Positions 1 through 64,000 of a stretch of 64,000 bases of DNA are shown here, in pieces. Where the stretch lies: assembly GCF_000718785.1 (NCBI RefSeq), contig NZ_JOCA01000015.1, positions 1 to 64,000 on the forward strand, given 5' to 3'. Below the pieces are notes generated by a model. It saw nothing but the letters and a program-made list of their open reading frames with translations, was not told the DNA's origin and searched no databases. This DNA comes from Streptomyces sp. NRRL WC-3626 (GTDB lineage Bacteria; Actinomycetota; Actinomycetes; Streptomycetales; Streptomycetaceae). Every line of letters begins with the position of its first letter. Within the stretch, counting starts at the first letter, position 1. The translations under genes and the position numbers were made by a program.

Positions 1-144
1 AAGACCGGCCAGAAGATCGCCCTGTCCGGCAACACCGGCAACTCCAGCGGCCCCCACCTGCACTTCGAGATCCGCACCACCCCGAACTACGGCTCCGCCA
101 TCAACCCGGCGACCTTCCTGCGCGCCCACGGCGTCAACCTCTGA
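1..144 (+). CDS. M23-family peptidase, C-terminal end (partial)
   Basis: This is the last 47 codons of a gene that begins before the window, in frame from base 1 to the TGA at 142-144. The fragment has [17 protein letters not shown], whose HLH dipeptide motif is the second metal-binding box of LytM/M23 zinc metalloendopeptidases, followed by the usual INPATFL tail. Such enzymes cut peptide cross-bridges of peptidoglycan outside the membrane. The N-terminus (signal peptide, possible LysM domains) is not visible, so the full architecture is unknown. Confidence 0.85.
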
Positions 145-171
145 CCGACCCGGTCACACGGCACCACCCGA

Positions 172-210
172 GCGACCCCGAGAAGCGGCCCCGCGCCGCC
201 TCGGGGTCGC
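172..210 (+). terminator. Rho-independent-type hairpin after the M23 gene
   Basis: A perfect 11-bp inverted repeat (172-182 against 200-210, arm GCGACCCCGAG) lies 27 bases after the peptidase stop codon. There is no U-tract, as is usual for Streptomyces terminators. It also lies downstream of the minus-strand DUF397 remnant and may serve both. Confidence 0.7.
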
Positions 211-219
211 GTCGCGCGT

Positions 220-400
220 TCAGCCCCGGGAGGCGTACGGGACGAAACGCGCCCACGCGCCGGGGGCGAAGGCGAGACGGGGGCCCGCGGTGTCCTTGGA
301 GTCACGGACGTGGACGGTGCCGGGGGTGGGCGAGTTCGACACAGGAGTAATTGCCGTCGCTGTATCTGCGCCGTTCGGAGGCGGCCCCAGCGGTGACGCC
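220..400 (-). pseudogene. Frameshifted DUF397 gene remnant
   Basis: The last ~30 codons (GTVHVRDSKDTAGPRLAFAP and onward to the stop at 220) are almost identical in DNA and protein to the intact DUF397 gene at 4367-4576. Upstream of about base 330 the reading frame shifts. Relative to the intact copy the sequence around 330-335 is two bases shorter, and the matching SCVELA segment appears in another frame. The N-terminal W-KSSYS motif is badly degraded. DUF397 proteins are small partners of WhiJ-like XRE regulators in actinomycetes. No XRE gene accompanies this copy, so it is read as a decayed cluster remnant. Confidence 0.75.
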
Positions 401-495
401 TGCCGAAACAAGCAGCCCCAAACGACCGCACCGCCTGTCGCGCCCGCCCGGAATCAACCAAGCATCACACCTACAGCCACGCGTAAACTCCGAAC

Positions 496-1983
496 ATGTC
501 GGAGAAGCGCATCCCATGGCGCCCCATCGAAGCCCTCCCCCACCTCAATGGGGAAATCGCTGCCCGCCTGGCCTCAGTGGACGCCCTTCAGGTTGCCTGG
601 AAGGCGGTACAGGCCTCCGCGTCCCCGGAGGAAGTGGAGGCCTCCCTGAAGCGCCGACTGCGGCGGCATGCCATCGAGACAGGCATCATCGAACGCCTGT
701 ACGACATGAGCTGGGGTGTCACGGAGGCCCTGGTGGCCGAGGGACTCACCACCGAGGTCGCCTCGGCGGAGGGCGAGGTCTCCGAGAGCACACTGTCCGT
801 GATCAAGGACCAGTTCGAGGCACTCTCATTCCTCGTCGAGTGGGCAAGGGCGGGTCAGGAACTCTCGATTCACTTCATCCGCGAGCTGCACACCCTCATC
901 GTGCGACACCAGCCGCATTACGAGGGGCGGGACCAGTTCGGCAGGACCGTTCGCCTGCCGCTGGCACCCGGCGCATGGAAGGAACTGGACAACTCGATCA
1001 CTCGATCAGACGGCGCCGTGATCGAGTGCACGCCCACCTTGCACGTGGACAGCGAAATGCAGCGTCTCGTGCAGTTGTACGCAGAGACTTCGAACGAGCA
1101 CCCTCTCGTACGCGCAGCCTGGCTGCACCACCGTTTTATCCAGATCCACCCGTTCCCGGATGGAAATGGCCGGGTCGCCCGCGCCTTGACCCTCCTCGCG
1201 TTGCAGCGTGGGCAATACGCCCCAATTGCTGTGGACCGGATTCAGCGAGCCGAATACATCGCCGCTCTGGACGAGGCGAACGATGGCGACCTTCGCGCAC
1301 TGGTCCGCTTCTTCGCCCGTATCGAGGAGAAGGCTCTTCGCTCGGAGCTTCAGGCTCCGCTCACACCTGTGCCTGAATCGTCGGGTGCGGTCGCCGTGGC
1401 CCGCGCCTACGCCTCACGTCTGAAAGCCCGCGAGGTAGCCGATCAGGCACTCAAGGGCCAGGCGGCGAGTGCACTGGCTACGACCCTCCACGAACGCCTC
1501 ACCCGCTTCCTGGAAACCACGTCTCATCAAGTACAGGACGCCTACCGGGAGTTCGACCCCTCCACATATGCGAGCGTGGACCGCGCGGCCCCGCCGGACC
1601 CGAAAGCGAAGTACTGGCATGGCCAGTTGGTGCACGCGGCACGCCTGGCCGACTTCTATTCGAACCTCAGCGAGGGATCCTGGTGGGTTCGTCTCCATCT
1701 GAGACTGCGCGGGAGCCTGCTGCGCTTCATCACCACCATCCAGAAGGTGGGGCGCGGTGAAACCGGCGTTCTGGCCTTGACCGTCTTCGCGGAGGTTCTC
1801 TCGTCGGACACGGAGAATGGCGCACCCGCACTTCTGTACAGAGTGTTTGAGCATCCGCACGTACCGGACAGCGTCACGCTCATCTACACCGATGACGCGG
1901 AGACGCGCTGGGAAGAAGTGCACCAGGTTGTGGACACCACGCTCAGCACGGCCATCAGTCGCTTCTCGGAAGACCTGGCCTGA
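496..1983 (+). CDS. Fic-domain protein (predicted AMP transferase)
   Basis: 495 aa. The Fic core has the canonical motif HPFPDGNGRVAR at residues 218-229, with the catalytic His and the anion-hole GNG intact. Fic enzymes usually transfer AMP from ATP to Ser/Thr/Tyr of target proteins. An upstream TGIIER segment (about residues 62-67) resembles the inhibitory helix motif of class II Fic proteins, which would make it self-inhibited; this is inference. The C-terminal ~200 residues match nothing I recognise. No antitoxin-like small gene is adjacent. Codon use (for example GGAAATGGC, CGTTTTATC) is less GC-biased than in the neighbours, hinting at transfer. The start is the first ATG; no strong ribosome site is visible. 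Confidence 0.85.
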   Translation: MSEKRIPWRPIEALPHLNGEIAARLASVDALQVAWKAVQASASPEEVEASLKRRLRRHAIETGIIERLYDMSWGVTEALVAEGLTTEVASAEGEVSESTLSVIKDQFEALSFLVEWARAGQELSIHFIRELHTLIVRHQPHYEGRDQFGRTVRLPLAPGAWKELDNSITRSDGAVIECTPTLHVDSEMQRLVQLYAETSNEHPLVRAAWLHHRFIQIHPFPDGNGRVARALTLLALQRGQYAPIAVDRIQRAEYIAALDEANDGDLRALVRFFARIEEKALRSELQAPLTPVPESSGAVAVARAYASRLKAREVADQALKGQAASALATTLHERLTRFLETTSHQVQDAYREFDPSTYASVDRAAPPDPKAKYWHGQLVHAARLADFYSNLSEGSWWVRLHLRLRGSLLRFITTIQKVGRGETGVLALTVFAEVLSSDTENGAPALLYRVFEHPHVPDSVTLIYTDDAETRWEEVHQVVDTTLSTAISRFSEDLA

Positions 1984-2086
1984 GTGCCGGGCCCCGCAGA
2001 CAGCAGGCACCTCGACGGGACATCCGTGGCTCCTTCACCGTTGTGCCTCACGAGGCCCAAGCACCCCTCGCAGACTTCGCAGGTCA

Positions 2087-2197
2087 CCGGAACAACTCCC
2101 GACAGCGCCGGACAGCCACCGGACAATGACCGTACGCATGCGCCGAGTCACCAGAAGGGCACGCAGATCCAGCCACGCTGAGTGATGTGAATCAGCA
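2087..2197 (+). repeat. Copy 1 of a 111-base promoter segment (second copy at 5724)
   Basis: This stretch aligns almost base for base with 5724-5834, including tandem CCGGACA boxes, CCGTACGCATGCG, ACGCAGATCC, and an identical 19-base block ending at the start of the downstream gene. At the second copy it is the intergenic region between an XRE regulator and an RsbW-like ATPase, so it probably carries divergent promoters and operators. Here it lies between fic and the dapF-like gene and supplies the latter's start region. Confidence 0.8.
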
Positions 2198-3194
2198 CAT
2201 CCTCATCCTCAAGGCCCACGGCTCCCGGAACGACATCTTCGTGGTGGACGGTGCGCCGCTCGACCACTTCGCCACGGCGGACGAGCTGACCCGGGCCGTC
2301 GGGCTGCTGTGCGACCGCAAGCGGGGACTGGGCGGCGACGGCGTGTACTTCGTGGCCGACCACGGCGACGGCACCGCGCGGGCCTGGTTCTACAACCCGG
2401 ACGGGTCCGAGGCGCTGCTCTGCGGCAACGGGATGCGGTGCGCGGGCCGGATACTGCTGGACCGGCACCACGCGGACTCGGTCGTCGTGGAGCAAGGACC
2501 GTACTCCTTCACCGTGCGTGACCGGGGCCGCACGTCCCACGGTGTACGGCAGGTGTCGGTGGAGCTGCCCGCCGTCGATTTCGCGCCGGGCGACCCGATC
2601 GTGGCGGAGGCCGGACCCCGCGGCGAGTATGTGGACCGACTCCTTCCGGCCTTCCACCCCTCGCGGCACGTGACGGCGGTAGCGGTCCCGAACTCGCACC
2701 TGATCACGGTGATCGACGCGTACGACGAGGCCGAACTGATCGAGACCGGGCGGCGCGTCGCCGGTTCACCGGGCGTCTTCCCGATCGGCGCCAACCTCTC
2801 CTTCGTCCTGCCGCTGTCCGACGACGAGGTGTTCATCCACACCTACGAGCGAGGGGCCGGCCTGACCCCGTCGTGCGGTTCCGGCATCGCGGCGTCCCGC
2901 GCCACCCTGTCCCGGCTCGGGCTGGTCGACCCGGAGCGGCCGGTGACCGTGCGGAACCCCGGCGGTGTCGCGCGCAGCTTCCTCCGGACGGTCGGTGATG
3001 TGTGGCAGCCGGTGCTGGAGGGCAACGCCACTCTCCTGTTCGACGCGGAACTCGACCCGGCCGTACTGCTCGGAGACGGCCCGGTGGAGTACGCGGGTGC
3101 CGCGCACATGGCGGAAATCAGCGCGTTCGCGGAGCTCAGCCGGGAAAACATGAAGGTGCTGCACGAGGCGGGCGTGCACCCGACCGAGGTCTGA
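2187..3194 (+). CDS. Diaminopimelate epimerase-like amino acid epimerase
   Basis: 335 aa DapF-fold protein. Both cofactor-free racemase half-sites are present: NPDGSEALLCGNGMRCAG with catalytic Cys79, and YERGAGLTPSCGSGIAAS with catalytic Cys230. DapF inverts LL- to meso-diaminopimelate. This copy is longer than usual (about 275-290 aa) and is paired with a desaturase-like gene rather than lysine genes, so it probably acts on another amino acid or is an accessory paralogue. The GTG at 2187 is the only sensible start, because the adjacent ATG runs straight into TGA. The start lies inside the duplicated segment 2087-2197, suggesting the gene was fused to a borrowed promoter. It is followed after 71 bases by the desaturase gene, a likely two-gene operon. 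Confidence 0.8.
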   Translation: MNQHILILKAHGSRNDIFVVDGAPLDHFATADELTRAVGLLCDRKRGLGGDGVYFVADHGDGTARAWFYNPDGSEALLCGNGMRCAGRILLDRHHADSVVVEQGPYSFTVRDRGRTSHGVRQVSVELPAVDFAPGDPIVAEAGPRGEYVDRLLPAFHPSRHVTAVAVPNSHLITVIDAYDEAELIETGRRVAGSPGVFPIGANLSFVLPLSDDEVFIHTYERGAGLTPSCGSGIAASRATLSRLGLVDPERPVTVRNPGGVARSFLRTVGDVWQPVLEGNATLLFDAELDPAVLLGDGPVEYAGAAHMAEISAFAELSRENMKVLHEAGVHPTEV

Positions 3195-3265
3195 CCGCCG
3201 GCCCGGCTCCGTCCTGATGGCCGGCTCCGCCCCGTGCCGCTTCCGGCGGGGACGAAGGGGAGGGG

Positions 3266-4423
3266 ATGACGTTGGGGGCGCTGTCGGCTGGCCTGGTGGC
3301 CATCGCGGTGGGGATCGCTCTGCGGCAAGCGGACCGGTGGTGGTTCAGTCCGGCTCGGGGGCGGCACACCCCGGACTCTCTCCGTCCGGTGATGCGGCTC
3401 CAGCGTGAGCGACTGAACGACGTCACGCCCGTGCTCCTGCTGCTGGGCCACTGGCTGGAGTTCGCCGGGTGGTGCGTGGTGGCCGTGCACGACGGCCCTT
3501 GGGGGTACGCGGTCGCGGCGCTCGCGGGGGCGGTGAAATTCCGCCACCTCCAGGAGGTCAGCCACTTCGCGGTGCACGGCGTGCTGGTACGCGGGGGCCG
3601 GCTGAACACACTGCTCGCCGAGGCGGCCGTGCACATCCCGCTCGGTTTCGTCCCCGTGTCCGTACGCCGACGTCGGCACGTACGCGAGCACCATCCGAAC
3701 GCGACAATCGCCGGTGCCGATCCGAACCTGGCCGAACTGCACGCGGCCGGACTACGCCCGGGAGCAACGGTGGTGCGGTACGTGCTCGCCCTGATCCACC
3801 CACTCACCCCGACTGGTGTCCACGGCACCGTGCGCGGCCTGAGCGGCCTGTGGCGGGAAGCGGGTGCCGGGCGGCTGCGGGCGGCCGGCCCGGTGGCGGT
3901 GACGGGGGCTGTCGCCGTGGTCTTTGGCTGGGAGGCGGCAGTGTTCGCCTTCGTACTGCCCCGGCTGCTCCTCTATCCGCAGCTCGCCTGGATGTCGCTG
4001 CTCGTCGAACACCGCTGGTTCGACCCCGAGCCGGTGACCGGGCCGCCCGTCGCCGTGGAGGCAGGCCGCTGCCTGCGCCTGTATCCGCGCAACGCGCTCC
4101 TCGCCCTGCTGGCCCGCGGCACCTGGCTGCCCTACGGCGACCTGTACCACTTCGCGCACTCCGCGCATCCTTCGGTGCGCTGGAACTACCTCCCGGCGCT
4201 GGAGCGCGCCCTGTGCGGCCCCGCATACCGACCGCACGCCCTGCTCCTGGGCGAGTCGGCGGTGCTCCGCCGTCACCGCCGGGCGCTGGCCCCGGTCTCC
4301 GGGGCCGCTCGTGCCCGCCAGATGGTCCGCCCGCTGCCGAAGTTGCGGGCAGACCGCGCAGTGTGCTCAGCCTTCGCAGGCGTACGGGACGAAACGCGCC
4401 CACGCGCCGGGGGCGAAGGCTAG
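3266..4423 (+). CDS. Membrane fatty-acid desaturase/hydroxylase-like protein
   Basis: 385 aa with several hydrophobic segments and three histidine clusters typical of membrane di-iron desaturases: H94 and HFAVH (100-104), HVREHH (138-143), and HFAHSAH (295-301). These would bind two irons for O2-dependent dehydrogenation or hydroxylation of an acyl or amino-acyl chain. The substrate is unknown. A GGGGAGGGG ribosome site precedes the ATG. The last ~19 codons read antisense through the 3' end of the DUF397 gene at 4367-4576, giving a 57-base convergent overlap. The native C-terminus may thus have been replaced at a recombination junction. Confidence 0.65.
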   Translation: MTLGALSAGLVAIAVGIALRQADRWWFSPARGRHTPDSLRPVMRLQRERLNDVTPVLLLLGHWLEFAGWCVVAVHDGPWGYAVAALAGAVKFRHLQEVSHFAVHGVLVRGGRLNTLLAEAAVHIPLGFVPVSVRRRRHVREHHPNATIAGADPNLAELHAAGLRPGATVVRYVLALIHPLTPTGVHGTVRGLSGLWREAGAGRLRAAGPVAVTGAVAVVFGWEAAVFAFVLPRLLLYPQLAWMSLLVEHRWFDPEPVTGPPVAVEAGRCLRLYPRNALLALLARGTWLPYGDLYHFAHSAHPSVRWNYLPALERALCGPAYRPHALLLGESAVLRRHRRALAPVSGAARARQMVRPLPKLRADRAVCSAFAGVRDETRPRAGGEG

Positions 4424-4576
4424 ACGGGGGCCCGCGGTGTCCTTGGAGTCACGGACGTGGACGGTGCCGGGGGTAACGGCGAGTTCGACGCACGACTCGC
4501 CGTTATTGCCGCTGCTGTAGCTGCTCTTGAACCACGCCGGCTCGGAGGCGACCGCAACCGCATCGCCGCGGCTCAT
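4367..4576 (-). CDS. DUF397 protein (distal copy)
   Basis: 69 aa. It shows the DUF397 pattern W-KSSYS, GESCVE, VRDSKD, and a LAFAPGAW-FV end. DUF397 proteins are partners of WhiJ/AbaA-type XRE regulators controlling development and antibiotic output in Streptomyces; their biochemical role is unresolved. The start overlaps the stop of the next DUF397 gene by the four bases ATGA (4573-4576), so the pair is translationally coupled behind the XRE gene. Its 3' end is the parent or copy of the remnant at 220-330. Confidence 0.85.
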   Translation of the reverse strand: MSRGDAVAVASEPAWFKSSYSSGNNGESCVELAVTPGTVHVRDSKDTAGPRLAFAPGAWARFVPYACEG

Positions 4577-4782
4577 GAGCCCGAGGCAAAAGCCACGAAC
4601 TGTGTCCAGGCCCCAGGAGCAAGGGCCAGCCTCGGCCCGTCGAGGGTCTTGGAGTCACGGACGTGGACGGTGCCGGGGACGGTGGCGATCTCGACACAGG
4701 ACTCGCCGTTGGTACCACCGCTGTAACTGCTCTTAAACCACGCCAGTTCGGAGTCTTTCCCGGCGGAGGCATTGCGCGTCAT
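4573..4782 (-). CDS. DUF397 protein (proximal copy)
   Basis: 69 aa and a clear paralogue of the gene just downstream (W-KSSYSGGTNGESCVE, GTVHVRDSKTLDGPRL). It overlaps the XRE stop codon by four bases (ATGA, 4779-4782) and its own stop overlaps the next DUF397 start the same way. This gives a three-gene coupled operon XRE-DUF397-DUF397. Tandem DUF397 copies after one regulator are common in Streptomyces and presumably arose by local duplication. Confidence 0.85.
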   Translation of the reverse strand: MTRNASAGKDSELAWFKSSYSGGTNGESCVEIATVPGTVHVRDSKTLDGPRLALAPGAWTQFVAFASGS

Positions 4783-5663
4783 GTCTCTCCCAGCAGATTC
4801 TCGATGAAGGTGAACGACTCCCTCGGCGAGAGGGCCTGTGCCCGGATAGTGCCATATTGCAGCTCCAGGATACGAAGCTGCCGAGGGTCAGACACCGGGC
4901 GGCCGTTGAACAAGCCGTCGGCACGTCCCACAGCCGTGCCATCCGGGAACTTCAGCAACTCGATCCTGCCATCCAGACCAGGATGGGCCTCAGTGTCCGT
5001 CGGCATGATCTGGAGCGTGACGTGGTTCAACCGCCCCACCTCCAGTAGGTGTTCGAGTTGCTGTCGCCATGCCATTGTGCCCGCAATCCGTCGGCGCAGT
5101 GGCGCCTCTTCCACTACGAAGTGGACAGAGGGGGCAGGGTCGCGTTCGAAGACCCCCTGTCGAGCCAGGCGGGCGGCCACCATGCGTTCCACGTCATCGA
5201 GCGAGTACGGCGGTTGTGCTGCTGTGATCAAGGCCCGCACATGCTCTGGCGTCTGCAATAGGCCAGGGATGATGTTGCATTCGTACAGCCCGATCTCAAC
5301 CGCCTTGCCCTCCAACTTCCCCAGCGCCCGGACCTTTTTCGGGTACCGGACCTTCTTCACGTCCTCCCAGGCCGCCGCGATCAGCCCGCCCGCGTCCAGG
5401 ACCTCGTCCGCCTTGTCCAGGAACTCCTCGCGGGGGATGCGCTTGCCGCCCTCGATCTTGTACACCATGTCCTCGCCGTAGCCGACGATCCGGCCGAACT
5501 CGGCGGCCCGCATCCCCATCGCCTCACGGCGCAGTTTCAGCTGGCGTCCGACGGTCGTGATGACCGCGACGCCCCACTCATCGTCCGGGTCAACCTCCCA
5601 ACCCGGCTCGTCCGCCTCGGTCTTGAGCTGCCCCGTCTCCGTCTCCGTCTCGACCGCCGTCAT
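4779..5663 (-). CDS. WhiJ-like XRE-family regulator (HTH plus DUF5753-type domain)
   Basis: 294 aa from the ATG at 5663, chosen because GGGAGAGG lies just upstream; a longer frame to 5744 lacks this. Residues ~35-90 form a Cro/CI-type HTH (GRQLKLRREAMGMRAAEFGR, then MVYKIEGGKR). The rest is the conserved actinobacterial ligand or effector region (YECNIIPGLLQTPEH, then LQIMPTDTEAHPG). Members such as WhiJ repress developmental genes together with DUF397 and RsbW-like partners, both of which are adjacent here. The divergent promoter region is the segment duplicated at 2087. Confidence 0.85.
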   Translation of the reverse strand: MTAVETETETGQLKTEADEPGWEVDPDDEWGVAVITTVGRQLKLRREAMGMRAAEFGRIVGYGEDMVYKIEGGKRIPREEFLDKADEVLDAGGLIAAAWEDVKKVRYPKKVRALGKLEGKAVEIGLYECNIIPGLLQTPEHVRALITAAQPPYSLDDVERMVAARLARQGVFERDPAPSVHFVVEEAPLRRRIAGTMAWRQQLEHLLEVGRLNHVTLQIMPTDTEAHPGLDGRIELLKFPDGTAVGRADGLFNGRPVSDPRQLRILELQYGTIRAQALSPRESFTFIENLLGET

Positions 5664-5723
5664 GCCGCACCTCTCCCTCGTCGTGGGTTCGTGACGCACC
5701 CGGCGTCCTGCCCATATCAACCG

Positions 5724-5834
5724 CCGGAACAGCCACGACAGCACCGGACAACCACCGGACAGTGACCGTACGCATGCGCTAAGTCACCACTCAAGGTACG
5801 CAGATCCGGCCATGTTGAGTGATGTGAATCAGCA
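5724..5834 (+). promoter_or_regulatory. Divergent promoter region of the WhiJ-like cluster (copy 2)
   Basis: This is the region between the XRE gene (minus) and the ATPase gene (plus), and it extends into the ATPase start. It holds two CACCGGACA direct repeats, candidate operator half-sites, and the palindromic stretch CGTACGCATGCG. It is nearly identical to 2087-2197 over 111 bases. Such conservation of non-coding sequence between two otherwise different flanks argues for regulator binding, or for recent duplication. Confidence 0.65.
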
Positions 5835-6255
5835 AACCGCCGAACCCGTCACCCCCGTCCGCAACTTCAGCGTGCTGCTCTCCCCCACGCCATGCGGCGC
5901 CCGCCAAGCCCGGTGCCTGGGGGCAGCACAACTGCGCTCCTGGGGGCTGCCCGTGGACCCGGCCCGCCAGATCATCGCGGAGCTGGCCGTCAATGCGGCG
6001 ACCCACGGCCGCGTCGCGGGCCGGGACTTCCGGCTCACGCTCTACGTCGTCGCCGACACCCTCCGTATCGAGGTCACCGACACGCGCGGCGAACTCCTCC
6101 CCGGTCTACAACCGGCCTCCCCCGACGCCGAGTCCGGCCGGGGCCTGCTGCTGGTCGAAGCGCTCGCCGACCGCTGGGGTGTGACCGAGGGCCGCTTCCC
6201 GCGCAAGACCGTCTGGGCCGAACTGCGGCTTACGACACCGGAACCCGAGTTCTGA
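5812..6255 (+). CDS. RsbW-like ATP-binding regulatory protein (HATPase_c)
   Basis: 147 aa single-domain GHKL ATPase. The N-box (IIAELAVNAATHGR) and the glycine lid (SGRGLLLVEALADRWGV) are intact. Family members act as anti-sigma-factor kinases or solitary regulators. In WhiJ/AbaA-type clusters such a gene lies divergent to the XRE gene, as here. The ATG sits in the conserved segment, and a perfect hairpin 72 bases after the stop ends the unit. Confidence 0.85.
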   Translation: MLSDVNQQTAEPVTPVRNFSVLLSPTPCGARQARCLGAAQLRSWGLPVDPARQIIAELAVNAATHGRVAGRDFRLTLYVVADTLRIEVTDTRGELLPGLQPASPDAESGRGLLLVEALADRWGVTEGRFPRKTVWAELRLTTPEPEF

Positions 6256-6326
6256 AGCTCCGGTGCCGTCGGCGCCTTCCAGAACAAGAACTCTGGGGGA
6301 AAGCACCCCACCAAGCCCCACCCTTT

Positions 6327-6357
6327 CCCGCCCGAGGCGTGTCGTCACTCGGGCGGG
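6327..6357 (+). terminator. Hairpin terminator after the ATPase gene
   Basis: Perfect 10-bp stem, CCCGCCCGAG (6327-6336) with its complement at 6348-6357, and an 11-base loop. No U-run. Confidence 0.7.
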
Positions 6358-6433
6358 TGAACATCACCGGCTCAGCTGGATTTTCGATCCCCCAGCACCC
6401 TTACGCTCAGCGCACACCCCCCGAAAAGACTTC

Positions 6434-6469
6434 GGCCCCCGCCGGGACTGGCATCCCGGTGCGAGGGCC
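6434..6469 (+). promoter_or_regulatory. Leader hairpin upstream of the winged-helix gene
   Basis: GGCCCCCGC (6434-6442) pairs with GCGAGGGCC (6461-6469) apart from one mismatch, with an inner CCGGGA/TCCCGG stem. It is followed by CTGACC and then the GAGGAG ribosome site. The paralogous gene at 40269 has a comparable hairpin at 40203-40236 also followed by CTGACC, so the leader looks conserved. Function unknown; attenuation or RNA stability are possibilities. Confidence 0.45.
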
Positions 6470-6497
6470 TGACCACCCAGGAAGAGGAGCTTCCCAA

Positions 6498-7367
6498 ATG
6501 GGTACCCAAAACCCTAGCGCTCCCCCGCGCTCCCAGTCAGCCCCCGGCGGCAACCCGCCCCGATCGCGTCACCGCACCACCACCGGTGGCGTCATCCACG
6601 AGAACAGGCGCCACACCACCCGCTTCGTGGTGATCGGCAACCACCTCACCCAGCACACCGAGTTGTCGCTGCTCGCGATCGGCCTCGGCTGCCACATCCA
6701 GTCGCTGCCCGCCGGCGCCCCCGTGGACATCAAGAGCCTCGCCGCCCGCTTCAAGGAAGGCACCAAGCGCATCAGCGACGCCCTGCGCGAGCTGGAGACC
6801 TACGGCTACCTCCGCCGCGAACGCGTCCGCACCCCCACCGGCCGCATCATCACCCGCACCACCTCCTGCAACCAGCCCGGCCACCGGCGTGAGACGACCC
6901 CCGTCGACTGCCCCGCCCCACGCCCCCGGCCGACGGCGAAACGCCCCCGCAAGGCCCTGCCCGCCGTCCCCCGGCCCGGCTACCCCGCCCCCGCGCTCCT
7001 CCAGCAGGCCACCGACCTCCTCGCCGGCCTCCGCCGCCACGACCCCCGCCTCCTGCTCTCCGCGACGGACACCGAACACCTGGCCCCGGGAGTCGCCGCC
7101 TGGCTGGAACGCGAGGTCACCCCCACCGCCGTACGCCACGCCCTGACCACCAACCTCCCCGACGCACCCCTCCACCGCCCCGCGGCCCTCCTCGCCCACC
7201 GCCTCACCGACGGCCTCCCGCCCCTGCCCCCGTACCGCACACCGGCCGAACCCCTGCCCGTACGCCACCCACTCCGCAACTGCGACGGCTGCGACCACGC
7301 CTTCCGCGCCCCCGGAACCGAAACCCACTGCCGCGCCTGCCGCACCGCAGCCGTCAGCCACCCCTGA
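6498..7367 (+). CDS. Winged-helix protein with C-terminal zinc ribbon (paralogue of 40269)
   Basis: 289 aa. The start is ATG 6498, with GAGGAG eight bases upstream; longer frames are out-of-frame shadows of the ATPase. Residues ~50-125 look like a replication-relaxation or MarR-like winged helix (VDIKSLAARFKEGTKRISDA, then YGYLRRERVRTPTGR). The middle region is Pro/Arg-rich. Residues 262/265 and 278/281 form a CxxC-CxxC zinc ribbon. The gene at 40269-41159 has the same layout, size and leader. Sixteen bases downstream lies a PD-(D/E)XK-like pseudogene, while the paralogue is followed by Uma2. DNA-binding regulation of the neighbour is inferred. Confidence 0.75.
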   Translation: MGTQNPSAPPRSQSAPGGNPPRSRHRTTTGGVIHENRRHTTRFVVIGNHLTQHTELSLLAIGLGCHIQSLPAGAPVDIKSLAARFKEGTKRISDALRELETYGYLRRERVRTPTGRIITRTTSCNQPGHRRETTPVDCPAPRPRPTAKRPRKALPAVPRPGYPAPALLQQATDLLAGLRRHDPRLLLSATDTEHLAPGVAAWLEREVTPTAVRHALTTNLPDAPLHRPAALLAHRLTDGLPPLPPYRTPAEPLPVRHPLRNCDGCDHAFRAPGTETHCRACRTAAVSHP

Positions 7368-7383
7368 CGCCACAAGGAAACCC

Positions 7384-7799
7384 ATGGTCAAGCCGCCCCA
7401 CGAGGCGATGCACCGCATCTTCCAGCACGACCCCGGACTCTTCAGCCGCGTCTCACGCTTCCTCGGAGTCGACATCCCCCGGCCCGTCAGGGCCCACAGG
7501 GCCTGGGCAAGCACCCGGCCAAGCACCTCTGGAGGAACCTGGTGGCCGTGGACCTCTCCTTCTACAAGTCCTACCTCGTCGAAGAGATCCGGGACGAAGC
7601 CCGCGCCGAAGCCCGCGCCGAAGCCCTCGTCGCAGCCCTCGCCGAAAACGTCCTGACGGTACTCGAGGAACGTGGCATCGACGTTTCCGAGGACGCCCGA
7701 GAGCGCATCACCGGCTGCACCGACCCCGAAGCCCTGAGCCGCTGGCTCCGGCGCGCCGTCACCGCCCCGGTCGCCGAAGAGATCTTCGACGACCAGTGA
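7384..7799 (+). pseudogene. Internally deleted Rpn/PD-(D/E)XK-like nuclease gene
   Basis: The first ~33 codons (MVKPPHEAMHRIFQHDPGLF, SRVSRFLGVDIP) match, from memory, the start of a ~290-residue Streptomyces family resembling Rpn recombination-promoting nucleases. From about 7495 a different frame gives that family's C-terminus (GLGKHPAKHLWRNLVAVDLS, an EARAEARAEA coiled segment, ERITGC). The central catalytic part, roughly 500 bases, is missing and the two ends are out of frame, so this is a deletion pseudogene. A GTG at 7542 could still express an 85-aa C-terminal fragment. It directly follows the winged-helix gene. Confidence 0.7.
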
Positions 7800-7853
7800 G
7801 CAGTGTGTTCGCGGGGGCGGTGCGCGGCTGATCCGTGCCGCCCCCGGACCGCG

Positions 7854-8759
7854 TTACGCGTGCCCCGGCTCCGCCGAGGGGGTGTCGTCCTCCGGGGCCG
7901 GGTGGAGGGGGAAGGGGTCGACGCGGGTCTCGTCGACGACCGGCGGGGGCGGCTGCGGGGGCTTCGGCATGACCGCGGCCTCCGAGTGGCCGCCACAGCC
8001 GTACGCCAGGGAGACGACACGGCCGTCGGCCGGGGAGAACTCGTTGGCGCACACACCGAACGCCTGGCCCAGGGAGCCGCCGATCGGGGTGAGGAAGCCG
8101 CACGACACGCAGGAGGCGGGGGCCGCCTGCGCCATGGGGGTCTTCGCGCCGAAGTCGTCCTCCCAGCGGTCGGCGGCGGTGTGCAGGCCGTAGCGGGACA
8201 GGACGCGGGCGCGGCGCATGCCGAGTTCCTCGGCGACCGCCGCGATCGTGCCGCGGGCCGGGGCCATCGCCAGATGGGCCGGGGTGCCGAGCGTGAGTTC
8301 GGCGTCCTCCGCCTCCACCAGGTCGGCCATCTCGTGGGACACGGCTGAGCTCGGCGGCGGCTCCTCCTCGCCGGTGAAGCCGGGCTCCAGGCGCAGGTCC
8401 TCGGCGTCGGTGGGCAGGAGGTCTCCGGGTCCCATGTCGCCGGGGCGCAGCCGCTCGCTCCACGGCACCCACTCGGGTGCCAGGACCGCGTCCGGGCCGG
8501 GCAGCAGCACCGCCTCGTCGATCGTGACGATCTTGGCGCGGGAGGCTCGGGCGACGGTGACGGCCCAGCGCCAGCCGCGGTAGCCGGGCTCGCGGCAGCC
8601 GAAGAAGTGGGTGACGACGCGGTCGCCCTCGGAGATCAGTCCCTCGTGCTCGCCCACGACCCCGGGCGCGGCAGCCTCCTCGGCTGCGGTGCGCGCGAGG
8701 TCGACTGCCTCGGCGCACAGACGGTCGGGGGTGCGGCTTCGCGTTGTCGCTGCGCTCAC
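7854..8759 (-). CDS. DUF3027-family protein
   Basis: 301 aa from GTG 8759, chosen because GGAGAG lies 11 bases upstream; the longer frame to 9080 lacks support. It is a conserved actinobacterial protein of unknown function. It has WRWAVTVARASRAKIVTIDE near the N-terminus, and C-terminal paired cysteines (SCVSCGF, GVCANE, YGCGGHSE) that could bind zinc. In Streptomyces it commonly sits near the MFS, DUF2771 and mqn genes, as here. It is divergent from the MFS gene. Confidence 0.8.
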   Translation of the reverse strand: MSAATTRSRTPDRLCAEAVDLARTAAEEAAAPGVVGEHEGLISEGDRVVTHFFGCREPGYRGWRWAVTVARASRAKIVTIDEAVLLPGPDAVLAPEWVPWSERLRPGDMGPGDLLPTDAEDLRLEPGFTGEEEPPPSSAVSHEMADLVEAEDAELTLGTPAHLAMAPARGTIAAVAEELGMRRARVLSRYGLHTAADRWEDDFGAKTPMAQAAPASCVSCGFLTPIGGSLGQAFGVCANEFSPADGRVVSLAYGCGGHSEAAVMPKPPQPPPPVVDETRVDPFPLHPAPEDDTPSAEPGHA

Positions 8760-9112
8760 AGGTATCGCTTCTCTCCTACGCCGTCTCACGAGTGCGCCAC
8801 TCCCCAGCGCGGGGGGCGGACGGAGCGGACAGTGTGACCGCGTCGACGTCCGCGCCGCGACGTGCTCGGGCGCGCCTCCATCCATTCTGCGGGATGGCTG
8901 AGATACGCACGCTACCTGTTCCCGTGCGCTGGGCCTACACCGACGGTTGTTCCACCGCTCCCGCGCGCCGGTTTCGGGGCCTCGGGGATACCGTCCGGGA
9001 GCAGGCCCGGTCCGGACGACACCCCCGAAACGTTGCGCCGTACAGCGGGAACCGCGGCAGCGTCCCCGGCGATACGGCACTACACACCGGCTTGTCGGGG
9101 CACTATGACGTC
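8760..9112. other. Divergent intergenic region, no gene seen
   Basis: 353 bases between DUF3027 (minus) and the MFS gene (plus). It must hold the two promoters, but I see no hairpin, repeat or convincing operator. Overlapping frames here do not carry recognisable protein sequence. Confidence 0.5.
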
Positions 9113-10549
9113 GTGGCTACCGCGAGGACACCCCAGGGCGCCACCGGGACCGGTGGGCCGAAAGGGGTCAGGGGCAGCGGCCGACGCTTCGGTACGAACC
9201 GGGCGCGCGGCGGTTTCCGCGCGCTCGGGCGTGCCCTGCACCTGCCGGTGACCGGCACCGCGCGGGGCATCCGCCGGGCGACGCACGCCCATGGCGCCGG
9301 GGAGTCCGGGCTCGGCAAGCTGATCGAACTGCACGGCGTGAACGGCGCCGGCGATGTCATGATCACGGTCGCGCTGGCGTCCACCGTGTTCTTCTCCGTG
9401 CCGACGGACGAGGCGCGCGGCCGTGTCGCCCTCTACCTCGCCATCACGATGGCCCCCTTCACCCTGCTCGCCCCCGTCGTCGGCCCGCTCCTCGACCGCC
9501 TGCCGCACGGCCGCCGCGCCGCCATGGCCGGCGCGATGCTGGCCCGCGCGCTGCTCGCCCTGGTGCTGTCCGGCGCGGTCGTCACCGGCGGTCTGGAGCT
9601 GTATCCGGCCGCCTTGGGCGTACTGGTCGCGTCGAAGGCGTACGGGGTGGTCCGCAGCGCGGTCGTGCCACGGCTGCTGCCACCCGCGTTCTCCCTGGTG
9701 AAGGCGAACTCCCGGGTCACCCTCGGCGGGCTCCTCGCGACCGGGATCGCCGCGCCGATCGGCGCGGGACTGCAGCAGATCGGGCCGCGCTGGCCGCTCT
9801 ACGGGGCGTTCACGATCTTCGTGGCGGGGATGCTGCTGTCGTTCCGGCTGCCGCCGAAGGTGGACTCCGCGAAGGGCGAGGACGTGGCCCTGCTCGCCGC
9901 CGACGAACGGCATCTGCACGGCCCGCACCGCAAGTCCCAGGACAAGCGCCCCGGTCTGCGTACGGTCGGTCCGGCCGTCACCCACGCGCTCGGCGCCAAC
10001 GCCTCCATCCGCTGCCTCACCGGCTTCCTGATCTTCTTCCTGGCCTTCCTGCTGCGCGAGCACCCGATGACCGGTCAGAGCGCGGCGGTGTCGCTCGGCA
10101 TAGTGGGCGTGGCGGCGGGCGTGGGCAACGCGCTCGGTACGGCGGTCGGGGCGTGGCTGAGGTCCCGCGCCCCGGAGATCATCATCGTGACGGTGGTGGC
10201 GTGTGTCGCGGGTGCGGCGATCGTCGCCGCCGCGTTCTTCGGGGCGGTCCTGGTGGCGTGTCTCGCCGCCATCGCCGGGTTCGCGCAGGCGCTGGCCAAG
10301 CTGTCGCTGGACGCGCTGATCCAGCGGGACGTGCCCGAACAGGTCCGGACGTCGGCGTTCGCGCGCTCGGAGACGCTGCTGCAGATGTCGTGGGTGCTGG
10401 GCGGCGCGGTCGGCATCGCGATGCCCCTCATCGGCCCGCTGGGCCTGGCCGTGGGCGCGGCGATCGTCGCCACGGGGTGGCTGACCACGGTCCGGGGCCT
10501 GATCCGCTCGGCCCGCCAGGGGAACGCGGGGCGGGCGCGGGTGGCCTAG
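9113..10549 (+). CDS. MFS transporter
   Basis: About 478 aa from GTG 9113. A basic N-terminal tail of ~80 residues precedes ten to twelve hydrophobic segments (for example ALYLAITMAPFTLLAPVVGP, LDRLPHGRRAAMAGAMLA, FLIFFLAFLLREHP). The LDRLPHGRR loop corresponds to the MFS motif A position. The substrate cannot be told. In Streptomyces this carrier lies beside DUF3027 and mqnB/mqnD, but a role in the menaquinone pathway is not shown. The start is uncertain; no good ribosome site is visible. Confidence 0.75.
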   Translation: MATARTPQGATGTGGPKGVRGSGRRFGTNRARGGFRALGRALHLPVTGTARGIRRATHAHGAGESGLGKLIELHGVNGAGDVMITVALASTVFFSVPTDEARGRVALYLAITMAPFTLLAPVVGPLLDRLPHGRRAAMAGAMLARALLALVLSGAVVTGGLELYPAALGVLVASKAYGVVRSAVVPRLLPPAFSLVKANSRVTLGGLLATGIAAPIGAGLQQIGPRWPLYGAFTIFVAGMLLSFRLPPKVDSAKGEDVALLAADERHLHGPHRKSQDKRPGLRTVGPAVTHALGANASIRCLTGFLIFFLAFLLREHPMTGQSAAVSLGIVGVAAGVGNALGTAVGAWLRSRAPEIIIVTVVACVAGAAIVAAAFFGAVLVACLAAIAGFAQALAKLSLDALIQRDVPEQVRTSAFARSETLLQMSWVLGGAVGIAMPLIGPLGLAVGAAIVATGWLTTVRGLIRSARQGNAGRARVA

Positions 10550-10702
10550 CGGTCGACGGGCCTGCGCGCGTCCGAGCGCCGCGATGTGCTCCGGACGGGG
10601 CCCTGGCCCCCGCGCGGGCAGCCGGCGCGAGTGGCGTAACGCTCCGGCCACGCCGTACCCCCACGTGGGGAGAGGGGCGGGGCTGCCCGATAACCTTTCG
10701 CC

Positions 10703-11203
10703 ATGACCACGTTGCCCCGCGGCGCAGCCGCCTCGAGTCACCGAGCTGTGCGACGCCGCCGGGCCGTCGCCGTCGCCGGCGCCGTATCCGCCGGACTTCT
10801 CGTCCTGGCCGCCTGTGACAAGCCGACGCCGATCGCCACCATCACGGTGGGCTCCGACTCGGTGAGCTCGGAGGCCACCTGCGGTGGCGAGGGCGAGGCC
10901 CTGAACACCGCGTCGCTCAACAAGTGCCTGCAGGACAAGGACATCGACGAGATCACCGTCGACCCCACCAAGACCGTCCGCTTCGGCGTCGACCCGGACA
11001 TCGCCGACAACGGCTGGACCATCCTGATGAACGGTCAGCCGCTGGTCGAGTCCAGCAAGAAGACCTACCAGGAGATCCCGGGCAGCGTCTTCTTCAACGC
11101 CCAGTACGGCGCCCAGGGCGACTCGACCCTCGTGTCGATCAAGGAGGGCGAGGAGTCCGCCACGGGTCTGTGGTCCTTCCGGCTGAAGAAGTCGGACGAC
11201 TGA
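10703..11203 (+). CDS. DUF2771 lipoprotein
   Basis: 166 aa. An Arg-rich n-region and hydrophobic core end in the lipobox LVLAAC (Cys37 or so), so it is exported and lipid-anchored. The remainder is the actinobacterial DUF2771 domain (TVRFGVDPDIADNGWTILMN, VFFNAQYGAQGDSTLVSIKE) of unknown function. Its stop codon touches the probable start of mqnB, implying one transcript with the menaquinone genes. Confidence 0.8.
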   Translation: MTTLPRGAAASSHRAVRRRRAVAVAGAVSAGLLVLAACDKPTPIATITVGSDSVSSEATCGGEGEALNTASLNKCLQDKDIDEITVDPTKTVRFGVDPDIADNGWTILMNGQPLVESSKKTYQEIPGSVFFNAQYGAQGDSTLVSIKEGEESATGLWSFRLKKSDD

Positions 11204-11937
11204 TCACGTCACCGGCACGCGTTCTCGTGGCCACCGCGGTCCCCGTCGAACGGGACGCGGTGGCCGAGGCGTTCCCCGGGGACGCCGAACAGGTGCGCCT
11301 TCCCGGGGCGACGCTGGTCCGCACGGGCGGCGGGTGCGATCTGCTGGCCGCCGGTGTCGGCCCCGCCGCGGCCGCCGCCTCGACCGCCGCCGCGCTGACC
11401 GCCGCCGCGCTCGGCGGCACCCCTTACGGTCTCGTCGTCTGCGCCGGTATCGGCGGCGGCTTCCTTCCCGGGGCGCCGGTCGGCTCGCTCGTCGTCTCCG
11501 GCACGATCGCCGTGGCCGACCTCGGCGCCGAGACCGCGGACGGCTTCCTCCCGGTCACCGAGCTGGGCTTCGGGCACGTCGCACACCACCCGCCGACGTC
11601 CCTCGTGCGGGAGGCCGTCCGGGTGACGGGCGCCCGCCCGGGCACCGTCCTGACCGTCTCCACCGTGACCGGCACCGCCGCCCGCGCCGCCGAGCTGCGC
11701 GCCCGGCACCCGGACGCCCTCGCGGAGGGCATGGAGGGCTTCGGTGTGGCGGAGGCGGCCGTCGCACAGGGCCTTCCGGTGCTGGAGGTGCGGGCGGTGT
11801 CGAACCCCGTCGGCCCGCGCGACCGTGCCGCCTGGCGCATCGGCGACGCCCTGAGCGCCCTCACCGCGGGCTTCGGGAAGCTCGCACCCGTCCTGGAGAG
11901 TTGGATTCAGCATGACCACCCCGATGACCACGCCTGA
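11200..11937 (+). CDS. mqnB: Futalosine hydrolase
   Basis: About 245 aa nucleosidase of the MTA/SAH phosphorylase fold. It removes hypoxanthine from futalosine to give dehypoxanthinyl futalosine in the alternative menaquinone pathway. Visible features are ARVLVATAVPVERDAV at the start, LVVCAGIGGGF, and EGMEGFGVAEAA (the purine and ribose binding Glu-Met-Glu region). Strand 1 begins before the first GTG (11227), so the start is probably CTG 11200, overlapping the DUF2771 stop; GTG 11227 is the alternative. It overlaps mqnD by 26 bases. Confidence 0.8.
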   Translation: MITSPARVLVATAVPVERDAVAEAFPGDAEQVRLPGATLVRTGGGCDLLAAGVGPAAAAASTAAALTAAALGGTPYGLVVCAGIGGGFLPGAPVGSLVVSGTIAVADLGAETADGFLPVTELGFGHVAHHPPTSLVREAVRVTGARPGTVLTVSTVTGTAARAAELRARHPDALAEGMEGFGVAEAAVAQGLPVLEVRAVSNPVGPRDRAAWRIGDALSALTAGFGKLAPVLESWIQHDHPDDHA

Positions 11938-12781
11938 GCAGCAGCGGCTGCGGACCGCCTACTCCCCCTGCCCGAACGACACCTTCGTCTTCGACGCCCT
12001 CGCCCACGGCCGCGTCCCCGGCGCGCCCGCCGTCGACGTCACCTTCGCCGACATCGACATCACCAACGGCATGGCCGAGCGCGGCGAGCTGGATGTGCTG
12101 AAGGTGTCGTACGCGGTGCTGCCGTACGTCCTCGACGAGTACGCGCTGCTGCCCTGCGGGGGCGCGCTGGGGCGGGGCTGCGGGCCGCTGGTGCTGACCC
12201 GCGAGGCCGGGGTGGACCTCACCGGCCGTACGGTCGCCGTACCGAGCGAGCGGTCGACGGCGTATCTGCTGTTCCGGCTGTGGGCGGCCGACGTCGTACC
12301 CGGCGGGGTGGGCGAGATCGTGGTGATGCCGTTCCACGAGATCATGCCCGCCGTGCGGGACGGCAAGGTGGACGCGGGGCTCGTCATCCACGAGGCGCGC
12401 TTCACCTACCGGGAGTACGGGCTGCACAGGCTCGCCGACATGGGTGAGCACTGGGAGCGGACCACGGGGCTGCCGATCCCGCTGGGCGCGATCATCGCGA
12501 AGCGGTCGCTGGGCGAGAAGACCCTGACCGGGCTCGCCGACGCCATCCGCACATCGGTACGGATGGCGTGGGACGAGCCCGAGGTGTCGCGCCCGTACGT
12601 CATGGAGCACGCCCAGGAGATGGACCCGGCCGTCGCCGACCAGCACATCGGGCTGTACGTCAACGAGTTCACGGCCGGACTCGGCGAGGACGGCTACGCG
12701 GCCGTACGGGGGCTGCTGACCCGCGCGGCGGCCGAGGGACTGGTGCCGGCCCTCGGCCCGGACGCGCTGCGGTTTCCCTGA
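11912..12781 (+). CDS. mqnD: 1,4-dihydroxy-6-naphthoate synthase
   Basis: 289 aa of the periplasmic-binding-protein-like MqnA/MqnD fold. It cleaves cyclic dehypoxanthinyl futalosine to 1,4-dihydroxy-6-naphthoate in menaquinone synthesis. AYSPCPNDTFVFDALAHG at the N-terminus and DITNGMAERGELDVLKVSY are family signatures, and GLPIPLGAIIAKR matches the later conserved block. It overlaps mqnB, indicating coupling. It converges with the cold-shock gene only four bases away. Confidence 0.9.
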   Translation: MTTPMTTPEQQRLRTAYSPCPNDTFVFDALAHGRVPGAPAVDVTFADIDITNGMAERGELDVLKVSYAVLPYVLDEYALLPCGGALGRGCGPLVLTREAGVDLTGRTVAVPSERSTAYLLFRLWAADVVPGGVGEIVVMPFHEIMPAVRDGKVDAGLVIHEARFTYREYGLHRLADMGEHWERTTGLPIPLGAIIAKRSLGEKTLTGLADAIRTSVRMAWDEPEVSRPYVMEHAQEMDPAVADQHIGLYVNEFTAGLGEDGYAAVRGLLTRAAAEGLVPALGPDALRFP

Positions 12782-12785
12782 CCGC

Positions 12786-13169
12786 TCACACGTCCAGCTG
12801 GTCGGCCACCGCGCGGAGCAGGCCGGCGATCTTCTTGCCGGCCGCCCGCTCGGGGTAGCGGCCCCGCTCGAGCGAGAGCGTGGTGGCCTCCAGCAGGGTC
12901 GTCAGGTCCTGGACGATGGAGGCCAGCTCGTCGGGCTTCTTGCGCTGGGCCGCCGCGACCGACGGGGTCGGGTCGAGGATGGTCAGGGAGAGGGCCTGGT
13001 CGCCGCGCTGTCCGGCGACCACGCCGAACTCGACGCGCTGGCCCGGCTTGAGGGCCTCGACTCCGGCGGGGAGGACCGAGGAATGCACGAAGACGTCGCC
13101 GCCGTCGTCACGGGAGAGAAAGCCGAAGCCCTTCTCACTGTTGAACCACTTGACCTTGCCGGTGGGCAC
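12786..13169 (-). CDS. Cold-shock domain protein with C-terminal extension
   Basis: 127 aa. Residues 1-66 are a cold-shock domain with RNP1 (KGFGFL) and RNP2 (VFVHSSV). The remaining ~60 residues form an added helical tail (DELASIVQDLTTLLEATTLS, then AAGKKIAGLLRAVADQL) not found in the classic 67-aa CspA at 44005. It is likely an RNA chaperone or single-stranded nucleic-acid binder; the role of the tail is unknown. Confidence 0.9.
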   Translation of the reverse strand: MPTGKVKWFNSEKGFGFLSRDDGGDVFVHSSVLPAGVEALKPGQRVEFGVVAGQRGDQALSLTILDPTPSVAAAQRKKPDELASIVQDLTTLLEATTLSLERGRYPERAAGKKIAGLLRAVADQLDV

Positions 13170-13333
13170 GTCTGTCCTCGTCCTCGTACTCGTCGGGAAA
13201 ACTGCTCGGGAAAACGGCTCGTGATAGCACTCGGGCGGGCCCGATGACCCGCCGGTACCAAGGCTAATGGTCTTCAGGCAGGTGACAAGACGTCACCCGG
13301 TTGTTCCTTCGCGCAGGGAACTACCCTGGTCCG

Positions 13334-13603
13334 GTGCGTGACAAAACCCAAGTGAATTCCAGCGCGCCCGGTGACGGTCTGGTCCGTGCGGGTGCCATCG
13401 TCTTCTTCGTCGGTGCCGTGGCCACACTGGTCACAGTGGCCCCGTTGTTCCTCGGTACGACGCCCTTTCCGACGTACATGTTCGGACTGAGCATGCTCAT
13501 GGCCGTCGGATTCGTGGTGGCGGGCGCGGGAGTACTGCGTTCCGTCGCGGAGGGACGGCGGCGGGCCCGGGCGGGACAGATTTCCGGTCAGTCGCCGCGG
13601 TAA
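13334..13603 (+). CDS. Small two-helix membrane protein
   Basis: 89 aa from GTG 13334. It has two strong transmembrane segments (AGAIVFFVGAVATLVTVAPL; MFGLSMLMAVGFVVAGAGVL) with a short hydrophilic tail. It is a hypothetical protein of a kind widespread in Streptomyces. Its 3' end overlaps the convergent HAD gene by 16 bases. Confidence 0.65.
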   Translation: MRDKTQVNSSAPGDGLVRAGAIVFFVGAVATLVTVAPLFLGTTPFPTYMFGLSMLMAVGFVVAGAGVLRSVAEGRRRARAGQISGQSPR

Positions 13604-14220
13604 CGGGCCGAAAACCACTGCGGGAATTCCGTCAGGCCGGTGAGGACCACATCCGCGCCGGCCTCACGGAGCGCTTCCGTGCCGTACGGGCCCGTCGCGA
13701 CGGCGACGGACAGCGCGTCGGCGGTCCGCGCGCCGCGGATGTCGCCCAGGTGGTCGCCGACGTAGACGGTGGCGCCGTGCTCGCGCAGCGCCAGCGCCTT
13801 CTGCTCGGCCCACAGGTCGCCGATGACCGCGTCCGGCTCGATGCCGAGGTGGGCGAGGTGCAGTTTGGCGTTGGGCTCGTACTTGGCGGTGACGACGATC
13901 GCGCGCCCGCCGGCCTCGCGTACGGCGGCTATCGCCTCGCGGGCGCCGGGGAGGGCGGGGGTGGGGGTGATGGCGTACGCCGGGTAGAGCTCCCGGTACA
14001 GGTCCGCCATCTCGTCGATCCGCTCGGCCGGGAACCAGTTGATCAGCTCGTCCGCGAGCGGGGGGCCGAGGCGGCTGACGGCGAGGTCGGCGTCGATGTA
14101 CGCGCCGGTGCGGTCCGCCAGGGCGAGGTAGCAGGCGCGGATGCCGGGGCGGGAGTCGATGAGGGTCATGTCCAGGTCGAAGCCGACGGTGGGCGCGGTG
14201 CGGATGGCCATACCGGCCAT
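13588..14220 (-). CDS. HAD-superfamily hydrolase (phosphoglycolate phosphatase-like)
   Basis: 210 aa. HAD motif I is GFDLDMTLID (nucleophile and general acid Asp), motif II lies near VVTAKYEPNAK, and motif IV is VYVGDHLGDIRGAR. A helical cap lies between motifs I and II, as in subclass I phosphatases. The physiological phosphoester is unknown. The ATG at 14220 is preceded by a G-rich GGGGGTGGG stretch. The promoter side abuts a repeat-rich intergenic region. Confidence 0.85.
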   Translation of the reverse strand: MAGMAIRTAPTVGFDLDMTLIDSRPGIRACYLALADRTGAYIDADLAVSRLGPPLADELINWFPAERIDEMADLYRELYPAYAITPTPALPGAREAIAAVREAGGRAIVVTAKYEPNAKLHLAHLGIEPDAVIGDLWAEQKALALREHGATVYVGDHLGDIRGARTADALSVAVATGPYGTEALREAGADVVLTGLTEFPQWFSARYRGD

Positions 14221-14588
14221 TGTCACCCACCCCCTCCCGCAGCTGCGGGCAGCCGCCCCCTCCCCCGCAGCCGCGGGCAGTCGTGCCGCTGGGGCGGCAC
14301 GGGTGGGCGCAGCGGCACCCAGCCAGCGCCGCCGGCACCGCCCCCCGGGCAGCCGGCCCCTCCCCCGCAGCTGCGGGCAGTCGTGCCGCTGGGGCGGCAC
14401 GGGTGGGCGCAGCGGCACCTGGCCAGCGCCGTGAGCGTTCGCCCGGCCCGGGGAGTTGATCGCCCCCGCCGCCCCTTCCCGTTCCCGTCCCCCGGGGGCG
14501 CTGCCCCCGGACCCCCGCTCCTCAAACGCCGGAGGGGCTGAGAGACCGGAGGGGGTGAGAATCGCCGGGGCTAAAGGAGGGGCTGGGG
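14221..14588. repeat. Repeat-rich intergenic region with tandem copies and hairpins
   Basis: No gene is seen. A unit with GCAGCTGCGGGC, CAGTCGTGCCGCTGG and GGCGGCACGGGTGGGCGCAG occurs twice (about 14266-14325 and 14367-14425), and a diverged copy lies at 28300-28372. From 14478 there is a second repeat type, CCCCCGGGGGCGCTGCCCCC then CTCCTCAAACGCCGGAGG, shared with 49926-50018. Both types form stable hairpins and are the kind of dispersed intergenic repeats seen throughout Streptomyces genomes. Confidence 0.75.
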
Positions 14589-15476
14589 TCAGCGGTCGCG
14601 TTGGGAGCGCCAGATCAGGAATGCCGCCGTCGCCAGTGCCGCCGCGCGGATGACCCACGGCCATGTTTCCGCCATCGCCGCGTTCATCTGGCCCTCGGGG
14701 ATGTCCGCGCCCCAGCGGCCCCGGGTCCGTCCCCAGAGCCACACCCCGCCGCCCGCGAGGGCCAGGCCGGGGATGACGGCCACCGCCCATTTGATCTCGG
14801 CCCGGGTCAGGCGCCGGGAGGCGTAGACGATGAGCCAGCCCAGCACCAGCGCCCGCCAGTCGATCACGATCCCGACGATCAGCAGCACGGCCGCGAGCAG
14901 CAGCAGCGGGTTGCTCCAGCGTCTGGAGGGGAGGCGCAGCAGGCGGCGGCGTGGGGAGGCGGTGGGTTCCTCCTCGGCGGCAGGGACCGGGGCGTCCTGC
15001 TTCGCGGCCGGGGGCTGCTTCAGGAGTTCGGGGATCTCGACACCGCCGACGAAACCCGGCACCTCGTCGCCGGCCCCGAACGGACTGCTGTCCACCCGCC
15101 ACCAGTCGGGCTGTGCCGAACTGTCCCCGAGTTCGTCCGTCCCGGCCCGGTGCGGCGGCGACGGAACGTCGACCGGGCGAGGCCGCGGCTCCCGCTTCTC
15201 CCGCTGCACCGGCACCGCGGCGGCCTGCGGCGCGGGCTCGTCCCCCGACGTGGGCTCCGCCGCCGACACGACCTCCGTCGGCGTGCCGAGGCGGGTGATG
15301 ATGCGGCGGACCGCCGCGGGCGAGTCGACCACCGCCTTCGCCCTGCGCCGGTCGATCTCGTCACGCAGTTCGGCGACCAGCCGCATCCGCGCCGCCGACG
15401 GCAACTGCCGCTGCTGGGCCACGTCGCCGACGCGGCCCAGATACTCGTAGACGACCTGGTCGCTCTCGATTCCCAC
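14589..15476 (-). CDS. Membrane protein with N-terminal permease-prefix-like helix bundle
   Basis: 295 aa from GTG 15476, with GGAGGGG upstream; the frame to 15509 is less likely. Residues ~1-75 form a charged helical region (YEYLGRVGDVAQQRQLPSAA, LRDEIDRRR) similar to the prefix of actinobacterial permease-like proteins. A Pro/Glu-rich linker follows, then about three or four transmembrane helices (PLLLLAAVLLIVGIVIDWRA, WAVAVIPGLALAGGGVWLWG, VIRAAALATAAFLIW). Function unknown. It is divergent from the helicase-associated gene. Confidence 0.7.
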   Translation of the reverse strand: MGIESDQVVYEYLGRVGDVAQQRQLPSAARMRLVAELRDEIDRRRAKAVVDSPAAVRRIITRLGTPTEVVSAAEPTSGDEPAPQAAAVPVQREKREPRPRPVDVPSPPHRAGTDELGDSSAQPDWWRVDSSPFGAGDEVPGFVGGVEIPELLKQPPAAKQDAPVPAAEEEPTASPRRRLLRLPSRRWSNPLLLLAAVLLIVGIVIDWRALVLGWLIVYASRRLTRAEIKWAVAVIPGLALAGGGVWLWGRTRGRWGADIPEGQMNAAMAETWPWVIRAAALATAAFLIWRSQRDR

Positions 15477-15572
15477 GATGTCCCCTCCGGGACGGATGCG
15501 CCTCGACACCGTCGCCCGACGTTACCAACTCCCGGCACGCCACGGACGTATCCACCCGCTAACGTGAGGCGG

Positions 15573-18098
15573 ATGAGCACCGAGGAGAAGCCCGCGGCGG
15601 CCCCCCGATCCCTCGCCGAGGCACTCCGGGGGCGGGACGACGCGGCCCTGGCGGCGCTGCTGCGCAGCCGGCCGGACCTCATCACGCCCGTGCCCACCGA
15701 CCTCACCCAGCTCGCCACCCGCGCCGGCACCCGCGCCTCGGTCGTCCGGGCGCTGGAGCGGCTGGACCGGTTCACGCTGCAGACGGCGCAGGCGCTGGCC
15801 GTGGCCGGGGAGCCGGCGTCGTACGAGGAGCTGCTCGGGCTGATGGCGGGTGACGACGGCGACCCGGTGATCGCCGCCGCGCTGCCGCGCGCGCTCGGGG
15901 TGCTGCGCGAGCAGGCGCTGGTGTGGGGCGGCGACGACCGGCTGCGGCTGGTCCGCACCGCCCGCGAGCTGCTGTCGCCGTCGCCGCAGCATCCGTCGCC
16001 GACCGGGCTGGGCCCGACGGTGCGGGAGGCGACGGCGGGGATGTCGCCGGGGCGGATCCAGGAGCTCGTGGCGACGGCGGGGCTGGCGTCCACGCACGAC
16101 TCGGTGTCCGCGGTGACGGCGCTGTCCGCCCTGTTCAGCGACCCTGAGCGGATGTCCGCGCTGCTCGACGAGGCGCCGGCCGAGTCGGTGGCGGTGCTGG
16201 AACGGCTGGTGTGGGGGCCGCCGTACGGGCAGGTGACGGCCGATCCGGCGGCCCGGCTGCGCTGGCTGCTGGACCGGGGGCTGCTGCTGCCGACGGCGCC
16301 GGGGACGGTGGTCCTGCCGCGTGAGGTGGCGCTGCGGCTGCGGGCGGGGCGGGCGCACCGGGCGCCGGAGCCGTCGCCGCCGCCGGTGGAGGCCGCCGCC
16401 ACGCACCGTCCGCAGGTGGTGGACGCGACGGCGGCCGGGCAGGCGTACACGGCGCTGGCGACCGTCGAGGAGCTGCTGAAGGACTGGCACGAGGGCGGGC
16501 CCGCGGTGCTGCGGGCGGGCGGCCTGAGCGTGCGGGATCTGAAGCGGACGGCGGTCGCCCTGGACACGTCGGAGCCGTTGGCCGCGTTCTGGGTCGAACT
16601 CGCCTACGCGGCCGGGCTGATGGCGTCCGACGGGGAGGCCGACGAGCGGTACGCGGCGACGCCGGCGTACGACGAGTGGCTCGAGGAGCCGGCGGCCGGG
16701 CGGTGGGCGCGGCTGGCCGGGGCGTGGCTGGCGGCGACCCGGACGGCGGGGCTGGTGGGCGGACGGGACGCGAAGGACCGCACGCTGTCGGCGCTGGGTC
16801 CGGGCCTGGACCGTTCGGCGGCCCCGGAGGTACGGCACCGGGTGCTGACGCTGCTGGCCGGTCTGCCGGAGGGGGCCTCCCCGTCCACCGAGTCGGTCCT
16901 GGCCCGGCTGAGCTGGGAGCGGCCGCCGAGGGACGGTGACGAACTGCGGGCGCGGATCGCGCGGTGGACGCTCACCGAGGCGGAGATGCTCGGGGTGACC
17001 GGGCGGGGCGCGCTGTCCGCGCAGGGGCGGGCGCTGATCGGGGCGCCCCCTGCCCGGCGTACGGAGGCGGCGCCCGAGGGGCCGGGCGACAAGCTGCCCG
17101 TGCACCACCGGCCGGCCCCGCCGGCGCACGCGCTCTCCCCCGCCGAGCGGGGCGCGGCCGGTGCGGCCGCCGCCCGGCTGCTGGCGCCGCTGCTGCCCGA
17201 ACCGCTGGACCACGTGCTGCTGCAGGCCGATCTGACGGCGGTGGCGCCGGGCCCGCTGGAGCGGCCGCTCGCGGACATGCTGGGGGTTCTCGCGGACGTG
17301 GAGTCGAAGGGTGGCGCGACCGTCTACCGGTTCACGCCCGGTTCGGTACGGCGTGCCCTGGACGCCGGCCGAGCCGCCTCCGACCTGCATGCCTTCCTCG
17401 CCGCGCACTCCCGTACGCCGGTGCCGCAGCCGCTGGCGTATCTCATCGACGACGTCGCCCGCAGGCACGGGCATCTGCGGGTGGGGGCCGCGTCGGCGTA
17501 TGTGCGCTGCGACGACGACGCCGTGCTCAGCGAGATCCTCGCCGACAGGCGGGCGGCGGGGCTGGGGCTGCGGCGGCTGGCTCCGACGGTGCTGGCGGCG
17601 CGGGCCGATCCCGCGGGGCTGCTGGAGGGGCTGCGGGCGATGGGGTTCGCGCCGGCCGCCGAGTCGGCGGAGGGCGACGTGGTGATCGCCCGCGCCGACG
17701 CCCACCGCACACCGCCGCGCACCCCTCCCGCGCCGGTCCCGGACGGGCCGCCGGTGCCCGACGACACCCTGCTCACGGCGGCGCTGCGCGCCATCCGCGC
17801 CGGTGACCTCGCCTCCACCGCGCCGCGCAAACCGTCCGGCGGGGAGGGCCCCGGCGGGGAGCTGCCCCGTACGTCCGCGGCGGAGACGCTGGCCACCATG
17901 CAGGCCGCCGTGCTCACGGGCGAGGCGCTGTGGATCGGCTACGTCAACGCCGAGGGCGGCGCCAGCCAGCGCGTCATCGCCCCGGTGCGGGTCGAGGGCG
18001 GCTTCGTCACGGTGTACGACCACACGGCGGACGAGGTACGGACGTATCCGCTGCACCGGATCACGGGGGTCGCGGAGCTGGCGGACGACGGGGGCTGA
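15573..18098 (+). CDS. Helicase C-terminal/XPB-Ssl2 N-terminal-domain protein
   Basis: 841 aa from ATG 15573. It is a large, mostly helical protein with no Walker A motif. It is recognisable as the actinobacterial partner of the XPB helicase (Helicase_C_3/XPB N-terminal-like domain around residues 500-600, HVLLQADLTAVAPGPLERPL). The end is WYL-like (TGEALWIGYVNAEGGASQRV, then EVRTYPLHRI). It probably binds DNA or the helicase. XPB follows 157 bases downstream on the same strand, so the two may form a repair or remodelling complex comparable to archaeal XPB-Bax1; that comparison is inference. Confidence 0.75.
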   Translation: MSTEEKPAAAPRSLAEALRGRDDAALAALLRSRPDLITPVPTDLTQLATRAGTRASVVRALERLDRFTLQTAQALAVAGEPASYEELLGLMAGDDGDPVIAAALPRALGVLREQALVWGGDDRLRLVRTARELLSPSPQHPSPTGLGPTVREATAGMSPGRIQELVATAGLASTHDSVSAVTALSALFSDPERMSALLDEAPAESVAVLERLVWGPPYGQVTADPAARLRWLLDRGLLLPTAPGTVVLPREVALRLRAGRAHRAPEPSPPPVEAAATHRPQVVDATAAGQAYTALATVEELLKDWHEGGPAVLRAGGLSVRDLKRTAVALDTSEPLAAFWVELAYAAGLMASDGEADERYAATPAYDEWLEEPAAGRWARLAGAWLAATRTAGLVGGRDAKDRTLSALGPGLDRSAAPEVRHRVLTLLAGLPEGASPSTESVLARLSWERPPRDGDELRARIARWTLTEAEMLGVTGRGALSAQGRALIGAPPARRTEAAPEGPGDKLPVHHRPAPPAHALSPAERGAAGAAAARLLAPLLPEPLDHVLLQADLTAVAPGPLERPLADMLGVLADVESKGGATVYRFTPGSVRRALDAGRAASDLHAFLAAHSRTPVPQPLAYLIDDVARRHGHLRVGAASAYVRCDDDAVLSEILADRRAAGLGLRRLAPTVLAARADPAGLLEGLRAMGFAPAAESAEGDVVIARADAHRTPPRTPPAPVPDGPPVPDDTLLTAALRAIRAGDLASTAPRKPSGGEGPGGELPRTSAAETLATMQAAVLTGEALWIGYVNAEGGASQRVIAPVRVEGGFVTVYDHTADEVRTYPLHRITGVAELADDGG

Positions 18099-18255
18099 CC
18101 CCGTCCGGGCGGGCGGCCCGGTGAACAACCTCACGCCGCCCGCGCCGAAGCGGTCCGGCCCGCTCGGGACCGCGGGCGCGCGCGATCAGGCAAACTGGAC
18201 GTTTGGCCGTGCAGTGCCGTGCCGTGCCGAGCCCGTCGCAGAAAGGCAGCCGCGC

Positions 18256-19899
18256 GTGAATGGTCCGCTCATCGTCCAGTCCGACAAAACCCTGCTTCTC
18301 GAGGTCGATCACGAGCAGGCCGACGACTGCCGTCGTGTCATCGCGCCGTTCGCCGAGCTGGAGCGGGCACCCGAGCACATCCACACCTACCGGGTGACCC
18401 CGCTCGGCCTGTGGAACGCGCGGGCCGCCGGACACGACGCCGAGCAGGTCGTCGACGCCCTGGTGCAGTACAGCCGCTATCCGGTGCCGCACGCGCTGCT
18501 CGTCGACATCGCCGACACCATGGACCGCTACGGCCGGCTCAGCCTGGTCAAGCACCCGGCGCACGGACTCGTCCTCACCAGCACCGACCGGCCCGTGCTG
18601 GAGGAGGTGCTGCGCTCCAAGCGGATCGCCCCGCTCGTCGGCGCCCGGATCGACCCGGACACGGTGATCGTGCACCCCTCGGAGCGCGGGCAGATCAAGC
18701 AGACGCTGCTGAAGCTGGGCTGGCCGGCCGAGGACCTCGCCGGGTATGTGGACGGTGAGGCGCACCCCATCGAGCTGGTCGAGGACGGCTGGGCGCTGCG
18801 CCCGTACCAGAAGCAGGCCGTGGAGAACTTCTGGCACGGCGGCTCCGGTGTGGTCGTCCTGCCGTGCGGCGCGGGCAAGACGCTGGTCGGCGCCGGTTCG
18901 ATGGCGCAGGCGAAGTCGACGACGCTGATCCTGGTCACCAACACCGTCTCGGCCCGGCAGTGGAAGCACGAACTGGTGAAGCGGACGACGCTGACCGAGG
19001 ACGAGATCGGCGAGTACAGCGGGACGCGCAAGGAGATCCGTCCCGTCACCATCGCCACCTACCAGGTGCTGACGACGAAGCGGAAGGGTGTCTACCCGCA
19101 TCTGGAGCTGTTCGACTCCCGGGACTGGGGTCTGATCCTCTACGACGAGGTGCATCTGCTGCCCGCGCCCGTCTTCAAGTTCACCGCCGATCTCCAGGCC
19201 CGGCGGCGGCTCGGCCTGACCGCGACCCTCGTGCGGGAGGACGGGCGGGAGTCGGACGTGTTCTCGCTGATCGGCCCGAAGCGGTTCGACGCTCCGTGGA
19301 AGGAGATCGAGGCGCAGGGCTACATCGCCCCGGCCGACTGTGTGGAGGTCCGGGTCAGCCTCACCGACTCGGAGCGGCTGGCGTACGCGACGGCCGAGCA
19401 GGAGGAGAAGTACCGCTTCTGTTCGACGACGGCGACCAAGCAGAAGGTGACGGAGGCGATCGTCCGGCGGTTCGCGGGGCAGCAGATCCTCGTCATCGGG
19501 CAGTACATCGACCAGCTGGACGAGCTGGGCGAGCATCTGGACGCGCCGGTGATCAAGGGCGAGACGTCGAACGCCCAGCGGGAGAAGCTGTTCGACGCGT
19601 TCCGGCAGGGCGAGATCAGCGTGCTCGTGGTGTCCAAGGTCGCGAACTTCTCCATCGACCTGCCGGAGGCGACGGTCGCCGTCCAGGTGTCGGGCACCTT
19701 CGGGTCCCGGCAGGAGGAGGCGCAGCGGCTCGGCCGGGTGCTGCGGCCGAAGGCGGACGGGCACAAGGCCCACTTCTACTCCGTGGTCGCCCGGGACACC
19801 ATCGACCAGGACTTCGCGGCGCACCGCCAGCGGTTCCTGGCGGAGCAGGGGTACGCCTACCGGATCATGGACGCGGACGAGCTGCTGACGGACGGCTGA
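18256..19899 (+). CDS. XPB-type DNA repair helicase
   Basis: 547 aa superfamily 2 helicase from GTG 18256, with AGAAAGG upstream. Motifs: Walker A PCGAGKT (203-209), DEVH box (297-300), LTATLVREDGRE (motif III), and QEEAQRLGRVLRPK (motif VI, ~486-499). N-terminal residues ~1-170 hold the damage-recognition-like domain (LLLEVDHEQADDCRRVIAPF). It should be an ATP-dependent 3'-5' DNA translocase in nucleotide excision or recombination repair. In actinobacteria it coexists with UvrABC and its exact job is unclear. Confidence 0.9.
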   Translation: MNGPLIVQSDKTLLLEVDHEQADDCRRVIAPFAELERAPEHIHTYRVTPLGLWNARAAGHDAEQVVDALVQYSRYPVPHALLVDIADTMDRYGRLSLVKHPAHGLVLTSTDRPVLEEVLRSKRIAPLVGARIDPDTVIVHPSERGQIKQTLLKLGWPAEDLAGYVDGEAHPIELVEDGWALRPYQKQAVENFWHGGSGVVVLPCGAGKTLVGAGSMAQAKSTTLILVTNTVSARQWKHELVKRTTLTEDEIGEYSGTRKEIRPVTIATYQVLTTKRKGVYPHLELFDSRDWGLILYDEVHLLPAPVFKFTADLQARRRLGLTATLVREDGRESDVFSLIGPKRFDAPWKEIEAQGYIAPADCVEVRVSLTDSERLAYATAEQEEKYRFCSTTATKQKVTEAIVRRFAGQQILVIGQYIDQLDELGEHLDAPVIKGETSNAQREKLFDAFRQGEISVLVVSKVANFSIDLPEATVAVQVSGTFGSRQEEAQRLGRVLRPKADGHKAHFYSVVARDTIDQDFAAHRQRFLAEQGYAYRIMDADELLTDG

Positions 19900-19903
19900 G
19901 GGG

Positions 19904-20260
19904 TCATCCGGCGGGCAGGTTGAACGTCATCACGAGGACGACCAGCGAGGGCAGCAGGGACAGGCCCGCCAGCCAGATCCGCGGAACGGACCAGCGGCGC
20001 CTCCACGGCAGCAGCCAGGAGGCGAGCCAGGCGGCGGCCGCGAGGAGCTGGCCGTAGAACAGGGTTCCGTAGATCACGCGGAGGGCGGTCTCCAGGGCCT
20101 GCGAGCAGTCGTCGGGGCCGCAGCTGTCCGTGGCCATGACGGACATCGTGCCGAACAGCCAGGCCAGGGGGACCAGTACCGCTCCGAGCACGGTCACGAG
20201 CAGGGGCGCCAACCAGGCGCGGGGGTCCTGCTCGGTCCGGTACGGGAGGTGCTGGCTCAT
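19904..20260 (-). CDS. Small three-helix membrane protein
   Basis: 118 aa. Start ATG 20260 (MSQHLPYRTEQDPRAW). Three predicted transmembrane helices (around LLVTVLGAVLVPLAWLFGTM, IYGTLFYGQLLAAAAWLASW, IWLAGLSLLPSLVVLVMTFN) and a short DSCGPDDC loop with two Cys facing outside between helices 1 and 2. It is a hypothetical protein converging on XPB with five bases between stops. Confidence 0.65.
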   Translation of the reverse strand: MSQHLPYRTEQDPRAWLAPLLVTVLGAVLVPLAWLFGTMSVMATDSCGPDDCSQALETALRVIYGTLFYGQLLAAAAWLASWLLPWRRRWSVPRIWLAGLSLLPSLVVLVMTFNLPAG

Positions 20261-20333
20261 ACGGCCAGTGAAGCGGGCCGGCGGCGGCCGGCGCACCGGT
20301 GCGGGTACTCAACCGGGGGCGTGCGTGTACTCA

Positions 20334-20376
20334 GACGAGGGCGGCGCACTCCGTGCCGGAGTGCGCCGCCCTCGTC
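20334..20376 (-). terminator. Strong hairpin after the ABC permease gene
   Basis: A perfect stem of about 19 bp (20334-20352 with 20358-20376) and a five-base loop, immediately beyond the permease stop at 20384. It ends the ABC operon and also shields the small membrane gene at 19904, whose promoter lies just beyond it. Confidence 0.85.
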
Positions 20377-20383
20377 GTGGGGG

Positions 20384-21178
20384 TTACCGCTTGGGGTCCT
20401 GCTGGAACTTGGCGGTGGCCCAGAAGTAGCCGAGGACCGCGAGGCCCACGCACCAGGCCACGGCCAGCCAGCCGTTGTGGCCGATCTCCGTGCCGAGCAG
20501 CAGCCCGCGCAGGGTCTCGATGGCGGGGGTGAAGGGCTGGTACTCGGCGACGGGCCGGAACCAGCCCGGCATCCCGTCGACCGGGACGAAGGCGCTGGAC
20601 AGCAGCGGGAGCAGGATCAGCGGCAGCGCGTTGTTGCTGGCTGCTTCGGCGTTCGGGCTGATCAGGCCCATGCCGACGGCGATCCAGGTGAGCGCCAGGG
20701 CGAACAGGACGAGCAGTCCGAACGCCGCGAGCCACTCCAGGGCGGTGGCGTCCGTGGAGCGGAAGCCGATGGCGACGCCGACGGCGCCGACGAGGATCAC
20801 GCTGGCGACCGACTGCAGCACGCTGCCGATGACGTGTCCGACGAGCACGGAGCCCCGGTGGATCGCCATGGTGCGGAAGCGGGCGATGATGCCCTCGTTC
20901 ATGTCCATGGAGACGGAGACGGCGGTGCCGATCGTGGTGGAGCCGATGGTCATCAGCAGCAGGCCCGGCACGATGTAGGCGATGTAGGCGGACCGGCCGC
21001 CCGCCCCGTCACCGAGGCCGGCGCTCATCACGTCGCCGAAGATGTAGACGAAGAGCAGGAGCAGCATGACCGGCGTGAGCAGCAGGTTCAGGGTGAGCGA
21101 CGGGTAGCGCCGGGCGTGCAGGAGATTGCGGCGCAGCATCGTGGACGAGTCGCGCACGGCGAGGGCGAGGTTGCTCAT
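20384..21178 (-). CDS. ABC-2 type exporter permease
   Basis: 264 aa with six hydrophobic segments typical of ABC2/DrrB permeases (LLLTPVMLLLLFVYIFGDVM, YIVPGLLLMTIGSTTIGTAV, LLVLFALALTWIAVGMGLIS) and the conserved LLPLLSSAFVPVDGMPGWF and EYQPFTPAIETLR blocks. It exports a lipid or drug-like molecule together with the ATPase upstream, whose stop it overlaps by ATGA (21175-21178). The operon also includes the DUF4097 gene. Confidence 0.85.
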   Translation of the reverse strand: MSNLALAVRDSSTMLRRNLLHARRYPSLTLNLLLTPVMLLLLFVYIFGDVMSAGLGDGAGGRSAYIAYIVPGLLLMTIGSTTIGTAVSVSMDMNEGIIARFRTMAIHRGSVLVGHVIGSVLQSVASVILVGAVGVAIGFRSTDATALEWLAAFGLLVLFALALTWIAVGMGLISPNAEAASNNALPLILLPLLSSAFVPVDGMPGWFRPVAEYQPFTPAIETLRGLLLGTEIGHNGWLAVAWCVGLAVLGYFWATAKFQQDPKR

Positions 21179-22131
21179 CGGACGGCCTCCTTGGGCTGGG
21201 CGGGGACGGCGGCGCCGCCGGTCAGGGCGAAGAAGACGTCGTCGAGGTCGGGGGTGTGCACGGTCAGTTCGTCCGCCTCCACGCCGGCGGAGTCGAGGGC
21301 GTCGAGGACGGCTCGCAGTTCGCGCTGGCTGCCGTCGCCGGGGATCCGCAGGGTGAGGGCGTCGTCGTCCCGCGTGACCTCGCGCAGGGCGGAGGCGGCC
21401 TTCCGGTACGCGGCCGGGTCGGTGAAGCGGAGCCGGACGTGTCCGCCGGGGACGATCCGCTTGAGCTCGTCGGCGGTGCCCTCGGCGGCGATCGTGCCGT
21501 CGTGCAGTACGGCGATGCGGTGGGCGAGTTCGTCGGCCTCCTCCAGGTACTGGGTGGTGAGGAAGACGGTGACGCCGCCCGTGACCAGTTCCCGGATGAT
21601 CTGCCACATGGTGTGACGGGAGCGGGGGTCGAGGCCGGTGGTCGGCTCGTCGAGGAAGATGATCCGCGGGCCGCCGACCAGGGTCATGGCGATGTCGAGG
21701 CGGCGCTTCATACCGCCGGAGTAGGTGGATGCGGGCTTGCTCGCGGCCTCCGCCAGGTCGAACCGCTCCAGCAGTTCGGCGCTCACCCGCCTGCCCTCCC
21801 GCTTGGAGAGGTGGTGCAGGTCCGCCATCAGGAGCATGTTCTCCTCGCCGGTGATCAGTCCGTCGACGGCGGAGAACTGGCCGGTGACGCCGATCGTGGC
21901 GCGTACGGCCTGGGGGTCGGCGGCGAGGTCGTGCCCGCCGACCCGCAGTTCACCGGCGTCCGCGGTGACGAGCGTGGAGAGGATCTTGACGACGGTGGTC
22001 TTGCCCGCGCCGTTCGGGCCGAGCAGGGAGAAGATCGTGCCTTCGGGGACGGCCAGGTCGATGCCGTCGAGCACGGCCTTGTCGCCGTATGACTTGCGCA
22101 GCCCGTTCGCCGCGATGGCCAAGCCGGTCAT
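21175..22131 (-). CDS. ABC exporter ATP-binding protein (DrrA-type)
   Basis: 318 aa. Walker A GPNGAGKTT, Q-loop region, signature YSGGMKRRLDIAMTLVG, Walker B IIFLDEPTTGLD, and the C-terminal DrrA extension. The start is ATG 22131, with GGAG upstream. It energises the adjacent permease. DrrAB-type systems often give self-resistance to antibiotics, but no biosynthetic cluster is in the window. Regulation probably comes from the divergent MarR-like gene at 23039. Confidence 0.9.
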   Translation of the reverse strand: MTGLAIAANGLRKSYGDKAVLDGIDLAVPEGTIFSLLGPNGAGKTTVVKILSTLVTADAGELRVGGHDLAADPQAVRATIGVTGQFSAVDGLITGEENMLLMADLHHLSKREGRRVSAELLERFDLAEAASKPASTYSGGMKRRLDIAMTLVGGPRIIFLDEPTTGLDPRSRHTMWQIIRELVTGGVTVFLTTQYLEEADELAHRIAVLHDGTIAAEGTADELKRIVPGGHVRLRFTDPAAYRKAASALREVTRDDDALTLRIPGDGSQRELRAVLDALDSAGVEADELTVHTPDLDDVFFALTGGAAVPAQPKEAVR

Positions 22132-22151
22132 GGGAGTTCTCCTTCGGAGGG

Positions 22152-22814
22152 TCACAGGCTGCGGGCGGTGATGTCGCCGTAGGCGGTGGTCGCGTGCACG
22201 GTCAGGTCGGCGGTGCCGGTGTTCTCGAGCGCGTTGTGGACCCGGCCGTGGCCGGTGCCGGTGTCGAGGGCGGCGGAGACTCCGCGGGCGGCGCCGACGG
22301 AGATGTCGCCGTGCTCGGTGCGCAGGGTGACCGTGCCGCGTACGGCCTCGGTGACGTGGATGTCGCCCTTCTGGGTGCTGATCTCCGCCGGGCCGGCCAG
22401 CCGGCCGACCGTGACGTCGCCGGCGAGGACGGCGAGGCGGGCGCTCGCCGCCTCGTCGACCTTGACCGGACCGAGCGCGCCCTCGAAGGCGATGTCGCCG
22501 AGCCGGCCGACGCCCCGGAACTCGGCGCCGCCGGTCTTCGCCTCGACGTGGGAGCCGGTGGGCAGCCGGACGGTGATCTCGACGGATCCGGACGGGCCGA
22601 GGAGCTGGTTCTTCGCGGGCGGTCCCCCGATCCGCAGGACTCCTCCGCCGTACTCGACCCTGGTGCGCTCCGCCGCCTTGGTGTCGCGGCTCTTCGTGGC
22701 GTCCACGGGCAGGACCTCGACGACGGTGTCGGCCCGGTCGGCGGCGATGAGGCGGATACGGCCGGCGGGGATGTCGAGGGTGACCGAGACGGGGGTGGGG
22801 GTGTCGAATCGCAT
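22152..22814 (-). CDS. DUF4097-family beta-strand repeat protein
   Basis: 220 aa, first gene of the ABC operon, with AAGGGAG before ATG 22814. It is composed of short beta-strand repeats of the DUF4097 adhesin-like type (GDIHVTEA, GDISVGAA, GDITARSL). No signal peptide or membrane helix is seen, so it is probably cytoplasmic. Its role is unknown. In Streptomyces it recurs before DrrAB-like exporters. Confidence 0.8.
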   Translation of the reverse strand: MRFDTPTPVSVTLDIPAGRIRLIAADRADTVVEVLPVDATKSRDTKAAERTRVEYGGGVLRIGGPPAKNQLLGPSGSVEITVRLPTGSHVEAKTGGAEFRGVGRLGDIAFEGALGPVKVDEAASARLAVLAGDVTVGRLAGPAEISTQKGDIHVTEAVRGTVTLRTEHGDISVGAARGVSAALDTGTGHGRVHNALENTGTADLTVHATTAYGDITARSL

Positions 22815-22854
22815 GGTGCGCTCCCTTGAGGTGCCGTTGTTTCTGACACCGGAA

Positions 22855-22883
22855 ACGCTACGTTGCGTTCATGATGAGAGCAA
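22855..22883 (-). promoter_or_regulatory. Predicted sigma-70-type promoter of the DUF4097-ABC operon
   Basis: On the minus strand, TTGCTC (22878-22883) and TAGCGT (22855-22860) are separated by exactly 17 bases. An 8-bp inverted repeat lies across the spacer and the -35 box, so a bound repressor would block polymerase. Confidence 0.6.
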
Positions 22884-22985
22884 CGTATTCATTGCATAGG
22901 AAAGTTGTTCTTGCAGCTCACGGCAGCAATATCGTTGCAACAGTTCAAAAGGCAACGCAACACGCCAGGCGCATACGTTGCAATG
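22859..22985. promoter_or_regulatory. Cluster of GTTGC/GCAAC operator-like repeats
   Basis: The AT-rich gap between the ABC operon and its divergent regulator has repeated GTTGC boxes: an inverted pair TACGTTGC (22859-22866)/GCAACGTA (22880-22887), a palindrome GTTGCAAC (22934-22941), GGCAACGCAAC (about 22951) and TACGTTGCAATG (22974-22985). They are probably binding sites of the regulator encoded at 23039, which would control both transcripts. Confidence 0.6.
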
Positions 22986-23038
22986 GATTGAGAATGAACG
23001 CTATGCTGGCGGCTTCACGCACCCTGAAGGAGACCGCG

Positions 23039-23773
23039 TTGCCCGGAGGCAGGCTCACTCAGCAGGAACGTCAGCAGATCGCCCTGGGACTGGCCGACGG
23101 GCTCGCCTACGCGGAGATCGCCCGGCGTCTCGACCGCCCGACCTCGACGGTCACGCGGGAGGTGATGCGCAACGGCGGCCCCACCGCCTACCGGGCGGAC
23201 CTCGCCCACCGCGCCACCGAACGCCGGGCGCACCGGCGCAGGCAGTCGGCACCCCGCGGCGCGAAGGCGCCGGTGGAGCGGCACGGACGTGACCCGGAGG
23301 CCGTGCGGGAGTACGAGGAGACGCTCACCACCGTCTTCATAGCGTCGGGCACGCCCAAGATGATGGCCAGGGTCATGGCCTGTCTGACCCTCACCGACAG
23401 CGGGAGCCTCACCGCCGCCGAACTCGCCCAGCGCCTCGATGTCAGCCCGGCGTCGGTCTCCAAGGCGGTCGCGTTCCTGGAGGGCCAGGGGCTCATCCGC
23501 CGGGAACGCCGGGAAGGACGCCGTGAGCGCTACGTCGTCGACGACGACATCTGGCACCAGTCGATGATGGCCAGCGCCCTGTCCACCGCCCAGGTCGCCG
23601 AGACCTCACGGCAGGGCGTCGACGTCATGGGGCGGGGCACACCGGCCGCGACACGGCTGGAGAACGTCGCCCGCTACCTCGACTTCATCTCGGAGGCGAT
23701 CACCCGCGCGGCCGAGCAGGCCCGCGAGGTCCTGCACACCAAGCCGGAGGTCCCGGACACCGAACAGCTCTAG
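23039..23773 (+). CDS. GbsR/MarR-like regulator with N-terminal IS30-type HTH
   Basis: 244 aa. TTG 23039 is preferred because GAAGGAG lies six bases before it; in-frame ATGs at 22994 and 23003 are alternatives. Residues ~5-50 resemble the IS30-transposase-like HTH (RLTQQERQQIALGLADGLAY, AEIARRLDRPTSTVTREVMR). Residues ~95-180 are a MarR-type winged helix (LTAAELAQRLDVSPASVSKA, then GLIRRERREGRRERYVV). The two DNA-binding modules in one chain are unusual. It probably represses itself and the divergent ABC operon through the GTTGC repeats. Confidence 0.8.
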   Translation: MPGGRLTQQERQQIALGLADGLAYAEIARRLDRPTSTVTREVMRNGGPTAYRADLAHRATERRAHRRRQSAPRGAKAPVERHGRDPEAVREYEETLTTVFIASGTPKMMARVMACLTLTDSGSLTAAELAQRLDVSPASVSKAVAFLEGQGLIRRERREGRRERYVVDDDIWHQSMMASALSTAQVAETSRQGVDVMGRGTPAATRLENVARYLDFISEAITRAAEQAREVLHTKPEVPDTEQL

Positions 23774-23786
23774 CGGGGGGTGCCGC

Positions 23787-23969
23787 CTACCTGCGGCGGA
23801 CGCCCGCCGCCTCGCCGTACTCGCCGAGCAGGACCACGTCGAAGGCGGCGCCGAAGAACACCTTGACGGCGCGCAGGGCGTCTCCGAGACGGTGCGGATG
23901 GCTGCCCTGCACCGGGGTCGCGCCGGCCGGGCGGGCCGGCGGTGTGGGGTGGATGGTTGCTGCGCTCAT
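23787..23969 (-). CDS. Small hypothetical protein
   Basis: 60 aa from ATG 23969 (a 72-aa form from 24005 is possible). After a Pro-rich start comes a conserved-looking helix LGDALRAVKVFFGAAFDVVL followed by LGEYGEAAGVRRR. The coding bias is typical of the genome. No function is recognised. It converges on the MarR-like regulator. Confidence 0.5.
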   Translation of the reverse strand: MSAATIHPTPPARPAGATPVQGSHPHRLGDALRAVKVFFGAAFDVVLLGEYGEAAGVRRR

Positions 23970-24134
23970 GTATCCATGGTCGCGCTTCGGCCCCGGTACG
24001 GGCATCGGTCCAGGGGACCGATTCCCGGTCCCCCCGGGTACGCCTGCGGAACGACCCGTAGCCCTCAGGCAGGACGGGCCGTCCCCTAGGGGAACGGCCC
24101 GAGCCCCGGTGGTGCCGCGATCGCTCCGGGCGGA

Positions 24135-25007
24135 TCAGCGGCCGATGGTGTCGAGCTCGGCGACGTCCCTCTCGGACAGGGTGATGCCCGCGCCGGTGAT
24201 GTTCTCCCGCAGATGTGCCACCGACGAGGTCCCGGGGATCAGCAGGATGTTGGGCGACCGCTGCAGCAGCCACGCCAGGGCGACGGACATGGGACGGGTC
24301 CCGAGCCGGTCGGCCACGGCGGACAGCGCCGCGGACTGCAGGGGGCTGAAGCCGCCGAGCGGGAAGAACGGCACGTACGCGATGCCCTGTTCGGCGAGGC
24401 GGTCGACCAGGTCGTCGTCGTGGCGGACGGCGAGGTTGTAGAGGTTCTGGACGCAGACGAACGGGGCGATGGTCTGCGCCTCGGCGATCTGACCGGCGGT
24501 CGCGTTGCTCAGGCCGAGATGCCGGATCAGGCCCTGCCGCTGGAGCTCGACGAGGGTCTCGTACGCCGTGGCGAGCGAGCCGGGCTGCGGGCCCTCGGCG
24601 TCGCCGAGCCGCAGATTGACGAGGTCCAGCCGCTCGACACCGAGGTTCTCGAGGTTGCCGTGGACGGCCCGCCGCAGGTCGTCCGGCTCCCGGGCCGTGG
24701 GCCAGCCGCCCTGCTCGTCGCGCACCGCGCCCACCTTGGTCACGATGTGCAGCGCGTCCGGGTAGGGGTGCAACGCCTCGTGGATCAGCCGGTTGGTGAC
24801 GTGCGGCCCGTAGGCGTCGGCGGTGTCGATGTGGGTGATGCCGAGACGTACGGCTTCGCGCAGGACCGCGAGCGCGCCTTCGTGATCGGCCGGAGGCCCC
24901 ATGACGCCGGGGCCGGTCAGCCGCATGGCCCCGTAGCCGAAGCGGGCGACGGTCAGATCGCCCATCGTCCAGGTGCCGCCGGGGAGGGATGTGGTCGAAG
25001 TGCTCAT
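24135..25007 (-). CDS. Aldo/keto reductase
   Basis: 290 aa TIM-barrel oxidoreductase using NADPH. Catalytic tetrad residues are visible: Asp and Tyr in HIDTADAYGPH, Lys in IVTKVGAV. The usual His after strand 4 is replaced in DLVNLRLGD (normally YxH), which may alter substrate use. The cofactor-binding end is LIPGTSSVAHLRENI. Start ATG 25007. It is divergent, with a 102-base gap, from an XRE regulator that probably controls it. Confidence 0.9.
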   Translation of the reverse strand: MSTSTTSLPGGTWTMGDLTVARFGYGAMRLTGPGVMGPPADHEGALAVLREAVRLGITHIDTADAYGPHVTNRLIHEALHPYPDALHIVTKVGAVRDEQGGWPTAREPDDLRRAVHGNLENLGVERLDLVNLRLGDAEGPQPGSLATAYETLVELQRQGLIRHLGLSNATAGQIAEAQTIAPFVCVQNLYNLAVRHDDDLVDRLAEQGIAYVPFFPLGGFSPLQSAALSAVADRLGTRPMSVALAWLLQRSPNILLIPGTSSVAHLRENITGAGITLSERDVAELDTIGR

Positions 25008-25109
25008 GACCCCACCGTCCACGCCACCGGTCTCCCGGCCCAGGTCCCTGGTGATCCTGGGAGTGACAGGGACAGGGACGAGCGGCCCCGCGCGCCTACG
25101 ATGGAGCGC

Positions 25110-25988
25110 ATGCCTGAGGAGAATCTGCTCGGCGACTACCTCCGGGCGCGCCGCGAACTGGTGACACCCGAGGACTTCGGACTGCCGGCCCACGGAATCC
25201 GGCGGGTACCGGGGCTGCGCCGTGAGGAAGTCGCGATGCTCGCCGGCATCAGCTCCGACTACTACCTGCGGCTCGAGCAGGGCCGTGACCGCAACCCGTC
25301 GGCGCAGGTCCTCGACGCGCTGGCCCGGGTGCTCCGGCTCGACGACACCGCCACGGGCTACCTCCACCAGCTCACCGCGCCGCGCCCCCGCACCCACCGC
25401 CGGTTCCCACGGCCGGCCGTACCGCCGGCCACGACACAGCTGATCGAGGCGATGGGCCTGCCGGCCTTCGTCACGGACAGGTCCCTCGACGTCATCGCGG
25501 CCAACCCGCTCGCCACCGCGCTGGCCCCGAGCATCCGCGTGGGGGAGAACCGGCTCCGGTCGTTCTTCCTCGACCCCGCCGAGCAGGCCCTGCACACGGA
25601 CTGGGCCGACACGGCGTCCCGGTGCGTCGCCGCCTTCCGCCGGCGGCTCGGGTCGGATGTCGACGACCCGCGGGTGGTCCAGCTCGTCGGCGAACTCTCC
25701 CTGGCCAGCGAGGAGTTCCGGCAGGTATGGGCACGTCACGATGTGCGGCCGCTGGGCACCGGGCCGATCGGGATGAACCATCCGCAGGTCGGCGAGCTCA
25801 ACCTCACCATGTCCAAACTGGACGTCGACGGCCCCGACGGCATCATGCTCGCGGTCTACCACGCCGAGCCGGGGACCGGGGACGCCGAGCGGCTCGCGCT
25901 GCTTGCCTCGCTGACCACGGGACCGGCGCGACGGACGGCGGACGCGCCCGGCGTGCGGACGGCGGACGGGCCGCCCCGCGCCGACTGA
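25110..25988 (+). CDS. XRE-family regulator with MmyB-like ligand-binding domain
   Basis: 292 aa. Residues ~3-70 are an HTH of the xenobiotic-response type (LGDYLRARRELVTPEDFGL, REEVAMLAGISSDYYLRLEQ, GRDRNPS). The rest is the MmyB-like PAS-related domain (PAFVTDRSLDVIAANPLATA). Members bind small ligands and control an adjacent divergent oxidoreductase, here the aldo/keto reductase. The ATG at 25101 would add three residues. Confidence 0.85.
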   Translation: MPEENLLGDYLRARRELVTPEDFGLPAHGIRRVPGLRREEVAMLAGISSDYYLRLEQGRDRNPSAQVLDALARVLRLDDTATGYLHQLTAPRPRTHRRFPRPAVPPATTQLIEAMGLPAFVTDRSLDVIAANPLATALAPSIRVGENRLRSFFLDPAEQALHTDWADTASRCVAAFRRRLGSDVDDPRVVQLVGELSLASEEFRQVWARHDVRPLGTGPIGMNHPQVGELNLTMSKLDVDGPDGIMLAVYHAEPGTGDAERLALLASLTTGPARRTADAPGVRTADGPPRAD

Positions 25989-26168
25989 GCGGCGCGGCCA
26001 CAAGCCCGGTCCATCCCGTCCGGCGCGGAAACCGTTTGGACCGTGCCGGTCCCGCGTCCTAGAATCTCCGCTCTTGCCCGCCTCCCCTCATGGAGCGCCG
26101 CCGTCCGGACGGAAACCGGACGGTATGTCCGCAGCATCCTCAGCCGCAGCTCCCCCGGAGGCACCCCC

Positions 26169-28256
26169 TTGTCCGCGTCCACCCCGGCAGACGGGCCCGT
26201 AGACGGTCCGGCGAACACCCTCACGGACGACCCGCTGGCCCGCGAGCGCTCCCACCTCGCCGCGTCCCGTTCCGCACTGCGCGGCATGCGCGAGGACGTC
26301 GAGGCCCTCGACATCAGCGACGTCACCGCGAACTGGGTCAACGCGGCCGTACTCGGGCATCAGATCGAGGAACGGATCAAGGCGCTGGCCGACCTCAGCG
26401 ACACCCCGCTGTTCTTCGGCCGCCTCGACTATCTGCACGCTCCCGGCGCGGCACAGGCCGAAGGTGCCGAGGGGGAGCGCGAGCGCTTCTACATCGGGCG
26501 CCGGCATGTGCACGACGCGGACGGCGATCCGATGGTGATCGACTGGCGTGCGCCGGTGTCGCAGCCGTTCTACCGGGCGTCCAAGAAGGACCCGCTGGAC
26601 ATCGGGCTGCGCCGCCGCTTCGGCTACACGGGCGGTGACCTCACCGCGTACGAGGACGAGCACCTCTCCGACCCGGCCGAGGCAGCGACCACGAGCAAGC
26701 TGCTCCAGCGGGAGATCGAGCGTCCGCGTGTCGGCCCGATGCGGGACATCGTCGCCACGATCCAGCCCGAGCAGGACGAGATCGTACGGTCGGGGCTGTC
26801 CGGCAGCGTGTGCGTGCAGGGAGGTCCGGGGACCGGGAAGACGGCCGTCGGTCTGCACCGGGTGGCCTATCTCCTCTACGCCCACCGTGACCGGCTGGCC
26901 CGCACGGGCACTCTGGTCGTCGGGCCGAACCGTTCGTTCCTGCACTACATCGAGCAGGTGCTGCCCGCGCTGGGCGAGCTGGCGGTGGCGCAGGCCACGG
27001 TGGACGACCTGGTGGCGCATGTCGAGGTGCGCGGAACGGACGACGCGCCGGCGGCGGTGGTCAAGGGCGACGCCCGGATGGCTCAGGTGCTGCGCAGGGC
27101 CCTGTACGCCCACGTCACGATGCCCACCGAGCCGGTCGTCGTCGTACGCGGTTCACGCCGCTGGCGGGTTCCGGCGTACGAACTGGAGGAGCTCGTCCGG
27201 CAGTTGCTCGACCGCGACATCCGCTACGGCGCCGCCCGCGACGCCCTCCCGCAGCGCGTCGCGCATGCCGTGCTGGTGCAGATGGAGCGGGCCGGGGAGG
27301 CGCCGGACGACCGGGTGCAGGACGCGGTGGCCCGCAACAGCGCGGTGAAGGCGGCGGTGAAGACGGTCTGGCCGGCCGTCGACCCGGCGAAACTGGTGCT
27401 GCGGCTGCTGGGCGACCCGGAGTTCCTGGCCGAGCACGCGGAGGGGCTACTCGACGAGCAGGAGCAGAAGACGATCCTGTGGGCGAAGCCCGCCCGCTCG
27501 GTGAAGTCGGTGAAGTGGTCGGCGGCGGACGCGGTGCTGATCGACGAGGCGACGGACCTGATCCAGCGCACGCACTCCCTCGGGCATGTGGTGCTCGACG
27601 AGGCGCAGGACCTGTCCCCCATGCAGTACCGGGCGGTGGGCCGGCGCTGCACGACCGGTTCGGCGACCGTCCTCGGCGACCTGGCGCAGGGCACCACCCC
27701 GTGGGCGACCCGCAGTTGGGAGGAGGCGCTGACCCACCTGGGCAAACAGGACGCGGTGATCGAGGAGTTGACGGCCGGTTTCCGCGTCCCGACGGACGTG
27801 ATCACCTACGCCTCCCGGCTCCTCCCGCACATCGCGCCGGGCCTGACGCCGGTCGCGTCCATCCGTGAGAACCCGGGCTTCTTCGAGGTCCGCGGGGCCG
27901 GGGGGACGTACGACGTGCTCGCCGCGTGCCGCGAACTCCTGTGCAACGAGGGCTCGGTGGCCCTGATCGCGGCGGACACCCGCATCCCGGAACTGGCGAA
28001 GGCACTGACGGCGGCGGGCATCACCTACATCGCCCCCGGCGAGGAGACGACCCTGTCGGACCGTCTCACCCTGGTCCCGGCCTCCCTGGCCAAGGGCCTG
28101 GAGTACGACTACGTGGTCCTAGACGAACCCCGAGCCCTGGTCGACGCCGAACCCGACGAACGCACCGGCCTACGCCGCCTCTACGTCTCCCTGACCCGAG
28201 CGGTCTCCGGCCTGATCGTCACACACAACAACCCCCTGCCCAACCAACTGACGTAA
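26169..28256 (+). CDS. helR: HelR/HelD-like RNA polymerase-associated helicase motor
   Basis: 695 aa from TTG 26169, chosen because GGAGG is seven bases upstream; a GTG at 26043 would add an unconserved leader. It is a UvrD/Rep-like superfamily 1 ATPase: Walker A GGPGTGKT (218-225), VVLDEAQDLSPMQYR (motif II), LGDLAQGTTPW, and motif VI RRLYVSLTRAV. A long N-terminal coiled arm (residues ~20-90) is the secondary-channel element of HelD. Actinobacterial HelD/HelR proteins remove stalled RNA polymerase from DNA, and HelR displaces rifamycins. I saw no clear rifamycin-associated palindrome upstream. Confidence 0.8.
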   Translation: MSASTPADGPVDGPANTLTDDPLARERSHLAASRSALRGMREDVEALDISDVTANWVNAAVLGHQIEERIKALADLSDTPLFFGRLDYLHAPGAAQAEGAEGERERFYIGRRHVHDADGDPMVIDWRAPVSQPFYRASKKDPLDIGLRRRFGYTGGDLTAYEDEHLSDPAEAATTSKLLQREIERPRVGPMRDIVATIQPEQDEIVRSGLSGSVCVQGGPGTGKTAVGLHRVAYLLYAHRDRLARTGTLVVGPNRSFLHYIEQVLPALGELAVAQATVDDLVAHVEVRGTDDAPAAVVKGDARMAQVLRRALYAHVTMPTEPVVVVRGSRRWRVPAYELEELVRQLLDRDIRYGAARDALPQRVAHAVLVQMERAGEAPDDRVQDAVARNSAVKAAVKTVWPAVDPAKLVLRLLGDPEFLAEHAEGLLDEQEQKTILWAKPARSVKSVKWSAADAVLIDEATDLIQRTHSLGHVVLDEAQDLSPMQYRAVGRRCTTGSATVLGDLAQGTTPWATRSWEEALTHLGKQDAVIEELTAGFRVPTDVITYASRLLPHIAPGLTPVASIRENPGFFEVRGAGGTYDVLAACRELLCNEGSVALIAADTRIPELAKALTAAGITYIAPGEETTLSDRLTLVPASLAKGLEYDYVVLDEPRALVDAEPDERTGLRRLYVSLTRAVSGLIVTHNNPLPNQLT

Positions 28257-28486
28257 CCGCGAACTCCCCGCAATCCGCGAGCACTCCCCGCACTCCGCAG
28301 GCACGCCCCGCATTCTGCGGGCAATCGTGCCGCAGGGCGGCACGGGTGGGCGCGACGGCACCCCGCAAGCGCCGGGCCGCGCGAACACCCCCCGCCCCAC
28401 CTCGTCACCCCTACGCGGAGCAGCCCGCGCCGGGCCGCGCGAACACCCCCCGCCCAGCCACGAACCCCGCCGGACAGGAGCCCCGC
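28257..28486. repeat. Repeat-rich intergenic region
   Basis: No gene is seen. CACTCCCCGCA-type short repeats (28264-28310) lead into GCATTCTGCGGGC, then CGTGCCGCAGGGCGGCACGG, related to 14266-14425. A ~29-base unit with GCGCCGGGCCGCGCG then AACACCCCCCGCCC occurs at 28371-28400 and again at 28428-28457. This is probably dispersed intergenic repeat DNA between converging genes, and may act as terminator. Confidence 0.65.
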
Positions 28487-29176
28487 TCACAACCCCAGCA
28501 CGCACCGCCACTCCGCGACGGCGTCCGCCGACACCGGCCCGCCCCACCCCCCGGGACGGGCCGCTCCACCGATGTGGAACGCGTCGATCCCCGCATCCAG
28601 CAACCCCGGCACATGCTCCAGCCGCAGCCCACCCCCCACCAGCAGCTGCTGCTCATATCCGGGCTCCCCCCGCCGCCCCGCCTCCGCGAGCAACGTCGGC
28701 AGACCCGCGTCCACCCCGCCCGCCGCCCCGGCCGTGAGGTACGTGTCCAGGCCGGGGAAGTCCGCGAGCTGCTTGCGCAGGGCATCCCGGTCGGCGGCCC
28801 GGTCGACCGCCCGGTGGAACGTCCACCGGCACCCCTCCAGCTCGCCCGCGACCCGCTCCACCGCCCCCAGGTCCACCCCGCCGTCCGGCCCGAGGAACCC
28901 GAGCACGAACTCCTCCGCCCCGGCCTCACGCATCGCGCGCGCCGCGCCGGCCAGCCGTTCGACGTCGCCCGCCGCGAACCCGTCCGCCAGCCGCAGCATC
29001 ACCCGCACCGGAATGTCCACGGCCGCACGGATGCCCACGACCGTGGACACGGCAGGCGTCAGCCCGTCCGCCGCCATGTCAGTGACCAGCTCGAGGCGGT
29101 CCGCACCTCCGGCCTGGGCGGCGACCGCGTCCTCGACGTCGAGGGCGATCACCTCCAGGACTGCACGCTTGCTCAT
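28487..29176 (-). CDS. cutC: CutC-family copper homeostasis protein
   Basis: 229 aa TIM-barrel protein of the CutC family (VIALDVEDAVAAQAGGADRL, ELVTDMAADGLTPAVSTV, VMLRLADGF, FHRAVDRAADRDALR). Its biochemical role is debated. E. coli CutC was tied to copper tolerance, but the fold suggests an enzyme or sugar-related function. A DasR-like site lies 54-69 bases upstream of the start, hinting at control by GlcNAc metabolism. Confidence 0.85.
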   Translation of the reverse strand: MSKRAVLEVIALDVEDAVAAQAGGADRLELVTDMAADGLTPAVSTVVGIRAAVDIPVRVMLRLADGFAAGDVERLAGAARAMREAGAEEFVLGFLGPDGGVDLGAVERVAGELEGCRWTFHRAVDRAADRDALRKQLADFPGLDTYLTAGAAGGVDAGLPTLLAEAGRRGEPGYEQQLLVGGGLRLEHVPGLLDAGIDAFHIGGAARPGGWGGPVSADAVAEWRCVLGL

Positions 29177-29229
29177 GGGACCCCATTCGTCGGGCTCGGG
29201 CGGCTTCGGACAGAACAGGTCTGTCCACT

Positions 29230-29245
29230 ACAGGTCTAGTCCAAT
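29230..29245 (-). promoter_or_regulatory. DasR-like (dre) site upstream of cutC
   Basis: The 16-mer ACAGGTCTAGTCCAAT fits the dre consensus (A-C-T-GGTCTAGACCA-C-T) at 13 of 16 positions by eye. A weaker, one-base-shorter variant (GGTCTGTCCAC) adjoins it at 29218-29228. It is placed where it would overlap the cutC promoter. Confidence 0.55.
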
Positions 29246-29292
29246 CCCAGACTACGCCCGCCCCCCGCACCGCAGCTTCCCCGACCCCGCGG

Positions 29293-29973
29293 TCAGCCCC
29301 CGAAGATGTTCAGCTCCGCCGCCTCGACCCCGGCCAGCTCGTACGCGGCCCCGTCCACCGAACGGCCCGCGTACAGCCGTACGAGCGTCGGCCCGTCACC
29401 GATGTAGCGCGCCGGGGGCCGCTCCCCGGAGTGGTCGCCGAACCGCAGCGGCTCGTCGGCGTCGTCGAGGTCGGCGTGCAGCGGCGGACGCCCGTTCCGG
29501 CCGGTCACCTGCCCCAGCAGGGCGAGCGCGTACGGCAGCCCCGCGCCCGCGTACGCCCCAGGCTCCCCGAGCGCGTCCCGTACATCCCCGGCGTGCACCC
29601 ACTCACCCAGCGCGAGCCCGTCCAGCGCCCCGCCCGCCCCGGCGATCAGCGGCCCGGCCTCGGTCATCCCGTGCTCCAGCTCGTCGATGACCCGGGCGTT
29701 CGTCCACCCGGCCCGCTCGGCGATGTCCCGCTCATTGCTCTCGGGCGAGAACACCCCGTCCTCGTACCGCCGCTCCAGGACCCGGGCGAACGCCGCCGAA
29801 CAGTGCGCCAGCACATCCCGCACGCTCCACCCCGGACACGCCGGGACCGGCAGCGCGAAGTCCTCCTCGGGCCTCCCCCGCAGCAGCGGGATCAGCGCGT
29901 CCCGCTCGACGGCCAGCAACCGGCCGGGCAACTCGGGGTCTCGTACGTTGCGCACATCCGCAGGAGTCGTCAT
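29293..29973 (-). CDS. Maleylpyruvate isomerase-family (mycothiol/DinB-fold) protein
   Basis: 226 aa. The N-terminal DinB-like bundle carries the CPGWSVRDVLAHCSAAFARV motif of mycothiol-dependent maleylpyruvate isomerase relatives, with LALGEWVHAGDVRDALG as second metal-ligand region. Such proteins use mycothiol and a divalent metal for isomerisation or S-transfer; the substrate is unknown. Start ATG 29973. It lies back-to-back with the HD gene. Confidence 0.8.
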   Translation of the reverse strand: MTTPADVRNVRDPELPGRLLAVERDALIPLLRGRPEEDFALPVPACPGWSVRDVLAHCSAAFARVLERRYEDGVFSPESNERDIAERAGWTNARVIDELEHGMTEAGPLIAGAGGALDGLALGEWVHAGDVRDALGEPGAYAGAGLPYALALLGQVTGRNGRPPLHADLDDADEPLRFGDHSGERPPARYIGDGPTLVRLYAGRSVDGAAYELAGVEAAELNIFGG

Positions 29974-30020
29974 GCCGCCCACGCTAGTGGCGGACGGCAC
30001 CGGGTGAGGAGAATGGGAGC

Positions 30021-30683
30021 ATGGCCGACACCGACGCCCTGCGTTCCCGTTTCGTCCGCGCTCTGGAAGGGGCCCGCGGGCCCGGGGGCGGGCCGGATCC
30101 GCTGCCGTACGCCGACCACCTCATCAGCCGCTGGCAGGAGCCCCAGCGCCACTACCACACGCTCACCCACCTCACCGCCGTCCTCGACCACATCGACGCG
30201 CTCGCGGAACACGCGGACGACCCGGACGCCGTACGGCTGGCCGCCTGGTTCCACGACGCCGTGTACCTGCCGGACCGGTCGGAGAACGAGGAACGCTCCG
30301 CCCGCCTCGCCGAGCGCGCCCTCCCCGAGGCCGGGGTGTCCGCGGAGAGGACCGCCGAGGTGGCCCGGCTGGTGCGGCTCACCGTCACGCACGATCCGGC
30401 CGACGACGACCGGGACGGTCAGGTGCTGTGCGACGCCGACCTGGCGGTCCTCGCCGCGCCCCCGTCGTCGTACGCCGCCTACACCGCGGCCGTCCGCGAG
30501 GAGTACCACTTCGTGCCGAACGACGCGTTCCGGGCGGGCCGCGCCGACGTACTGCGCCAACTCCTCGCCCTCCCCCGCCTGTTCCGTACGCCGTACGGGC
30601 GGGAGCACTGGGAGGCCACGGCCCGCTACAACATGCGCGGCGAGCTGGAAATGCTGTCGACCCCGGCGGTGCCGCCCGCCTAG
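30021..30683 (+). CDS. HD-domain metal-dependent phosphohydrolase
   Basis: 220 aa. Conserved metal ligands appear in RHYHTLTHL, AAWFHDAVY (the HD pair) and LCDADLAVL, as in the family of predicted HD phosphohydrolases that includes YfbR-like nucleotidases. The substrate is unknown. It is followed after ten bases by the isomerase-GNAT fusion gene, probably in one transcript. Confidence 0.8.
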   Translation: MADTDALRSRFVRALEGARGPGGGPDPLPYADHLISRWQEPQRHYHTLTHLTAVLDHIDALAEHADDPDAVRLAAWFHDAVYLPDRSENEERSARLAERALPEAGVSAERTAEVARLVRLTVTHDPADDDRDGQVLCDADLAVLAAPPSSYAAYTAAVREEYHFVPNDAFRAGRADVLRQLLALPRLFRTPYGREHWEATARYNMRGELEMLSTPAVPPA

Positions 30684-30693
30684 CCTGCCGGGC

Positions 30694-31779
30694 ATGCATG
30701 ACTTCGGAGCGGTACAGGTGGAGGAAGCCGTCGCGGACTGCGTGGCGGTGCTGGGGGCGGTCACCGACCGGGACTGGAGGCAGGTGAGGGCCGGGCGGCT
30801 GGAGTGGGACTGCCGCAGGACGGTGGCGCACATCGCGAGCGATCTCATCGCGTACGCGGGACAGATCGCCGGGCGCACGCAGGACGCGTACACGCCCTTC
30901 GAGATCAACCTCGACGGCCGGGAGGGCGGCATGGACCCCGCCGACAACGCCGGCTGTCTCCAGGTGGTCACCGCGACCGGCGCCCTGCTCGCCGCCGCCG
31001 TCCGCACCACCCCGCGCGCGGTCCGCGCCTTCCACCCGTTCCCCTTCCGGCACGCGAGCCGGGAGGGGTTCGCCGCGATGGGCGTGGCCGAGGTGCTGCT
31101 GCACACGCACGACATCGCCGAGGGCATGGGCGTCGCCCACACACCCCGGGACGAGCTGGCGTCCTTCGTGCTCACCCGGATCTTCCCGCACGTGAAACCG
31201 GGCCCCACCCCGTGGGAGACCCTGCTGTGGGCCACCGGGCGCGGCGATCTGCCGGGCCGGGAGCCCGTCACCCGCTGGCACTGGACCAACAACCCGGTGC
31301 TGCGGTCCGAGCGGCTCCTGCTGGAGGGCGTCACCCCCGCGGCCGCGGCCGAACTGGCCCTCGCCGGCGACGGCGGCCACGACTGGGTGGACTCGGGCCC
31401 GTTCGAGGGCACGCGCGAGGGCGCCGGGATGCTGGTGAAGCAGTACGAGGAAGGCGTCTTCGACCCCGAGTGGGCCATGTACGTCCTGGTCCGGCGCGAG
31501 GACGACCGCGCGGTGGGCGCGATGGGCTTCCACGGCGCCCCGGACGACGACGGCGGCGTGGAGATCGGCTACGACCTCTCCGTGGACGCCCGCGGCAACG
31601 GCTACGCCACCGAGGCGCTGCGCACCCTGTCGGCGTGGGCGCTCGACCAGGACGGCGTACGGAAGGTCGGCGCCGTCGTCGACGAGGGGAACGTGCCCTC
31701 GCAGAAGGTGGTCACCCGGGCCGGATTCACCGAGGTGTCCCGGCAGGAGGGGCAGATCTCCTACGAACTCCGCGGCTGA
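30694..31779 (+). CDS. Fusion: mycothiol maleylpyruvate isomerase-like domain plus GNAT acetyltransferase
   Basis: 361 aa from ATG 30694. Residues ~1-200 form a DinB/maleylpyruvate-isomerase-like domain (DCRRTVAHIASDLIAYAGQI, EVLLHTHDIAEGMGV). Residues ~205-361 are a GNAT N-acetyltransferase of the RimJ/RimL type (LRSERLLLEGVTPAAAAEL, EIGYDLSVDARGNGYATEAL). The fusion suggests acetylation linked to a thiol-dependent step, but the substrate is unknown. The 3' end overlaps the convergent DUF4031 gene by 19 bases. Confidence 0.8.
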   Translation: MHDFGAVQVEEAVADCVAVLGAVTDRDWRQVRAGRLEWDCRRTVAHIASDLIAYAGQIAGRTQDAYTPFEINLDGREGGMDPADNAGCLQVVTATGALLAAAVRTTPRAVRAFHPFPFRHASREGFAAMGVAEVLLHTHDIAEGMGVAHTPRDELASFVLTRIFPHVKPGPTPWETLLWATGRGDLPGREPVTRWHWTNNPVLRSERLLLEGVTPAAAAELALAGDGGHDWVDSGPFEGTREGAGMLVKQYEEGVFDPEWAMYVLVRREDDRAVGAMGFHGAPDDDGGVEIGYDLSVDARGNGYATEALRTLSAWALDQDGVRKVGAVVDEGNVPSQKVVTRAGFTEVSRQEGQISYELRG

Positions 31780-32039
31780 GCCGCGCCCTTGCGGCGCCGC
31801 AGCCCCGCCCCGTGCAGCAGCCGCACCACCTCGCGGCTGCTGACCTCGACCGCCCCGGCGTGCACCGCGTCGGCGTAGCGGAGCTGGGGGATGTCGTAGT
31901 GGTCGCGTTCGAAGGCGCGGCGGGGGACGCCCATGCGGTCGGCGAAGGCGTGCAGTTCGTCGTAGGAGAGGTCGCTGACGAGGTGGGACCAGAGCCGTCC
32001 GTGGCCCGGCCAGGTGGGCGGGTCGATGTACACGGTCAC
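31761..32039 (-). CDS. DUF4031 protein
   Basis: 92 aa from GTG 32039. It has the DUF4031 opening VTVYIDPPTWPGHGRLWSHL and the central SYDELHAFADRMGVPRRAFE, DHYDIP segment. Function unknown. The start overlaps the stop of the preceding gene (32036) by GTGA, so it is translationally coupled to it. Confidence 0.8.
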   Translation of the reverse strand: MTVYIDPPTWPGHGRLWSHLVSDLSYDELHAFADRMGVPRRAFERDHYDIPQLRYADAVHAGAVEVSSREVVRLLHGAGLRRRKGAAQPRSS

Positions 32040-32440
32040 GAGGCGTCCGCCCCGCCCAGCCCGCCGACCGCGGCGACCTTCACGCCCGCCTTGTGGCACA
32101 CCCAGTGCGGCTCGGGGCCGAGTTCCGGCTCGACCTCCAGCGCGTGCGGGTCGCCGGTGCCGCACACCGGGCACAGCGGCCAGCGCCCGTACCGCTCCAG
32201 CAGGGCGTCCTGTACGTCCTGGGCGACCAGACCGGCGAGGAAGCCCACGCCGTCCGGCCACTGCTCCACCCACCAGCGCCGGTGCGTGACGGACTCCTCG
32301 ACCAGGGACACCACGTCCGCCTCGGCGACCTCGCGCGCGACCAGATCCGCGAGCACGAGGGCGCGCGCGGCGTGCAAGGCTTGTTCCAGGGGGCTGACCG
32401 GGTGAGGTCCGGGGGCGCCGGGTTCGCCATGGGGGTCCAT
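32036..32440 (-). CDS. Hypothetical protein with zinc-finger-like Cys pairs
   Basis: 134 aa. A helical N-terminal half (LEQALHAARALVLADLVARE) is followed by CPVCGTGDPHALEVEPE and PHWVCHKAG, which could coordinate zinc. It is coupled to the DUF4031 gene. No family name is recalled with confidence. Confidence 0.65.
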   Translation of the reverse strand: MDPHGEPGAPGPHPVSPLEQALHAARALVLADLVAREVAEADVVSLVEESVTHRRWWVEQWPDGVGFLAGLVAQDVQDALLERYGRWPLCPVCGTGDPHALEVEPELGPEPHWVCHKAGVKVAAVGGLGGADAS

Positions 32441-32476
32441 GCCCCTATTGTGCGCACTCTTGACCGGACGACCGTG

Positions 32477-32525
32477 CCGAAAATATCTTTCATGATGTGA
32501 CCCGTGATGTGAAGGAAATTTTCGG
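32477..32525. promoter_or_regulatory. Long inverted repeat around the MurR-like gene start (operator)
   Basis: CCGAAAATATCTTTCA (32477-32492) and TGAAGGAAATTTTCGG (32510-32525) are inverted repeats matching at 14 of 16 positions, with a 17-base spacer containing the presumed GTG start. GAAA/TTTC palindromes are typical RpiR/MurR operators. The regulator probably represses itself here. Confidence 0.65.
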
Positions 32526-33435
32526 GAGCGGTGCGGCCACGCCCCCCGCCCCTCCCGCGCCCGCCGCCCTGGCGGCGAAGGTCCGTACGCTGGCTCCGTC
32601 GATGACCCGTTCCATGCAGCGGGTCGCCGAGGCCGTCGCCGACGACCCGGCCGGCTGCGCGGCCCTCACGGTCACCGGACTCGCCGAGCTCACCGGCACC
32701 AGCGAGGCCACCGTCGTACGCACGGCCCGGCTGCTCGGCTATCCCGGCTACCGGGATCTGCGCCTGGCCCTGGCCGGGCTCGCCGCCCAGCAGCAGTCGG
32801 GGCGCGCGCCCGCCATCACCACGGACATCGCGGTGGACGACCCGATAGCCGACGTGGTGGCCAAGCTCGCCTACGACGAGCAGCAGACCCTGGCGGACAC
32901 GGCGGCCGGGCTGGACACCGTCCAGCTCGCGGCGGCCGTGACCGCCCTGGTCGGCGCCCGCCGCACGGATGTGTACGGCGTCGGCGCGTCCGGGCTGGTC
33001 GCCCAGGACCTCACGCAGAAGCTGCTGCGGATAGGCCTGCTGGCACACGCCCACAGCGACCCGCACCTCGCCGTCACCAACGCGGTGCAACTGCGGCCGG
33101 GCGACGTGGCGATCGCCATCACGCACTCCGGCTCGACCGGCGACGTCATCGAACCGCTCCGGGCGGCGTTCGAGCGCGGGGCGACGACGGTGGCGGTCAC
33201 CGGCCGCCCGGACGGCCCCGTCACGCAGTACGCCGACCATGTGCTGACCACGTCCACGGCCCGCGAGAGCGAGCTGCGGCCAGCTGCGATGTCGTCCCGT
33301 ACGGGGCAGTTGCTGGTGGTGGACTGTCTGTTCGTGGGGGTGGCGCAGCAGACGTACGAGGCGGCGGCGCCGGCGCTCGCGGCCTCCTACGAGGCGTTGG
33401 CGCACAGGCACCGGGTGCCCCGCAAGAGCCCCTAG
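32497..33435 (+). CDS. MurR/RpiR-family regulator of MurNAc-6-P utilisation
   Basis: 312 aa. An N-terminal RpiR HTH (PSMTRSMQRVAEAVADDPAG, VTGLAELTGTSEATVVRTAR) is followed by a SIS sugar-phosphate domain (VGASGLVAQDLTQKLLRIGL, ITHSGSTGDVIEPL). The murQ etherase downstream indicates control by N-acetylmuramic acid 6-phosphate. The start is uncertain: GTG 32497 or GTG 32509, with no clear ribosome site, so leaderless translation is possible. An inverted repeat spans the start. Confidence 0.85.
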   Translation: MTRDVKEIFGSGAATPPAPPAPAALAAKVRTLAPSMTRSMQRVAEAVADDPAGCAALTVTGLAELTGTSEATVVRTARLLGYPGYRDLRLALAGLAAQQQSGRAPAITTDIAVDDPIADVVAKLAYDEQQTLADTAAGLDTVQLAAAVTALVGARRTDVYGVGASGLVAQDLTQKLLRIGLLAHAHSDPHLAVTNAVQLRPGDVAIAITHSGSTGDVIEPLRAAFERGATTVAVTGRPDGPVTQYADHVLTTSTARESELRPAAMSSRTGQLLVVDCLFVGVAQQTYEAAAPALAASYEALAHRHRVPRKSP

Positions 33436-33439
33436 GGGC

Positions 33440-33525
33440 TGGTCTCCCGCTTCGACCGCGGCTGGTTTGGGGCTGGTCGCGCCCACGCGGCGGAGCCGCA
33501 CACGTCACAGCCCCGCGCCCCTGGG
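33440..33525. repeat. Dispersed Streptomyces intergenic repeat
   Basis: Between murR-like and murQ. On the minus strand it reads CAGGGGCGCGGGGCTGTGAC, then a GCGGCTCCGCCGCG hairpin, then GGGCGCGACCAGCCCC. It shares the GGGGCGCGGGG head with copies at 35106, 44945 and 58676 and is a recognisable high-copy genus repeat. Confidence 0.7.
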
Positions 33526-33559
33526 AAACCTTCCCACCCCGAACTGGAAAGTCACCCTC

Positions 33560-34489
33560 ATGTCTACTTCTCACCACGACCTCCGCGCCCAGCTGGAGAC
33601 GCTGACCACCGAGGCGTACCGGCCCGAGCTGGCCGATGTCGACCGGTTGCCCACGCTCGACATCGCCCGGCTGATGAACGGCGAGGATGCCGGGGTGGCC
33701 GGGGCCGTCGCCGAGCAGGTACCCGCGATCGCCGCCGCCGTCGACGCCGTGGCCGAGCGGATGGCGCGGGGCGGGCGGCTGATCTACGCCGGTGCGGGTA
33801 CGGCCGGGCGGCTGGGGGTGCTGGACGCCTCCGAGTGCCCGCCGACGTTCAACACGGACCCGGCGAGGGTGGTCGGGCTGATCGCGGGCGGCCCGAGCGC
33901 CATGGTCACGTCGGTGGAGGGTGCCGAGGACTCGCGGGAGCTGGCCGAGTCCGACCTGGCGGCGCTGGCGCTGACCGCCGACGACACGGTGGTCGGCGTC
34001 TCGGCGTCCGGCCGCACACCGTACGCGGTCGGCGCGGTCGCGTACGCCCGTGCGCGCGGCGCCCTCACCGTGGGCCTGGCCTGCAACCGGGGCAGCGCGC
34101 TGGCGGCGGCGGCCGAGCACGGCATCGAGGTGGTGGTCGGTCCGGAGTTCCTCACCGGCTCCACCCGTCTGAAGGCCGGTACGGCACAGAAGCTGGTGCT
34201 GAACATGCTGTCGACGATCACGATGATCCGGCTGGGGAAGACGTACGGGAACCTGATGGTCGACGTACGGGCCTCCAACGAGAAGCTGCGCGCCCGCTCC
34301 CGCCGTATCGTCGCCCAGGCGACGGGCGCGGACGACGACGTCGTCGAGCGGGCCCTGACCGCGACGGACGGCGAGGTCAAGCACGCGATCCTGGTCATCC
34401 TGGCGGACGTCGACGGCCCCACGGCCGCCCGCCTGCTCACGGAGACGGACGGCCATCTGCGGGCGGCGCTCGCCAGGGCGCGGGAGTAG
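33560..34489 (+). CDS. murQ: N-acetylmuramic acid 6-phosphate etherase
   Basis: 309 aa SIS-fold enzyme. It cleaves the lactyl ether of MurNAc-6-P to GlcNAc-6-P and D-lactate in cell-wall recycling. Signatures: YAGAGTAGRLGVLDASECPP with the catalytic Glu, GVSASGRTPYAVGAVAYA, and RLKAGTAQKLVLNMLSTITM. Its GlcNAc-6-P product feeds the nagA gene at 52633 in this same window. Start ATG 33560, with GGAAAG upstream. Confidence 0.95.
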   Translation: MSTSHHDLRAQLETLTTEAYRPELADVDRLPTLDIARLMNGEDAGVAGAVAEQVPAIAAAVDAVAERMARGGRLIYAGAGTAGRLGVLDASECPPTFNTDPARVVGLIAGGPSAMVTSVEGAEDSRELAESDLAALALTADDTVVGVSASGRTPYAVGAVAYARARGALTVGLACNRGSALAAAAEHGIEVVVGPEFLTGSTRLKAGTAQKLVLNMLSTITMIRLGKTYGNLMVDVRASNEKLRARSRRIVAQATGADDDVVERALTATDGEVKHAILVILADVDGPTAARLLTETDGHLRAALARARE

Positions 34490-34538
34490 AAGGGATCCGT
34501 GGGCGGATACTGGAGAGCACCCGACCCGGAGACGAACC

Positions 34539-35099
34539 ATGAACCACGCGCAGCTCACCGCCCTGGGCCGCGCCCTGCGTGTGCTCGGGGAGCACGGCGA
34601 GGCGCTGTCCGCCGATGTGCCGGACGCCCGGCTGCACGAGGTGAAGGACGATCTGCGGCGGGCGCTCGACCTGCTGGAGGAGAGCGTCAACACGGCGGCG
34701 CCCACCACGCGTTGCGCCGAGCACCCGACGGGCCCGGTCGACAAGAGCGCCCCCGACCTGTGTCTGCTCTGTGAGACCCGGCGCCGCACGGCCCGCCGCG
34801 CCGAGTTCAACGGCCCGGCCCCCCAGCACCGCCCGGCCGACCCCGCCCCGTCCCGCTACGGAGTTCGGGCGGACCGCCCGCAACCCCAGCAACGCTGGCT
34901 CCCGGAACTCTGGAACGGCCAGTCGTGGCAGCTCTGCGGCACCCCCCGCCGGGACCGCCGGGAGGCGGAACTCTTCATCGCGGCCCAACGCCGCAGCCCC
35001 CGGGCGGCGATGGCCTACCGCCTGGTCCACGAGTTCACGGACTACGAGGTACTACGAGTCTGGGGAGCCCCGATAAGGACGGACCCGGAAACCCCCTAG
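34539..35099 (+). CDS. Hypothetical actinobacterial protein
   Basis: 186 aa. The N-terminal helical part (ALGRALRVLGEHGEALSADV) is followed by Cys pairs (TRCAEHPTG, CLLCETRRR) that may bind metal, then a conserved-looking block QRWLPELWNGQSWQLCGTPR. It lies 49 bases after murQ and may be co-transcribed. No function is recognised. Confidence 0.65.
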   Translation: MNHAQLTALGRALRVLGEHGEALSADVPDARLHEVKDDLRRALDLLEESVNTAAPTTRCAEHPTGPVDKSAPDLCLLCETRRRTARRAEFNGPAPQHRPADPAPSRYGVRADRPQPQQRWLPELWNGQSWQLCGTPRRDRREAELFIAAQRRSPRAAMAYRLVHEFTDYEVLRVWGAPIRTDPETP

Positions 35100-35212
35100 G
35101 AGACAGGGGCGCGGGGAACTGCGCAAAAAAGGCGGGTCTGGGGGCGCAGCCCCCAGGGACGGGAACGGGAAGGGGCGGCGGGGGCGAAACCCACCACGCC
35201 ACCCCCACCGCC
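35100..35212. repeat. Dispersed intergenic repeat between convergent genes
   Basis: GGGGCGCGGGGAACTGCGC (35106-35124), then an A6 run, then TGGGGGCGCAGCCCCCA (a perfect hairpin), then GGGACGGGAACGGGAAGG. The head is shared with 44945 and 58676. The hairpin is suited to terminate the gene at 34539 or the MFS gene. Confidence 0.7.
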
Positions 35213-36682
35213 CTACACCTTGGCCGCCCCCACAGCCGGCGCCGCACCCGCGGCCTCCACCGCCTCACCCCGCCGCCGCGGAATGAACGCGGCGATGACG
35301 AACCCGAGCAACGCCGCCCCGGCCCCGAGGGCCAGCACCGTCCGGAACGCGTCCTCCGACGGCAGCGCGAACGCCCCGAACGCGGTGGTCATCTGAGCCA
35401 GCACCACACCGGCCACGGCACTGGCGACAGACGTACCGATGGACCGCATCAGCGTGTTGAGCGCATTCGCCGCACCCGTCTCCGACGCCGGCACCGCCCC
35501 CATGATCAGCGTGGGCATCGCCCCGTAGGTGAACCCGATCCCCGCCCCGATGACACACGACGCCAGCACGAAGTGCCAGACCTCGCTCATCAGCACGACG
35601 TTCAGCCCATACCCCGCGGCCACGATCAGCGCACCGATCATCAGGGTCACCTTGGGCCCCTTGGCCCGCGAGACCAGTGCGGACACCGGCGCCAGCGCCA
35701 TCATCACCAGACCGGACGGTGCCATCACGAGACCCGCCATGAGCAGCGACTGCCCCAGCCCGTATCCGGTCTCCTCCGGCAGCTGCAGCACCTGCGGGAT
35801 GACCAGGGACATGGAGAACATCGCGAACCCGATGGCGATCGAGGCGAGGTTGGTGATCAGCACCTGCGGCCGGACGGTGGTCCGCAGGTCCACCAGCGGC
35901 TGATCGGTGCGCAGCTCGAAGAAGCCCCAGCCCACCAGGATCACGACGGCCGCCGCGAACAGACCGAGCGTGGTCCCGCTGGACCACCCCCAGTCACCGC
36001 CCTTGGAGATCGCCAGCAGCAGACAGATCAGCCCGGCCGCCATCCCCACCGATCCGGGCAGATCGAACCGTCCCCCGGTCCGCACCTTGGACTCCGGGAC
36101 GAGCAAGGCCACCGCGACCAGCGCGACGACGCCCAGTCCGGCCGAGATCCAGAACAGCATGTGCCAGTCGAAGTTGTCGGCGATGAGCGCGGCGATGGGC
36201 AGTCCGAGCGCTCCGCCGACACCGAGCGAGGCGCTGATCATCGCGGTGGCGGAGCCCAGCTTCTCGGCGGGCAGTTCGTCGCGCAGGATGCTGATGCCGA
36301 GCGGGATCACGCCGGAGGACAGGCCCTGGAGGGCACGCCCGACGATCATCGGGACGAGGGAGTCGCTGAGTCCGGCGACGACGGAGCCGACGACCAGCAT
36401 GCCCATGCTGACCAGCAGCATGCGGCGCTTGCCGTACATGTCGCCGAGCCGGCCCATGACGGGCGTCGCGACGGCGGCGGCGAGCAGGGTGGCGGTGATG
36501 GCCCAGGCGGCGTCCGCAGCGGAGGCGTTCAGGTACTGCGGCAGTTGCCCCACGATCGGGATGACCAGGGTCTGCATCAGCGAGACGACGATGCCGCCGA
36601 AGGCCAGTACGGGCACCACGGCGCCGGTCCTGGGCGGCGCGGCGGTACCGGGCGTGGGCGAACGGTCGAGTGCGTCGGACAT
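35213..36682 (-). CDS. MFS drug exporter (DHA2/EmrB type)
   Basis: 489 aa with about 14 transmembrane helices. Motif A is GRLGDMYGKRR and motif C-like GALGLPIAALIAD marks antiporters. Similar proteins expel drugs using proton motive force. No regulator gene adjoins, but a paired palindromic site lies just upstream (36711-36757). Start ATG 36682, with GGGAGG upstream. Confidence 0.85.
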   Translation of the reverse strand: MSDALDRSPTPGTAAPPRTGAVVPVLAFGGIVVSLMQTLVIPIVGQLPQYLNASAADAAWAITATLLAAAVATPVMGRLGDMYGKRRMLLVSMGMLVVGSVVAGLSDSLVPMIVGRALQGLSSGVIPLGISILRDELPAEKLGSATAMISASLGVGGALGLPIAALIADNFDWHMLFWISAGLGVVALVAVALLVPESKVRTGGRFDLPGSVGMAAGLICLLLAISKGGDWGWSSGTTLGLFAAAVVILVGWGFFELRTDQPLVDLRTTVRPQVLITNLASIAIGFAMFSMSLVIPQVLQLPEETGYGLGQSLLMAGLVMAPSGLVMMALAPVSALVSRAKGPKVTLMIGALIVAAGYGLNVVLMSEVWHFVLASCVIGAGIGFTYGAMPTLIMGAVPASETGAANALNTLMRSIGTSVASAVAGVVLAQMTTAFGAFALPSEDAFRTVLALGAGAALLGFVIAAFIPRRRGEAVEAAGAAPAVGAAKV

Positions 36683-36710
36683 GAGGGAGGTCTCCGGGAC
36701 TCAGGGCAAT

Positions 36711-36757
36711 ACTTGACTCAAGCAACTTTAAGGCGATTGATTGACTTAAGCAAATTA
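36711..36757. promoter_or_regulatory. Paired AAG-TCAA operator-like repeats upstream of the MFS gene
   Basis: CTTGACTCAAG (36719-36729 region) is a perfect 5-1-5 palindrome, and a second related unit TTGACTTAAGCAAA lies about 20 bases on. The whole stretch is strikingly AT-rich. On the minus strand the units read TTTGCTTAAGTCAA and TTGCTTGAGTCAAG, resembling MarR-family operators. The regulator is not encoded adjacently. Confidence 0.55.
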
Positions 36758-36818
36758 ATACCGGATGACAGACGGATGGCGCCCCCGCGTCCGGAAGCGC
36801 CACCCGCCGTTGACCGGC

Positions 36819-37949
36819 TCAGCTCAGCGTCTTGAGCGCCGACCCCTCGTACGGCGTCAGTTCGTCGAAGCGCCCGGCCAGCACCTTGGCCGCCCAGTTC
36901 GGGTCGTGGAGCAGCGCACGGCCCACGGCGACGAGGTCGAACTCGTCCCGCTCCATCCGGTCGAGCAGGTTGTCGATGCTGCCGAGCTCGGCACCCTGCC
37001 CCTGGAAGGCCTTGAGGAACTCGCCGTCCAGTCCGACGGAGCCGACGGTGATGCTGGGCCTCCCGGTCAGCTTCTTCGTCCAGCCGGCCAGGTTGAGGTC
37101 GGAGTCCGCGAACTCCGGGAGCCAGTAGCGGCGCGTGGACGCGTGGAAGGCGTCGACACCGGCCTCGGCGAGCGGGGCGAGGATGGCCTCCAGCTCCTGG
37201 GGCGTCTCGGCGAGCCGGGCGTCGTAGGCGTCCTGCTTCCACTGCGAGTAGCGGAAGACGACCGGGAACTCCGGCGACACGGCGTCGCGCACCGCGGCCA
37301 CGATCTCCGCCGCGAACCGGGCGCGGGCGACCGGGTCGCCGCCGTAGGCGTCGGTACGGCGGTTGGTGCCGGACCACAGGAACTGGTCGACGAGGTAGCC
37401 GTGGGCGCCGTGCAGCTCCACGCCGTCGAAGCCGATCCGCTCGGCGTCGGCGGCGGCCTGCGCGAACGCGCCGATCACGGCGTCGATGTCCGCCTGCGTC
37501 ATCGCCCGGCCCGTGCCCTCGGTGCCGTCCGTGCGCACCCCGGACGGACCGACCGCCGGAGCCTGCGGGTACGGCGCCTGCCCCTGCTCGCGGACCATGC
37601 CGATGTGCCAGAGCTGCGGCACGATCGTGCCGCCGGCCGCGTGCACCGCCTCGGCGACCTTCGCCCACCCCGCGAGCTGCTCCTCCCCGTGGAACCGCGG
37701 CACCCGGTCGCTCTGCCCGGCCGACTCGTGCCCGACGTACGTGCCCTCGGTGACGATCAGCCCGACACCGGCGGCGGCCCGGCGCGCGTAGTACGACACC
37801 ACGTCCTCCCCGGGCACCCCGCCCGGCGAGAACATCCGGGTCATCGGCGCCATGGCGATGCGGTTGGGAACCGTCAGACCGTTGATGGTGACGGGCCGGG
37901 ACAGAATCCCGGCGGCTCGCGCGGTGACGCTGGGGGAGGTGACGGTCAC
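36819..37949 (-). CDS. Old Yellow Enzyme-family NADH:flavin oxidoreductase
   Basis: 376 aa FMN TIM-barrel enzyme. Features: NRIAMAPMTRMF at the FMN site, PQLWHIGM, and the substrate-binding pair HGAHGYLVDQFLWSGTNRRT. The FMN phosphate site is in VAVGRALLHDPNWAAKV. It reduces activated alkenes (enones, maleimides, nitro compounds) using NAD(P)H. GTG 37949 is preceded by GAGGAG. An ATGCATT-type palindrome lies 42-56 bases upstream and is a likely operator. Confidence 0.9.
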   Translation of the reverse strand: MTVTSPSVTARAAGILSRPVTINGLTVPNRIAMAPMTRMFSPGGVPGEDVVSYYARRAAAGVGLIVTEGTYVGHESAGQSDRVPRFHGEEQLAGWAKVAEAVHAAGGTIVPQLWHIGMVREQGQAPYPQAPAVGPSGVRTDGTEGTGRAMTQADIDAVIGAFAQAAADAERIGFDGVELHGAHGYLVDQFLWSGTNRRTDAYGGDPVARARFAAEIVAAVRDAVSPEFPVVFRYSQWKQDAYDARLAETPQELEAILAPLAEAGVDAFHASTRRYWLPEFADSDLNLAGWTKKLTGRPSITVGSVGLDGEFLKAFQGQGAELGSIDNLLDRMERDEFDLVAVGRALLHDPNWAAKVLAGRFDELTPYEGSALKTLS

Positions 37950-37990
37950 GTGGGGGCTCCTCTGCTTCGAATACCGGTCAGTATGTGTAC

Positions 37991-38005
37991 ATGCATTAAA
38001 TGCAT
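37991..38005. promoter_or_regulatory. Perfect 15-base palindrome ATGCATTAAATGCAT
   Basis: A 7-1-7 palindrome (ATGCATT-A-AATGCAT) in a short AT-rich patch directly upstream of the Old Yellow Enzyme gene. The size and symmetry suit a dimeric MarR or TetR-type repressor responding to electrophiles. No such regulator is adjacent. Confidence 0.6.
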
Positions 38006-38106
38006 CTACGGCACCAACGGGAAAGCGGGAAGAGGCATTCCCCTCACCCCCAGGACGTGACGCCGGTCACGGGACGCCCTCCCGCGCACCGGGGTACGGT
38101 CGCCCG

Positions 38107-38463
38107 ATGAGAACACGCCTCCTGCGCTTCGGCCTGTACGCGGACGAGGAAGGACTGGCGTGGGCCGGCTCGGTCGTCGACCGGGCCACAGCGCTCCACA
38201 ACGCCCGGACTGTCGGCCGGGACGTCGTCCGCACGCTCCCCGGCAGCGGGACGACGACCGCCGACCTCTACGACCACCTGGCGCAGCAGTGGGCCTGGGA
38301 GCACCCGGGCCGAAGCAGCGGCGCGCGAGAGCCGGTCGAGCTGCGCGTCCGCCTGGTGTGCTCGCTGCGGACCTGGCGGGCGGTCCGCAAGGCGGTGCTG
38401 CGGGGCCTGTGCCCGCGGGGCGCGGCGCCGCACGTCTGCCGCGTGCCGTGGTGCGCCGCCTGA
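38107..38463 (+). CDS. Hypothetical protein
   Basis: 118 aa, basic and without signal or membrane segment (MRTRLLRFGLYADEEGLAWA at the N-terminus, two Cys in the last ten residues, HVCRVPWCAA). Coding bias supports a real gene. No family is recognised. Confidence 0.5.
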   Translation: MRTRLLRFGLYADEEGLAWAGSVVDRATALHNARTVGRDVVRTLPGSGTTTADLYDHLAQQWAWEHPGRSSGAREPVELRVRLVCSLRTWRAVRKAVLRGLCPRGAAPHVCRVPWCAA

Positions 38464-38599
38464 CACGCCGCACGCCCGAAGCCCGGGCAATGTCACAAAG
38501 CGGCCACACCCCGCCGTACCGCGGGAGGCCGGCGCCTTGTGAGCGCAGGATTACCCGCATGGGGGACAACGCCCACCGCTGACCACATGAGGGGCTGCC

Positions 38600-40048
38600 G
38601 TGACGGGGGCACGCATCGGGGACTACTCGATCGAACGCAAGCTGGGCAGCGGAGGCATGGGATCCGTCTATCTGGGGCGTTCGCGTTCCGGTCGGGCCGT
38701 CGCCATCAAGGTGATCCGGCCCGAGTACGCGGCCGACCCACGCTTCAGGGACCGATTCCGCAAGGAGGTCGAGGCCGCCCGCAGGGTCGGCGGCTTCCAT
38801 ACGGCGGCGGTGGTGGACGCCGACCCCGACGCAGCACAGCCATGGATGGCGAGCGCGTACGTCAAAGGACCGACACTGGCCGAAGCCGTCGCCCGGCGCG
38901 GCCCCCTCGACGAAACCGGACTCCGGTCCCTCGCCGCCGCGCTGGCCGAGGCACTGGAAGCGATCCACGGCTGCGGGCTGGTGCACCGCGACCTCAAACC
39001 GGGCAACATCATCCTGGCCGAGGACGGCCCCCGCGTCCTGGACTTCGGGATCGCCCAGGCGCTGGAGGGCACCCGGCTGACCGTCGACGGCGCGGCTGTC
39101 GGAACCCCGGGGTTCATCGCACCCGAGCAGGTCCTGGGCCACGCGATCACCGGGGCGTGCGACGTCTTCGCCCTCGGCGCCGTACTGGTCGCCGCGGCCG
39201 GCGGCAGCGCGTTCGGGGAGGGGTCGCCGTACGGGCTGATGTACCGGGCGGTGCACGACACCCCGGATGTGACCGCGCTGCCCGCCGCCCTGCGCCCCCT
39301 CGTCGAGGCCTGCCTCCACAAGGAGCCCGAACAACGGCCGTCACCAAGACGGTTATTGGACCTGTGCGCAGTCGGCACCGATCACCCAGCCACCGTGGTC
39401 GACGCGCCGGACGCTCCCCTGGACGCAGTTCCCACCGTGAGGGCCGTACGTCCCCGCTCCGAGAGCATGCCCACGCGCCGCGCGGCGAACACCCGAGCCT
39501 CGGCCGCTCCCCGCCAACCCGCGAGAACCGCTCCACCCCTCGCCCTCTATCGGCGTAACCGCCTCAGTTGGGCGATCCGGCTCACGCGAAACCTGCTCAT
39601 CATGGCCGGGTTCATCATGGCGACCGTCCTGGGCTCCATGTACGACCTGCCCGACGCGGTCCCCGGGACAGGGTTCCTCGGCGCCTTCTTCATGGCCATC
39701 CGGCTGGTCTTCCTGTACGGCAGCACCAACGACGGAATCGTGATCGACGAGTTGGGCATCGTCATGGGCTCCCCGAACAATCCGGCCCTGCTGCAATGGA
39801 CGCACATGAAGTCCATGGAACTGGACGACGGCGCCCGGGAGATGTGGCTGACCGTCCGATGCGGCGAGCGACAGTACTTCCCTCTGTCCCTCCACCGCCC
39901 GCTATGGGTCCGCAACAAACGGAACGGAACCATTCACATCCGCACCCGATGGCTGCGGCCCATCGGCGACACACCTCCGCTCCCGGACGCCTTGCGCGCC
40001 TTCGCCGCACACCGGCACGTCCCCCTGACGGAGACCCGGGCCGGCTGA
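38600..40048 (+). CDS. Membrane-anchored Ser/Thr protein kinase with unusual C-terminal domain
   Basis: 482 aa from GTG 38600. Hanks-type kinase domain ~residues 8-262: glycine loop GSGGMGSVY, AIK lysine, catalytic HRDLKPGN (129-136), DFG, and APEQ. A Pro/Arg-rich linker follows, then two hydrophobic segments (~340-360 and 365-385). The last part is a ~90-residue soluble domain resembling a PH-like fold (GIVMGSPNNPALLQWTHMKS, then WLTVRCGERQYFPL). There are no PASTA repeats, so the signal sensed differs from PknB-type kinases. Confidence 0.85.
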   Translation: MTGARIGDYSIERKLGSGGMGSVYLGRSRSGRAVAIKVIRPEYAADPRFRDRFRKEVEAARRVGGFHTAAVVDADPDAAQPWMASAYVKGPTLAEAVARRGPLDETGLRSLAAALAEALEAIHGCGLVHRDLKPGNIILAEDGPRVLDFGIAQALEGTRLTVDGAAVGTPGFIAPEQVLGHAITGACDVFALGAVLVAAAGGSAFGEGSPYGLMYRAVHDTPDVTALPAALRPLVEACLHKEPEQRPSPRRLLDLCAVGTDHPATVVDAPDAPLDAVPTVRAVRPRSESMPTRRAANTRASAAPRQPARTAPPLALYRRNRLSWAIRLTRNLLIMAGFIMATVLGSMYDLPDAVPGTGFLGAFFMAIRLVFLYGSTNDGIVIDELGIVMGSPNNPALLQWTHMKSMELDDGAREMWLTVRCGERQYFPLSLHRPLWVRNKRNGTIHIRTRWLRPIGDTPPLPDALRAFAAHRHVPLTETRAG

Positions 40049-40099
40049 CCGGACTCCCGAAGCTCAAGCACCGAGCTCCGAGCCCTCTTTTCAAGGAAC

Positions 40100-40130
40100 G
40101 GGTGGGAGGGCCCCACCCGCCCTCCCACCC
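40100..40130 (+). terminator. Hairpin terminator after the kinase gene
   Basis: Perfect 11-bp stem GGGTGGGAGGG (40100-40110) with CCCTCCCACCC (40120-40130) and a nine-base loop, 52 bases after the kinase stop. Confidence 0.8.
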
Positions 40131-40202
40131 CTGCATGTTGACTTGACGCGTTCGGCTTGCCACGCACAGTCACGAACGTCTAGCGTGCCCGCATAACGAA
40201 CA

Positions 40203-40236
40203 GCCCCCGCTCGGTGCACACAACACCTGCGGGGGC
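40203..40236 (+). promoter_or_regulatory. Leader hairpin upstream of the second winged-helix gene
   Basis: GCCCCCGC (40203-40210) pairs with GCGGGGGC (40229-40236), followed by CTGACC. It mirrors the hairpin at 6434-6469 before the paralogue. The spacing to the start codon is about 32 bases in both cases. Confidence 0.5.
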
Positions 40237-40268
40237 CTGACCTACAAGATCGAGAGAAAGTCGATCCC

Positions 40269-41159
40269 ATGGCTGCCGCCCAGCCTAGTCCCGCCTCCCC
40301 GCACGCGCACGGCTCCCCGCACCCGATGGCCAATCCGGGTTACGGCAAACGGACCGCACCGGGCCAACACCGGCGCACACACCACGACTTCACGCACCTT
40401 CCGCCCCGGGAGGCGGCCGTCGCCGCGTTCATCGACCGGCTCACCGACGGCGCCGACATCTCCGTGAAGACGCTGGCCAGGACGCTTCCGTACGGGCAGT
40501 GCGCACTGCGGACCGCCCTCAACAACCTTCAGCGCACAGGCCACTTGCGCCGCGGCCGGGAAACCGTGGCGACGGGGAACACCGGCGGTGGCACACGCTG
40601 GATCACCCGATCGTGGTGGTCGTCCACCGCCCGCGACGACGACTGGTGGGCGGCGTTCACCCGTGGCGACGTACCGGACGGCGAGGCCGCGCCGGAATCC
40701 GCCCGCCCCAGCCGCTCCCGCGCCCACATCCTCCTCGCCGCCCTCGGCCGTGAGACCCCCGTGCTGTCCCTCTCCCGGGCCGACTGCGCGCGGCTCGCCC
40801 CGCTGGTGGAGGAGTGGTTCGCGCGCGGCGCCACCGACGAGGCCGTACGGGCCGCCCTCACCGCCGGCCTGCCCACACCCGTGCACCACCCGGCCGCCCT
40901 GCTCCACCGCCGCCTGACCGACAAGCTCCCGCCGGAGCCGCCTCCCGCCCCGCGCCCGCCGCTCCGCCTCCTGGAGTGCGCGAAGTGCCGTACGCCGGGC
41001 CGTCCGGAGGCGTTGCCCGGCGGCATCTGCGGCGCGTGCCGGGGCGAACGCGCCCCCATTGGCCCCGACGCGCCCCTGCCAGCTCCCTCGGTCCGTGTCC
41101 GCGCCGGCGAGATCCGCGCTGCGATGTCACTACGACGACGAGAGAGGACACCCTCATGA
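40269..41159 (+). CDS. Winged-helix protein with C-terminal zinc ribbon (paralogue of 6498)
   Basis: 296 aa. A winged-helix-like region at ~45-110 (ADISVKTLARTLPYGQCALR, TALNNLQRTGHLRRGRE) is followed by a linker, a helical middle shared with the paralogue (VHHPAALLHRRLTDKLP against LHRPAALLAHRLTDGLP), and a CxxC-CxxC zinc ribbon (Cys 237/240 and 254/257). The stop overlaps an upstream start of the Uma2 gene by ATGA (41156-41159), so the two are coupled. It is probably a DNA-binding regulator or targeting partner of the nuclease; this is inference. Confidence 0.75.
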   Translation: MAAAQPSPASPHAHGSPHPMANPGYGKRTAPGQHRRTHHDFTHLPPREAAVAAFIDRLTDGADISVKTLARTLPYGQCALRTALNNLQRTGHLRRGRETVATGNTGGGTRWITRSWWSSTARDDDWWAAFTRGDVPDGEAAPESARPSRSRAHILLAALGRETPVLSLSRADCARLAPLVEEWFARGATDEAVRAALTAGLPTPVHHPAALLHRRLTDKLPPEPPPAPRPPLRLLECAKCRTPGRPEALPGGICGACRGERAPIGPDAPLPAPSVRVRAGEIRAAMSLRRRERTPS

Positions 41160-41218
41160 CCGCTCCCACGGTCCGACGGCACCACCCCGGGGCACGATGG
41201 GAGAAAGGAGGCGACGCC

Positions 41219-41899
41219 ATGACCCCTGACACCGCTGACCGCCCCCAGATGTCCGTCGAGGACTTCGAGGAACTCGTCCGGAGGGCCCCGAGGGAGATCC
41301 GCAGCCGGCTGGAGTTTCTCGGCGGACGGCTGGGCATCCGGCACGGGCCGCTCGACGTCGAGGAGTTCGAGGAGCTGGCCGAGGCCGCTCCCGAAACGGT
41401 GCGACTGGAGTACATCAACGGAAAAGTAGAGGTCAAGGCAGTGCCGGACGGCAACCACAACGAAATCTACATGTGGCTGCTGCAGCAGTGCATGCAACAG
41501 CGTCCCGACCTCCGCCTCTATCCCGAGTCCGGCGTCCTGGCGGAGGCGTACCGCAACGGTCGCGCACGCACGGACGCCACGCTCGCGCCGAAGGGCCATT
41601 TCAAGGGACGCCGCGAATGGTCCCCGACGGACGGCATCCTGATGGCCGTGGAGATCACCTCGTACGACCGGGACACCGACCGACGCGACCGCGTCGACAA
41701 GCCCATCGGCTACGCGGCGGCCGAGATCCCCGTCTACCTCCTCATCGACCGCGACAACTACACGGTCAGGGTCTACAGCGAGCCCAAGAACGGCCGCTAT
41801 CAGCAGTCGCCGTCCTACCCCTGGGGGACCGTCGTCGTACTCCCCTCCCCCGTGGACATCACCCTCGACACCGAGGAGCTCAAGGAGTACGCGGACTGA
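41219..41899 (+). CDS. Uma2-family PD-(D/E)XK nuclease-fold protein
   Basis: 226 aa from ATG 41219, with AAAGGAGG seven bases upstream; ATG 41156, overlapping the previous gene, would give 247 aa. Uma2 core: RTDATLAP (Asp), LMAVEITSYDRDTDRRDRVD (Glu-x-Thr), and IPVYLLIDRDNYTVRVY, the usual PD-(D/E)XK arrangement. The N-terminus is odd: residues ~12-43 and ~45-75 are a tandem duplication of the first motif (SVEDFEEL...GRLGIR, DVEEFEEL...GKVEVK). Streptomyces carry many Uma2 paralogues of unknown role. A very strong terminator follows. Confidence 0.8.
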   Translation: MTPDTADRPQMSVEDFEELVRRAPREIRSRLEFLGGRLGIRHGPLDVEEFEELAEAAPETVRLEYINGKVEVKAVPDGNHNEIYMWLLQQCMQQRPDLRLYPESGVLAEAYRNGRARTDATLAPKGHFKGRREWSPTDGILMAVEITSYDRDTDRRDRVDKPIGYAAAEIPVYLLIDRDNYTVRVYSEPKNGRYQQSPSYPWGTVVVLPSPVDITLDTEELKEYAD

Positions 41900-41911
41900 C
41901 CCCGCCCACGC

Positions 41912-41955
41912 CCGAGGGCGGCATCCCCTGTCGGAACAGGGGATGCCGCCCTCGG
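41912..41955. terminator. Bidirectional terminator between uma2 and groEL
   Basis: A perfect 20-bp stem (41912-41931 with 41936-41955) closed by a CGGA tetraloop lies between the convergent Uma2 and groEL genes. It is one of the strongest hairpins in the window. Confidence 0.9.
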
Positions 41956-41988
41956 TCGTACGGCGGACGGGTCCGATCCTCGGGAGGA

Positions 41989-43719
<1,731 letters not shown>

Positions 43720-43739
43720 TCACCGACCCGGTCCTTACG

Positions 43740-43802
43740 TTGTCACTCTCACCTTCAGAGTGCTAACGCCAATGATTAGCACTCGACCCATGCGAGTGCA
43801 AG
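43740..43802. promoter_or_regulatory. Two tandem CIRCE elements (HrcA operators)
   Basis: TTGTCACTC-N9-GAGTGCTAA (43740-43766) and TTAGCACTC-N9-GAGTGCAAG (43776-43802) each match the CIRCE consensus TTAGCACTC-N9-GAGTGCTAA with two mismatches in one arm. They are nine bases apart. The second overlaps the -35 box and the end of the -10 box of the groEL promoter; the first covers the likely transcription start. HrcA binding would silence groEL outside heat stress. Confidence 0.85.
43773..43801 (-). promoter_or_regulatory. Predicted groEL promoter
   Basis: On the minus strand, TTGCAC (43796-43801) and TAATCA (43773-43778) with a 17-base spacer form a vegetative-type promoter embedded in the CIRCE arms. 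It predicts a ~150-base untranslated leader before the groEL ATG. Confidence 0.7.
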
Positions 43803-43937
43803 CGCCTATGGGTAGTACAGGGACGCGCTCAGCCGCCCGCGAACACCGGCGCGCGCCCCGCGCGGGCACGCGACGGACCCATCGCGGCCCGCCGCGGACA
43901 GGGCGCGGGCAGGGCATGGGCAGGGCGCGGGCACGGC

Positions 43938-43971
43938 GAAGGGCCCGCACCCCGGAGGATGCGGGCCCTTC
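43938..43971 (-). terminator. Terminator of the cold-shock gene
   Basis: Perfect 12-bp stem GAAGGGCCCGCA (43938-43949) with its complement at 43960-43971 and a ten-base loop, 33 bases after the cspA-type gene stop. Confidence 0.85.
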
Positions 43972-44004
43972 ACCGGCAGAAGATTCTTTCGGCTGATAGC
44001 GCGT

Positions 44005-44208
44005 TCAGGCGCTGAGACGAACCATGTCGGCCTGCGGGCCCTTCTGACCCTGCGAGATCTCGAACTCGACCCGCTGGCCTTCTTCGAGGGTGCGGTAGCC
44101 GTCCATCTGGATCGCGCTGTAGTGGACGAAAACATCCGCACCACCGTCGACCGCGATGAAGCCGTACCCCTTCTCCGCGTTGAACCACTTGACGGTGCCC
44201 TGAGCCAT
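44005..44208 (-). CDS. Cold-shock protein, CspA type
   Basis: 67 aa, the classic single cold-shock domain ([20 protein letters not shown], then VFVHYSAIQ). RNP1 KGYGFI and RNP2 VFVHY are intact. It is an RNA chaperone. The start is ATG 44208, with GGGGAG upstream. A long leader with hairpins precedes it. Confidence 0.95.
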
Positions 44209-44564
44209 GCCTAACTCCCCTATTACTGGCCCTTGCACGGATCCGCACTTCGCGGATCCGGGTCAGACCTCACCCCCCAACGGTTGGGGGCGTGCGCCGG
44301 AACGCGTCGACCGCGGCTGAATGTATCTGTCCAACTGCCGTCTGCAACAGGTCAATCGGACGAGAAATCTGGACGACACCGGTCCGGAATGTGGCGAGAA
44401 TTCGCCTGAATTCAGGGCAAGTCGGGCCGGGCAATCGGCGCAAATGCCGCGCAAGGTGCCCGCACTTTGGCTACATCCAGTCGGGCTCGCGGCAGAAATC
44501 AAGGGGTCCCGATCAGTGGATCGGGAGCGCGTTCCCCAACTCTACCGCGCTCAATCCCATGGAA
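44209..44564. other. Long AT-richer region: cspA leader/promoter, no gene seen
   Basis: No coding feature. Two compact inverted repeats lie close to cspA: a 9-bp stem CGGATCCGC/GCGGATCCG (44238-44260) and an 8-1-8 palindrome CCCCCAAC-G-GTTGGGGG (44274-44290). If transcribed, they would structure the 5' untranslated leader, as in cold-shock genes elsewhere. The stretch 44300-44560 is clearly lower in GC than its surroundings and shows no repeat or ORF I trust. Confidence 0.55.
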
Positions 44565-44597
44565 TTGCCCCCTCCGCTTCTCTCACGGAGGGGGCAA
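44565..44597 (-). terminator. Terminator after the sulfur-carrier gene
   Basis: Perfect 12-bp stem TTGCCCCCTCCG (44565-44576) with its complement at 44586-44597 and a nine-base loop, 41 bases beyond the moaD-like stop. On the minus strand the stem ends in AA-rich sequence rather than U. Confidence 0.85.
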
Positions 44598-44638
44598 AGT
44601 CCCAAACGCTCGGTAACCGTCATTACCGAAGGTAATGA

Positions 44639-44914
44639 TCAGCCTCCGGCCACCGCCGGAATGATCGAGATGCCGGCCCCGTCCGGGGTGGCCGTCTCCA
44701 GTCCCTGCTCGAACCGCACGTCGTCGTCGTTGACGTACACGTTCACGAACCGCCGCAGCTTGCCCTGGTCGTCCAGCACCCGGGCGGCGATCCCGGTGTG
44801 GCTCTTCTCCAGATCCGAGATGACCTCGCCGAGGGTGGCCCCCTCGGCGCTCACTTCGGCCTGCCCACCGGTGTACGTGCGCAGAATGGTAGGAATCCGT
44901 ACGGTAACGCTCAC
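44639..44914 (-). CDS. MoaD/ThiS-family sulfur-carrier protein
   Basis: 91 aa beta-grasp protein ending in the required di-glycine (IIPAVAGG), which would be adenylated and converted to a thiocarboxylate. SVTVRIPTILRTYTGGQAEV and FVNVYVNDDDVRFEQGL match CysO-like carriers. It lies 81 bases after the threonine-synthase-family gene on the same strand. The pair thus resembles CysO with its PLP enzyme CysM: the carrier probably donates sulfide to the PLP enzyme next door. No Mec-type protease or activating E1 is in the window. Confidence 0.9.
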   Translation of the reverse strand: MSVTVRIPTILRTYTGGQAEVSAEGATLGEVISDLEKSHTGIAARVLDDQGKLRRFVNVYVNDDDVRFEQGLETATPDGAGISIIPAVAGG

Positions 44915-44944
44915 GACAAAACCTCCGGAAGGAACAGCACCCTG

Positions 44945-44976
44945 GGGGCGCGGGGAACTGCGCGACCAGCCACGGC
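44945..44976. repeat. Dispersed repeat GGGGCGCGGGGAACTGCGCG type
   Basis: A copy of the intergenic repeat also found at 35106 and 58676 (GGGGCGCGGGGAACTGCGCG followed by ACCAGCCACG). It sits between the PLP-enzyme and sulfur-carrier genes without breaking either. Confidence 0.75.
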
Positions 44977-44995
44977 TGACCCGCAGACTGACGAC

Positions 44996-46282
44996 TCAGG
45001 CAAGCCCGGCTGCACGGAACGACTCGAGGCTGGGACGGATCGTCGCGGTCATGCCCGTACCGGCCACCGCGTCCAGCGTCTTGAGGCCATCACCCGTGTT
45101 GAGCACCACAGTGGTCAGAGAAGGATCGAGCGCACCGCTCTCGAGCAGCTTCCTGGTGACTCCCACGGTCACGCCCCCCGCGGTCTCCGCGAAGATCCCC
45201 TCGCTCCGGGCGAGCAACTTGATCGCCTCGACGATCTGCTCGTCGTTCACGTCCTCCACCGCCCCGCCCGTGCGGCGTGCGATGTCCAGGACGTACGGCC
45301 CGTCCGCCGGGTTGCCGATCGCCAGCGACTTGGCGATCGTGTCCGGCTTCTGCGGACGTACGACGTCGTGCCCCGCCTTGTACGCGGTGGAGACCGGTGA
45401 GCACCCCTCGGCCTGCGCGCCGAAGATCCTGTACGGCTTGTCCTCGACCAGACCGAGCCCGATCAGCTCCTGCAGCCCCTTGTCGATCTTCGTGAGCTGC
45501 GAGCCGGACGCGATCGGGACGACGAGCTGGTCGGGCAGCTCCCAGCCCAGCTGCTCGCAGATCTCGTACGCGAGGGTCTTGGAGCCCTCCGCGTAGTACG
45601 GCCGCAGGTTGACGTTGACGAAGCCCCAGCCCTCGCCGGCCGGGTCGCCGATCAGCTCGGAGCAGAAACGGTTCACGTCGTCGTAGTTGCCCTCGATGCC
45701 GACGAGTTCACCGCCGTAGACGGCGGCCATGACGACCTTGCCCTGTTCCAGGTCGTGCGGGATGAACACACAGGACCGGAAGCCGGCGCGGGCCGCGGCG
45801 GCACCGACGGCGCCGGCGAGGTTGCCGGTGGACGAGCAGGACAGGGTGGTGAAGCCGAAGGCGCGGGCGGCCTCGATGGCCTGGGCGACGACGCGGTCCT
45901 TGAAGGAGTGCGTCGGGTTGCCGGAGTCGTCCTTGACGAACAGCCTGCCGGGGTCGACACCCAGCTCACGGGCGAGGTTGTCGGCCTGGACGAGCTTGGT
46001 CCAGCCGGGGTTGATGTTGGGCTTGGTCGCCACGTCCGCCGGGACGGGCAGCAGCGGCGCGTAGCGCCAGATGTTCGCGGGTCCCGCTTCGATCCGCTTG
46101 CGCAGTTCCTCGGTGTCGTGGGCCGAGAAGTCGTAGGCGATCTCCAGCGGGCCGAAACACTCCTCGCAGGCGAAGACGGGGCCGAGCGGGACGCGGTGGC
46201 CGCACTCGCGGCAGGAGAGCGCCGCTGCGGGGCCGAGGTCGACCGCGGAATCGGTGGTGCTTGCAACAGTCTGCACAGCCAT
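44996..46282 (-). CDS. thrC: Threonine-synthase-family PLP enzyme (threonine or homocysteine synthase)
   Basis: 428 aa. An N-terminal zinc ribbon (SCRECGHRVPLG, FACEECFG) precedes a fold-type II PLP domain. The PLP lysine is in NPTHSFKDRVVAQA, and the phosphate-binding SCSSTGNLAGA and GNYDDVN blocks are typical of ThrC, which converts O-phosphohomoserine to threonine. Streptomyces usually carry another thrC with hom and thrB. The SAM riboswitch upstream and the sulfur-carrier gene downstream suggest that this copy instead makes homocysteine from O-phosphohomoserine and thiocarboxylate sulfur. Start ATG 46282; the upstream ATG at 46315 lies inside the riboswitch and is rejected. Confidence 0.85.
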   Translation of the reverse strand: MAVQTVASTTDSAVDLGPAAALSCRECGHRVPLGPVFACEECFGPLEIAYDFSAHDTEELRKRIEAGPANIWRYAPLLPVPADVATKPNINPGWTKLVQADNLARELGVDPGRLFVKDDSGNPTHSFKDRVVAQAIEAARAFGFTTLSCSSTGNLAGAVGAAAARAGFRSCVFIPHDLEQGKVVMAAVYGGELVGIEGNYDDVNRFCSELIGDPAGEGWGFVNVNLRPYYAEGSKTLAYEICEQLGWELPDQLVVPIASGSQLTKIDKGLQELIGLGLVEDKPYRIFGAQAEGCSPVSTAYKAGHDVVRPQKPDTIAKSLAIGNPADGPYVLDIARRTGGAVEDVNDEQIVEAIKLLARSEGIFAETAGGVTVGVTRKLLESGALDPSLTTVVLNTGDGLKTLDAVAGTGMTATIRPSLESFRAAGLA

Positions 46283-46301
46283 GGAGGCGAGGCCCTTTCT
46301 C

Positions 46302-46445
46302 CTCATCTTCCTCACGACGCATCTCGCCGTGAGACGGATTTGGCACCTTCCCTAGCCGGGAGCCTCGCCACGTCTGTGTGACAAGAGCCGGCTGGAGGGT
46401 TGCCGGGGCTTCATCGGGCCGTATCCCTCTGCCCCTCTGGATGAG
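46302..46445 (-). promoter_or_regulatory. SAM-I (S-box) riboswitch
   Basis: Read on the minus strand, P1 is CUCAUC (46440-46445 side) with GAUGAG (46302-46307 side). The core carries the S-box hallmarks AGAGGGA, then CGGCCCGAUGAAGCCCCGGC, AACC, and AAGGUGCCAAAUCC, with a P4 hairpin UCUC-ACGGC-GAGA. The ribosome-site region GAGAAAGGG of the thrC-like gene abuts the 3' strand of P1 and no terminator hairpin is seen, so translational control by S-adenosylmethionine is likely. Confidence 0.88.
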
Positions 46446-46588
46446 CGGTGTTCAGTTGTTGTCCACGCGGTGACCCCGGCATGCGGTGGTCACGGGCGTT
46501 GTTCAAGACTGTAACCGACGGCCTGCAGGGTGGAGAGTGCCCGTCCGAACCGCGAGATGGATCACAGGCCAGTGAGGAGCCCGGGAGC

Positions 46589-47560
46589 GTGCTGGAAGAA
46601 GTCGGACGCTGGCTGGTCGACCGCTCCTGGTCCGTGGGCGACCGGCCGCTCCACCGGATCCTGGCGGCGAAGCGCGCCACGGGGCAGACGGTGAGCGTGG
46701 TGCTGCCCGCGCTCAACGAGGAGGCGACGGTCGGCGACATCGTGTCGGTGCTCCGCCGCGACCTGGTGCTGCGGGTTCCGCTGGTCGACGAGATCGTGGT
46801 GGTCGACTCGGGGTCGACCGACCGTACGGCCGAGGCGGCGGCCGCGGCGGGCGCGACCGTGGTGCACCGGGACGCGATCCTGCCCCGCATCCCCGCGGTG
46901 CCCGGCAAGGGCGAGGTGCTGTGGCGGTCGCTGCTCGTCACCCGGGGCGACATCGTGTGCTTCGTCGACGCGGACCTGCGGGAGTTCTCCTCCGACTTCG
47001 TCTCCGGCATCGTCGGCCCGCTGCTCACCGAGCCCGACGTGCACCTGGTCAAGGCGATGTACGACCGTCCGCTCACGGTGCCCGACGGACCCGCCTCCGG
47101 CACGATGGCGGCCGGTCAGGGCGGCCGGGTCACCGAGCTGATGGCGCGCCCGCTGCTGAACATGCACTGGCCCCAGCTCGCCGGTTTCGTCCAGCCGCTC
47201 GGCGGCGAGTACGCGGCCCGCCGGAGCCTCCTCGAACAGCTGCCGTTCCCGGTCGGGTACGGCGTCGAGCTGGGCATGCTGGTCGACGCGCTGCACCTGG
47301 TGGGCCTGGACGCGCTGGCCCAGGTCGACGTCGGCGTCCGCAAGCACCGCCACCAGGACGGCCAGGCCCTCGGCCGGATGGCCGCCGCGATCTACCGCAC
47401 CGCCCAGCTGCGCCTGGCCCGCGGCCATCTGATCCGGCCGTCCCTGACCCAGTTCGAGCGGGCGGGCGACAACTTCGAGCCGCGCACGTACTCGGTCGAC
47501 ACGGAGGAACGGCCGCCGATGACGGAGATCGCGGAGTACCAGGCACGCAGGGTCGCCTGA
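46589..47560 (+). CDS. gpgS: Glucosyl-3-phosphoglycerate synthase (GT2/GT81)
   Basis: 323 aa from GTG 46589; longer frames to 46448 run towards the divergent riboswitch promoter. Nucleotide-sugar site SVVLPALNEEATVGDIV and EIVVVDSGSTDRT, DxD motif CFVDADLREF, and acceptor region FVQPLGGEYAARR. It transfers glucose from NDP-glucose to 3-phosphoglycerate, the first step to glucosylglycerate and methylglucose lipopolysaccharides. Neighbouring otsA and otsB also use activated glucose for compatible solutes. Confidence 0.85.
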   Translation: MLEEVGRWLVDRSWSVGDRPLHRILAAKRATGQTVSVVLPALNEEATVGDIVSVLRRDLVLRVPLVDEIVVVDSGSTDRTAEAAAAAGATVVHRDAILPRIPAVPGKGEVLWRSLLVTRGDIVCFVDADLREFSSDFVSGIVGPLLTEPDVHLVKAMYDRPLTVPDGPASGTMAAGQGGRVTELMARPLLNMHWPQLAGFVQPLGGEYAARRSLLEQLPFPVGYGVELGMLVDALHLVGLDALAQVDVGVRKHRHQDGQALGRMAAAIYRTAQLRLARGHLIRPSLTQFERAGDNFEPRTYSVDTEERPPMTEIAEYQARRVA

Positions 47561-47618
47561 TCCGTATACGGCCGACGTGTGCGTTTGAGGCCCCTGGGGC
47601 CGGGCTAGGTTGAGGCTT

Positions 47619-49028
47619 ATGGCTGTCACGCAGGCTGCTCAGGGTGCTCAGGTGCTGGTCGCGTCGAATCGCGGGCCCGTCTCGTACACGGTGGAGGACG
47701 ACGGGTCGCTGCGCGCCAAACGGGGCGGCGGGGGGCTGGTGTCGGGGCTCTCGGCGATCGGGCCGGACGCGGGCGCGCTGTGGGTGTGCTCGGCGCTGTC
47801 CGACGGCGACCGGGAGGCGGTGCGGCGCGGGGCCGGCGAGGACGGCGTACGGATGCTGGACATCCCGGCGGACGTGCACGCGGACGCGTACAACGGGATC
47901 GCGAACTCGGTGCTGTGGTTCGTCCACCACATGCTGTACCAGACGCCGCTGGAGCCGGTCTTCGACGCGGAGTTCCGCAGGCAGTGGGCGTCGTACGAGG
48001 CCTACAACCGGGCGTTCGCCGAGGCGCTGGCCGAGGAGTCGGCGCCGGGCGCGGCGGTCCTGGTCCAGGACTACCACCTGACGCTGGTCCCCGGAATGCT
48101 CCGCGAGCTCCGCCCGGACCTGCGCATCGCGCACTTCTCGCACACGCCGTGGGCGCCGCCGGAGTACTTCCGCATGCTGCCCGACGACATCGCCGGACAG
48201 GTGCTGCGCGGCATGCTGGGCGCGGACCGGCTCGGCTTCCTCACCCACCGCTGGGCGGACGCGTTCACGGCGTGCTGCGAGCGGTTCGCGGGCGGGCTCG
48301 GGGACACCAGGATCGGGGTGCACGGCCTCGGCGCCGACGCGGACTTCCTGCGGGCCCGGTCCCACGAGGCGGACGTCGAGGAGCGGATCGTGGCGCTCCG
48401 GGAGGAGATCGGGGAGGGCCGCCGGACGATCGTACGGGTCGACCGGACCGAGCTCTCGAAGAACATCGTGCGCGGTCTGCTGGCCTACCGGCAGCTGCTG
48501 GACGACCACCCCGAGTGGCGCGAACGGGTCGTGCACATCGCCTTCGCCTACCCCTCCCGGCAGGATCTCGCCGTGTACCGCGACTACACCGCCGAGGTGG
48601 CCCGGGTCGCGGAGGAGATCAACGAGCGGTACGGCACCGAGGGCTGGCGGCCGGTCCTGCTGCACCTCAAGGACGACTTCGCGCGCTCGCTGGCGGCGTA
48701 CCGGCTGGCGGACGTGGCGCTGGTCAACCCCGTGCGCGACGGCATGAACCTGGTCGCCAAGGAGGTCCCGGTGGTCTCCGACGCGGGGTGCGCGCTGGTG
48801 CTGTCACGGGAGGCGGGCGCGCACGAGGAGCTGGGTGAGGACGCGCTCACGGTCAATCCGTACGACATCGTCGAGACCGCCGGCGCCCTGCACGAGGCGC
48901 TGACGATGGGTCCGGAGGAACGGGCCGAGCGCGCCAAGCGCCTGACGGCGGCGGCGACCGCACTGCCCCCGGCGCGCTGGTTCCTGGAGCAGCTGGAGGC
49001 GCTGCGGGAGACCGGCGGGCGTGGATAG
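47619..49028 (+). CDS. otsA: Trehalose-6-phosphate synthase (GT20)
   Basis: 469 aa. GT20 landmarks: VLVASNRGPVSY start, KRGGGGLVSGLS, NGIANSVLWFVHH, FSHTPWAPPEYFRML, NPVRDGMNLVAKE. It makes trehalose-6-phosphate from NDP-glucose and glucose-6-phosphate. The usual VDRLDYTKGI segment reads VDRTELSKNIVRGLLAY, a variant seen in actinobacterial enzymes that may reflect donor preference. It overlaps otsB by eight bases, so they are co-translated. Confidence 0.93.
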   Translation: MAVTQAAQGAQVLVASNRGPVSYTVEDDGSLRAKRGGGGLVSGLSAIGPDAGALWVCSALSDGDREAVRRGAGEDGVRMLDIPADVHADAYNGIANSVLWFVHHMLYQTPLEPVFDAEFRRQWASYEAYNRAFAEALAEESAPGAAVLVQDYHLTLVPGMLRELRPDLRIAHFSHTPWAPPEYFRMLPDDIAGQVLRGMLGADRLGFLTHRWADAFTACCERFAGGLGDTRIGVHGLGADADFLRARSHEADVEERIVALREEIGEGRRTIVRVDRTELSKNIVRGLLAYRQLLDDHPEWRERVVHIAFAYPSRQDLAVYRDYTAEVARVAEEINERYGTEGWRPVLLHLKDDFARSLAAYRLADVALVNPVRDGMNLVAKEVPVVSDAGCALVLSREAGAHEELGEDALTVNPYDIVETAGALHEALTMGPEERAERAKRLTAAATALPPARWFLEQLEALRETGGRG

Positions 49029-49878
49029 GTTGGGACGCATGGGCAGCGATACGGATTCCACGCCGGTGCCGGCCACGCGGGCGGGGCGGGACGGACTGGA
49101 CGCGCTTCTCTCCCGGCCGGACAGGGCGCTGATCGGGCTCGACTTCGACGGGACGCTCGCGCCGATCGTGGCCGACCCGGAGCGGGCCCGCGCGCACCCG
49201 GACGCGGTGCCGGCGCTCGCCGCGCTGGCGCCGAAGGTGGCTTCGGTCGCGGTCGTCACCGGGCGGCCGGCGGACGTCGCGGTCCGCCACGGCGGCTTCG
49301 CGGGCGTGCCGGGTCTGGAGCACCTGGTCGTCCTCGGCCATTACGGCGCCGAACGCTGGGACGCGGTCACGGATACGGTCACCGCGCCCGCCCCGCACCC
49401 CGGGATCGCCGCGGTCCGCGCGGAGCTGCTGGACCGGGCCGGGGCGTGGCCGGGCACCTGGGTCGAGGAGAAGGGCGGCCGCGCGGTGGCGGTCCACACC
49501 CGCCGGGCCGCCGATCCGCAGGCCGCGTTCGACGCCCTGCGCCCGCCGCTGACCGAGCTGGCGGCGCGGCACGGTCTGATCGTCGAGCCCGGCCGCATGG
49601 TCCTGGAACTCCGCCCTCCCGGCATGGACAAGGGCGTCGCCCTTCTGGACCACGCCCGGTCCATCGGCGCGGGGTCGGTGGTGTACGCGGGCGACGACCT
49701 GGGCGACCTGCCGGCGTATGGGGCGGTCGAGCGACTCCGTGCCTCCGGCGTCCCGGGGCTGCTGGTGTGCAGCGGCAGCGACGAGGTCCCGGAGCTGAGA
49801 GACCGCTCGGACCTGGTGGTCGACGGACCGGCGGGGGTGGTGGCGCTGCTGCGGGCGCTGGCGGGGCGTCTGCCCTGA
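49021..49878 (+). CDS. otsB: Trehalose-6-phosphate phosphatase (HAD)
   Basis: 285 aa (or 279 from ATG 49039). HAD motif I LIGLDFDGTLAPIV, motif II VVTGRPADVA, and motif III/IV GMDKGVALLDHARSIG with VYAGDDLGDLPAY. It dephosphorylates trehalose-6-phosphate to trehalose, a stress and spore solute. It is overlapped with otsA and ends before a large inverted repeat. Confidence 0.93.
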   Translation: MDRLGRMGSDTDSTPVPATRAGRDGLDALLSRPDRALIGLDFDGTLAPIVADPERARAHPDAVPALAALAPKVASVAVVTGRPADVAVRHGGFAGVPGLEHLVVLGHYGAERWDAVTDTVTAPAPHPGIAAVRAELLDRAGAWPGTWVEEKGGRAVAVHTRRAADPQAAFDALRPPLTELAARHGLIVEPGRMVLELRPPGMDKGVALLDHARSIGAGSVVYAGDDLGDLPAYGAVERLRASGVPGLLVCSGSDEVPELRDRSDLVVDGPAGVVALLRALAGRLP

Positions 49879-49925
49879 CGGGTTTCGCCCCCGCCGCCCT
49901 TTCCCGTCCCGACCCTGGGGCTCCG

Positions 49926-50018
49926 CCCCGGACCCCGCTCCTCAAACTCCCCCAAAGGGGGTACCCCCAGAGGGGCTGAAATCAGCCTCTCCGGCGTTTG
50001 AGGAGCGGGGGTCCGGGG
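49926..50018. repeat. Large inverted repeat / terminator, dispersed repeat family
   Basis: Arms of about 20 bases (GGACCCCGCTCCTCAAAC side, 49926-49946; GTTTGAGGAGCGGGGGTCC side, 49996-50018) flank a Pro-codon-like C/G filler with CCCCCAAAGGGGG. The arm sequence recurs at 14478-14541. It separates otsB and DUF3263 and can terminate both. Confidence 0.8.
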
Positions 50019-50040
50019 GCAGCGCCCCCGTGGGGGCGGA

Positions 50041-50280
50041 TCAGCGCTCGTCGCGGCGGGAGTCGCGGACTCGGCGGAGGCGGTTGACCGTCACCGGGTC
50101 GTGGGCGAGGGCCCGGGGGTTGTCCAGGAGGGCGTTGAGGAGTTGGTAGTAGCGGACGGGGGCCAGGCCCAGCTCCTCGCGGATGGCGCGTTCCTTGACG
50201 CCGGGGCCCGAGAAGCCCCGGCGTTCCAGGGCCAGGATGTCCTGCTCGCGCTGGGCGAGTCCCCCGTCTCCCGTGTCCAT
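50041..50280 (-). CDS. DUF3263 protein
   Basis: 79 aa, DUF3263 (QREQDILALERRGFSGPGVK, LGLAPVRYYQLLNALLDNP), with an HTH-like helical layout. A small actinobacterial protein of unknown function, possibly a DNA-binding regulator. It lies 10 bases after the sugar-binding protein gene and is likely co-transcribed. Confidence 0.85.
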   Translation of the reverse strand: MDTGDGGLAQREQDILALERRGFSGPGVKERAIREELGLAPVRYYQLLNALLDNPRALAHDPVTVNRLRRVRDSRRDER

Positions 50281-50290
50281 GCCCCGCAGG

Positions 50291-51559
50291 CTACCCCGCC
50301 ACCTCCGCGCGCGTCGCCGCCGCCTGGAGGCCGCCGAGGACGCCCGCGGGGCTGCCGTTCGGGGCGACCGCCTTGCCGATCTCCTTCTTCACCGCCGCGT
50401 TGACCGCCGCCCAGGAGGTGTTGCCGACCGGGTAGAGTTCCGAGGTCGCCAACTGGTCGAGGAACGGCTTGAGGTCCTTGTCCTGCTCGGACGCGGCCAT
50501 CGTCCGGGACGCGGAGACGGTGACCGGCAGCAGGTTGTACTCGCGGGAGAACGCGAGCACGTTGTCCTCGCTGTAGACGAAGTCGAGGAAGTCGCCGATC
50601 TCGTCGCGGTGGCCGTTCTCCTTGAAGGCCATCATCCAGTCGGCGACGCCGAGCGTGGCCTTGCTCTCGCCCTCGGCGCCCGGTGTCGGCACCATGCCGA
50701 ACTTCACGCCCTTCGCCTTCGCCGTCTCCATCAGCGAGGGATGGCCGTTGAGCATGCCGACCTGCCCGGCGGCGAACGCCTCGAACGCGTCGGCCCGGTC
50801 GAGCTTGCCGGGTGCGACCGGACCCGTCAGGCCCTTGCCGACCAGTTCGCTCTTGAGCCAGCCGAAGGTCTCGACGTTCGCCGCGGAGTCGATGCTGTAG
50901 GTGCCGGTGATGTCGGTGTAGCCGCCTTCACCGCCGAGCATCCACTGCATGCTCTCGGCCTGGGCCTCCTCCGGGCCGAGCGGCAGCGCGTACGGGTACT
51001 TCACGCCCTCCGCCTTGAGCGCCTCGGCGTCCGCGGCGAGCTCGTCCCAGGTCTTCGGCGGGGTGATGCCGGCCTCGTCGAACAGGGTCCTGTTGTAGAA
51101 CAGCACGCGCGTGGAGGAGGCGAACGGCATGCCGTACTGGACGCTGTTGACCTCGCCCGCGGTGGTCAGCTGGGAGAGGAAGTCCGCCTGGACGGGGATG
51201 GACAGCAGGTCGCCGGCCTTGTAGAGCTGCCCCTCGGCCGCGTAGTCGGCGTACGCGCCGATCTGCGCCAGGTCGGGCGCCTCGCCCGCGTCGACCATCT
51301 CCTTGACCTTGCGGTCGACGTCGTTCCAGGAGTAGACGTCCACGTCGATCTTCACATCGGGGTGCTCGGCCTCGTACCGGTCGACCAGGTCCTGCCAGTA
51401 CTTCTCGGAGCTGTTGGACTCGCTGTCGCCGTAGTCGGCGGCGACCAGCTTCAGCGTCACGTCGGATGATCCGCCGCCGAGACCGCATCCGCCGAGGACC
51501 CCCGTCAGCCCCAGTGCGGACACCACCGCGATCGCCCTTGTCCTGACCCGCCGCTGCAC
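50291..51559 (-). CDS. Solute-binding lipoprotein of an ABC sugar importer
   Basis: 422 aa from GTG 51559. A basic n-region and hydrophobic core end in lipobox GVLGGC (about Cys25). The rest is a family-1 sugar-binding protein (KYWQDLVDRYEAEHPDVKID, GMPFASSTRVLFYNRTLFDE). No permease genes adjoin, so it must work with membrane components encoded elsewhere. Being divergent from nagK-nagA and sharing two DasR sites, it likely binds GlcNAc or chito-oligosaccharides. Confidence 0.85.
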   Translation of the reverse strand: MQRRVRTRAIAVVSALGLTGVLGGCGLGGGSSDVTLKLVAADYGDSESNSSEKYWQDLVDRYEAEHPDVKIDVDVYSWNDVDRKVKEMVDAGEAPDLAQIGAYADYAAEGQLYKAGDLLSIPVQADFLSQLTTAGEVNSVQYGMPFASSTRVLFYNRTLFDEAGITPPKTWDELAADAEALKAEGVKYPYALPLGPEEAQAESMQWMLGGEGGYTDITGTYSIDSAANVETFGWLKSELVGKGLTGPVAPGKLDRADAFEAFAAGQVGMLNGHPSLMETAKAKGVKFGMVPTPGAEGESKATLGVADWMMAFKENGHRDEIGDFLDFVYSEDNVLAFSREYNLLPVTVSASRTMAASEQDKDLKPFLDQLATSELYPVGNTSWAAVNAAVKKEIGKAVAPNGSPAGVLGGLQAAATRAEVAG

Positions 51560-51617
51560 GTGCCTTACCCCTGCCCCGGCGCTGACGCGCCATCGGAAAA
51601 CATTTCGATAATCGGAA

Positions 51618-51633
51618 TAAGGTCTACACCACG
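51618..51633. promoter_or_regulatory. DasR-type dre site 1
   Basis: The 16-mer TAAGGTCTACACCACG keeps the dre core GGTCTACACCAC. It lies 59-74 bases from the binding-protein start and 47-62 bases before nagK, so it can act on both divergent promoters. Confidence 0.75.
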
Positions 51634-51635
51634 TG

Positions 51636-51651
51636 AGTGGACTAGACCTCT
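51636..51651. promoter_or_regulatory. DasR-type dre site 2
   Basis: On the minus strand it reads AGAGGTCTAGTCCACT, 13 of 16 matches to the dre consensus by eye. It is only two bases from site 1, so the tandem sites could bind two DasR dimers. Confidence 0.75.
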
Positions 51652-51679
51652 TGAGGGTAGCCGGTCCACACTGTCACCC

Positions 51680-52633
51680 GTGAGACACGTCATCGCCCTC
51701 GATGTGGGCGGCACCGGGATGAAGGCCGCGCTGGTCGGGGCGGACGGCGAGCTGCTGCACCAGGACCGCCGGGCCACCGGCCGCGAACGCGGCCCGGACG
51801 CGGTCGTCGCGGACATCCTCGGCTTCGCCGCCGACCTGCGCGCCCACGGCGTACGGCGGTACGGCGAACCCGCGTCCGCCGCCGGAGTCGCCGTCCCCGG
51901 CATCGTCGACGAGTCCGGGGGCGTCGCCGTCTACGCGGCCAACCTCGGCTGGCGCGACGTCCCGCTGCGCGCACTGCTCACCGAACGGCTCGGCGTCCCC
52001 GTCGCCCTCGGCCACGACGTCCGCACCGGCGGTCTCGCCGAGGGCCGGATCGGCGCGGGCCGGGGCGCGGACCGGTTCCTGTTCGTGCCGCTGGGCACCG
52101 GCATCGCGGGCGCCATCGGCATCGACGGCCGGGTGGAGGCGGGCGCGCACGGCTTCGCGGGCGAGATCGGCCATATCGTCGTACGGCAGCAGGGCGCCGT
52201 CTGTCCCTGCGGCCAGCGCGGCTGTCTGGAGCGGTACGCGTCCGCCGCCGCGGTCGGCGAGGCCTGGGCCGCCGCCTGCGGCGACCCGGGCGCGGACGCG
52301 GCGGACTGCGCCAAGGCCGTCGAGTCCGGTGACGTACGGGCCCGGCGGGTGTGGCAGGACACGGTGGACGCGCTCGCCGACGGGCTGGTCACGGCGCTCA
52401 CCCTGCTGGACCCCAGGACGCTGATCATCGGTGGCGGGCTCGCCGAGGCGGGGGAAACCTTGTTCACACCACTGCGGGAGGCCGTCCGGCGGCGGGTCAC
52501 CTTCCAGAAGCTGCCGTCCCTGGTCCCCGCGGCCCTCGGGGACACCGCCGGATGCCTGGGCGCGGGGCTCCTCGCCTGGGACCTGCTCGCCGACACCACT
52601 GACCCCTCGTCTCCTTCGGAGGTAACCACCTGA
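51680..52633 (+). CDS. nagK: ROK-family N-acetylglucosamine kinase
   Basis: 317 aa from GTG 51680. ROK features: ATP-binding IALDVGGTGMKAALV, catalytic Asp in LGHDVRTGGLAEG, GEIGHIVV, and the zinc motif CPCGQRGCLE. It phosphorylates GlcNAc to GlcNAc-6-P, the DasR effector. Its last base overlaps the nagA ATG (TGATG), so the two are coupled. No ribosome site is evident, and a leaderless or very short leader mRNA is possible. Confidence 0.88.
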   Translation: MRHVIALDVGGTGMKAALVGADGELLHQDRRATGRERGPDAVVADILGFAADLRAHGVRRYGEPASAAGVAVPGIVDESGGVAVYAANLGWRDVPLRALLTERLGVPVALGHDVRTGGLAEGRIGAGRGADRFLFVPLGTGIAGAIGIDGRVEAGAHGFAGEIGHIVVRQQGAVCPCGQRGCLERYASAAAVGEAWAAACGDPGADAADCAKAVESGDVRARRVWQDTVDALADGLVTALTLLDPRTLIIGGGLAEAGETLFTPLREAVRRRVTFQKLPSLVPAALGDTAGCLGAGLLAWDLLADTTDPSSPSEVTT

Positions 52634-53817
52634 TGGCCCCCACCAAGGTTCTGACCGGTGCCCGGTTGGTACTTCCCACCGGGACCGTGGACGACGGCCG
52701 CGTGATCGTCGAGGGCACGCGGATCGCGGATGGGGGTCCCCCCGGGCCGGAGCCCGTCGGAGGTTCGGCGAAGGCTCCTGGAGGGACGGAGACGGTCGAT
52801 CTCGGCGGCCACTGGGTGGTCCCCGGCTTCGTCGACCTCCACAACCACGGCGGCGGCGGCGCCTCCTTCGCCGGCGGCACCGCCGAGGACGTCCTCAAGG
52901 GCGTCCACACCCACCGGCTGCACGGCACCACCACGGTGGTCGCCTCCGCCGTCACCGGCGACCTGGACTTCCTCGCCCGGCACGCCGGGATGCTGGCCGA
53001 GCTGGCCCAGCAGGGCGAGATCGCCGGCATCCACTTCGAGGGCCCCTTCATCTCCCCCTGCCGCAAGGGCGCGCACGACGAGGGACTGCTGCGCGACCCC
53101 GACCCGGCCGAGGTCCGCAAGCTGGTCGACGCGGCGCACGGACACGCGCGGATGATGACCCTGGCGACCGAACTGCCCGGCGGCCTGGACTCCGTACGGC
53201 TGCTCGCGGAGCACGGCGTGATCGCCGCCGTCGGGCACACGGACGCCACGTACGAGCAGACGCTGCAGGCCGTCGACGCGGGGGCGACGGTCGCCACGCA
53301 CCTGTTCAACGCCATGCCGCCGCTCGGCCACCGCTCCCCCGGCCCGATCACCGCGCTGCTGGAGGACGAGCGGGTCACCGTCGAGCTGATCAACGACGGC
53401 ACCCATCTGCACCCGGCCGCCCTCCAGCTGGCCTTCCACCACGCGGGCGCGGGCCGGGTCGCCTTCATCACCGACGCGATGGACGCGGCCGGCTTCGGCG
53501 ACGGCCGCTACATGCTCGGCCCGCTGGAGGTCGAGGTCGCGGACGGGGTGGCCCGGCTGGTGGAGGGCGGCTCGATCGCCGGCTCCACGCTCACCCTGGA
53601 CCGTGCCTTCAAGCGGGCGGTCACGGTGGACGGGCTGCCCGTCGAGGACGTCGTACGGGCGATCTCCGTCAACCCGGCCCGGCTGCTCGGCCTGGACGAC
53701 CGCATCGGCTCCCTGGAGCCCGGGAAGGACGCCGACCTGGTGGTGCTCGACGCCGGGTTCGACCTGGTCGGCGTGATGCGCCGGGGCGAATGGGTGGTCC
53801 GTCCCCAACTGGGCTGA
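52633..53817 (+). CDS. nagA: N-acetylglucosamine-6-phosphate deacetylase
   Basis: 394 aa amidohydrolase. Metal and catalytic residues: VDLHNHGGGGASFAGG, HFEGPFISP, GHTDATYEQ, THLFNAMPPLGHR, and ITDAMDAAG (Asp). It converts GlcNAc-6-P to GlcN-6-P and acetate. Residues ~34-53 hold an unusual Gly/Pro insert (DGGPPGPEPVGGSAKAPGG) whose DNA, 52731-52795, looks like a dispersed GC palindromic repeat inserted in frame in the small beta-domain. A hairpin follows the stop. Confidence 0.93.
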   Translation: MAPTKVLTGARLVLPTGTVDDGRVIVEGTRIADGGPPGPEPVGGSAKAPGGTETVDLGGHWVVPGFVDLHNHGGGGASFAGGTAEDVLKGVHTHRLHGTTTVVASAVTGDLDFLARHAGMLAELAQQGEIAGIHFEGPFISPCRKGAHDEGLLRDPDPAEVRKLVDAAHGHARMMTLATELPGGLDSVRLLAEHGVIAAVGHTDATYEQTLQAVDAGATVATHLFNAMPPLGHRSPGPITALLEDERVTVELINDGTHLHPAALQLAFHHAGAGRVAFITDAMDAAGFGDGRYMLGPLEVEVADGVARLVEGGSIAGSTLTLDRAFKRAVTVDGLPVEDVVRAISVNPARLLGLDDRIGSLEPGKDADLVVLDAGFDLVGVMRRGEWVVRPQLG

Positions 53818-53833
53818 TCCGTCCCGCCCCCGG

Positions 53834-53874
53834 GGGACGGCGGCCGGTCCGGGGGCTGGGCCGACCGCCGTCCC
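53834..53874 (+). terminator. Hairpin after nagA
   Basis: GGGACGGCGG (53834-53843) pairs with CCGCCGTCCC (53865-53874). The intervening 21 bases can pair further in part. It is followed by TTTGG. Position 17 bases after the stop supports termination of nagK-nagA. Confidence 0.7.
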
Positions 53875-53936
53875 TTTGGCATGATCGTGACCACGGGTCC
53901 TACGGACATGCGCAGGTAAAAGGGGAGGTCGGCCCG

Positions 53937-54866
53937 GTGATACTCACGGTCACGCTGAACACCGCTCTCGACATCACCTATCGCGTACCGTCCCTGCGGT
54001 CCGGCGCCTCCCACCGGATCTCCGAGGTGACGGAGAGCCCCGGCGGCAAGGGCGTCAACGTCGCCAGGGTGCTCACCGCCCTCGGCCACGAGGTGACGGT
54101 CACCGGCTTCTCGGGCGGCACGACGGGCCGGATCCTGCGCGACCGGCTCACCGAGGTCCCGCGCCTGACGGACGCGCTCGTCCCGGTCTCCGGCACGACC
54201 CGCCGCACCGTCGCCGTCGTCGACGCACGCGCCGGCGACACCACCCAGCTCAACGAACCCGGCCCGACGATCACCCACGCCGAATGGGCCGCCTTCCAGG
54301 AGGTCTACGAGGACCTCCTCGCCTCCGCCTCGGCGGTGGCCCTGTGCGGCAGCCTGCCCCCGGGCGTCCCCGTGGGCGCGTACGCGGGCCTGCTCCGCAC
54401 GGCACGCGCGGCGGGGGTGCCGACCCTGCTCGACACCAGCGGTGCGGCGCTGCGCCGCGGGGTGGCGGGCCGTCCCGACATCCTCAAGCCGAACGCCGAG
54501 GAGCTGGCCGAACTCACCGGCTCACACGAGCCGTCGCGCGCCACCCAGGACGCCCGCCGGCGCGGCGCGGGCACGGTGGTCGCCTCCCTGGGCCCCAAGG
54601 GCCTCCTCGCCCTCACCCCGGAGGGCCGCTGGCGCGCGACGCCGCCGACCCGCCTGGCCGGCAACCCGACGGGCGCCGGCGACTCGGCGGTCGCGGGCCT
54701 GCTGTCCGCCCTGGTCGAACACCGCCCCTGGCCGGACCGCCTGGCCCGCGCGGTCGCCCTGTCCACGGCGACGGTCCTGTCCCCGACGGCCGGCGACTTC
54801 GACCGGACGGCCTATGAGGAGCTGCTGACGGGGGTCACGGTGACGCGGGAGAGCGGCGCGGCCTAG
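53937..54866 (+). CDS. PfkB-family hexose kinase (1-phosphofructokinase/tagatose-6-P kinase type)
   Basis: 309 aa from GTG 53937, with AGGGGAGG eight bases upstream. PfkB signatures: ILTVTLNTALDITY start, SPGGKGVNVARVLTALG, and the ATP/anion-hole motif GNPTGAGDSAVAGLL with catalytic Asp. It phosphorylates a sugar phosphate such as fructose-1-P or tagatose-6-P, or possibly fructose-6-P. Its place after nagK-nagA suggests a role in amino-sugar-derived hexose phosphate flow, which is inference. Confidence 0.85.
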   Translation: MILTVTLNTALDITYRVPSLRSGASHRISEVTESPGGKGVNVARVLTALGHEVTVTGFSGGTTGRILRDRLTEVPRLTDALVPVSGTTRRTVAVVDARAGDTTQLNEPGPTITHAEWAAFQEVYEDLLASASAVALCGSLPPGVPVGAYAGLLRTARAAGVPTLLDTSGAALRRGVAGRPDILKPNAEELAELTGSHEPSRATQDARRRGAGTVVASLGPKGLLALTPEGRWRATPPTRLAGNPTGAGDSAVAGLLSALVEHRPWPDRLARAVALSTATVLSPTAGDFDRTAYEELLTGVTVTRESGAA

Positions 54867-54873
54867 GACCGGG

Positions 54874-55812
54874 TCAGTCCTTGACCTGGCCCTTCTTCAG
54901 CCACATCTGGTCCAGCAGGACGTTGCACTTGTCGCCGTCGGCGCAGGAGACCGAGATGGTGTTGGTGCCCTTGTTGAGGGTGGGCCAGGAGTAGGTCTTG
55001 GTCCAGCCCTTGGAGAAGTCGCCGTCCTTGGCATGGGCGAAGTTGCCCATGTTGACCTTGGAGCCGAACTCCTTGCCGTTGACCGTGAGCGTCATCGACT
55101 GGTCCTCGTCGGCGGTGCTGTAGCGCACGAAGACGGTGTAGGCGCCGTCCTCCGGGATGCCGTCGACGGTCCAGGTGACCGAGTTCCCCGGCTGGTTGAG
55201 GCCGGCCACGTAGACGCCGCCGTCGGACTGCGCGCCCTCGACGTCCGACGCGGTGGCGGCCGTACCGCCGAGCCGCAGCGCCTTCGCGTCGATGGTGGGC
55301 AGCTCCGCCGTCTCCTTGTCGCCGTCGTCGCCCTCGCTCGCCGACGGGGTCGGCTCGCCGCTGTCCTGGGACTGGGTCGGGGTGGAGTCCGCCTGGTTGT
55401 CGCCCTTGTCGTCGTCATCGCCGCCGATCATGGCGATGCCGATGCCGATGACGACCGCGGCGACGACCGCGATCGCCCCGATGAGCAGGCCCTTGGTGTT
55501 CGGGCCGCGGCCCCGGCCGCCTCCGCCGCCGTGCGACGCATGGGCGCTGGGCGCCCCGCCGGGCAGTGTCTCCGGGGCGGCGTAGTGCGCGCTCGGCTGG
55601 CCGTAGACGCCCTGCTGCTGCGGTGCCTGCGGGGCGCCGGCGCCCGGTGCGCCGTACTGGCGGGTCCCGACCGGCCGCACCCGGTTGACCGAGTTCGGGT
55701 AGCCGTAGCCCCCGGACGGCGGCTGGGCGCCGTTGGCCTGCCCGTCGGCGTAGAGGTAGCCGAACGGGTCGTCGTCCTCCGGCGTGCTCGCGCCGTTGTT
55801 GCCGGCCGTCAT
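54874..55812 (-). CDS. Membrane-anchored protein with extracellular carbohydrate-binding module
   Basis: 312 aa. The N-terminal ~100 residues are Gly/Pro/Tyr-rich and probably cytoplasmic. A single transmembrane helix follows (GLLIGAIAVVAAVVIGIGIA), then an acidic Ser/Thr linker. The C-terminal ~135 residues form a CBM6/CBM35-like beta-sandwich (GGVYVAGLNQPGNSVTWTVD, YTVFVRYSTADEDQSMTLTV). The protein would display a sugar-binding module on the cell surface. Function unknown. Confidence 0.8.
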   Translation of the reverse strand: MTAGNNGASTPEDDDPFGYLYADGQANGAQPPSGGYGYPNSVNRVRPVGTRQYGAPGAGAPQAPQQQGVYGQPSAHYAAPETLPGGAPSAHASHGGGGGRGRGPNTKGLLIGAIAVVAAVVIGIGIAMIGGDDDDKGDNQADSTPTQSQDSGEPTPSASEGDDGDKETAELPTIDAKALRLGGTAATASDVEGAQSDGGVYVAGLNQPGNSVTWTVDGIPEDGAYTVFVRYSTADEDQSMTLTVNGKEFGSKVNMGNFAHAKDGDFSKGWTKTYSWPTLNKGTNTISVSCADGDKCNVLLDQMWLKKGQVKD

Positions 55813-55929
55813 CCCTTGGTGCTCCTAGCTGCGGATCGGGTGCAGAGTGAGGGGTGGAGCTAGCGAGCCTACCTGCTTCTCATGACCCGAACGGGTGACT
55901 CCGACCGCATCGCTCGACTGACCTGCGGT

Positions 55930-57627
55930 TCATCCGGCACGGCGATGCTGTTTGGGACGAGATCGTTTCTCGACGTACATCCGTTCGTCAGCGGACTTCA
56001 GCACTTCGTCCGCCGTCATCCCGCAGTGCGCCCACCCGATGCCGAAGCTGGCGCCGACCCTGACGGCCCGCCCCTCGGCCCGGATGGGCTGGATGATCTC
56101 GTTGCGCAGCCGTACGGCGAGGTCCTGGGCGTCGGCCCGGCCGAGACCGTCGGCGAGGATCACGAACTCGTCGCCGCCGAGCCGGGCGACGGTGTCGCCG
56201 TCCCGCACGCCGTTGCCGAGCCGGCGGGCGACCTCGATGAGCACGGCGTCGCCCGCGTTGTGCCCGAACCGGTCGTTGATCGACTTGAAGCCGTCGAGGT
56301 CGCAGAAGAGCACCGCGAGCCCCTTGGCGCCGTCGTCGAACTCGGCGGCGGGCGCGACCAGGTGCACATGGTGGTCGAAGCCGTCGTACTTCTCGGCGCC
56401 CGGCGGGAAGTCGAAGTCGTGGCCCCGGTCGAAGGCGGGCGGGCCGTAGGCGGCGTCGAAGCCGTCCACGGAGTCGAAGGACTCGAAGGGTTCCATGGAG
56501 TCGACGGTGGCGGGCAGCACGTGCTGCGGCGACTGCCGGCACAGCCGGGACGACAGCCGGGCGCGCAGCTCGGCGGAGTTCGGCAGCCCGGTGAGCGAGT
56601 CGTGGGAGGCGCGGTGGGCGAGCTGGAGCTCGCGGCGCTTGCGCTCCTCTATGTCCTCGACGTGGGTGAGGAGGAAGCGCGGCCCGTCGGCGGCGTCGGC
56701 GACCACGCTGTTGCGCAGGGACACCCAGACGTAGGTGCTGTCGCGGCGGCACAGGCGCAGCTCGGCCCGGCCGCCCTCGGCGGAGGTGCGGAGCAGGGTG
56801 CCTATGTCCTCGGGGTGGACCAGGTCGGAGAAGGAGTAGCGGCGCATCGCGGAGGCGGGGCGGCCGAGGAGGCGGCACAGGGCGTCGTTGGTGCGCAGGA
56901 TGCGGCCGTGCTGGTCACCGCCCATCTCGGCGATGGCCATGCCGGAGGGCGCGTACTCGAAGGCCTGCCGGAAGCTCTCCTCGCTGGCCCGCAGCGCCTG
57001 CTGCTCGCGCTCCAGACGGACCAGGGCGCGCTGCATGTTGGCACGCAGACGCGCGTTGCTGATGGCGATGGCGGCCTGGAAGGCGTACATCTGCAGGGCC
57101 TCGCGGCCCCAGGCTCCGGGCCGGCGGCCGTTGCGCGGGCGGTCCACGGACAGGATGCCGACCAGTTCGCCGGAGGTGCCGCCGCCCTGCGGGCCGGGGG
57201 CGTACATCGGGGCGAAGAGCCGGTCGGAGGGGTGCCACTCGTCCTCGAAGCGGGGCGCGGGCCCGTCGGTGTACCACTGCGGTACGTCGTCGTCGTCGAG
57301 GACCCAGCCCTCGGTGTGCGGTATGAACACCAGGTCGCCCCAGCGCTCGCCCATGTGCAGCCGGCGGTCCCAGGACTCGCGGGAGCCGGTCCGGCCGGTG
57401 ATGAGGGCCTCGGCCGCGGAGTTCCCGGCCAGGGCGGCGACGACGAGATCACCGTCGGGGCGTACGAGATTGACACACGCGAGTTCGTAGTTGAGGGCGT
57501 CCACGACGCCGTCGGCGACGGTCTGCAGGGTGTCCGCGAGGCTGCGGGCCGTGTTCATGTCGGCCATGGCCGAGTGGAGTTGCCGCAGCGACGCAAGGCG
57601 GACGTAGGGTTCCGACTCGGTCTCCAT
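55930..57627 (-). CDS. cdgB: GAF-PAS-GGDEF diguanylate cyclase (CdgB-like)
   Basis: 565 aa from ATG 57627, with GGAGG upstream. GAF domain ~20-200, PAS ~225-340 (FEYAPSGMAIAEMGG, CRRDSTYVWVSLRNSVVADA), and GGDEF domain ~345-555. The catalytic motif is an intact RLGGDEFVI (GGDEF 484-488), so it should make cyclic di-GMP from GTP. A ~75-residue insert lies between HDSLTGLPNS and the GGDEF core. Layout and setting match S. coelicolor CdgB, which affects development under BldD control. A palindrome 129-146 bases upstream may be the operator. Confidence 0.88.
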   Translation of the reverse strand: METESEPYVRLASLRQLHSAMADMNTARSLADTLQTVADGVVDALNYELACVNLVRPDGDLVVAALAGNSAAEALITGRTGSRESWDRRLHMGERWGDLVFIPHTEGWVLDDDDVPQWYTDGPAPRFEDEWHPSDRLFAPMYAPGPQGGGTSGELVGILSVDRPRNGRRPGAWGREALQMYAFQAAIAISNARLRANMQRALVRLEREQQALRASEESFRQAFEYAPSGMAIAEMGGDQHGRILRTNDALCRLLGRPASAMRRYSFSDLVHPEDIGTLLRTSAEGGRAELRLCRRDSTYVWVSLRNSVVADAADGPRFLLTHVEDIEERKRRELQLAHRASHDSLTGLPNSAELRARLSSRLCRQSPQHVLPATVDSMEPFESFDSVDGFDAAYGPPAFDRGHDFDFPPGAEKYDGFDHHVHLVAPAAEFDDGAKGLAVLFCDLDGFKSINDRFGHNAGDAVLIEVARRLGNGVRDGDTVARLGGDEFVILADGLGRADAQDLAVRLRNEIIQPIRAEGRAVRVGASFGIGWAHCGMTADEVLKSADERMYVEKRSRPKQHRRAG

Positions 57628-57755
57628 CCTCGCCCTCCTCCCGAGACCTCGCAGCGAATCAAGCGTTCTCTTCGGCGTATCGTCCCAGCAGTTTCCCCGC
57701 CACTGAATCACAGCGCGCTGCTCACTCGGTACACAGGGTCAACAATTATTGCCCC

Positions 57756-57773
57756 TTGTGACTCAAGTCACAA
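57756..57773. promoter_or_regulatory. Perfect palindrome upstream of the cdgB-like gene (possible BldD site)
   Basis: TTGTGACT-CA-AGTCACAA is a perfect 8-2-8 inverted repeat. The GTGAC/GTCAC half-sites resemble BldD targets, and BldD is reported to control cyclic di-GMP genes in Streptomyces. It lies in an AT-rich stretch, 129 bases from the cdgB start and 170 before the flavin reductase gene. Confidence 0.55.
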
Positions 57774-57943
57774 CTAAACGTGAACAATTGCGTGTTCTTT
57801 CCGCGCTTTACGGGTGTGCTTACGGAACGCAGTTTTTGTGGTGCTTGTGCATGGACTGTGCCCGTCTCGGGCGTTGGTCCTAGGTCCCGTCTCGGGCCGG
57901 GGCCCGATGCGGTGCCTGTGGAGCGGACATTAGCGTTTCCGGC
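57774..57943. other. Intergenic, promoter region of the flavin reductase gene
   Basis: The gene-free gap between the two divergent genes runs from 57628 to 57943. Apart from the palindrome at 57756, I see only a moderately AT-rich part (57774-57840) and a GGGCGTTGGTCCTAG / TCTCGGGCCGGGGCCCGATG stretch with a short GGGCCGGGGCCC palindrome. No gene. Confidence 0.45.
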
Positions 57944-58525
57944 GTGCCGAACACTTCCGCCCCGTCCACGATCACCGTTGTGCCCGCCGCCCGGCATGCT
58001 GAGGGGGTGAGCAACGACGAGTTCCGTGCCGCCCTGTCCCGGCTGGCCGCCGGCGTGGTCCTGGTGACCGCGCAGGAGCCGCCGCTGGACCCCGACGACC
58101 CCTCGGCGCCGGCCGGCGAGGACGTCGGCATGACGGCCACCGCGTTCATGTCGGTCTCGCTGGACCCGCCGCTGGTGCTGGTCAGTCTGCGCAACGGCTC
58201 CCGCATGGACGAACTCCTCGACGAACAGCCCCTGTGGGCGGTGTCCGTCCTCTCCGAGAGCCAGCGCCATGTCGCGGGTCGTTTCGCGATGAAGGGGCGG
58301 GTCAGCGACCGGCTGCTCTTCGCGGACATTCCGTACCGGCGCGGCGAACACAGCGGCTCACCGCTGGTCGGCGGGGCGCTGGCGACGATGGAATGCCGCA
58401 CGGAACGGCGCGTCCCGGCCGGGGACCACACCCTGGTCATCGGGCACGTCCTGACGGCCCACATCCCGAGCGCGGAGGGCGGCCCCCTGACCTATTTCCG
58501 CGGCCGTTACCGCCAGTTGGGCTGA
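57944..58525 (+). CDS. Flavin reductase-family protein
   Basis: 193 aa from GTG 57944, or 172 aa from GTG 58007, where the flavin-reductase fold begins (SNDEFRAALSRLAAGVVLVT). GMTATAFMSVSLDPPLVLVS is the FMN-binding segment and the C-terminus GPLTYFRGRYRQLG is typical. It reduces FMN or FAD with NAD(P)H, usually for a partner monooxygenase, which is not in the window. Confidence 0.85.
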   Translation: MPNTSAPSTITVVPAARHAEGVSNDEFRAALSRLAAGVVLVTAQEPPLDPDDPSAPAGEDVGMTATAFMSVSLDPPLVLVSLRNGSRMDELLDEQPLWAVSVLSESQRHVAGRFAMKGRVSDRLLFADIPYRRGEHSGSPLVGGALATMECRTERRVPAGDHTLVIGHVLTAHIPSAEGGPLTYFRGRYRQLG

Positions 58526-58789
58526 CCGCAATGCGCGGGCAGTCGAAATCCCGTTTCCCTAACGGGATTTCCCCCCTCGGTCCATAAATTCACCGCGCGC
58601 GACCGCACCGGGCGCAGCCCGGCGCCCACGGGGCGCCGTCAAGCTCGGCAGCCGACGGACGCCGCACGCCCTGAAGGGGCGCGGGGAACTGCGCGACCAG
58701 CCACGACGCACCCGCACCCGCCGAAGGCGCGAACCCACCCCCACGGGGGGCGCCGGGGCCCGGGGTAACCCCCGGGGGGACCGGCGGGG
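58526..58789. repeat. Intergenic repeats between convergent genes
   Basis: No gene is seen. AAATCCCGTTTCCCTAACGG then GATTT (58548-58570) has an inverted repeat (AAATCCCGTT/AACGGGATTT) that could terminate the flavin reductase gene. GGGCGCAGCCCGGCGCCCA forms small hairpins. At 58676-58707 lies the GGGGCGCGGGGAACTGCGCG dispersed repeat, and at 58744-58780 a run of GGGG/CCCC inversions. Confidence 0.65.
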
Positions 58790-59218
58790 TCACCCCCAGT
58801 CCCGCGCGGAGCGCCCCCGCTTCGTCTCCGACCGCTGCTTCTTCTCCCGCAGCCGCCGCTCGTTGATCCCCCGCGGAATCCGCGTGGCCCGCCGCGGCTT
58901 CGGCGGCGGCGCACTCGCCTCCGCGAGCAGCGCGGCCATCCGCACCGCCGCCGTCTCACGATTGCGCCACTGCGACCGGTGCTCCGAAGCGCGAACAGTG
59001 ATCACCCCGCCGTTCAGCCGCCCCGCCAGCCGCTCCAGCGCCCGCTCCTTCCACACCTCCGGCAGCGCTTCCGTACGCGCGAGATCGAAACGCAGTTCGA
59101 CCTGCGAGTCGCTCGTGTTCACATGCTGCCCGCCCGGCCCGGACGACCGCGAGAATCGCCACATGAGCTCGGCCTCGGGCAGGGAGACGGAGCCGCGGAT
59201 GACATAGGGACCGGACAT
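58790..59218 (-). CDS. arfB: Peptidyl-tRNA hydrolase ArfB (ribosome rescue)
   Basis: 142 aa. The GGQ motif lies at residues 29-31 in SRSSGPGGQHVNTSDS, within a single RF-like catalytic domain. It is followed by the basic C-terminal tail (RRLREKKQRSETKRGRSARD) that fits the empty mRNA channel of stalled ribosomes. It hydrolyses peptidyl-tRNA on non-stop ribosomes as a backup to tmRNA. Confidence 0.92.
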   Translation of the reverse strand: MSGPYVIRGSVSLPEAELMWRFSRSSGPGGQHVNTSDSQVELRFDLARTEALPEVWKERALERLAGRLNGGVITVRASEHRSQWRNRETAAVRMAALLAEASAPPPKPRRATRIPRGINERRLREKKQRSETKRGRSARDWG

Positions 59219-59388
59219 GACGTACAGGTTCCCGCTCCTGACCCGGTCACGTCATCCGAATATTCGGATCCCGGTAAAGAAAGTAAAGCGACCTGGAACC
59301 TCACGCACCCCTCTCCGCGTTCAAGGTGGTAGCTGTAGCTTCTAGGCCGTACGTAGCCGTACGCAAACGAGGGAAGGGACTCCCAACA

Positions 59389-59964
59389 ATGGCTGTAAGC
59401 CTGTCCAAGGGTGGCAACGTCTCGCTCACCAAGGAGGCTCCGGGCCTGACCGCCGTCACCGTGGGCCTCGGCTGGGACGTCCGCACCACCACCGGCACGG
59501 ACTTCGACCTCGACGCCTCGGCGATCGCGGTCAACACGCAGGGCCGGGTCTACTCGGACGGCCACTTCGTGTTCTTCAACAACAAGCAGACCCCGGACAA
59601 CACCATCGTCCACACCGGTGACAACCGCACGGGTGAGGGCGCCGGCGACGACGAGGCGATCAACGTCAACCTCGCCGCCCTCCCCGCCGACATCGACAAG
59701 ATCGTCTTCCCGGTGTCGATCTACGACGCCGAGAACCGCAGCCAGAACTTCGGCCAGGTGCGCAACGCGTACATCCGTATCGTCAACCAGGCCGGCGGCG
59801 CCGAGATCGCCCGCTACGACCTGTCGGAGGACGCCGCCACCGAGACCGCCATGGTCTTCGGCGAGCTGTACCGCAACGGCGCCGAGTGGAAGTTCCGCGC
59901 CGTCGGCCAGGGCTACGCCTCGGGCCTCGTGGGCATCGCCCAGGACTTCGGCGTGAGCGTCTGA
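59389..59964 (+). CDS. terD: TerD-family stress protein
   Basis: 191 aa. The [20 protein letters not shown] start, GLGWDV, and the calcium-binding FDLDASA and [17 protein letters not shown] segments are characteristic. TerD proteins bind Ca2+ and act in tellurite, oxidative and phage stress responses, and in Streptomyces also in development. A strong GGGAAGGGA ribosome site precedes ATG 59389. A possible stress promoter (GGAAC near 59295 and GTT near 59319) is spaced as for ECF sigma factors, but this is weak. Confidence 0.93.
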
Positions 59965-59983
59965 CGGTCACCCCGCACCCGTA

Positions 59984-60021
59984 CCGGAGCCCCCGGACCC
60001 GTCAGGGCGAGGGGGCTCCGG
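59984..60021. terminator. Bidirectional terminator between terD and the M1 peptidase gene
   Basis: Perfect 11-bp stem CCGGAGCCCCC (59984-59994) with GGGGGCTCCGG (60011-60021), 16-base loop, centred between two convergent stops. Confidence 0.85.
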
Positions 60022-60030
60022 CGCGCCCGC

Positions 60031-61443
60031 TCAGGGCCGCCGCGGCCGCCCCGCGCCGTACAGCCACTCCTCCCAGATCCCGGCGAAGTCCTTGTCCGGC
60101 GCCGCCCCCTCGACGTACGCCGTGAAGTCGCCGGTGTCCGCGTTGCCGTGCCGGTGCTCGCGCGCCCAGCCCCGCAGCAGCGCGCGGAACGCGTCGTCAC
60201 CGACCGTCTGCCGCACCTTGTGCAGCACCATCGCGCCACGCCAGTAGACCGGGACACCGGAGATCTGCTCCGCCCCCGGCGGCCGGGCGGGCGCGAAGGA
60301 CCACAGCTCCCGGTTGGACCCGGCGTCCGGGAAGTACTCCCCCGCGTACAGCGCGTCGAAGGTCCGCTGAGCGCTGTCTCCGCCGTGGTCCTCCCGCCAC
60401 AGCCACTCCGCGTAGGTCGCGAACCCCTCGTTGAGCCACATGTCCCGCCAGGACGCCGGGGTGACCGAGTCGCCGTACCACTGGTGGGCGAGCTCATGGA
60501 CCAGCAGCGGGAGGTCCGGCGCGCCGGGGAAGACCGGCCGGTTCTGCGTCTCCAGCGCGTATCCGGCGTCCTCGGGGCGCTCGACGATCGCGCCGGTGGA
60601 GGAGAACGGGTACGGCCCGAAGACCTTCTCCGCCCAGGACACCACCTCGGGAATCCGCGCCAGGACCGCACGGCTCGCCTCCGCCTGCTCCGGATCGACG
60701 GCCGTGTACACCGGCAGCCCGCCCGCGGTCACCGTGCGCCCGACCTCGTATCCGCCGATGGCCAGCGTCGCGAGATAGCTCGCCATCGGCTCACCGGTGC
60801 GCCAGCGGTACGTCGTACGGCTCCCCGCGCGCTCCTCACCGGCCGGCTCCCCGTTGGACACCACCCGCAAGCCCTTCGGCACGGTCACCGCCACGGCGTA
60901 CGTCGCCTTGTCGGAGGGGTGGTGGTTGCCCGGGAACCACGTCATGGACCCCACCGGCTCCCCCAGCGCCAGCGCCCCGTCCGCCGTACGCAGCCACCCC
61001 TCCTCGGAGCCGTCCGGGTCGGTGAGGGTCACCGGGGCGCCGCCGTAGCGGACCGCCACCCGGAAGACGCCGTCCACGGCCTCGCGCGGGCGGACGGTCA
61101 GCTCCTGCCCGTCACGGCTCCAGCGCGCGGCCGCACCGTCGACCGTGACCTCCTCGACGTCGAGGCCCTCGAGGTCGAGGTTCAGCGCGGGCAGACTCCG
61201 CGTCGCCCGGGCGGTGATCGTCGCGGTGCCGGTGAGACGGTGCGCGCCGGGGTCGTAGGCGAGGTCGAGGGCGTAGTGCCGGACGTCGTAGCCGCCGTTA
61301 CCGGCCTTCGGGAAATACGGATCCCCCAGCCCGGCACCCCCGGCACCCCCGGCGACATCCCCGGATCCGCCGTCGCAGGCGGCCACGGAGACCGCGAGCA
61401 GGGCGGCGACGGCACCACGGGACCAGGGGCGAGAAAAGCGCAC
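60031..61443 (-). CDS. M1-family zinc metallopeptidase lipoprotein
   Basis: 470 aa. The signal sequence ends in lipobox LAVSVAAC (Cys23), so it is anchored outside the membrane. The N-terminal beta-saddle domain is followed by a thermolysin-like domain with HELAHQ (316-321), third zinc ligand Glu in NEGFATYAEW, and an ALETQN exopeptidase-loop counterpart. It lacks the long C-terminal domain of large aminopeptidase N enzymes. Probably an extracellular aminopeptidase for nutrient peptides. Confidence 0.9.
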   Translation of the reverse strand: MRFSRPWSRGAVAALLAVSVAACDGGSGDVAGGAGGAGLGDPYFPKAGNGGYDVRHYALDLAYDPGAHRLTGTATITARATRSLPALNLDLEGLDVEEVTVDGAAARWSRDGQELTVRPREAVDGVFRVAVRYGGAPVTLTDPDGSEEGWLRTADGALALGEPVGSMTWFPGNHHPSDKATYAVAVTVPKGLRVVSNGEPAGEERAGSRTTYRWRTGEPMASYLATLAIGGYEVGRTVTAGGLPVYTAVDPEQAEASRAVLARIPEVVSWAEKVFGPYPFSSTGAIVERPEDAGYALETQNRPVFPGAPDLPLLVHELAHQWYGDSVTPASWRDMWLNEGFATYAEWLWREDHGGDSAQRTFDALYAGEYFPDAGSNRELWSFAPARPPGAEQISGVPVYWRGAMVLHKVRQTVGDDAFRALLRGWAREHRHGNADTGDFTAYVEGAAPDKDFAGIWEEWLYGAGRPRRP

Positions 61444-61493
61444 CCCCGGATCCTATGAGGACCGCCCCGTCGGGGCGTGACACCATCACCCCC

Positions 61494-61994
61494 GTGCTCG
61501 ACATCGGCTATGCCCTCTCCAACCGCTTCCCCGACCCTCCGCAGACCGACTACCGCCGCGCGGACGTCCACGCCCTGCGCCACGACCTGTTCTGCGGAGA
61601 CGTCTACCTCGCCGACACCGCCTCGGACCGCGAACTGTCCACAGCCTGGGGATGGGTGCCGGTGCTCGACTTCGCCTGGGCCCTGTGCGACATCGTCGAG
61701 CACGTCGACCGGGACCCCGCCGGCTCCCGCGCCTCCCGCCCCCAGCACGCGGAACTGGACTTCACCGAATCCACCGACCGCCTGCTCTTCGAGCGCCGCT
61801 TCGGCTGGGTGGACATCGAGGCCGACTGGCAGCCGGCCGACGAACCCCCGCTGACCTTCTCCCACACCGAACTCCGCCGCGAAGCCCGCGACTTCCTCCA
61901 CGACCTCCTCGCCGACCTCACGGACCTCCACGAGGACCTCGCCGAGAACCCCGCCGTCTGGACCCTCCAGGCCCGCTTCCCCCGGCTGCCGTAA
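61494..61994 (+). CDS. Conserved hypothetical protein
   Basis: 166 aa from GTG 61494 (ATG 61455 would add 13 residues). It is acidic and soluble (VLDIGYALSNRFPDPPQTDY, GWVPVLDFAWALCDIVEHVD, FSHTELRREARDFLHDLLAD). The spacing of conserved aromatics suggests a small globular immunity-like or structural protein, but no family is recognised. It is divergent from the M1 peptidase gene. Confidence 0.6.
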   Translation: MLDIGYALSNRFPDPPQTDYRRADVHALRHDLFCGDVYLADTASDRELSTAWGWVPVLDFAWALCDIVEHVDRDPAGSRASRPQHAELDFTESTDRLLFERRFGWVDIEADWQPADEPPLTFSHTELRREARDFLHDLLADLTDLHEDLAENPAVWTLQARFPRLP

Positions 61995-62006
61995 CCCCCT
62001 CCTCCC

Positions 62007-62684
62007 TCAGCCCTCGACCCTGATCCCCAGCTCCCCCGCCAGCACCGGGGCCAGGTCCAGGAGCTGGGACGTGCTGATCACCGCACCCGACAGCCGGTCC
62101 ACCCCCCTCGCGATCTCCAGCGAGGCGGCGCCCCGCAGATCCACGTCCTTCAGCGTCGCCCCCGACAGGTCCGCCCCCTTCAGGGCGCAGTCCACGAACT
62201 CCACCCGCTCCAGCCGGGCACCGCCGAAGTCCGGCTCGACCAGCACACAGCCCTCGAAGACGACGTCCTTCAGACGGGCCGACCGCAGGTTCAGGAAGTC
62301 GAGCTTGCCGCCGCGGACCAGCACCCGCTCCAGCACCGCCCCGTGCAACTGCGCCCCGCCCAGCCGCGCCTCCGTCAGCTCCACATCCCGCAGCGTCGCC
62401 TCCGCGAGATCGGTGCCCACCCCCCGGACACCGGCCAGCACCGAGTCCAGCACCCGCACCCGGGACAGCCGCGCCTCGTCCAGCGCACACCCCGTCAGCG
62501 CGCAGTCCATGAAACGCGCCCCGCCGCCGTCCTGCCCCGCGAAATCCGCCTCCAGGAACTCCAGCCCGTCGTAATCCCCGTCCGGCTCCAGCCCACCCCC
62601 CTCGAACCGCTCCAACGCGGGCAGCCGCAGCTCGGGGCGCCGCGCCCCCTTCACTCCCGGACCACCCACCGCTCTCCTCGCCAT
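62007..62684 (-). CDS. Pentapeptide-repeat protein
   Basis: 225 aa from ATG 62684. It contains about 25-30 A(D/N)LxX-type pentapeptide units (for example DLAEATLRDVELTEARLGGA, GADLSGATLKDVDLRGAASL) predicted to fold as a right-handed quadrilateral beta-helix. Some relatives mimic DNA and protect gyrase from quinolones, while most have unknown roles. It is divergent from the FAD oxidoreductase gene. Confidence 0.9.
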   Translation of the reverse strand: MARRAVGGPGVKGARRPELRLPALERFEGGGLEPDGDYDGLEFLEADFAGQDGGGARFMDCALTGCALDEARLSRVRVLDSVLAGVRGVGTDLAEATLRDVELTEARLGGAQLHGAVLERVLVRGGKLDFLNLRSARLKDVVFEGCVLVEPDFGGARLERVEFVDCALKGADLSGATLKDVDLRGAASLEIARGVDRLSGAVISTSQLLDLAPVLAGELGIRVEG

Positions 62685-62815
62685 GACCCCATGCTGCACC
62701 CGCCCACTGACAATCCCCCCGACCTGCGAAAACGCCCCGCATGTCACATTCCCGCGCACCCCCTCGTCGTATCCCCAAAGCCGGAAGGCGACCCCGACCG
62801 AGGGAGACCCCAGCC

Positions 62816-63976
62816 ATGCACCGCATCACCGTCGTCGGCGGCGGCTTCGCCGGCCTCACCGCCGCCATCACCGCCGCCGAGGCGGGCGCCAAGGTCACCG
62901 TCCACGAGGCCCACCACACCCTCGGCGGCCGCGCCCGCACCGCCGAGCAGACCTACCGCACCAACGAGGGACCGCACGCCCTCTACAACGGCGGCCCCCA
63001 CTGGACCTGGCTCCGGCAGCGCGGCCTCATCGGCCCCCTCGCCCCGCTCCCGCCCCTGGAAGCCGCCCGGCTCCGCCTCCGCCACCGCGGCACGCTGCGC
63101 CGCACCCCGCCCCTCGCCATGCTGAGACTGCTGCGCCGGAGCGTCGCCGAGGCACCCGCCGACACCGACTTCCTCACCTGGGCCACCCGGATCGCCGGCG
63201 AGGACGGCGCACGGGCCGCCGCCCACTACGCGGCCGTCGCCGTCTTCCACCACGATCCGGGTTCGCTGTCCGCCGCGTTCGTCCAGGAGCGCCTGCGCCG
63301 CGCCACCAAGCTGCCCCCGGAGGCGCACTACCCGCGCGGCGGCTGGGGCGGACTCATCGACCGGATGGCCGCCCGCGCGTGGAACCTCGGCGTACGCATG
63401 GAAACCCTCTCCCGCGTGGACACCCTGCCCACCGGCACCCCCGTCGTCGTGGCCACGTCCCTCGACTCCGCCCGCCGCCTCCTCGGCGACCCCACCCTCA
63501 CCTGGCCCAGCGGCCGCACCGTCCTGGTCGACCTCGCCGTACGCACCCGGCGCAAGGACGCCTTCGCCGTGTCCGACCTGGACGCCCCCGGCTGGCTGGA
63601 ACGGTTCACCGCCCAGGACCGCACCCTCGCCCCCGCCGGCGAACAGCTGATCCAGGGCCAGATCCCCATCGCCCCCGGCCGGTCCAAGGCCGACGGCACC
63701 GCCCGCGCGGAGGAACTCCTCGACCTCGCCTTCGAGGGCTGGCGCTCACGCGTCACCTGGCGACGGGACGCCGTGGCGAACGGCCGCACCGGCGCCGTCG
63801 ACCTGCCCGGCACCACCTGGCGCGACCGCCCCGCCATCGACCGCGGCGACGGCCTGTACCTCGCCGGCGACCAGGTCGCCGCGCCCGGCGTCCTCTCCGA
63901 GGTCTCCTTCAACAGCGCGCTGACCGCCGTCTCCCTCGCCCTCGGCCGGAACGCGCTTGACCTCAAGCACGCTTGA
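62816..63976 (+). CDS. FAD-dependent oxidoreductase (amine-oxidase/phytoene-desaturase fold)
   Basis: 386 aa. N-terminal Rossmann motif ITVVGGGFAGLTAAITAAEA, the second GG-doublet HEAHHTLGGRARTAEQ, and a C-terminal FAD site GLYLAGDQVAAPGVLSEVSF. The substrate is unknown; relatives oxidise amines, protoporphyrinogen or carotenoid precursors. GGGAGA precedes ATG 62816. No carotenoid genes are in view. Confidence 0.85.
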   Translation: MHRITVVGGGFAGLTAAITAAEAGAKVTVHEAHHTLGGRARTAEQTYRTNEGPHALYNGGPHWTWLRQRGLIGPLAPLPPLEAARLRLRHRGTLRRTPPLAMLRLLRRSVAEAPADTDFLTWATRIAGEDGARAAAHYAAVAVFHHDPGSLSAAFVQERLRRATKLPPEAHYPRGGWGGLIDRMAARAWNLGVRMETLSRVDTLPTGTPVVVATSLDSARRLLGDPTLTWPSGRTVLVDLAVRTRRKDAFAVSDLDAPGWLERFTAQDRTLAPAGEQLIQGQIPIAPGRSKADGTARAEELLDLAFEGWRSRVTWRRDAVANGRTGAVDLPGTTWRDRPAIDRGDGLYLAGDQVAAPGVLSEVSFNSALTAVSLALGRNALDLKHA

Positions 63977-64000
63977 GGTCGAAGGGTGGGAGCCGCAGCG

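Follow-up and report, generated by a model that had tools for sequence, protein, structure and literature searches.

The locus studied here, on the minus strand of a 64,000-nucleotide window of a Streptomyces genome (the window being the whole stretch of DNA that was analysed), is very probably the Streptomyces metM-metO operon, a SAM-switched route that makes homocysteine from O-phosphohomoserine and the sulfur of MetO. The operon reading is correct, but its core is already known and was described in 2024. According to the passages of PMC12172450 that deal with this system, Hasebe et al. 2024 (AEM 90:e01247-24) identified in Streptomyces the homocysteine synthase MetM, which converts O-phosphohomoserine to homocysteine; in the same account, metM of S. 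albulus has a SAM riboswitch upstream, MetM prevents methionine auxotrophy in that organism, and metO is named as the relative of a sulfur-carrier gene. The inference of the sequence-only reading, a homocysteine-forming route, is sound and was in print by 2024. The arrangement is met again in our window, with a ThrC-family enzyme behind a SAM riboswitch and a ThiS/MoaD-type gene downstream; set against the description of S. albulus in those passages, the locus is alike in genus, enzyme family, sulfur-carrier gene and upstream riboswitch, and no difference was seen. A limited literature search met no further work on MetM or MetO. The parts of the operon are as follows.

46300..46447, minus strand: SAM-I (S-box) riboswitch aptamer (RF00162, 77.8 bits, full-length model).
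46293..46300, minus strand: likely Shine-Dalgarno sequence AGAAAGGG, read from the sequence and abutting the aptamer at its 3' end.
44996..46282, minus strand: metM, a threonine-synthase-family PLP enzyme of 428 aa, predicted homocysteine synthase (PF00291, TIGR00260 and orthology).
44639..44914 including the stop codon, minus strand: metO, a ThiS/MoaD-type sulfur carrier of 91 aa with a C-terminal GG (PF02597, 60.1 bits).
44565..44597, minus strand: putative terminator, a 13-bp hairpin without a U run, from the fold of 44560-44640.

The sequence-only reading had seen in the same stretch a well-formed S-box element, a ThrC-family PLP enzyme behind it, a MoaD/ThiS-type protein ending in GG and a closing terminator on the minus strand, and its description and coordinates of the parts proved right: the Rfam check returned RF00162 over its full length, the enzyme is matched by both PF00291 and TIGR00260, the carrier is matched by PF02597 and ends in PAVAGG, and a strong 13-bp hairpin closes the unit.

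The aptamer aligns with model positions 1-108 of 108 and scores well above the gathering score (44.4 bits) at an E-value of 1.1e-17, and it is the single match of a covariance-model search across the 7.9 Mb genome. A chance riboswitch was considered and rejected, given the full-length match, the E-value and the conserved pairing with metM described below. The 3' strand of its P1 helix reads GATGAG, ending two bases before 46300, and P1 is paired in the minimum-energy fold. The best anti-Shine-Dalgarno pairing of the leader (-9.2 kcal/mol) begins within the aptamer. metM is likely to start with the ATG at 46282 and runs to a stop codon whose last base is 44996, while a longer frame from the GTG at 46315 would begin inside the aptamer. 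A promoter scan did not find a sigma-70-like site.

The pairing was followed through an even sample of 118 genomes from the class, our own included. The enzyme was matched at E ≤ 1e-60 in 88 of them, and 87 matches, all with at least 60 % identity, were kept as metM (the one excluded, in G007, has 38 % identity and one stop). RF00162 lies upstream of metM in 85 of these 87, and in the two misses (G067 and G015) the 5' end of metM is cut by a contig end; the riboswitch-metM pairing is nearly universal in the class as sampled, which is a modest addition to the known route. RF00162 was also matched elsewhere in the class in other gene contexts (L246, L247, L248 and L249). The frames preceded by such elements are presumably a 2-oxoglutarate oxygenase-like protein (G031), a peroxiredoxin-like protein (G116) and, in G025 and G065, what we take to be ABC transporter ATPases with a substrate-binding protein. 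For S. lividans, the part of the 2021 reannotation concerned with riboswitches (PMC8079986) has a table, said to be validated by RNA-seq for 21 of its 22 elements, in which RF00162 precedes a transcript of two genes that carried the label threonine biosynthesis at the time.

Leaders could be placed by script in 81 of the 85 cases (G033, G108, G074 and G115 were left out), one of them, in G100, having no assigned start codon and an odd riboswitch match 275 nt upstream. In 80 of the 81, the start codon of metM stands 6-18 nt (median 13) past the 3' end of the aptamer, a range that is partly a choice, because, of the in-frame codons lying 4-60 nt past the aptamer, the one with the best Shine-Dalgarno pairing was taken as the start. 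GATGAG is kept as the last helix strand in 79 of the 81 leaders and is then followed by a purine-rich, Shine-Dalgarno-like sequence; in 77 of 80 the first paired base falls within the aptamer, a count of little weight, given how short a stretch was scanned. Such short spacing suggests that metM may be controlled at the level of translation. A ribosome initiating at this distance would cover P1, and direct occlusion would therefore be the simplest mechanism; a limited literature search met no published statement on occlusion of the metM ribosome site by P1.

As regards the enzyme, MetM is matched by PF00291 at 226.4 bits and by the threonine synthase model TIGR00260 at 268.5 bits (cut-off 167.1). 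The latter score would suit a true threonine synthase whose expression SAM governs so that O-phosphohomoserine is shared out between the threonine and methionine branches; this model, however, cannot tell MetM from ThrC. The same reading gains from a cyanobacterial homologue, that of M. aeruginosa, which according to the relevant section of PMC12172450 is 51.6 % identical to S. albulus MetM, is without the riboswitch, makes threonine from O-phosphohomoserine in vitro, deaminates threonine, and, supplied with sulfide, yielded nothing but an unidentified peak close to methionine. Owing to this threonine synthase activity, family membership alone cannot settle the product. The function predicted for MetM here rests on orthology to the S. 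albulus enzyme as presented in PMC12172450, and that orthology is inferred from genus-wide conservation and from the arrangement. In a scan of named genomes the S. albulus locus was not among the best 80 of 588 relatives, which comprised 79 titled Streptomyces and one 'Actinobacteria bacterium OV320'.

On alignment of 82 full-length MetM with 30 actinomycete ThrC, it was found that K128, N154 and T396 are common to all sequences of both groups. The ThrC positions T89, S156, R161 and N189 are each invariant (30/30), and all four are changed in every MetM (82/82), where the counterparts are L155 (82/82), N225 (79, with T in 3), Y230 (82/82) and S259 (82/82). We take these four ThrC positions to contact the substrate phosphate, as in the T. 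thermophilus enzyme. Further, C24, C27, C39, C42 and C294 are present in 82/82 MetM. At the position of the invariant C294, ThrC has Ala (26/30) or Ser (4/30), and a role of this cysteine in sulfur handling is possible. The fingerprint parts the two groups and is no proof of the reaction. Compared directly with the canonical ThrC of its own genome, MetM belongs to the same family, shares the PLP lysine and is 37 % identical over 343 residues, whereas it has the changed pocket columns and an extra four-cysteine N-terminus, and metM has a SAM riboswitch and lacks hom and thrB as neighbours.

A genome search located this second, canonical thrC on contig C16, between genes that we take from their sequences to be hom and thrB. 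With a threonine synthase already in place in a hom-thrC-thrB cluster and four ThrC columns altered in all 82 MetM, the reading of MetM as a true threonine synthase was rejected and is very improbable; it would also leave the sulfur carrier unexplained and a plant-like cystathionine gamma-synthase as the only recognised route from homoserine to homocysteine. MetX and MetA are the usual homoserine-acylating enzymes. Profile searches of our genome gave one partial match of 22.1 bits for MetX, none at E ≤ 1e-30, and no match for MetA. The threshold of E ≤ 1e-30 was adopted for MetX because no genome, either of the 118 or of 14 controls, scored as high as the TIGR01392 cut-off of 500 bits; in these controls the models recovered MetX in 7/14 at E ≤ 1e-30 and MetA in 8/14. 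The sequence-only reading had inferred that O-phosphohomoserine and carrier-bound sulfur are joined to homocysteine, and had looked to a second thrC and to a comparison of active sites with true ThrC: the former was found beside hom and thrB, so that metM is not the sole thrC-like gene, the latter gave the differing pocket columns, and together with the lack of a convincing MetX, the lack of MetA and the published function of MetM (as reported in PMC12172450) they support that inference.

Three strong Cys_Met_Meta_PP proteins (504, 307 and 269 bits; five of nine matches above cut-off) are encoded in the genome, and transsulfuration enzymes are therefore present. Homocysteine might accordingly be made mainly by a plant-like cystathionine gamma-synthase (contig C9, L011) from O-phosphohomoserine, a substrate compatible with its sequence, and cysteine, with MetM serving another use. 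We regard this as highly unlikely, since it gives no reason for the SAM riboswitch, for the carrier or for their conserved pairing, and since MetM prevents methionine auxotrophy in S. albulus (in the account of PMC12172450). Across the 118 genomes, MetM and MetX occur together in 37, MetM only in 50, MetX only in 25 and neither in 6 (odds ratio 0.18, Fisher p 3e-4, the genomes being related and not independent). As MetX is found in 37 of the 87 metM genomes, the MetM route is not always the sole one; among the six genomes with neither, G081 has MetA and G076 a metM start that is cut off.

Among PDB entries, MetO is matched best by 3dwg_C (E 8.4e-32), which carries the deposition name '9.5 kDa culture filtrate antigen cfp10A' and which we take to be M. 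tuberculosis CysO, and by 4n6e_B, a 'ThiS/MoaD family protein'. The spacer between metM and metO is 81 nt long. It holds a 24-base Streptomyces-type intergenic repeat (44945-44968, minus strand; none expected by chance), of which further copies lie at 58676-58699 (minus) and, with 3 mismatches, at 35106-35129 (minus); among the 80 named loci taken as the best of 588 relatives, 10 have its 23-base core close after metM. Elsewhere in the window, the Streptomyces small RNA scr4677 (RF02673) was matched at 217.6 bits (6256-6496, plus strand). The 81-nt stretch 44560-44640 behind metO has a folding z of -6.0, with none of 200 shuffles equally stable; a simple terminator scan did not list its hairpin at 44565-44597, which has no U run. 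Beyond it, on the same strand, lie frames that we read as a small cold-shock protein and GroEL. The C-terminus of the 57 adjacent MetO proteins is GG in 43, GGC in 12, GGCA in one and GGA in one (L025, L028 and L031 are examples of metO loci in other genomes); a residue past GG would need to be cleaved off or put to use before a thiocarboxylate could form.

Four ThiS-family matches were found in the genome. One, on contig C19, lies together with a gene of cysM type and with the sole Prok-JAB match of the genome, the three making up a cysM-cysO-mec cluster; this CysO is 58 % identical to MetO. It ends in GGMA. MetM could be a homocysteine synthase that in the cell takes its sulfur from free sulfide or from a different carrier, CysO for example, MetO being a helper or a specialised donor. 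The closeness of the two carriers within one genome is in keeping with this, as is the survey: of the 83 loci that could be evaluated, 57 carry metO after metM and 26 show none in the 0.8-1.6 kb that were fetched (the survey took in 86 of the 87 loci, G067 being left out, and G004, G058 and G070 end before the metO position), so that a dedicated carrier is not always needed. Against it, metO adjoins metM in 8/8 surveyed genomes of the genus, and thiocarboxylated MetO is reportedly the sulfur donor in the 2024 work of Hasebe and colleagues. We therefore consider another donor unlikely in Streptomyces, though less so than the two alternatives above, and keep to MetO as the source of sulfur for MetM in this operon.

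Among the genomes without an adjacent metO, 25 of 26 were searched for carriers (G015, with no metO within 900 bp, was left out of search and tree). A carrier match at E ≤ 1e-4 was obtained in 24 of the 25, the exception being the incomplete assembly G074; in 24/24 the best match adjoins cysM and mec, and in 19 of these genomes it is the sole carrier match. A diverged or more distant carrier gene in these genomes could be missed. MetX is absent in 12 of the 25, and MetA was found in none of those 12, several assemblies being incomplete. On a MetM tree that includes three unlabelled ThrC outgroup rows, presence and absence of metO require 6 changes, of which at least 4 are forced by well-supported branches; six may be one too many, because G095, without metO, sits on a long branch near the ThrC rows. 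With CysO beside cysM and mec as the closest carrier, CysO or sulfide is the likely donor in metO-less genomes, which suggests that these lineages may share the carrier with the cysteine route. There is precedent for carriers borrowed between pathways in Amycolatopsis, as described in part of PMC4784017. Tentatively, and with the balance tilted slightly against it, we propose that MetO has disappeared repeatedly in several actinomycete lineages, with CysO supplying MetM with sulfur in its place, and that SAM holds back the methionine branch alone, by way of a P1 helix that directly abuts and covers the ribosome-binding region.

The CysM-CysO-Mec system of M. tuberculosis, whose route by way of a carrier thiocarboxylate is treated in the relevant part of PMC3227635, likewise joins a PLP enzyme, a phosphorylated amino-acid substrate and a GG-ending carrier. 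The present operon, in contrast, has an enzyme of ThrC rather than CysM type, with another substrate and product, and no Mec peptidase, the Prok-JAB and cysM-like genes being on contig C19. In Wolinella succinogenes (HcyS/MetY, from the Begley laboratory), a carrier thiocarboxylate reportedly gives the sulfur for homocysteine, there with a MetY-type enzyme and acylated homoserine.

In the metM-metO route as we propose it, MetO would be charged as a C-terminal thiocarboxylate, presumably by a MoeZ-type enzyme; MetM would take O-phosphohomoserine from the threonine branch, eliminate phosphate and add the sulfur of MetO at the gamma carbon, giving homocysteine, the precursor of methionine and SAM. 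At high SAM, the leader would bind it, P1 would be stabilised and the adjoining ribosome-binding region of metM hidden, so that the route would shut off, probably at translation.

Start spacing, pocket columns and the absence of metO are offered as additions, on a literature search that was not full, and the repeated absence of metO is a modest addition to a known route. If the proposed sharing is true, one carrier supplies both cysteine and homocysteine synthesis; the missing carrier beside metM in several lineages is directly testable. A gene annotated as 'threonine synthase' that follows a SAM riboswitch probably bears the wrong name. The route explains how methionine and SAM, a supply point for many methylated natural products, can be made in Streptomyces that have neither MetX nor MetA.
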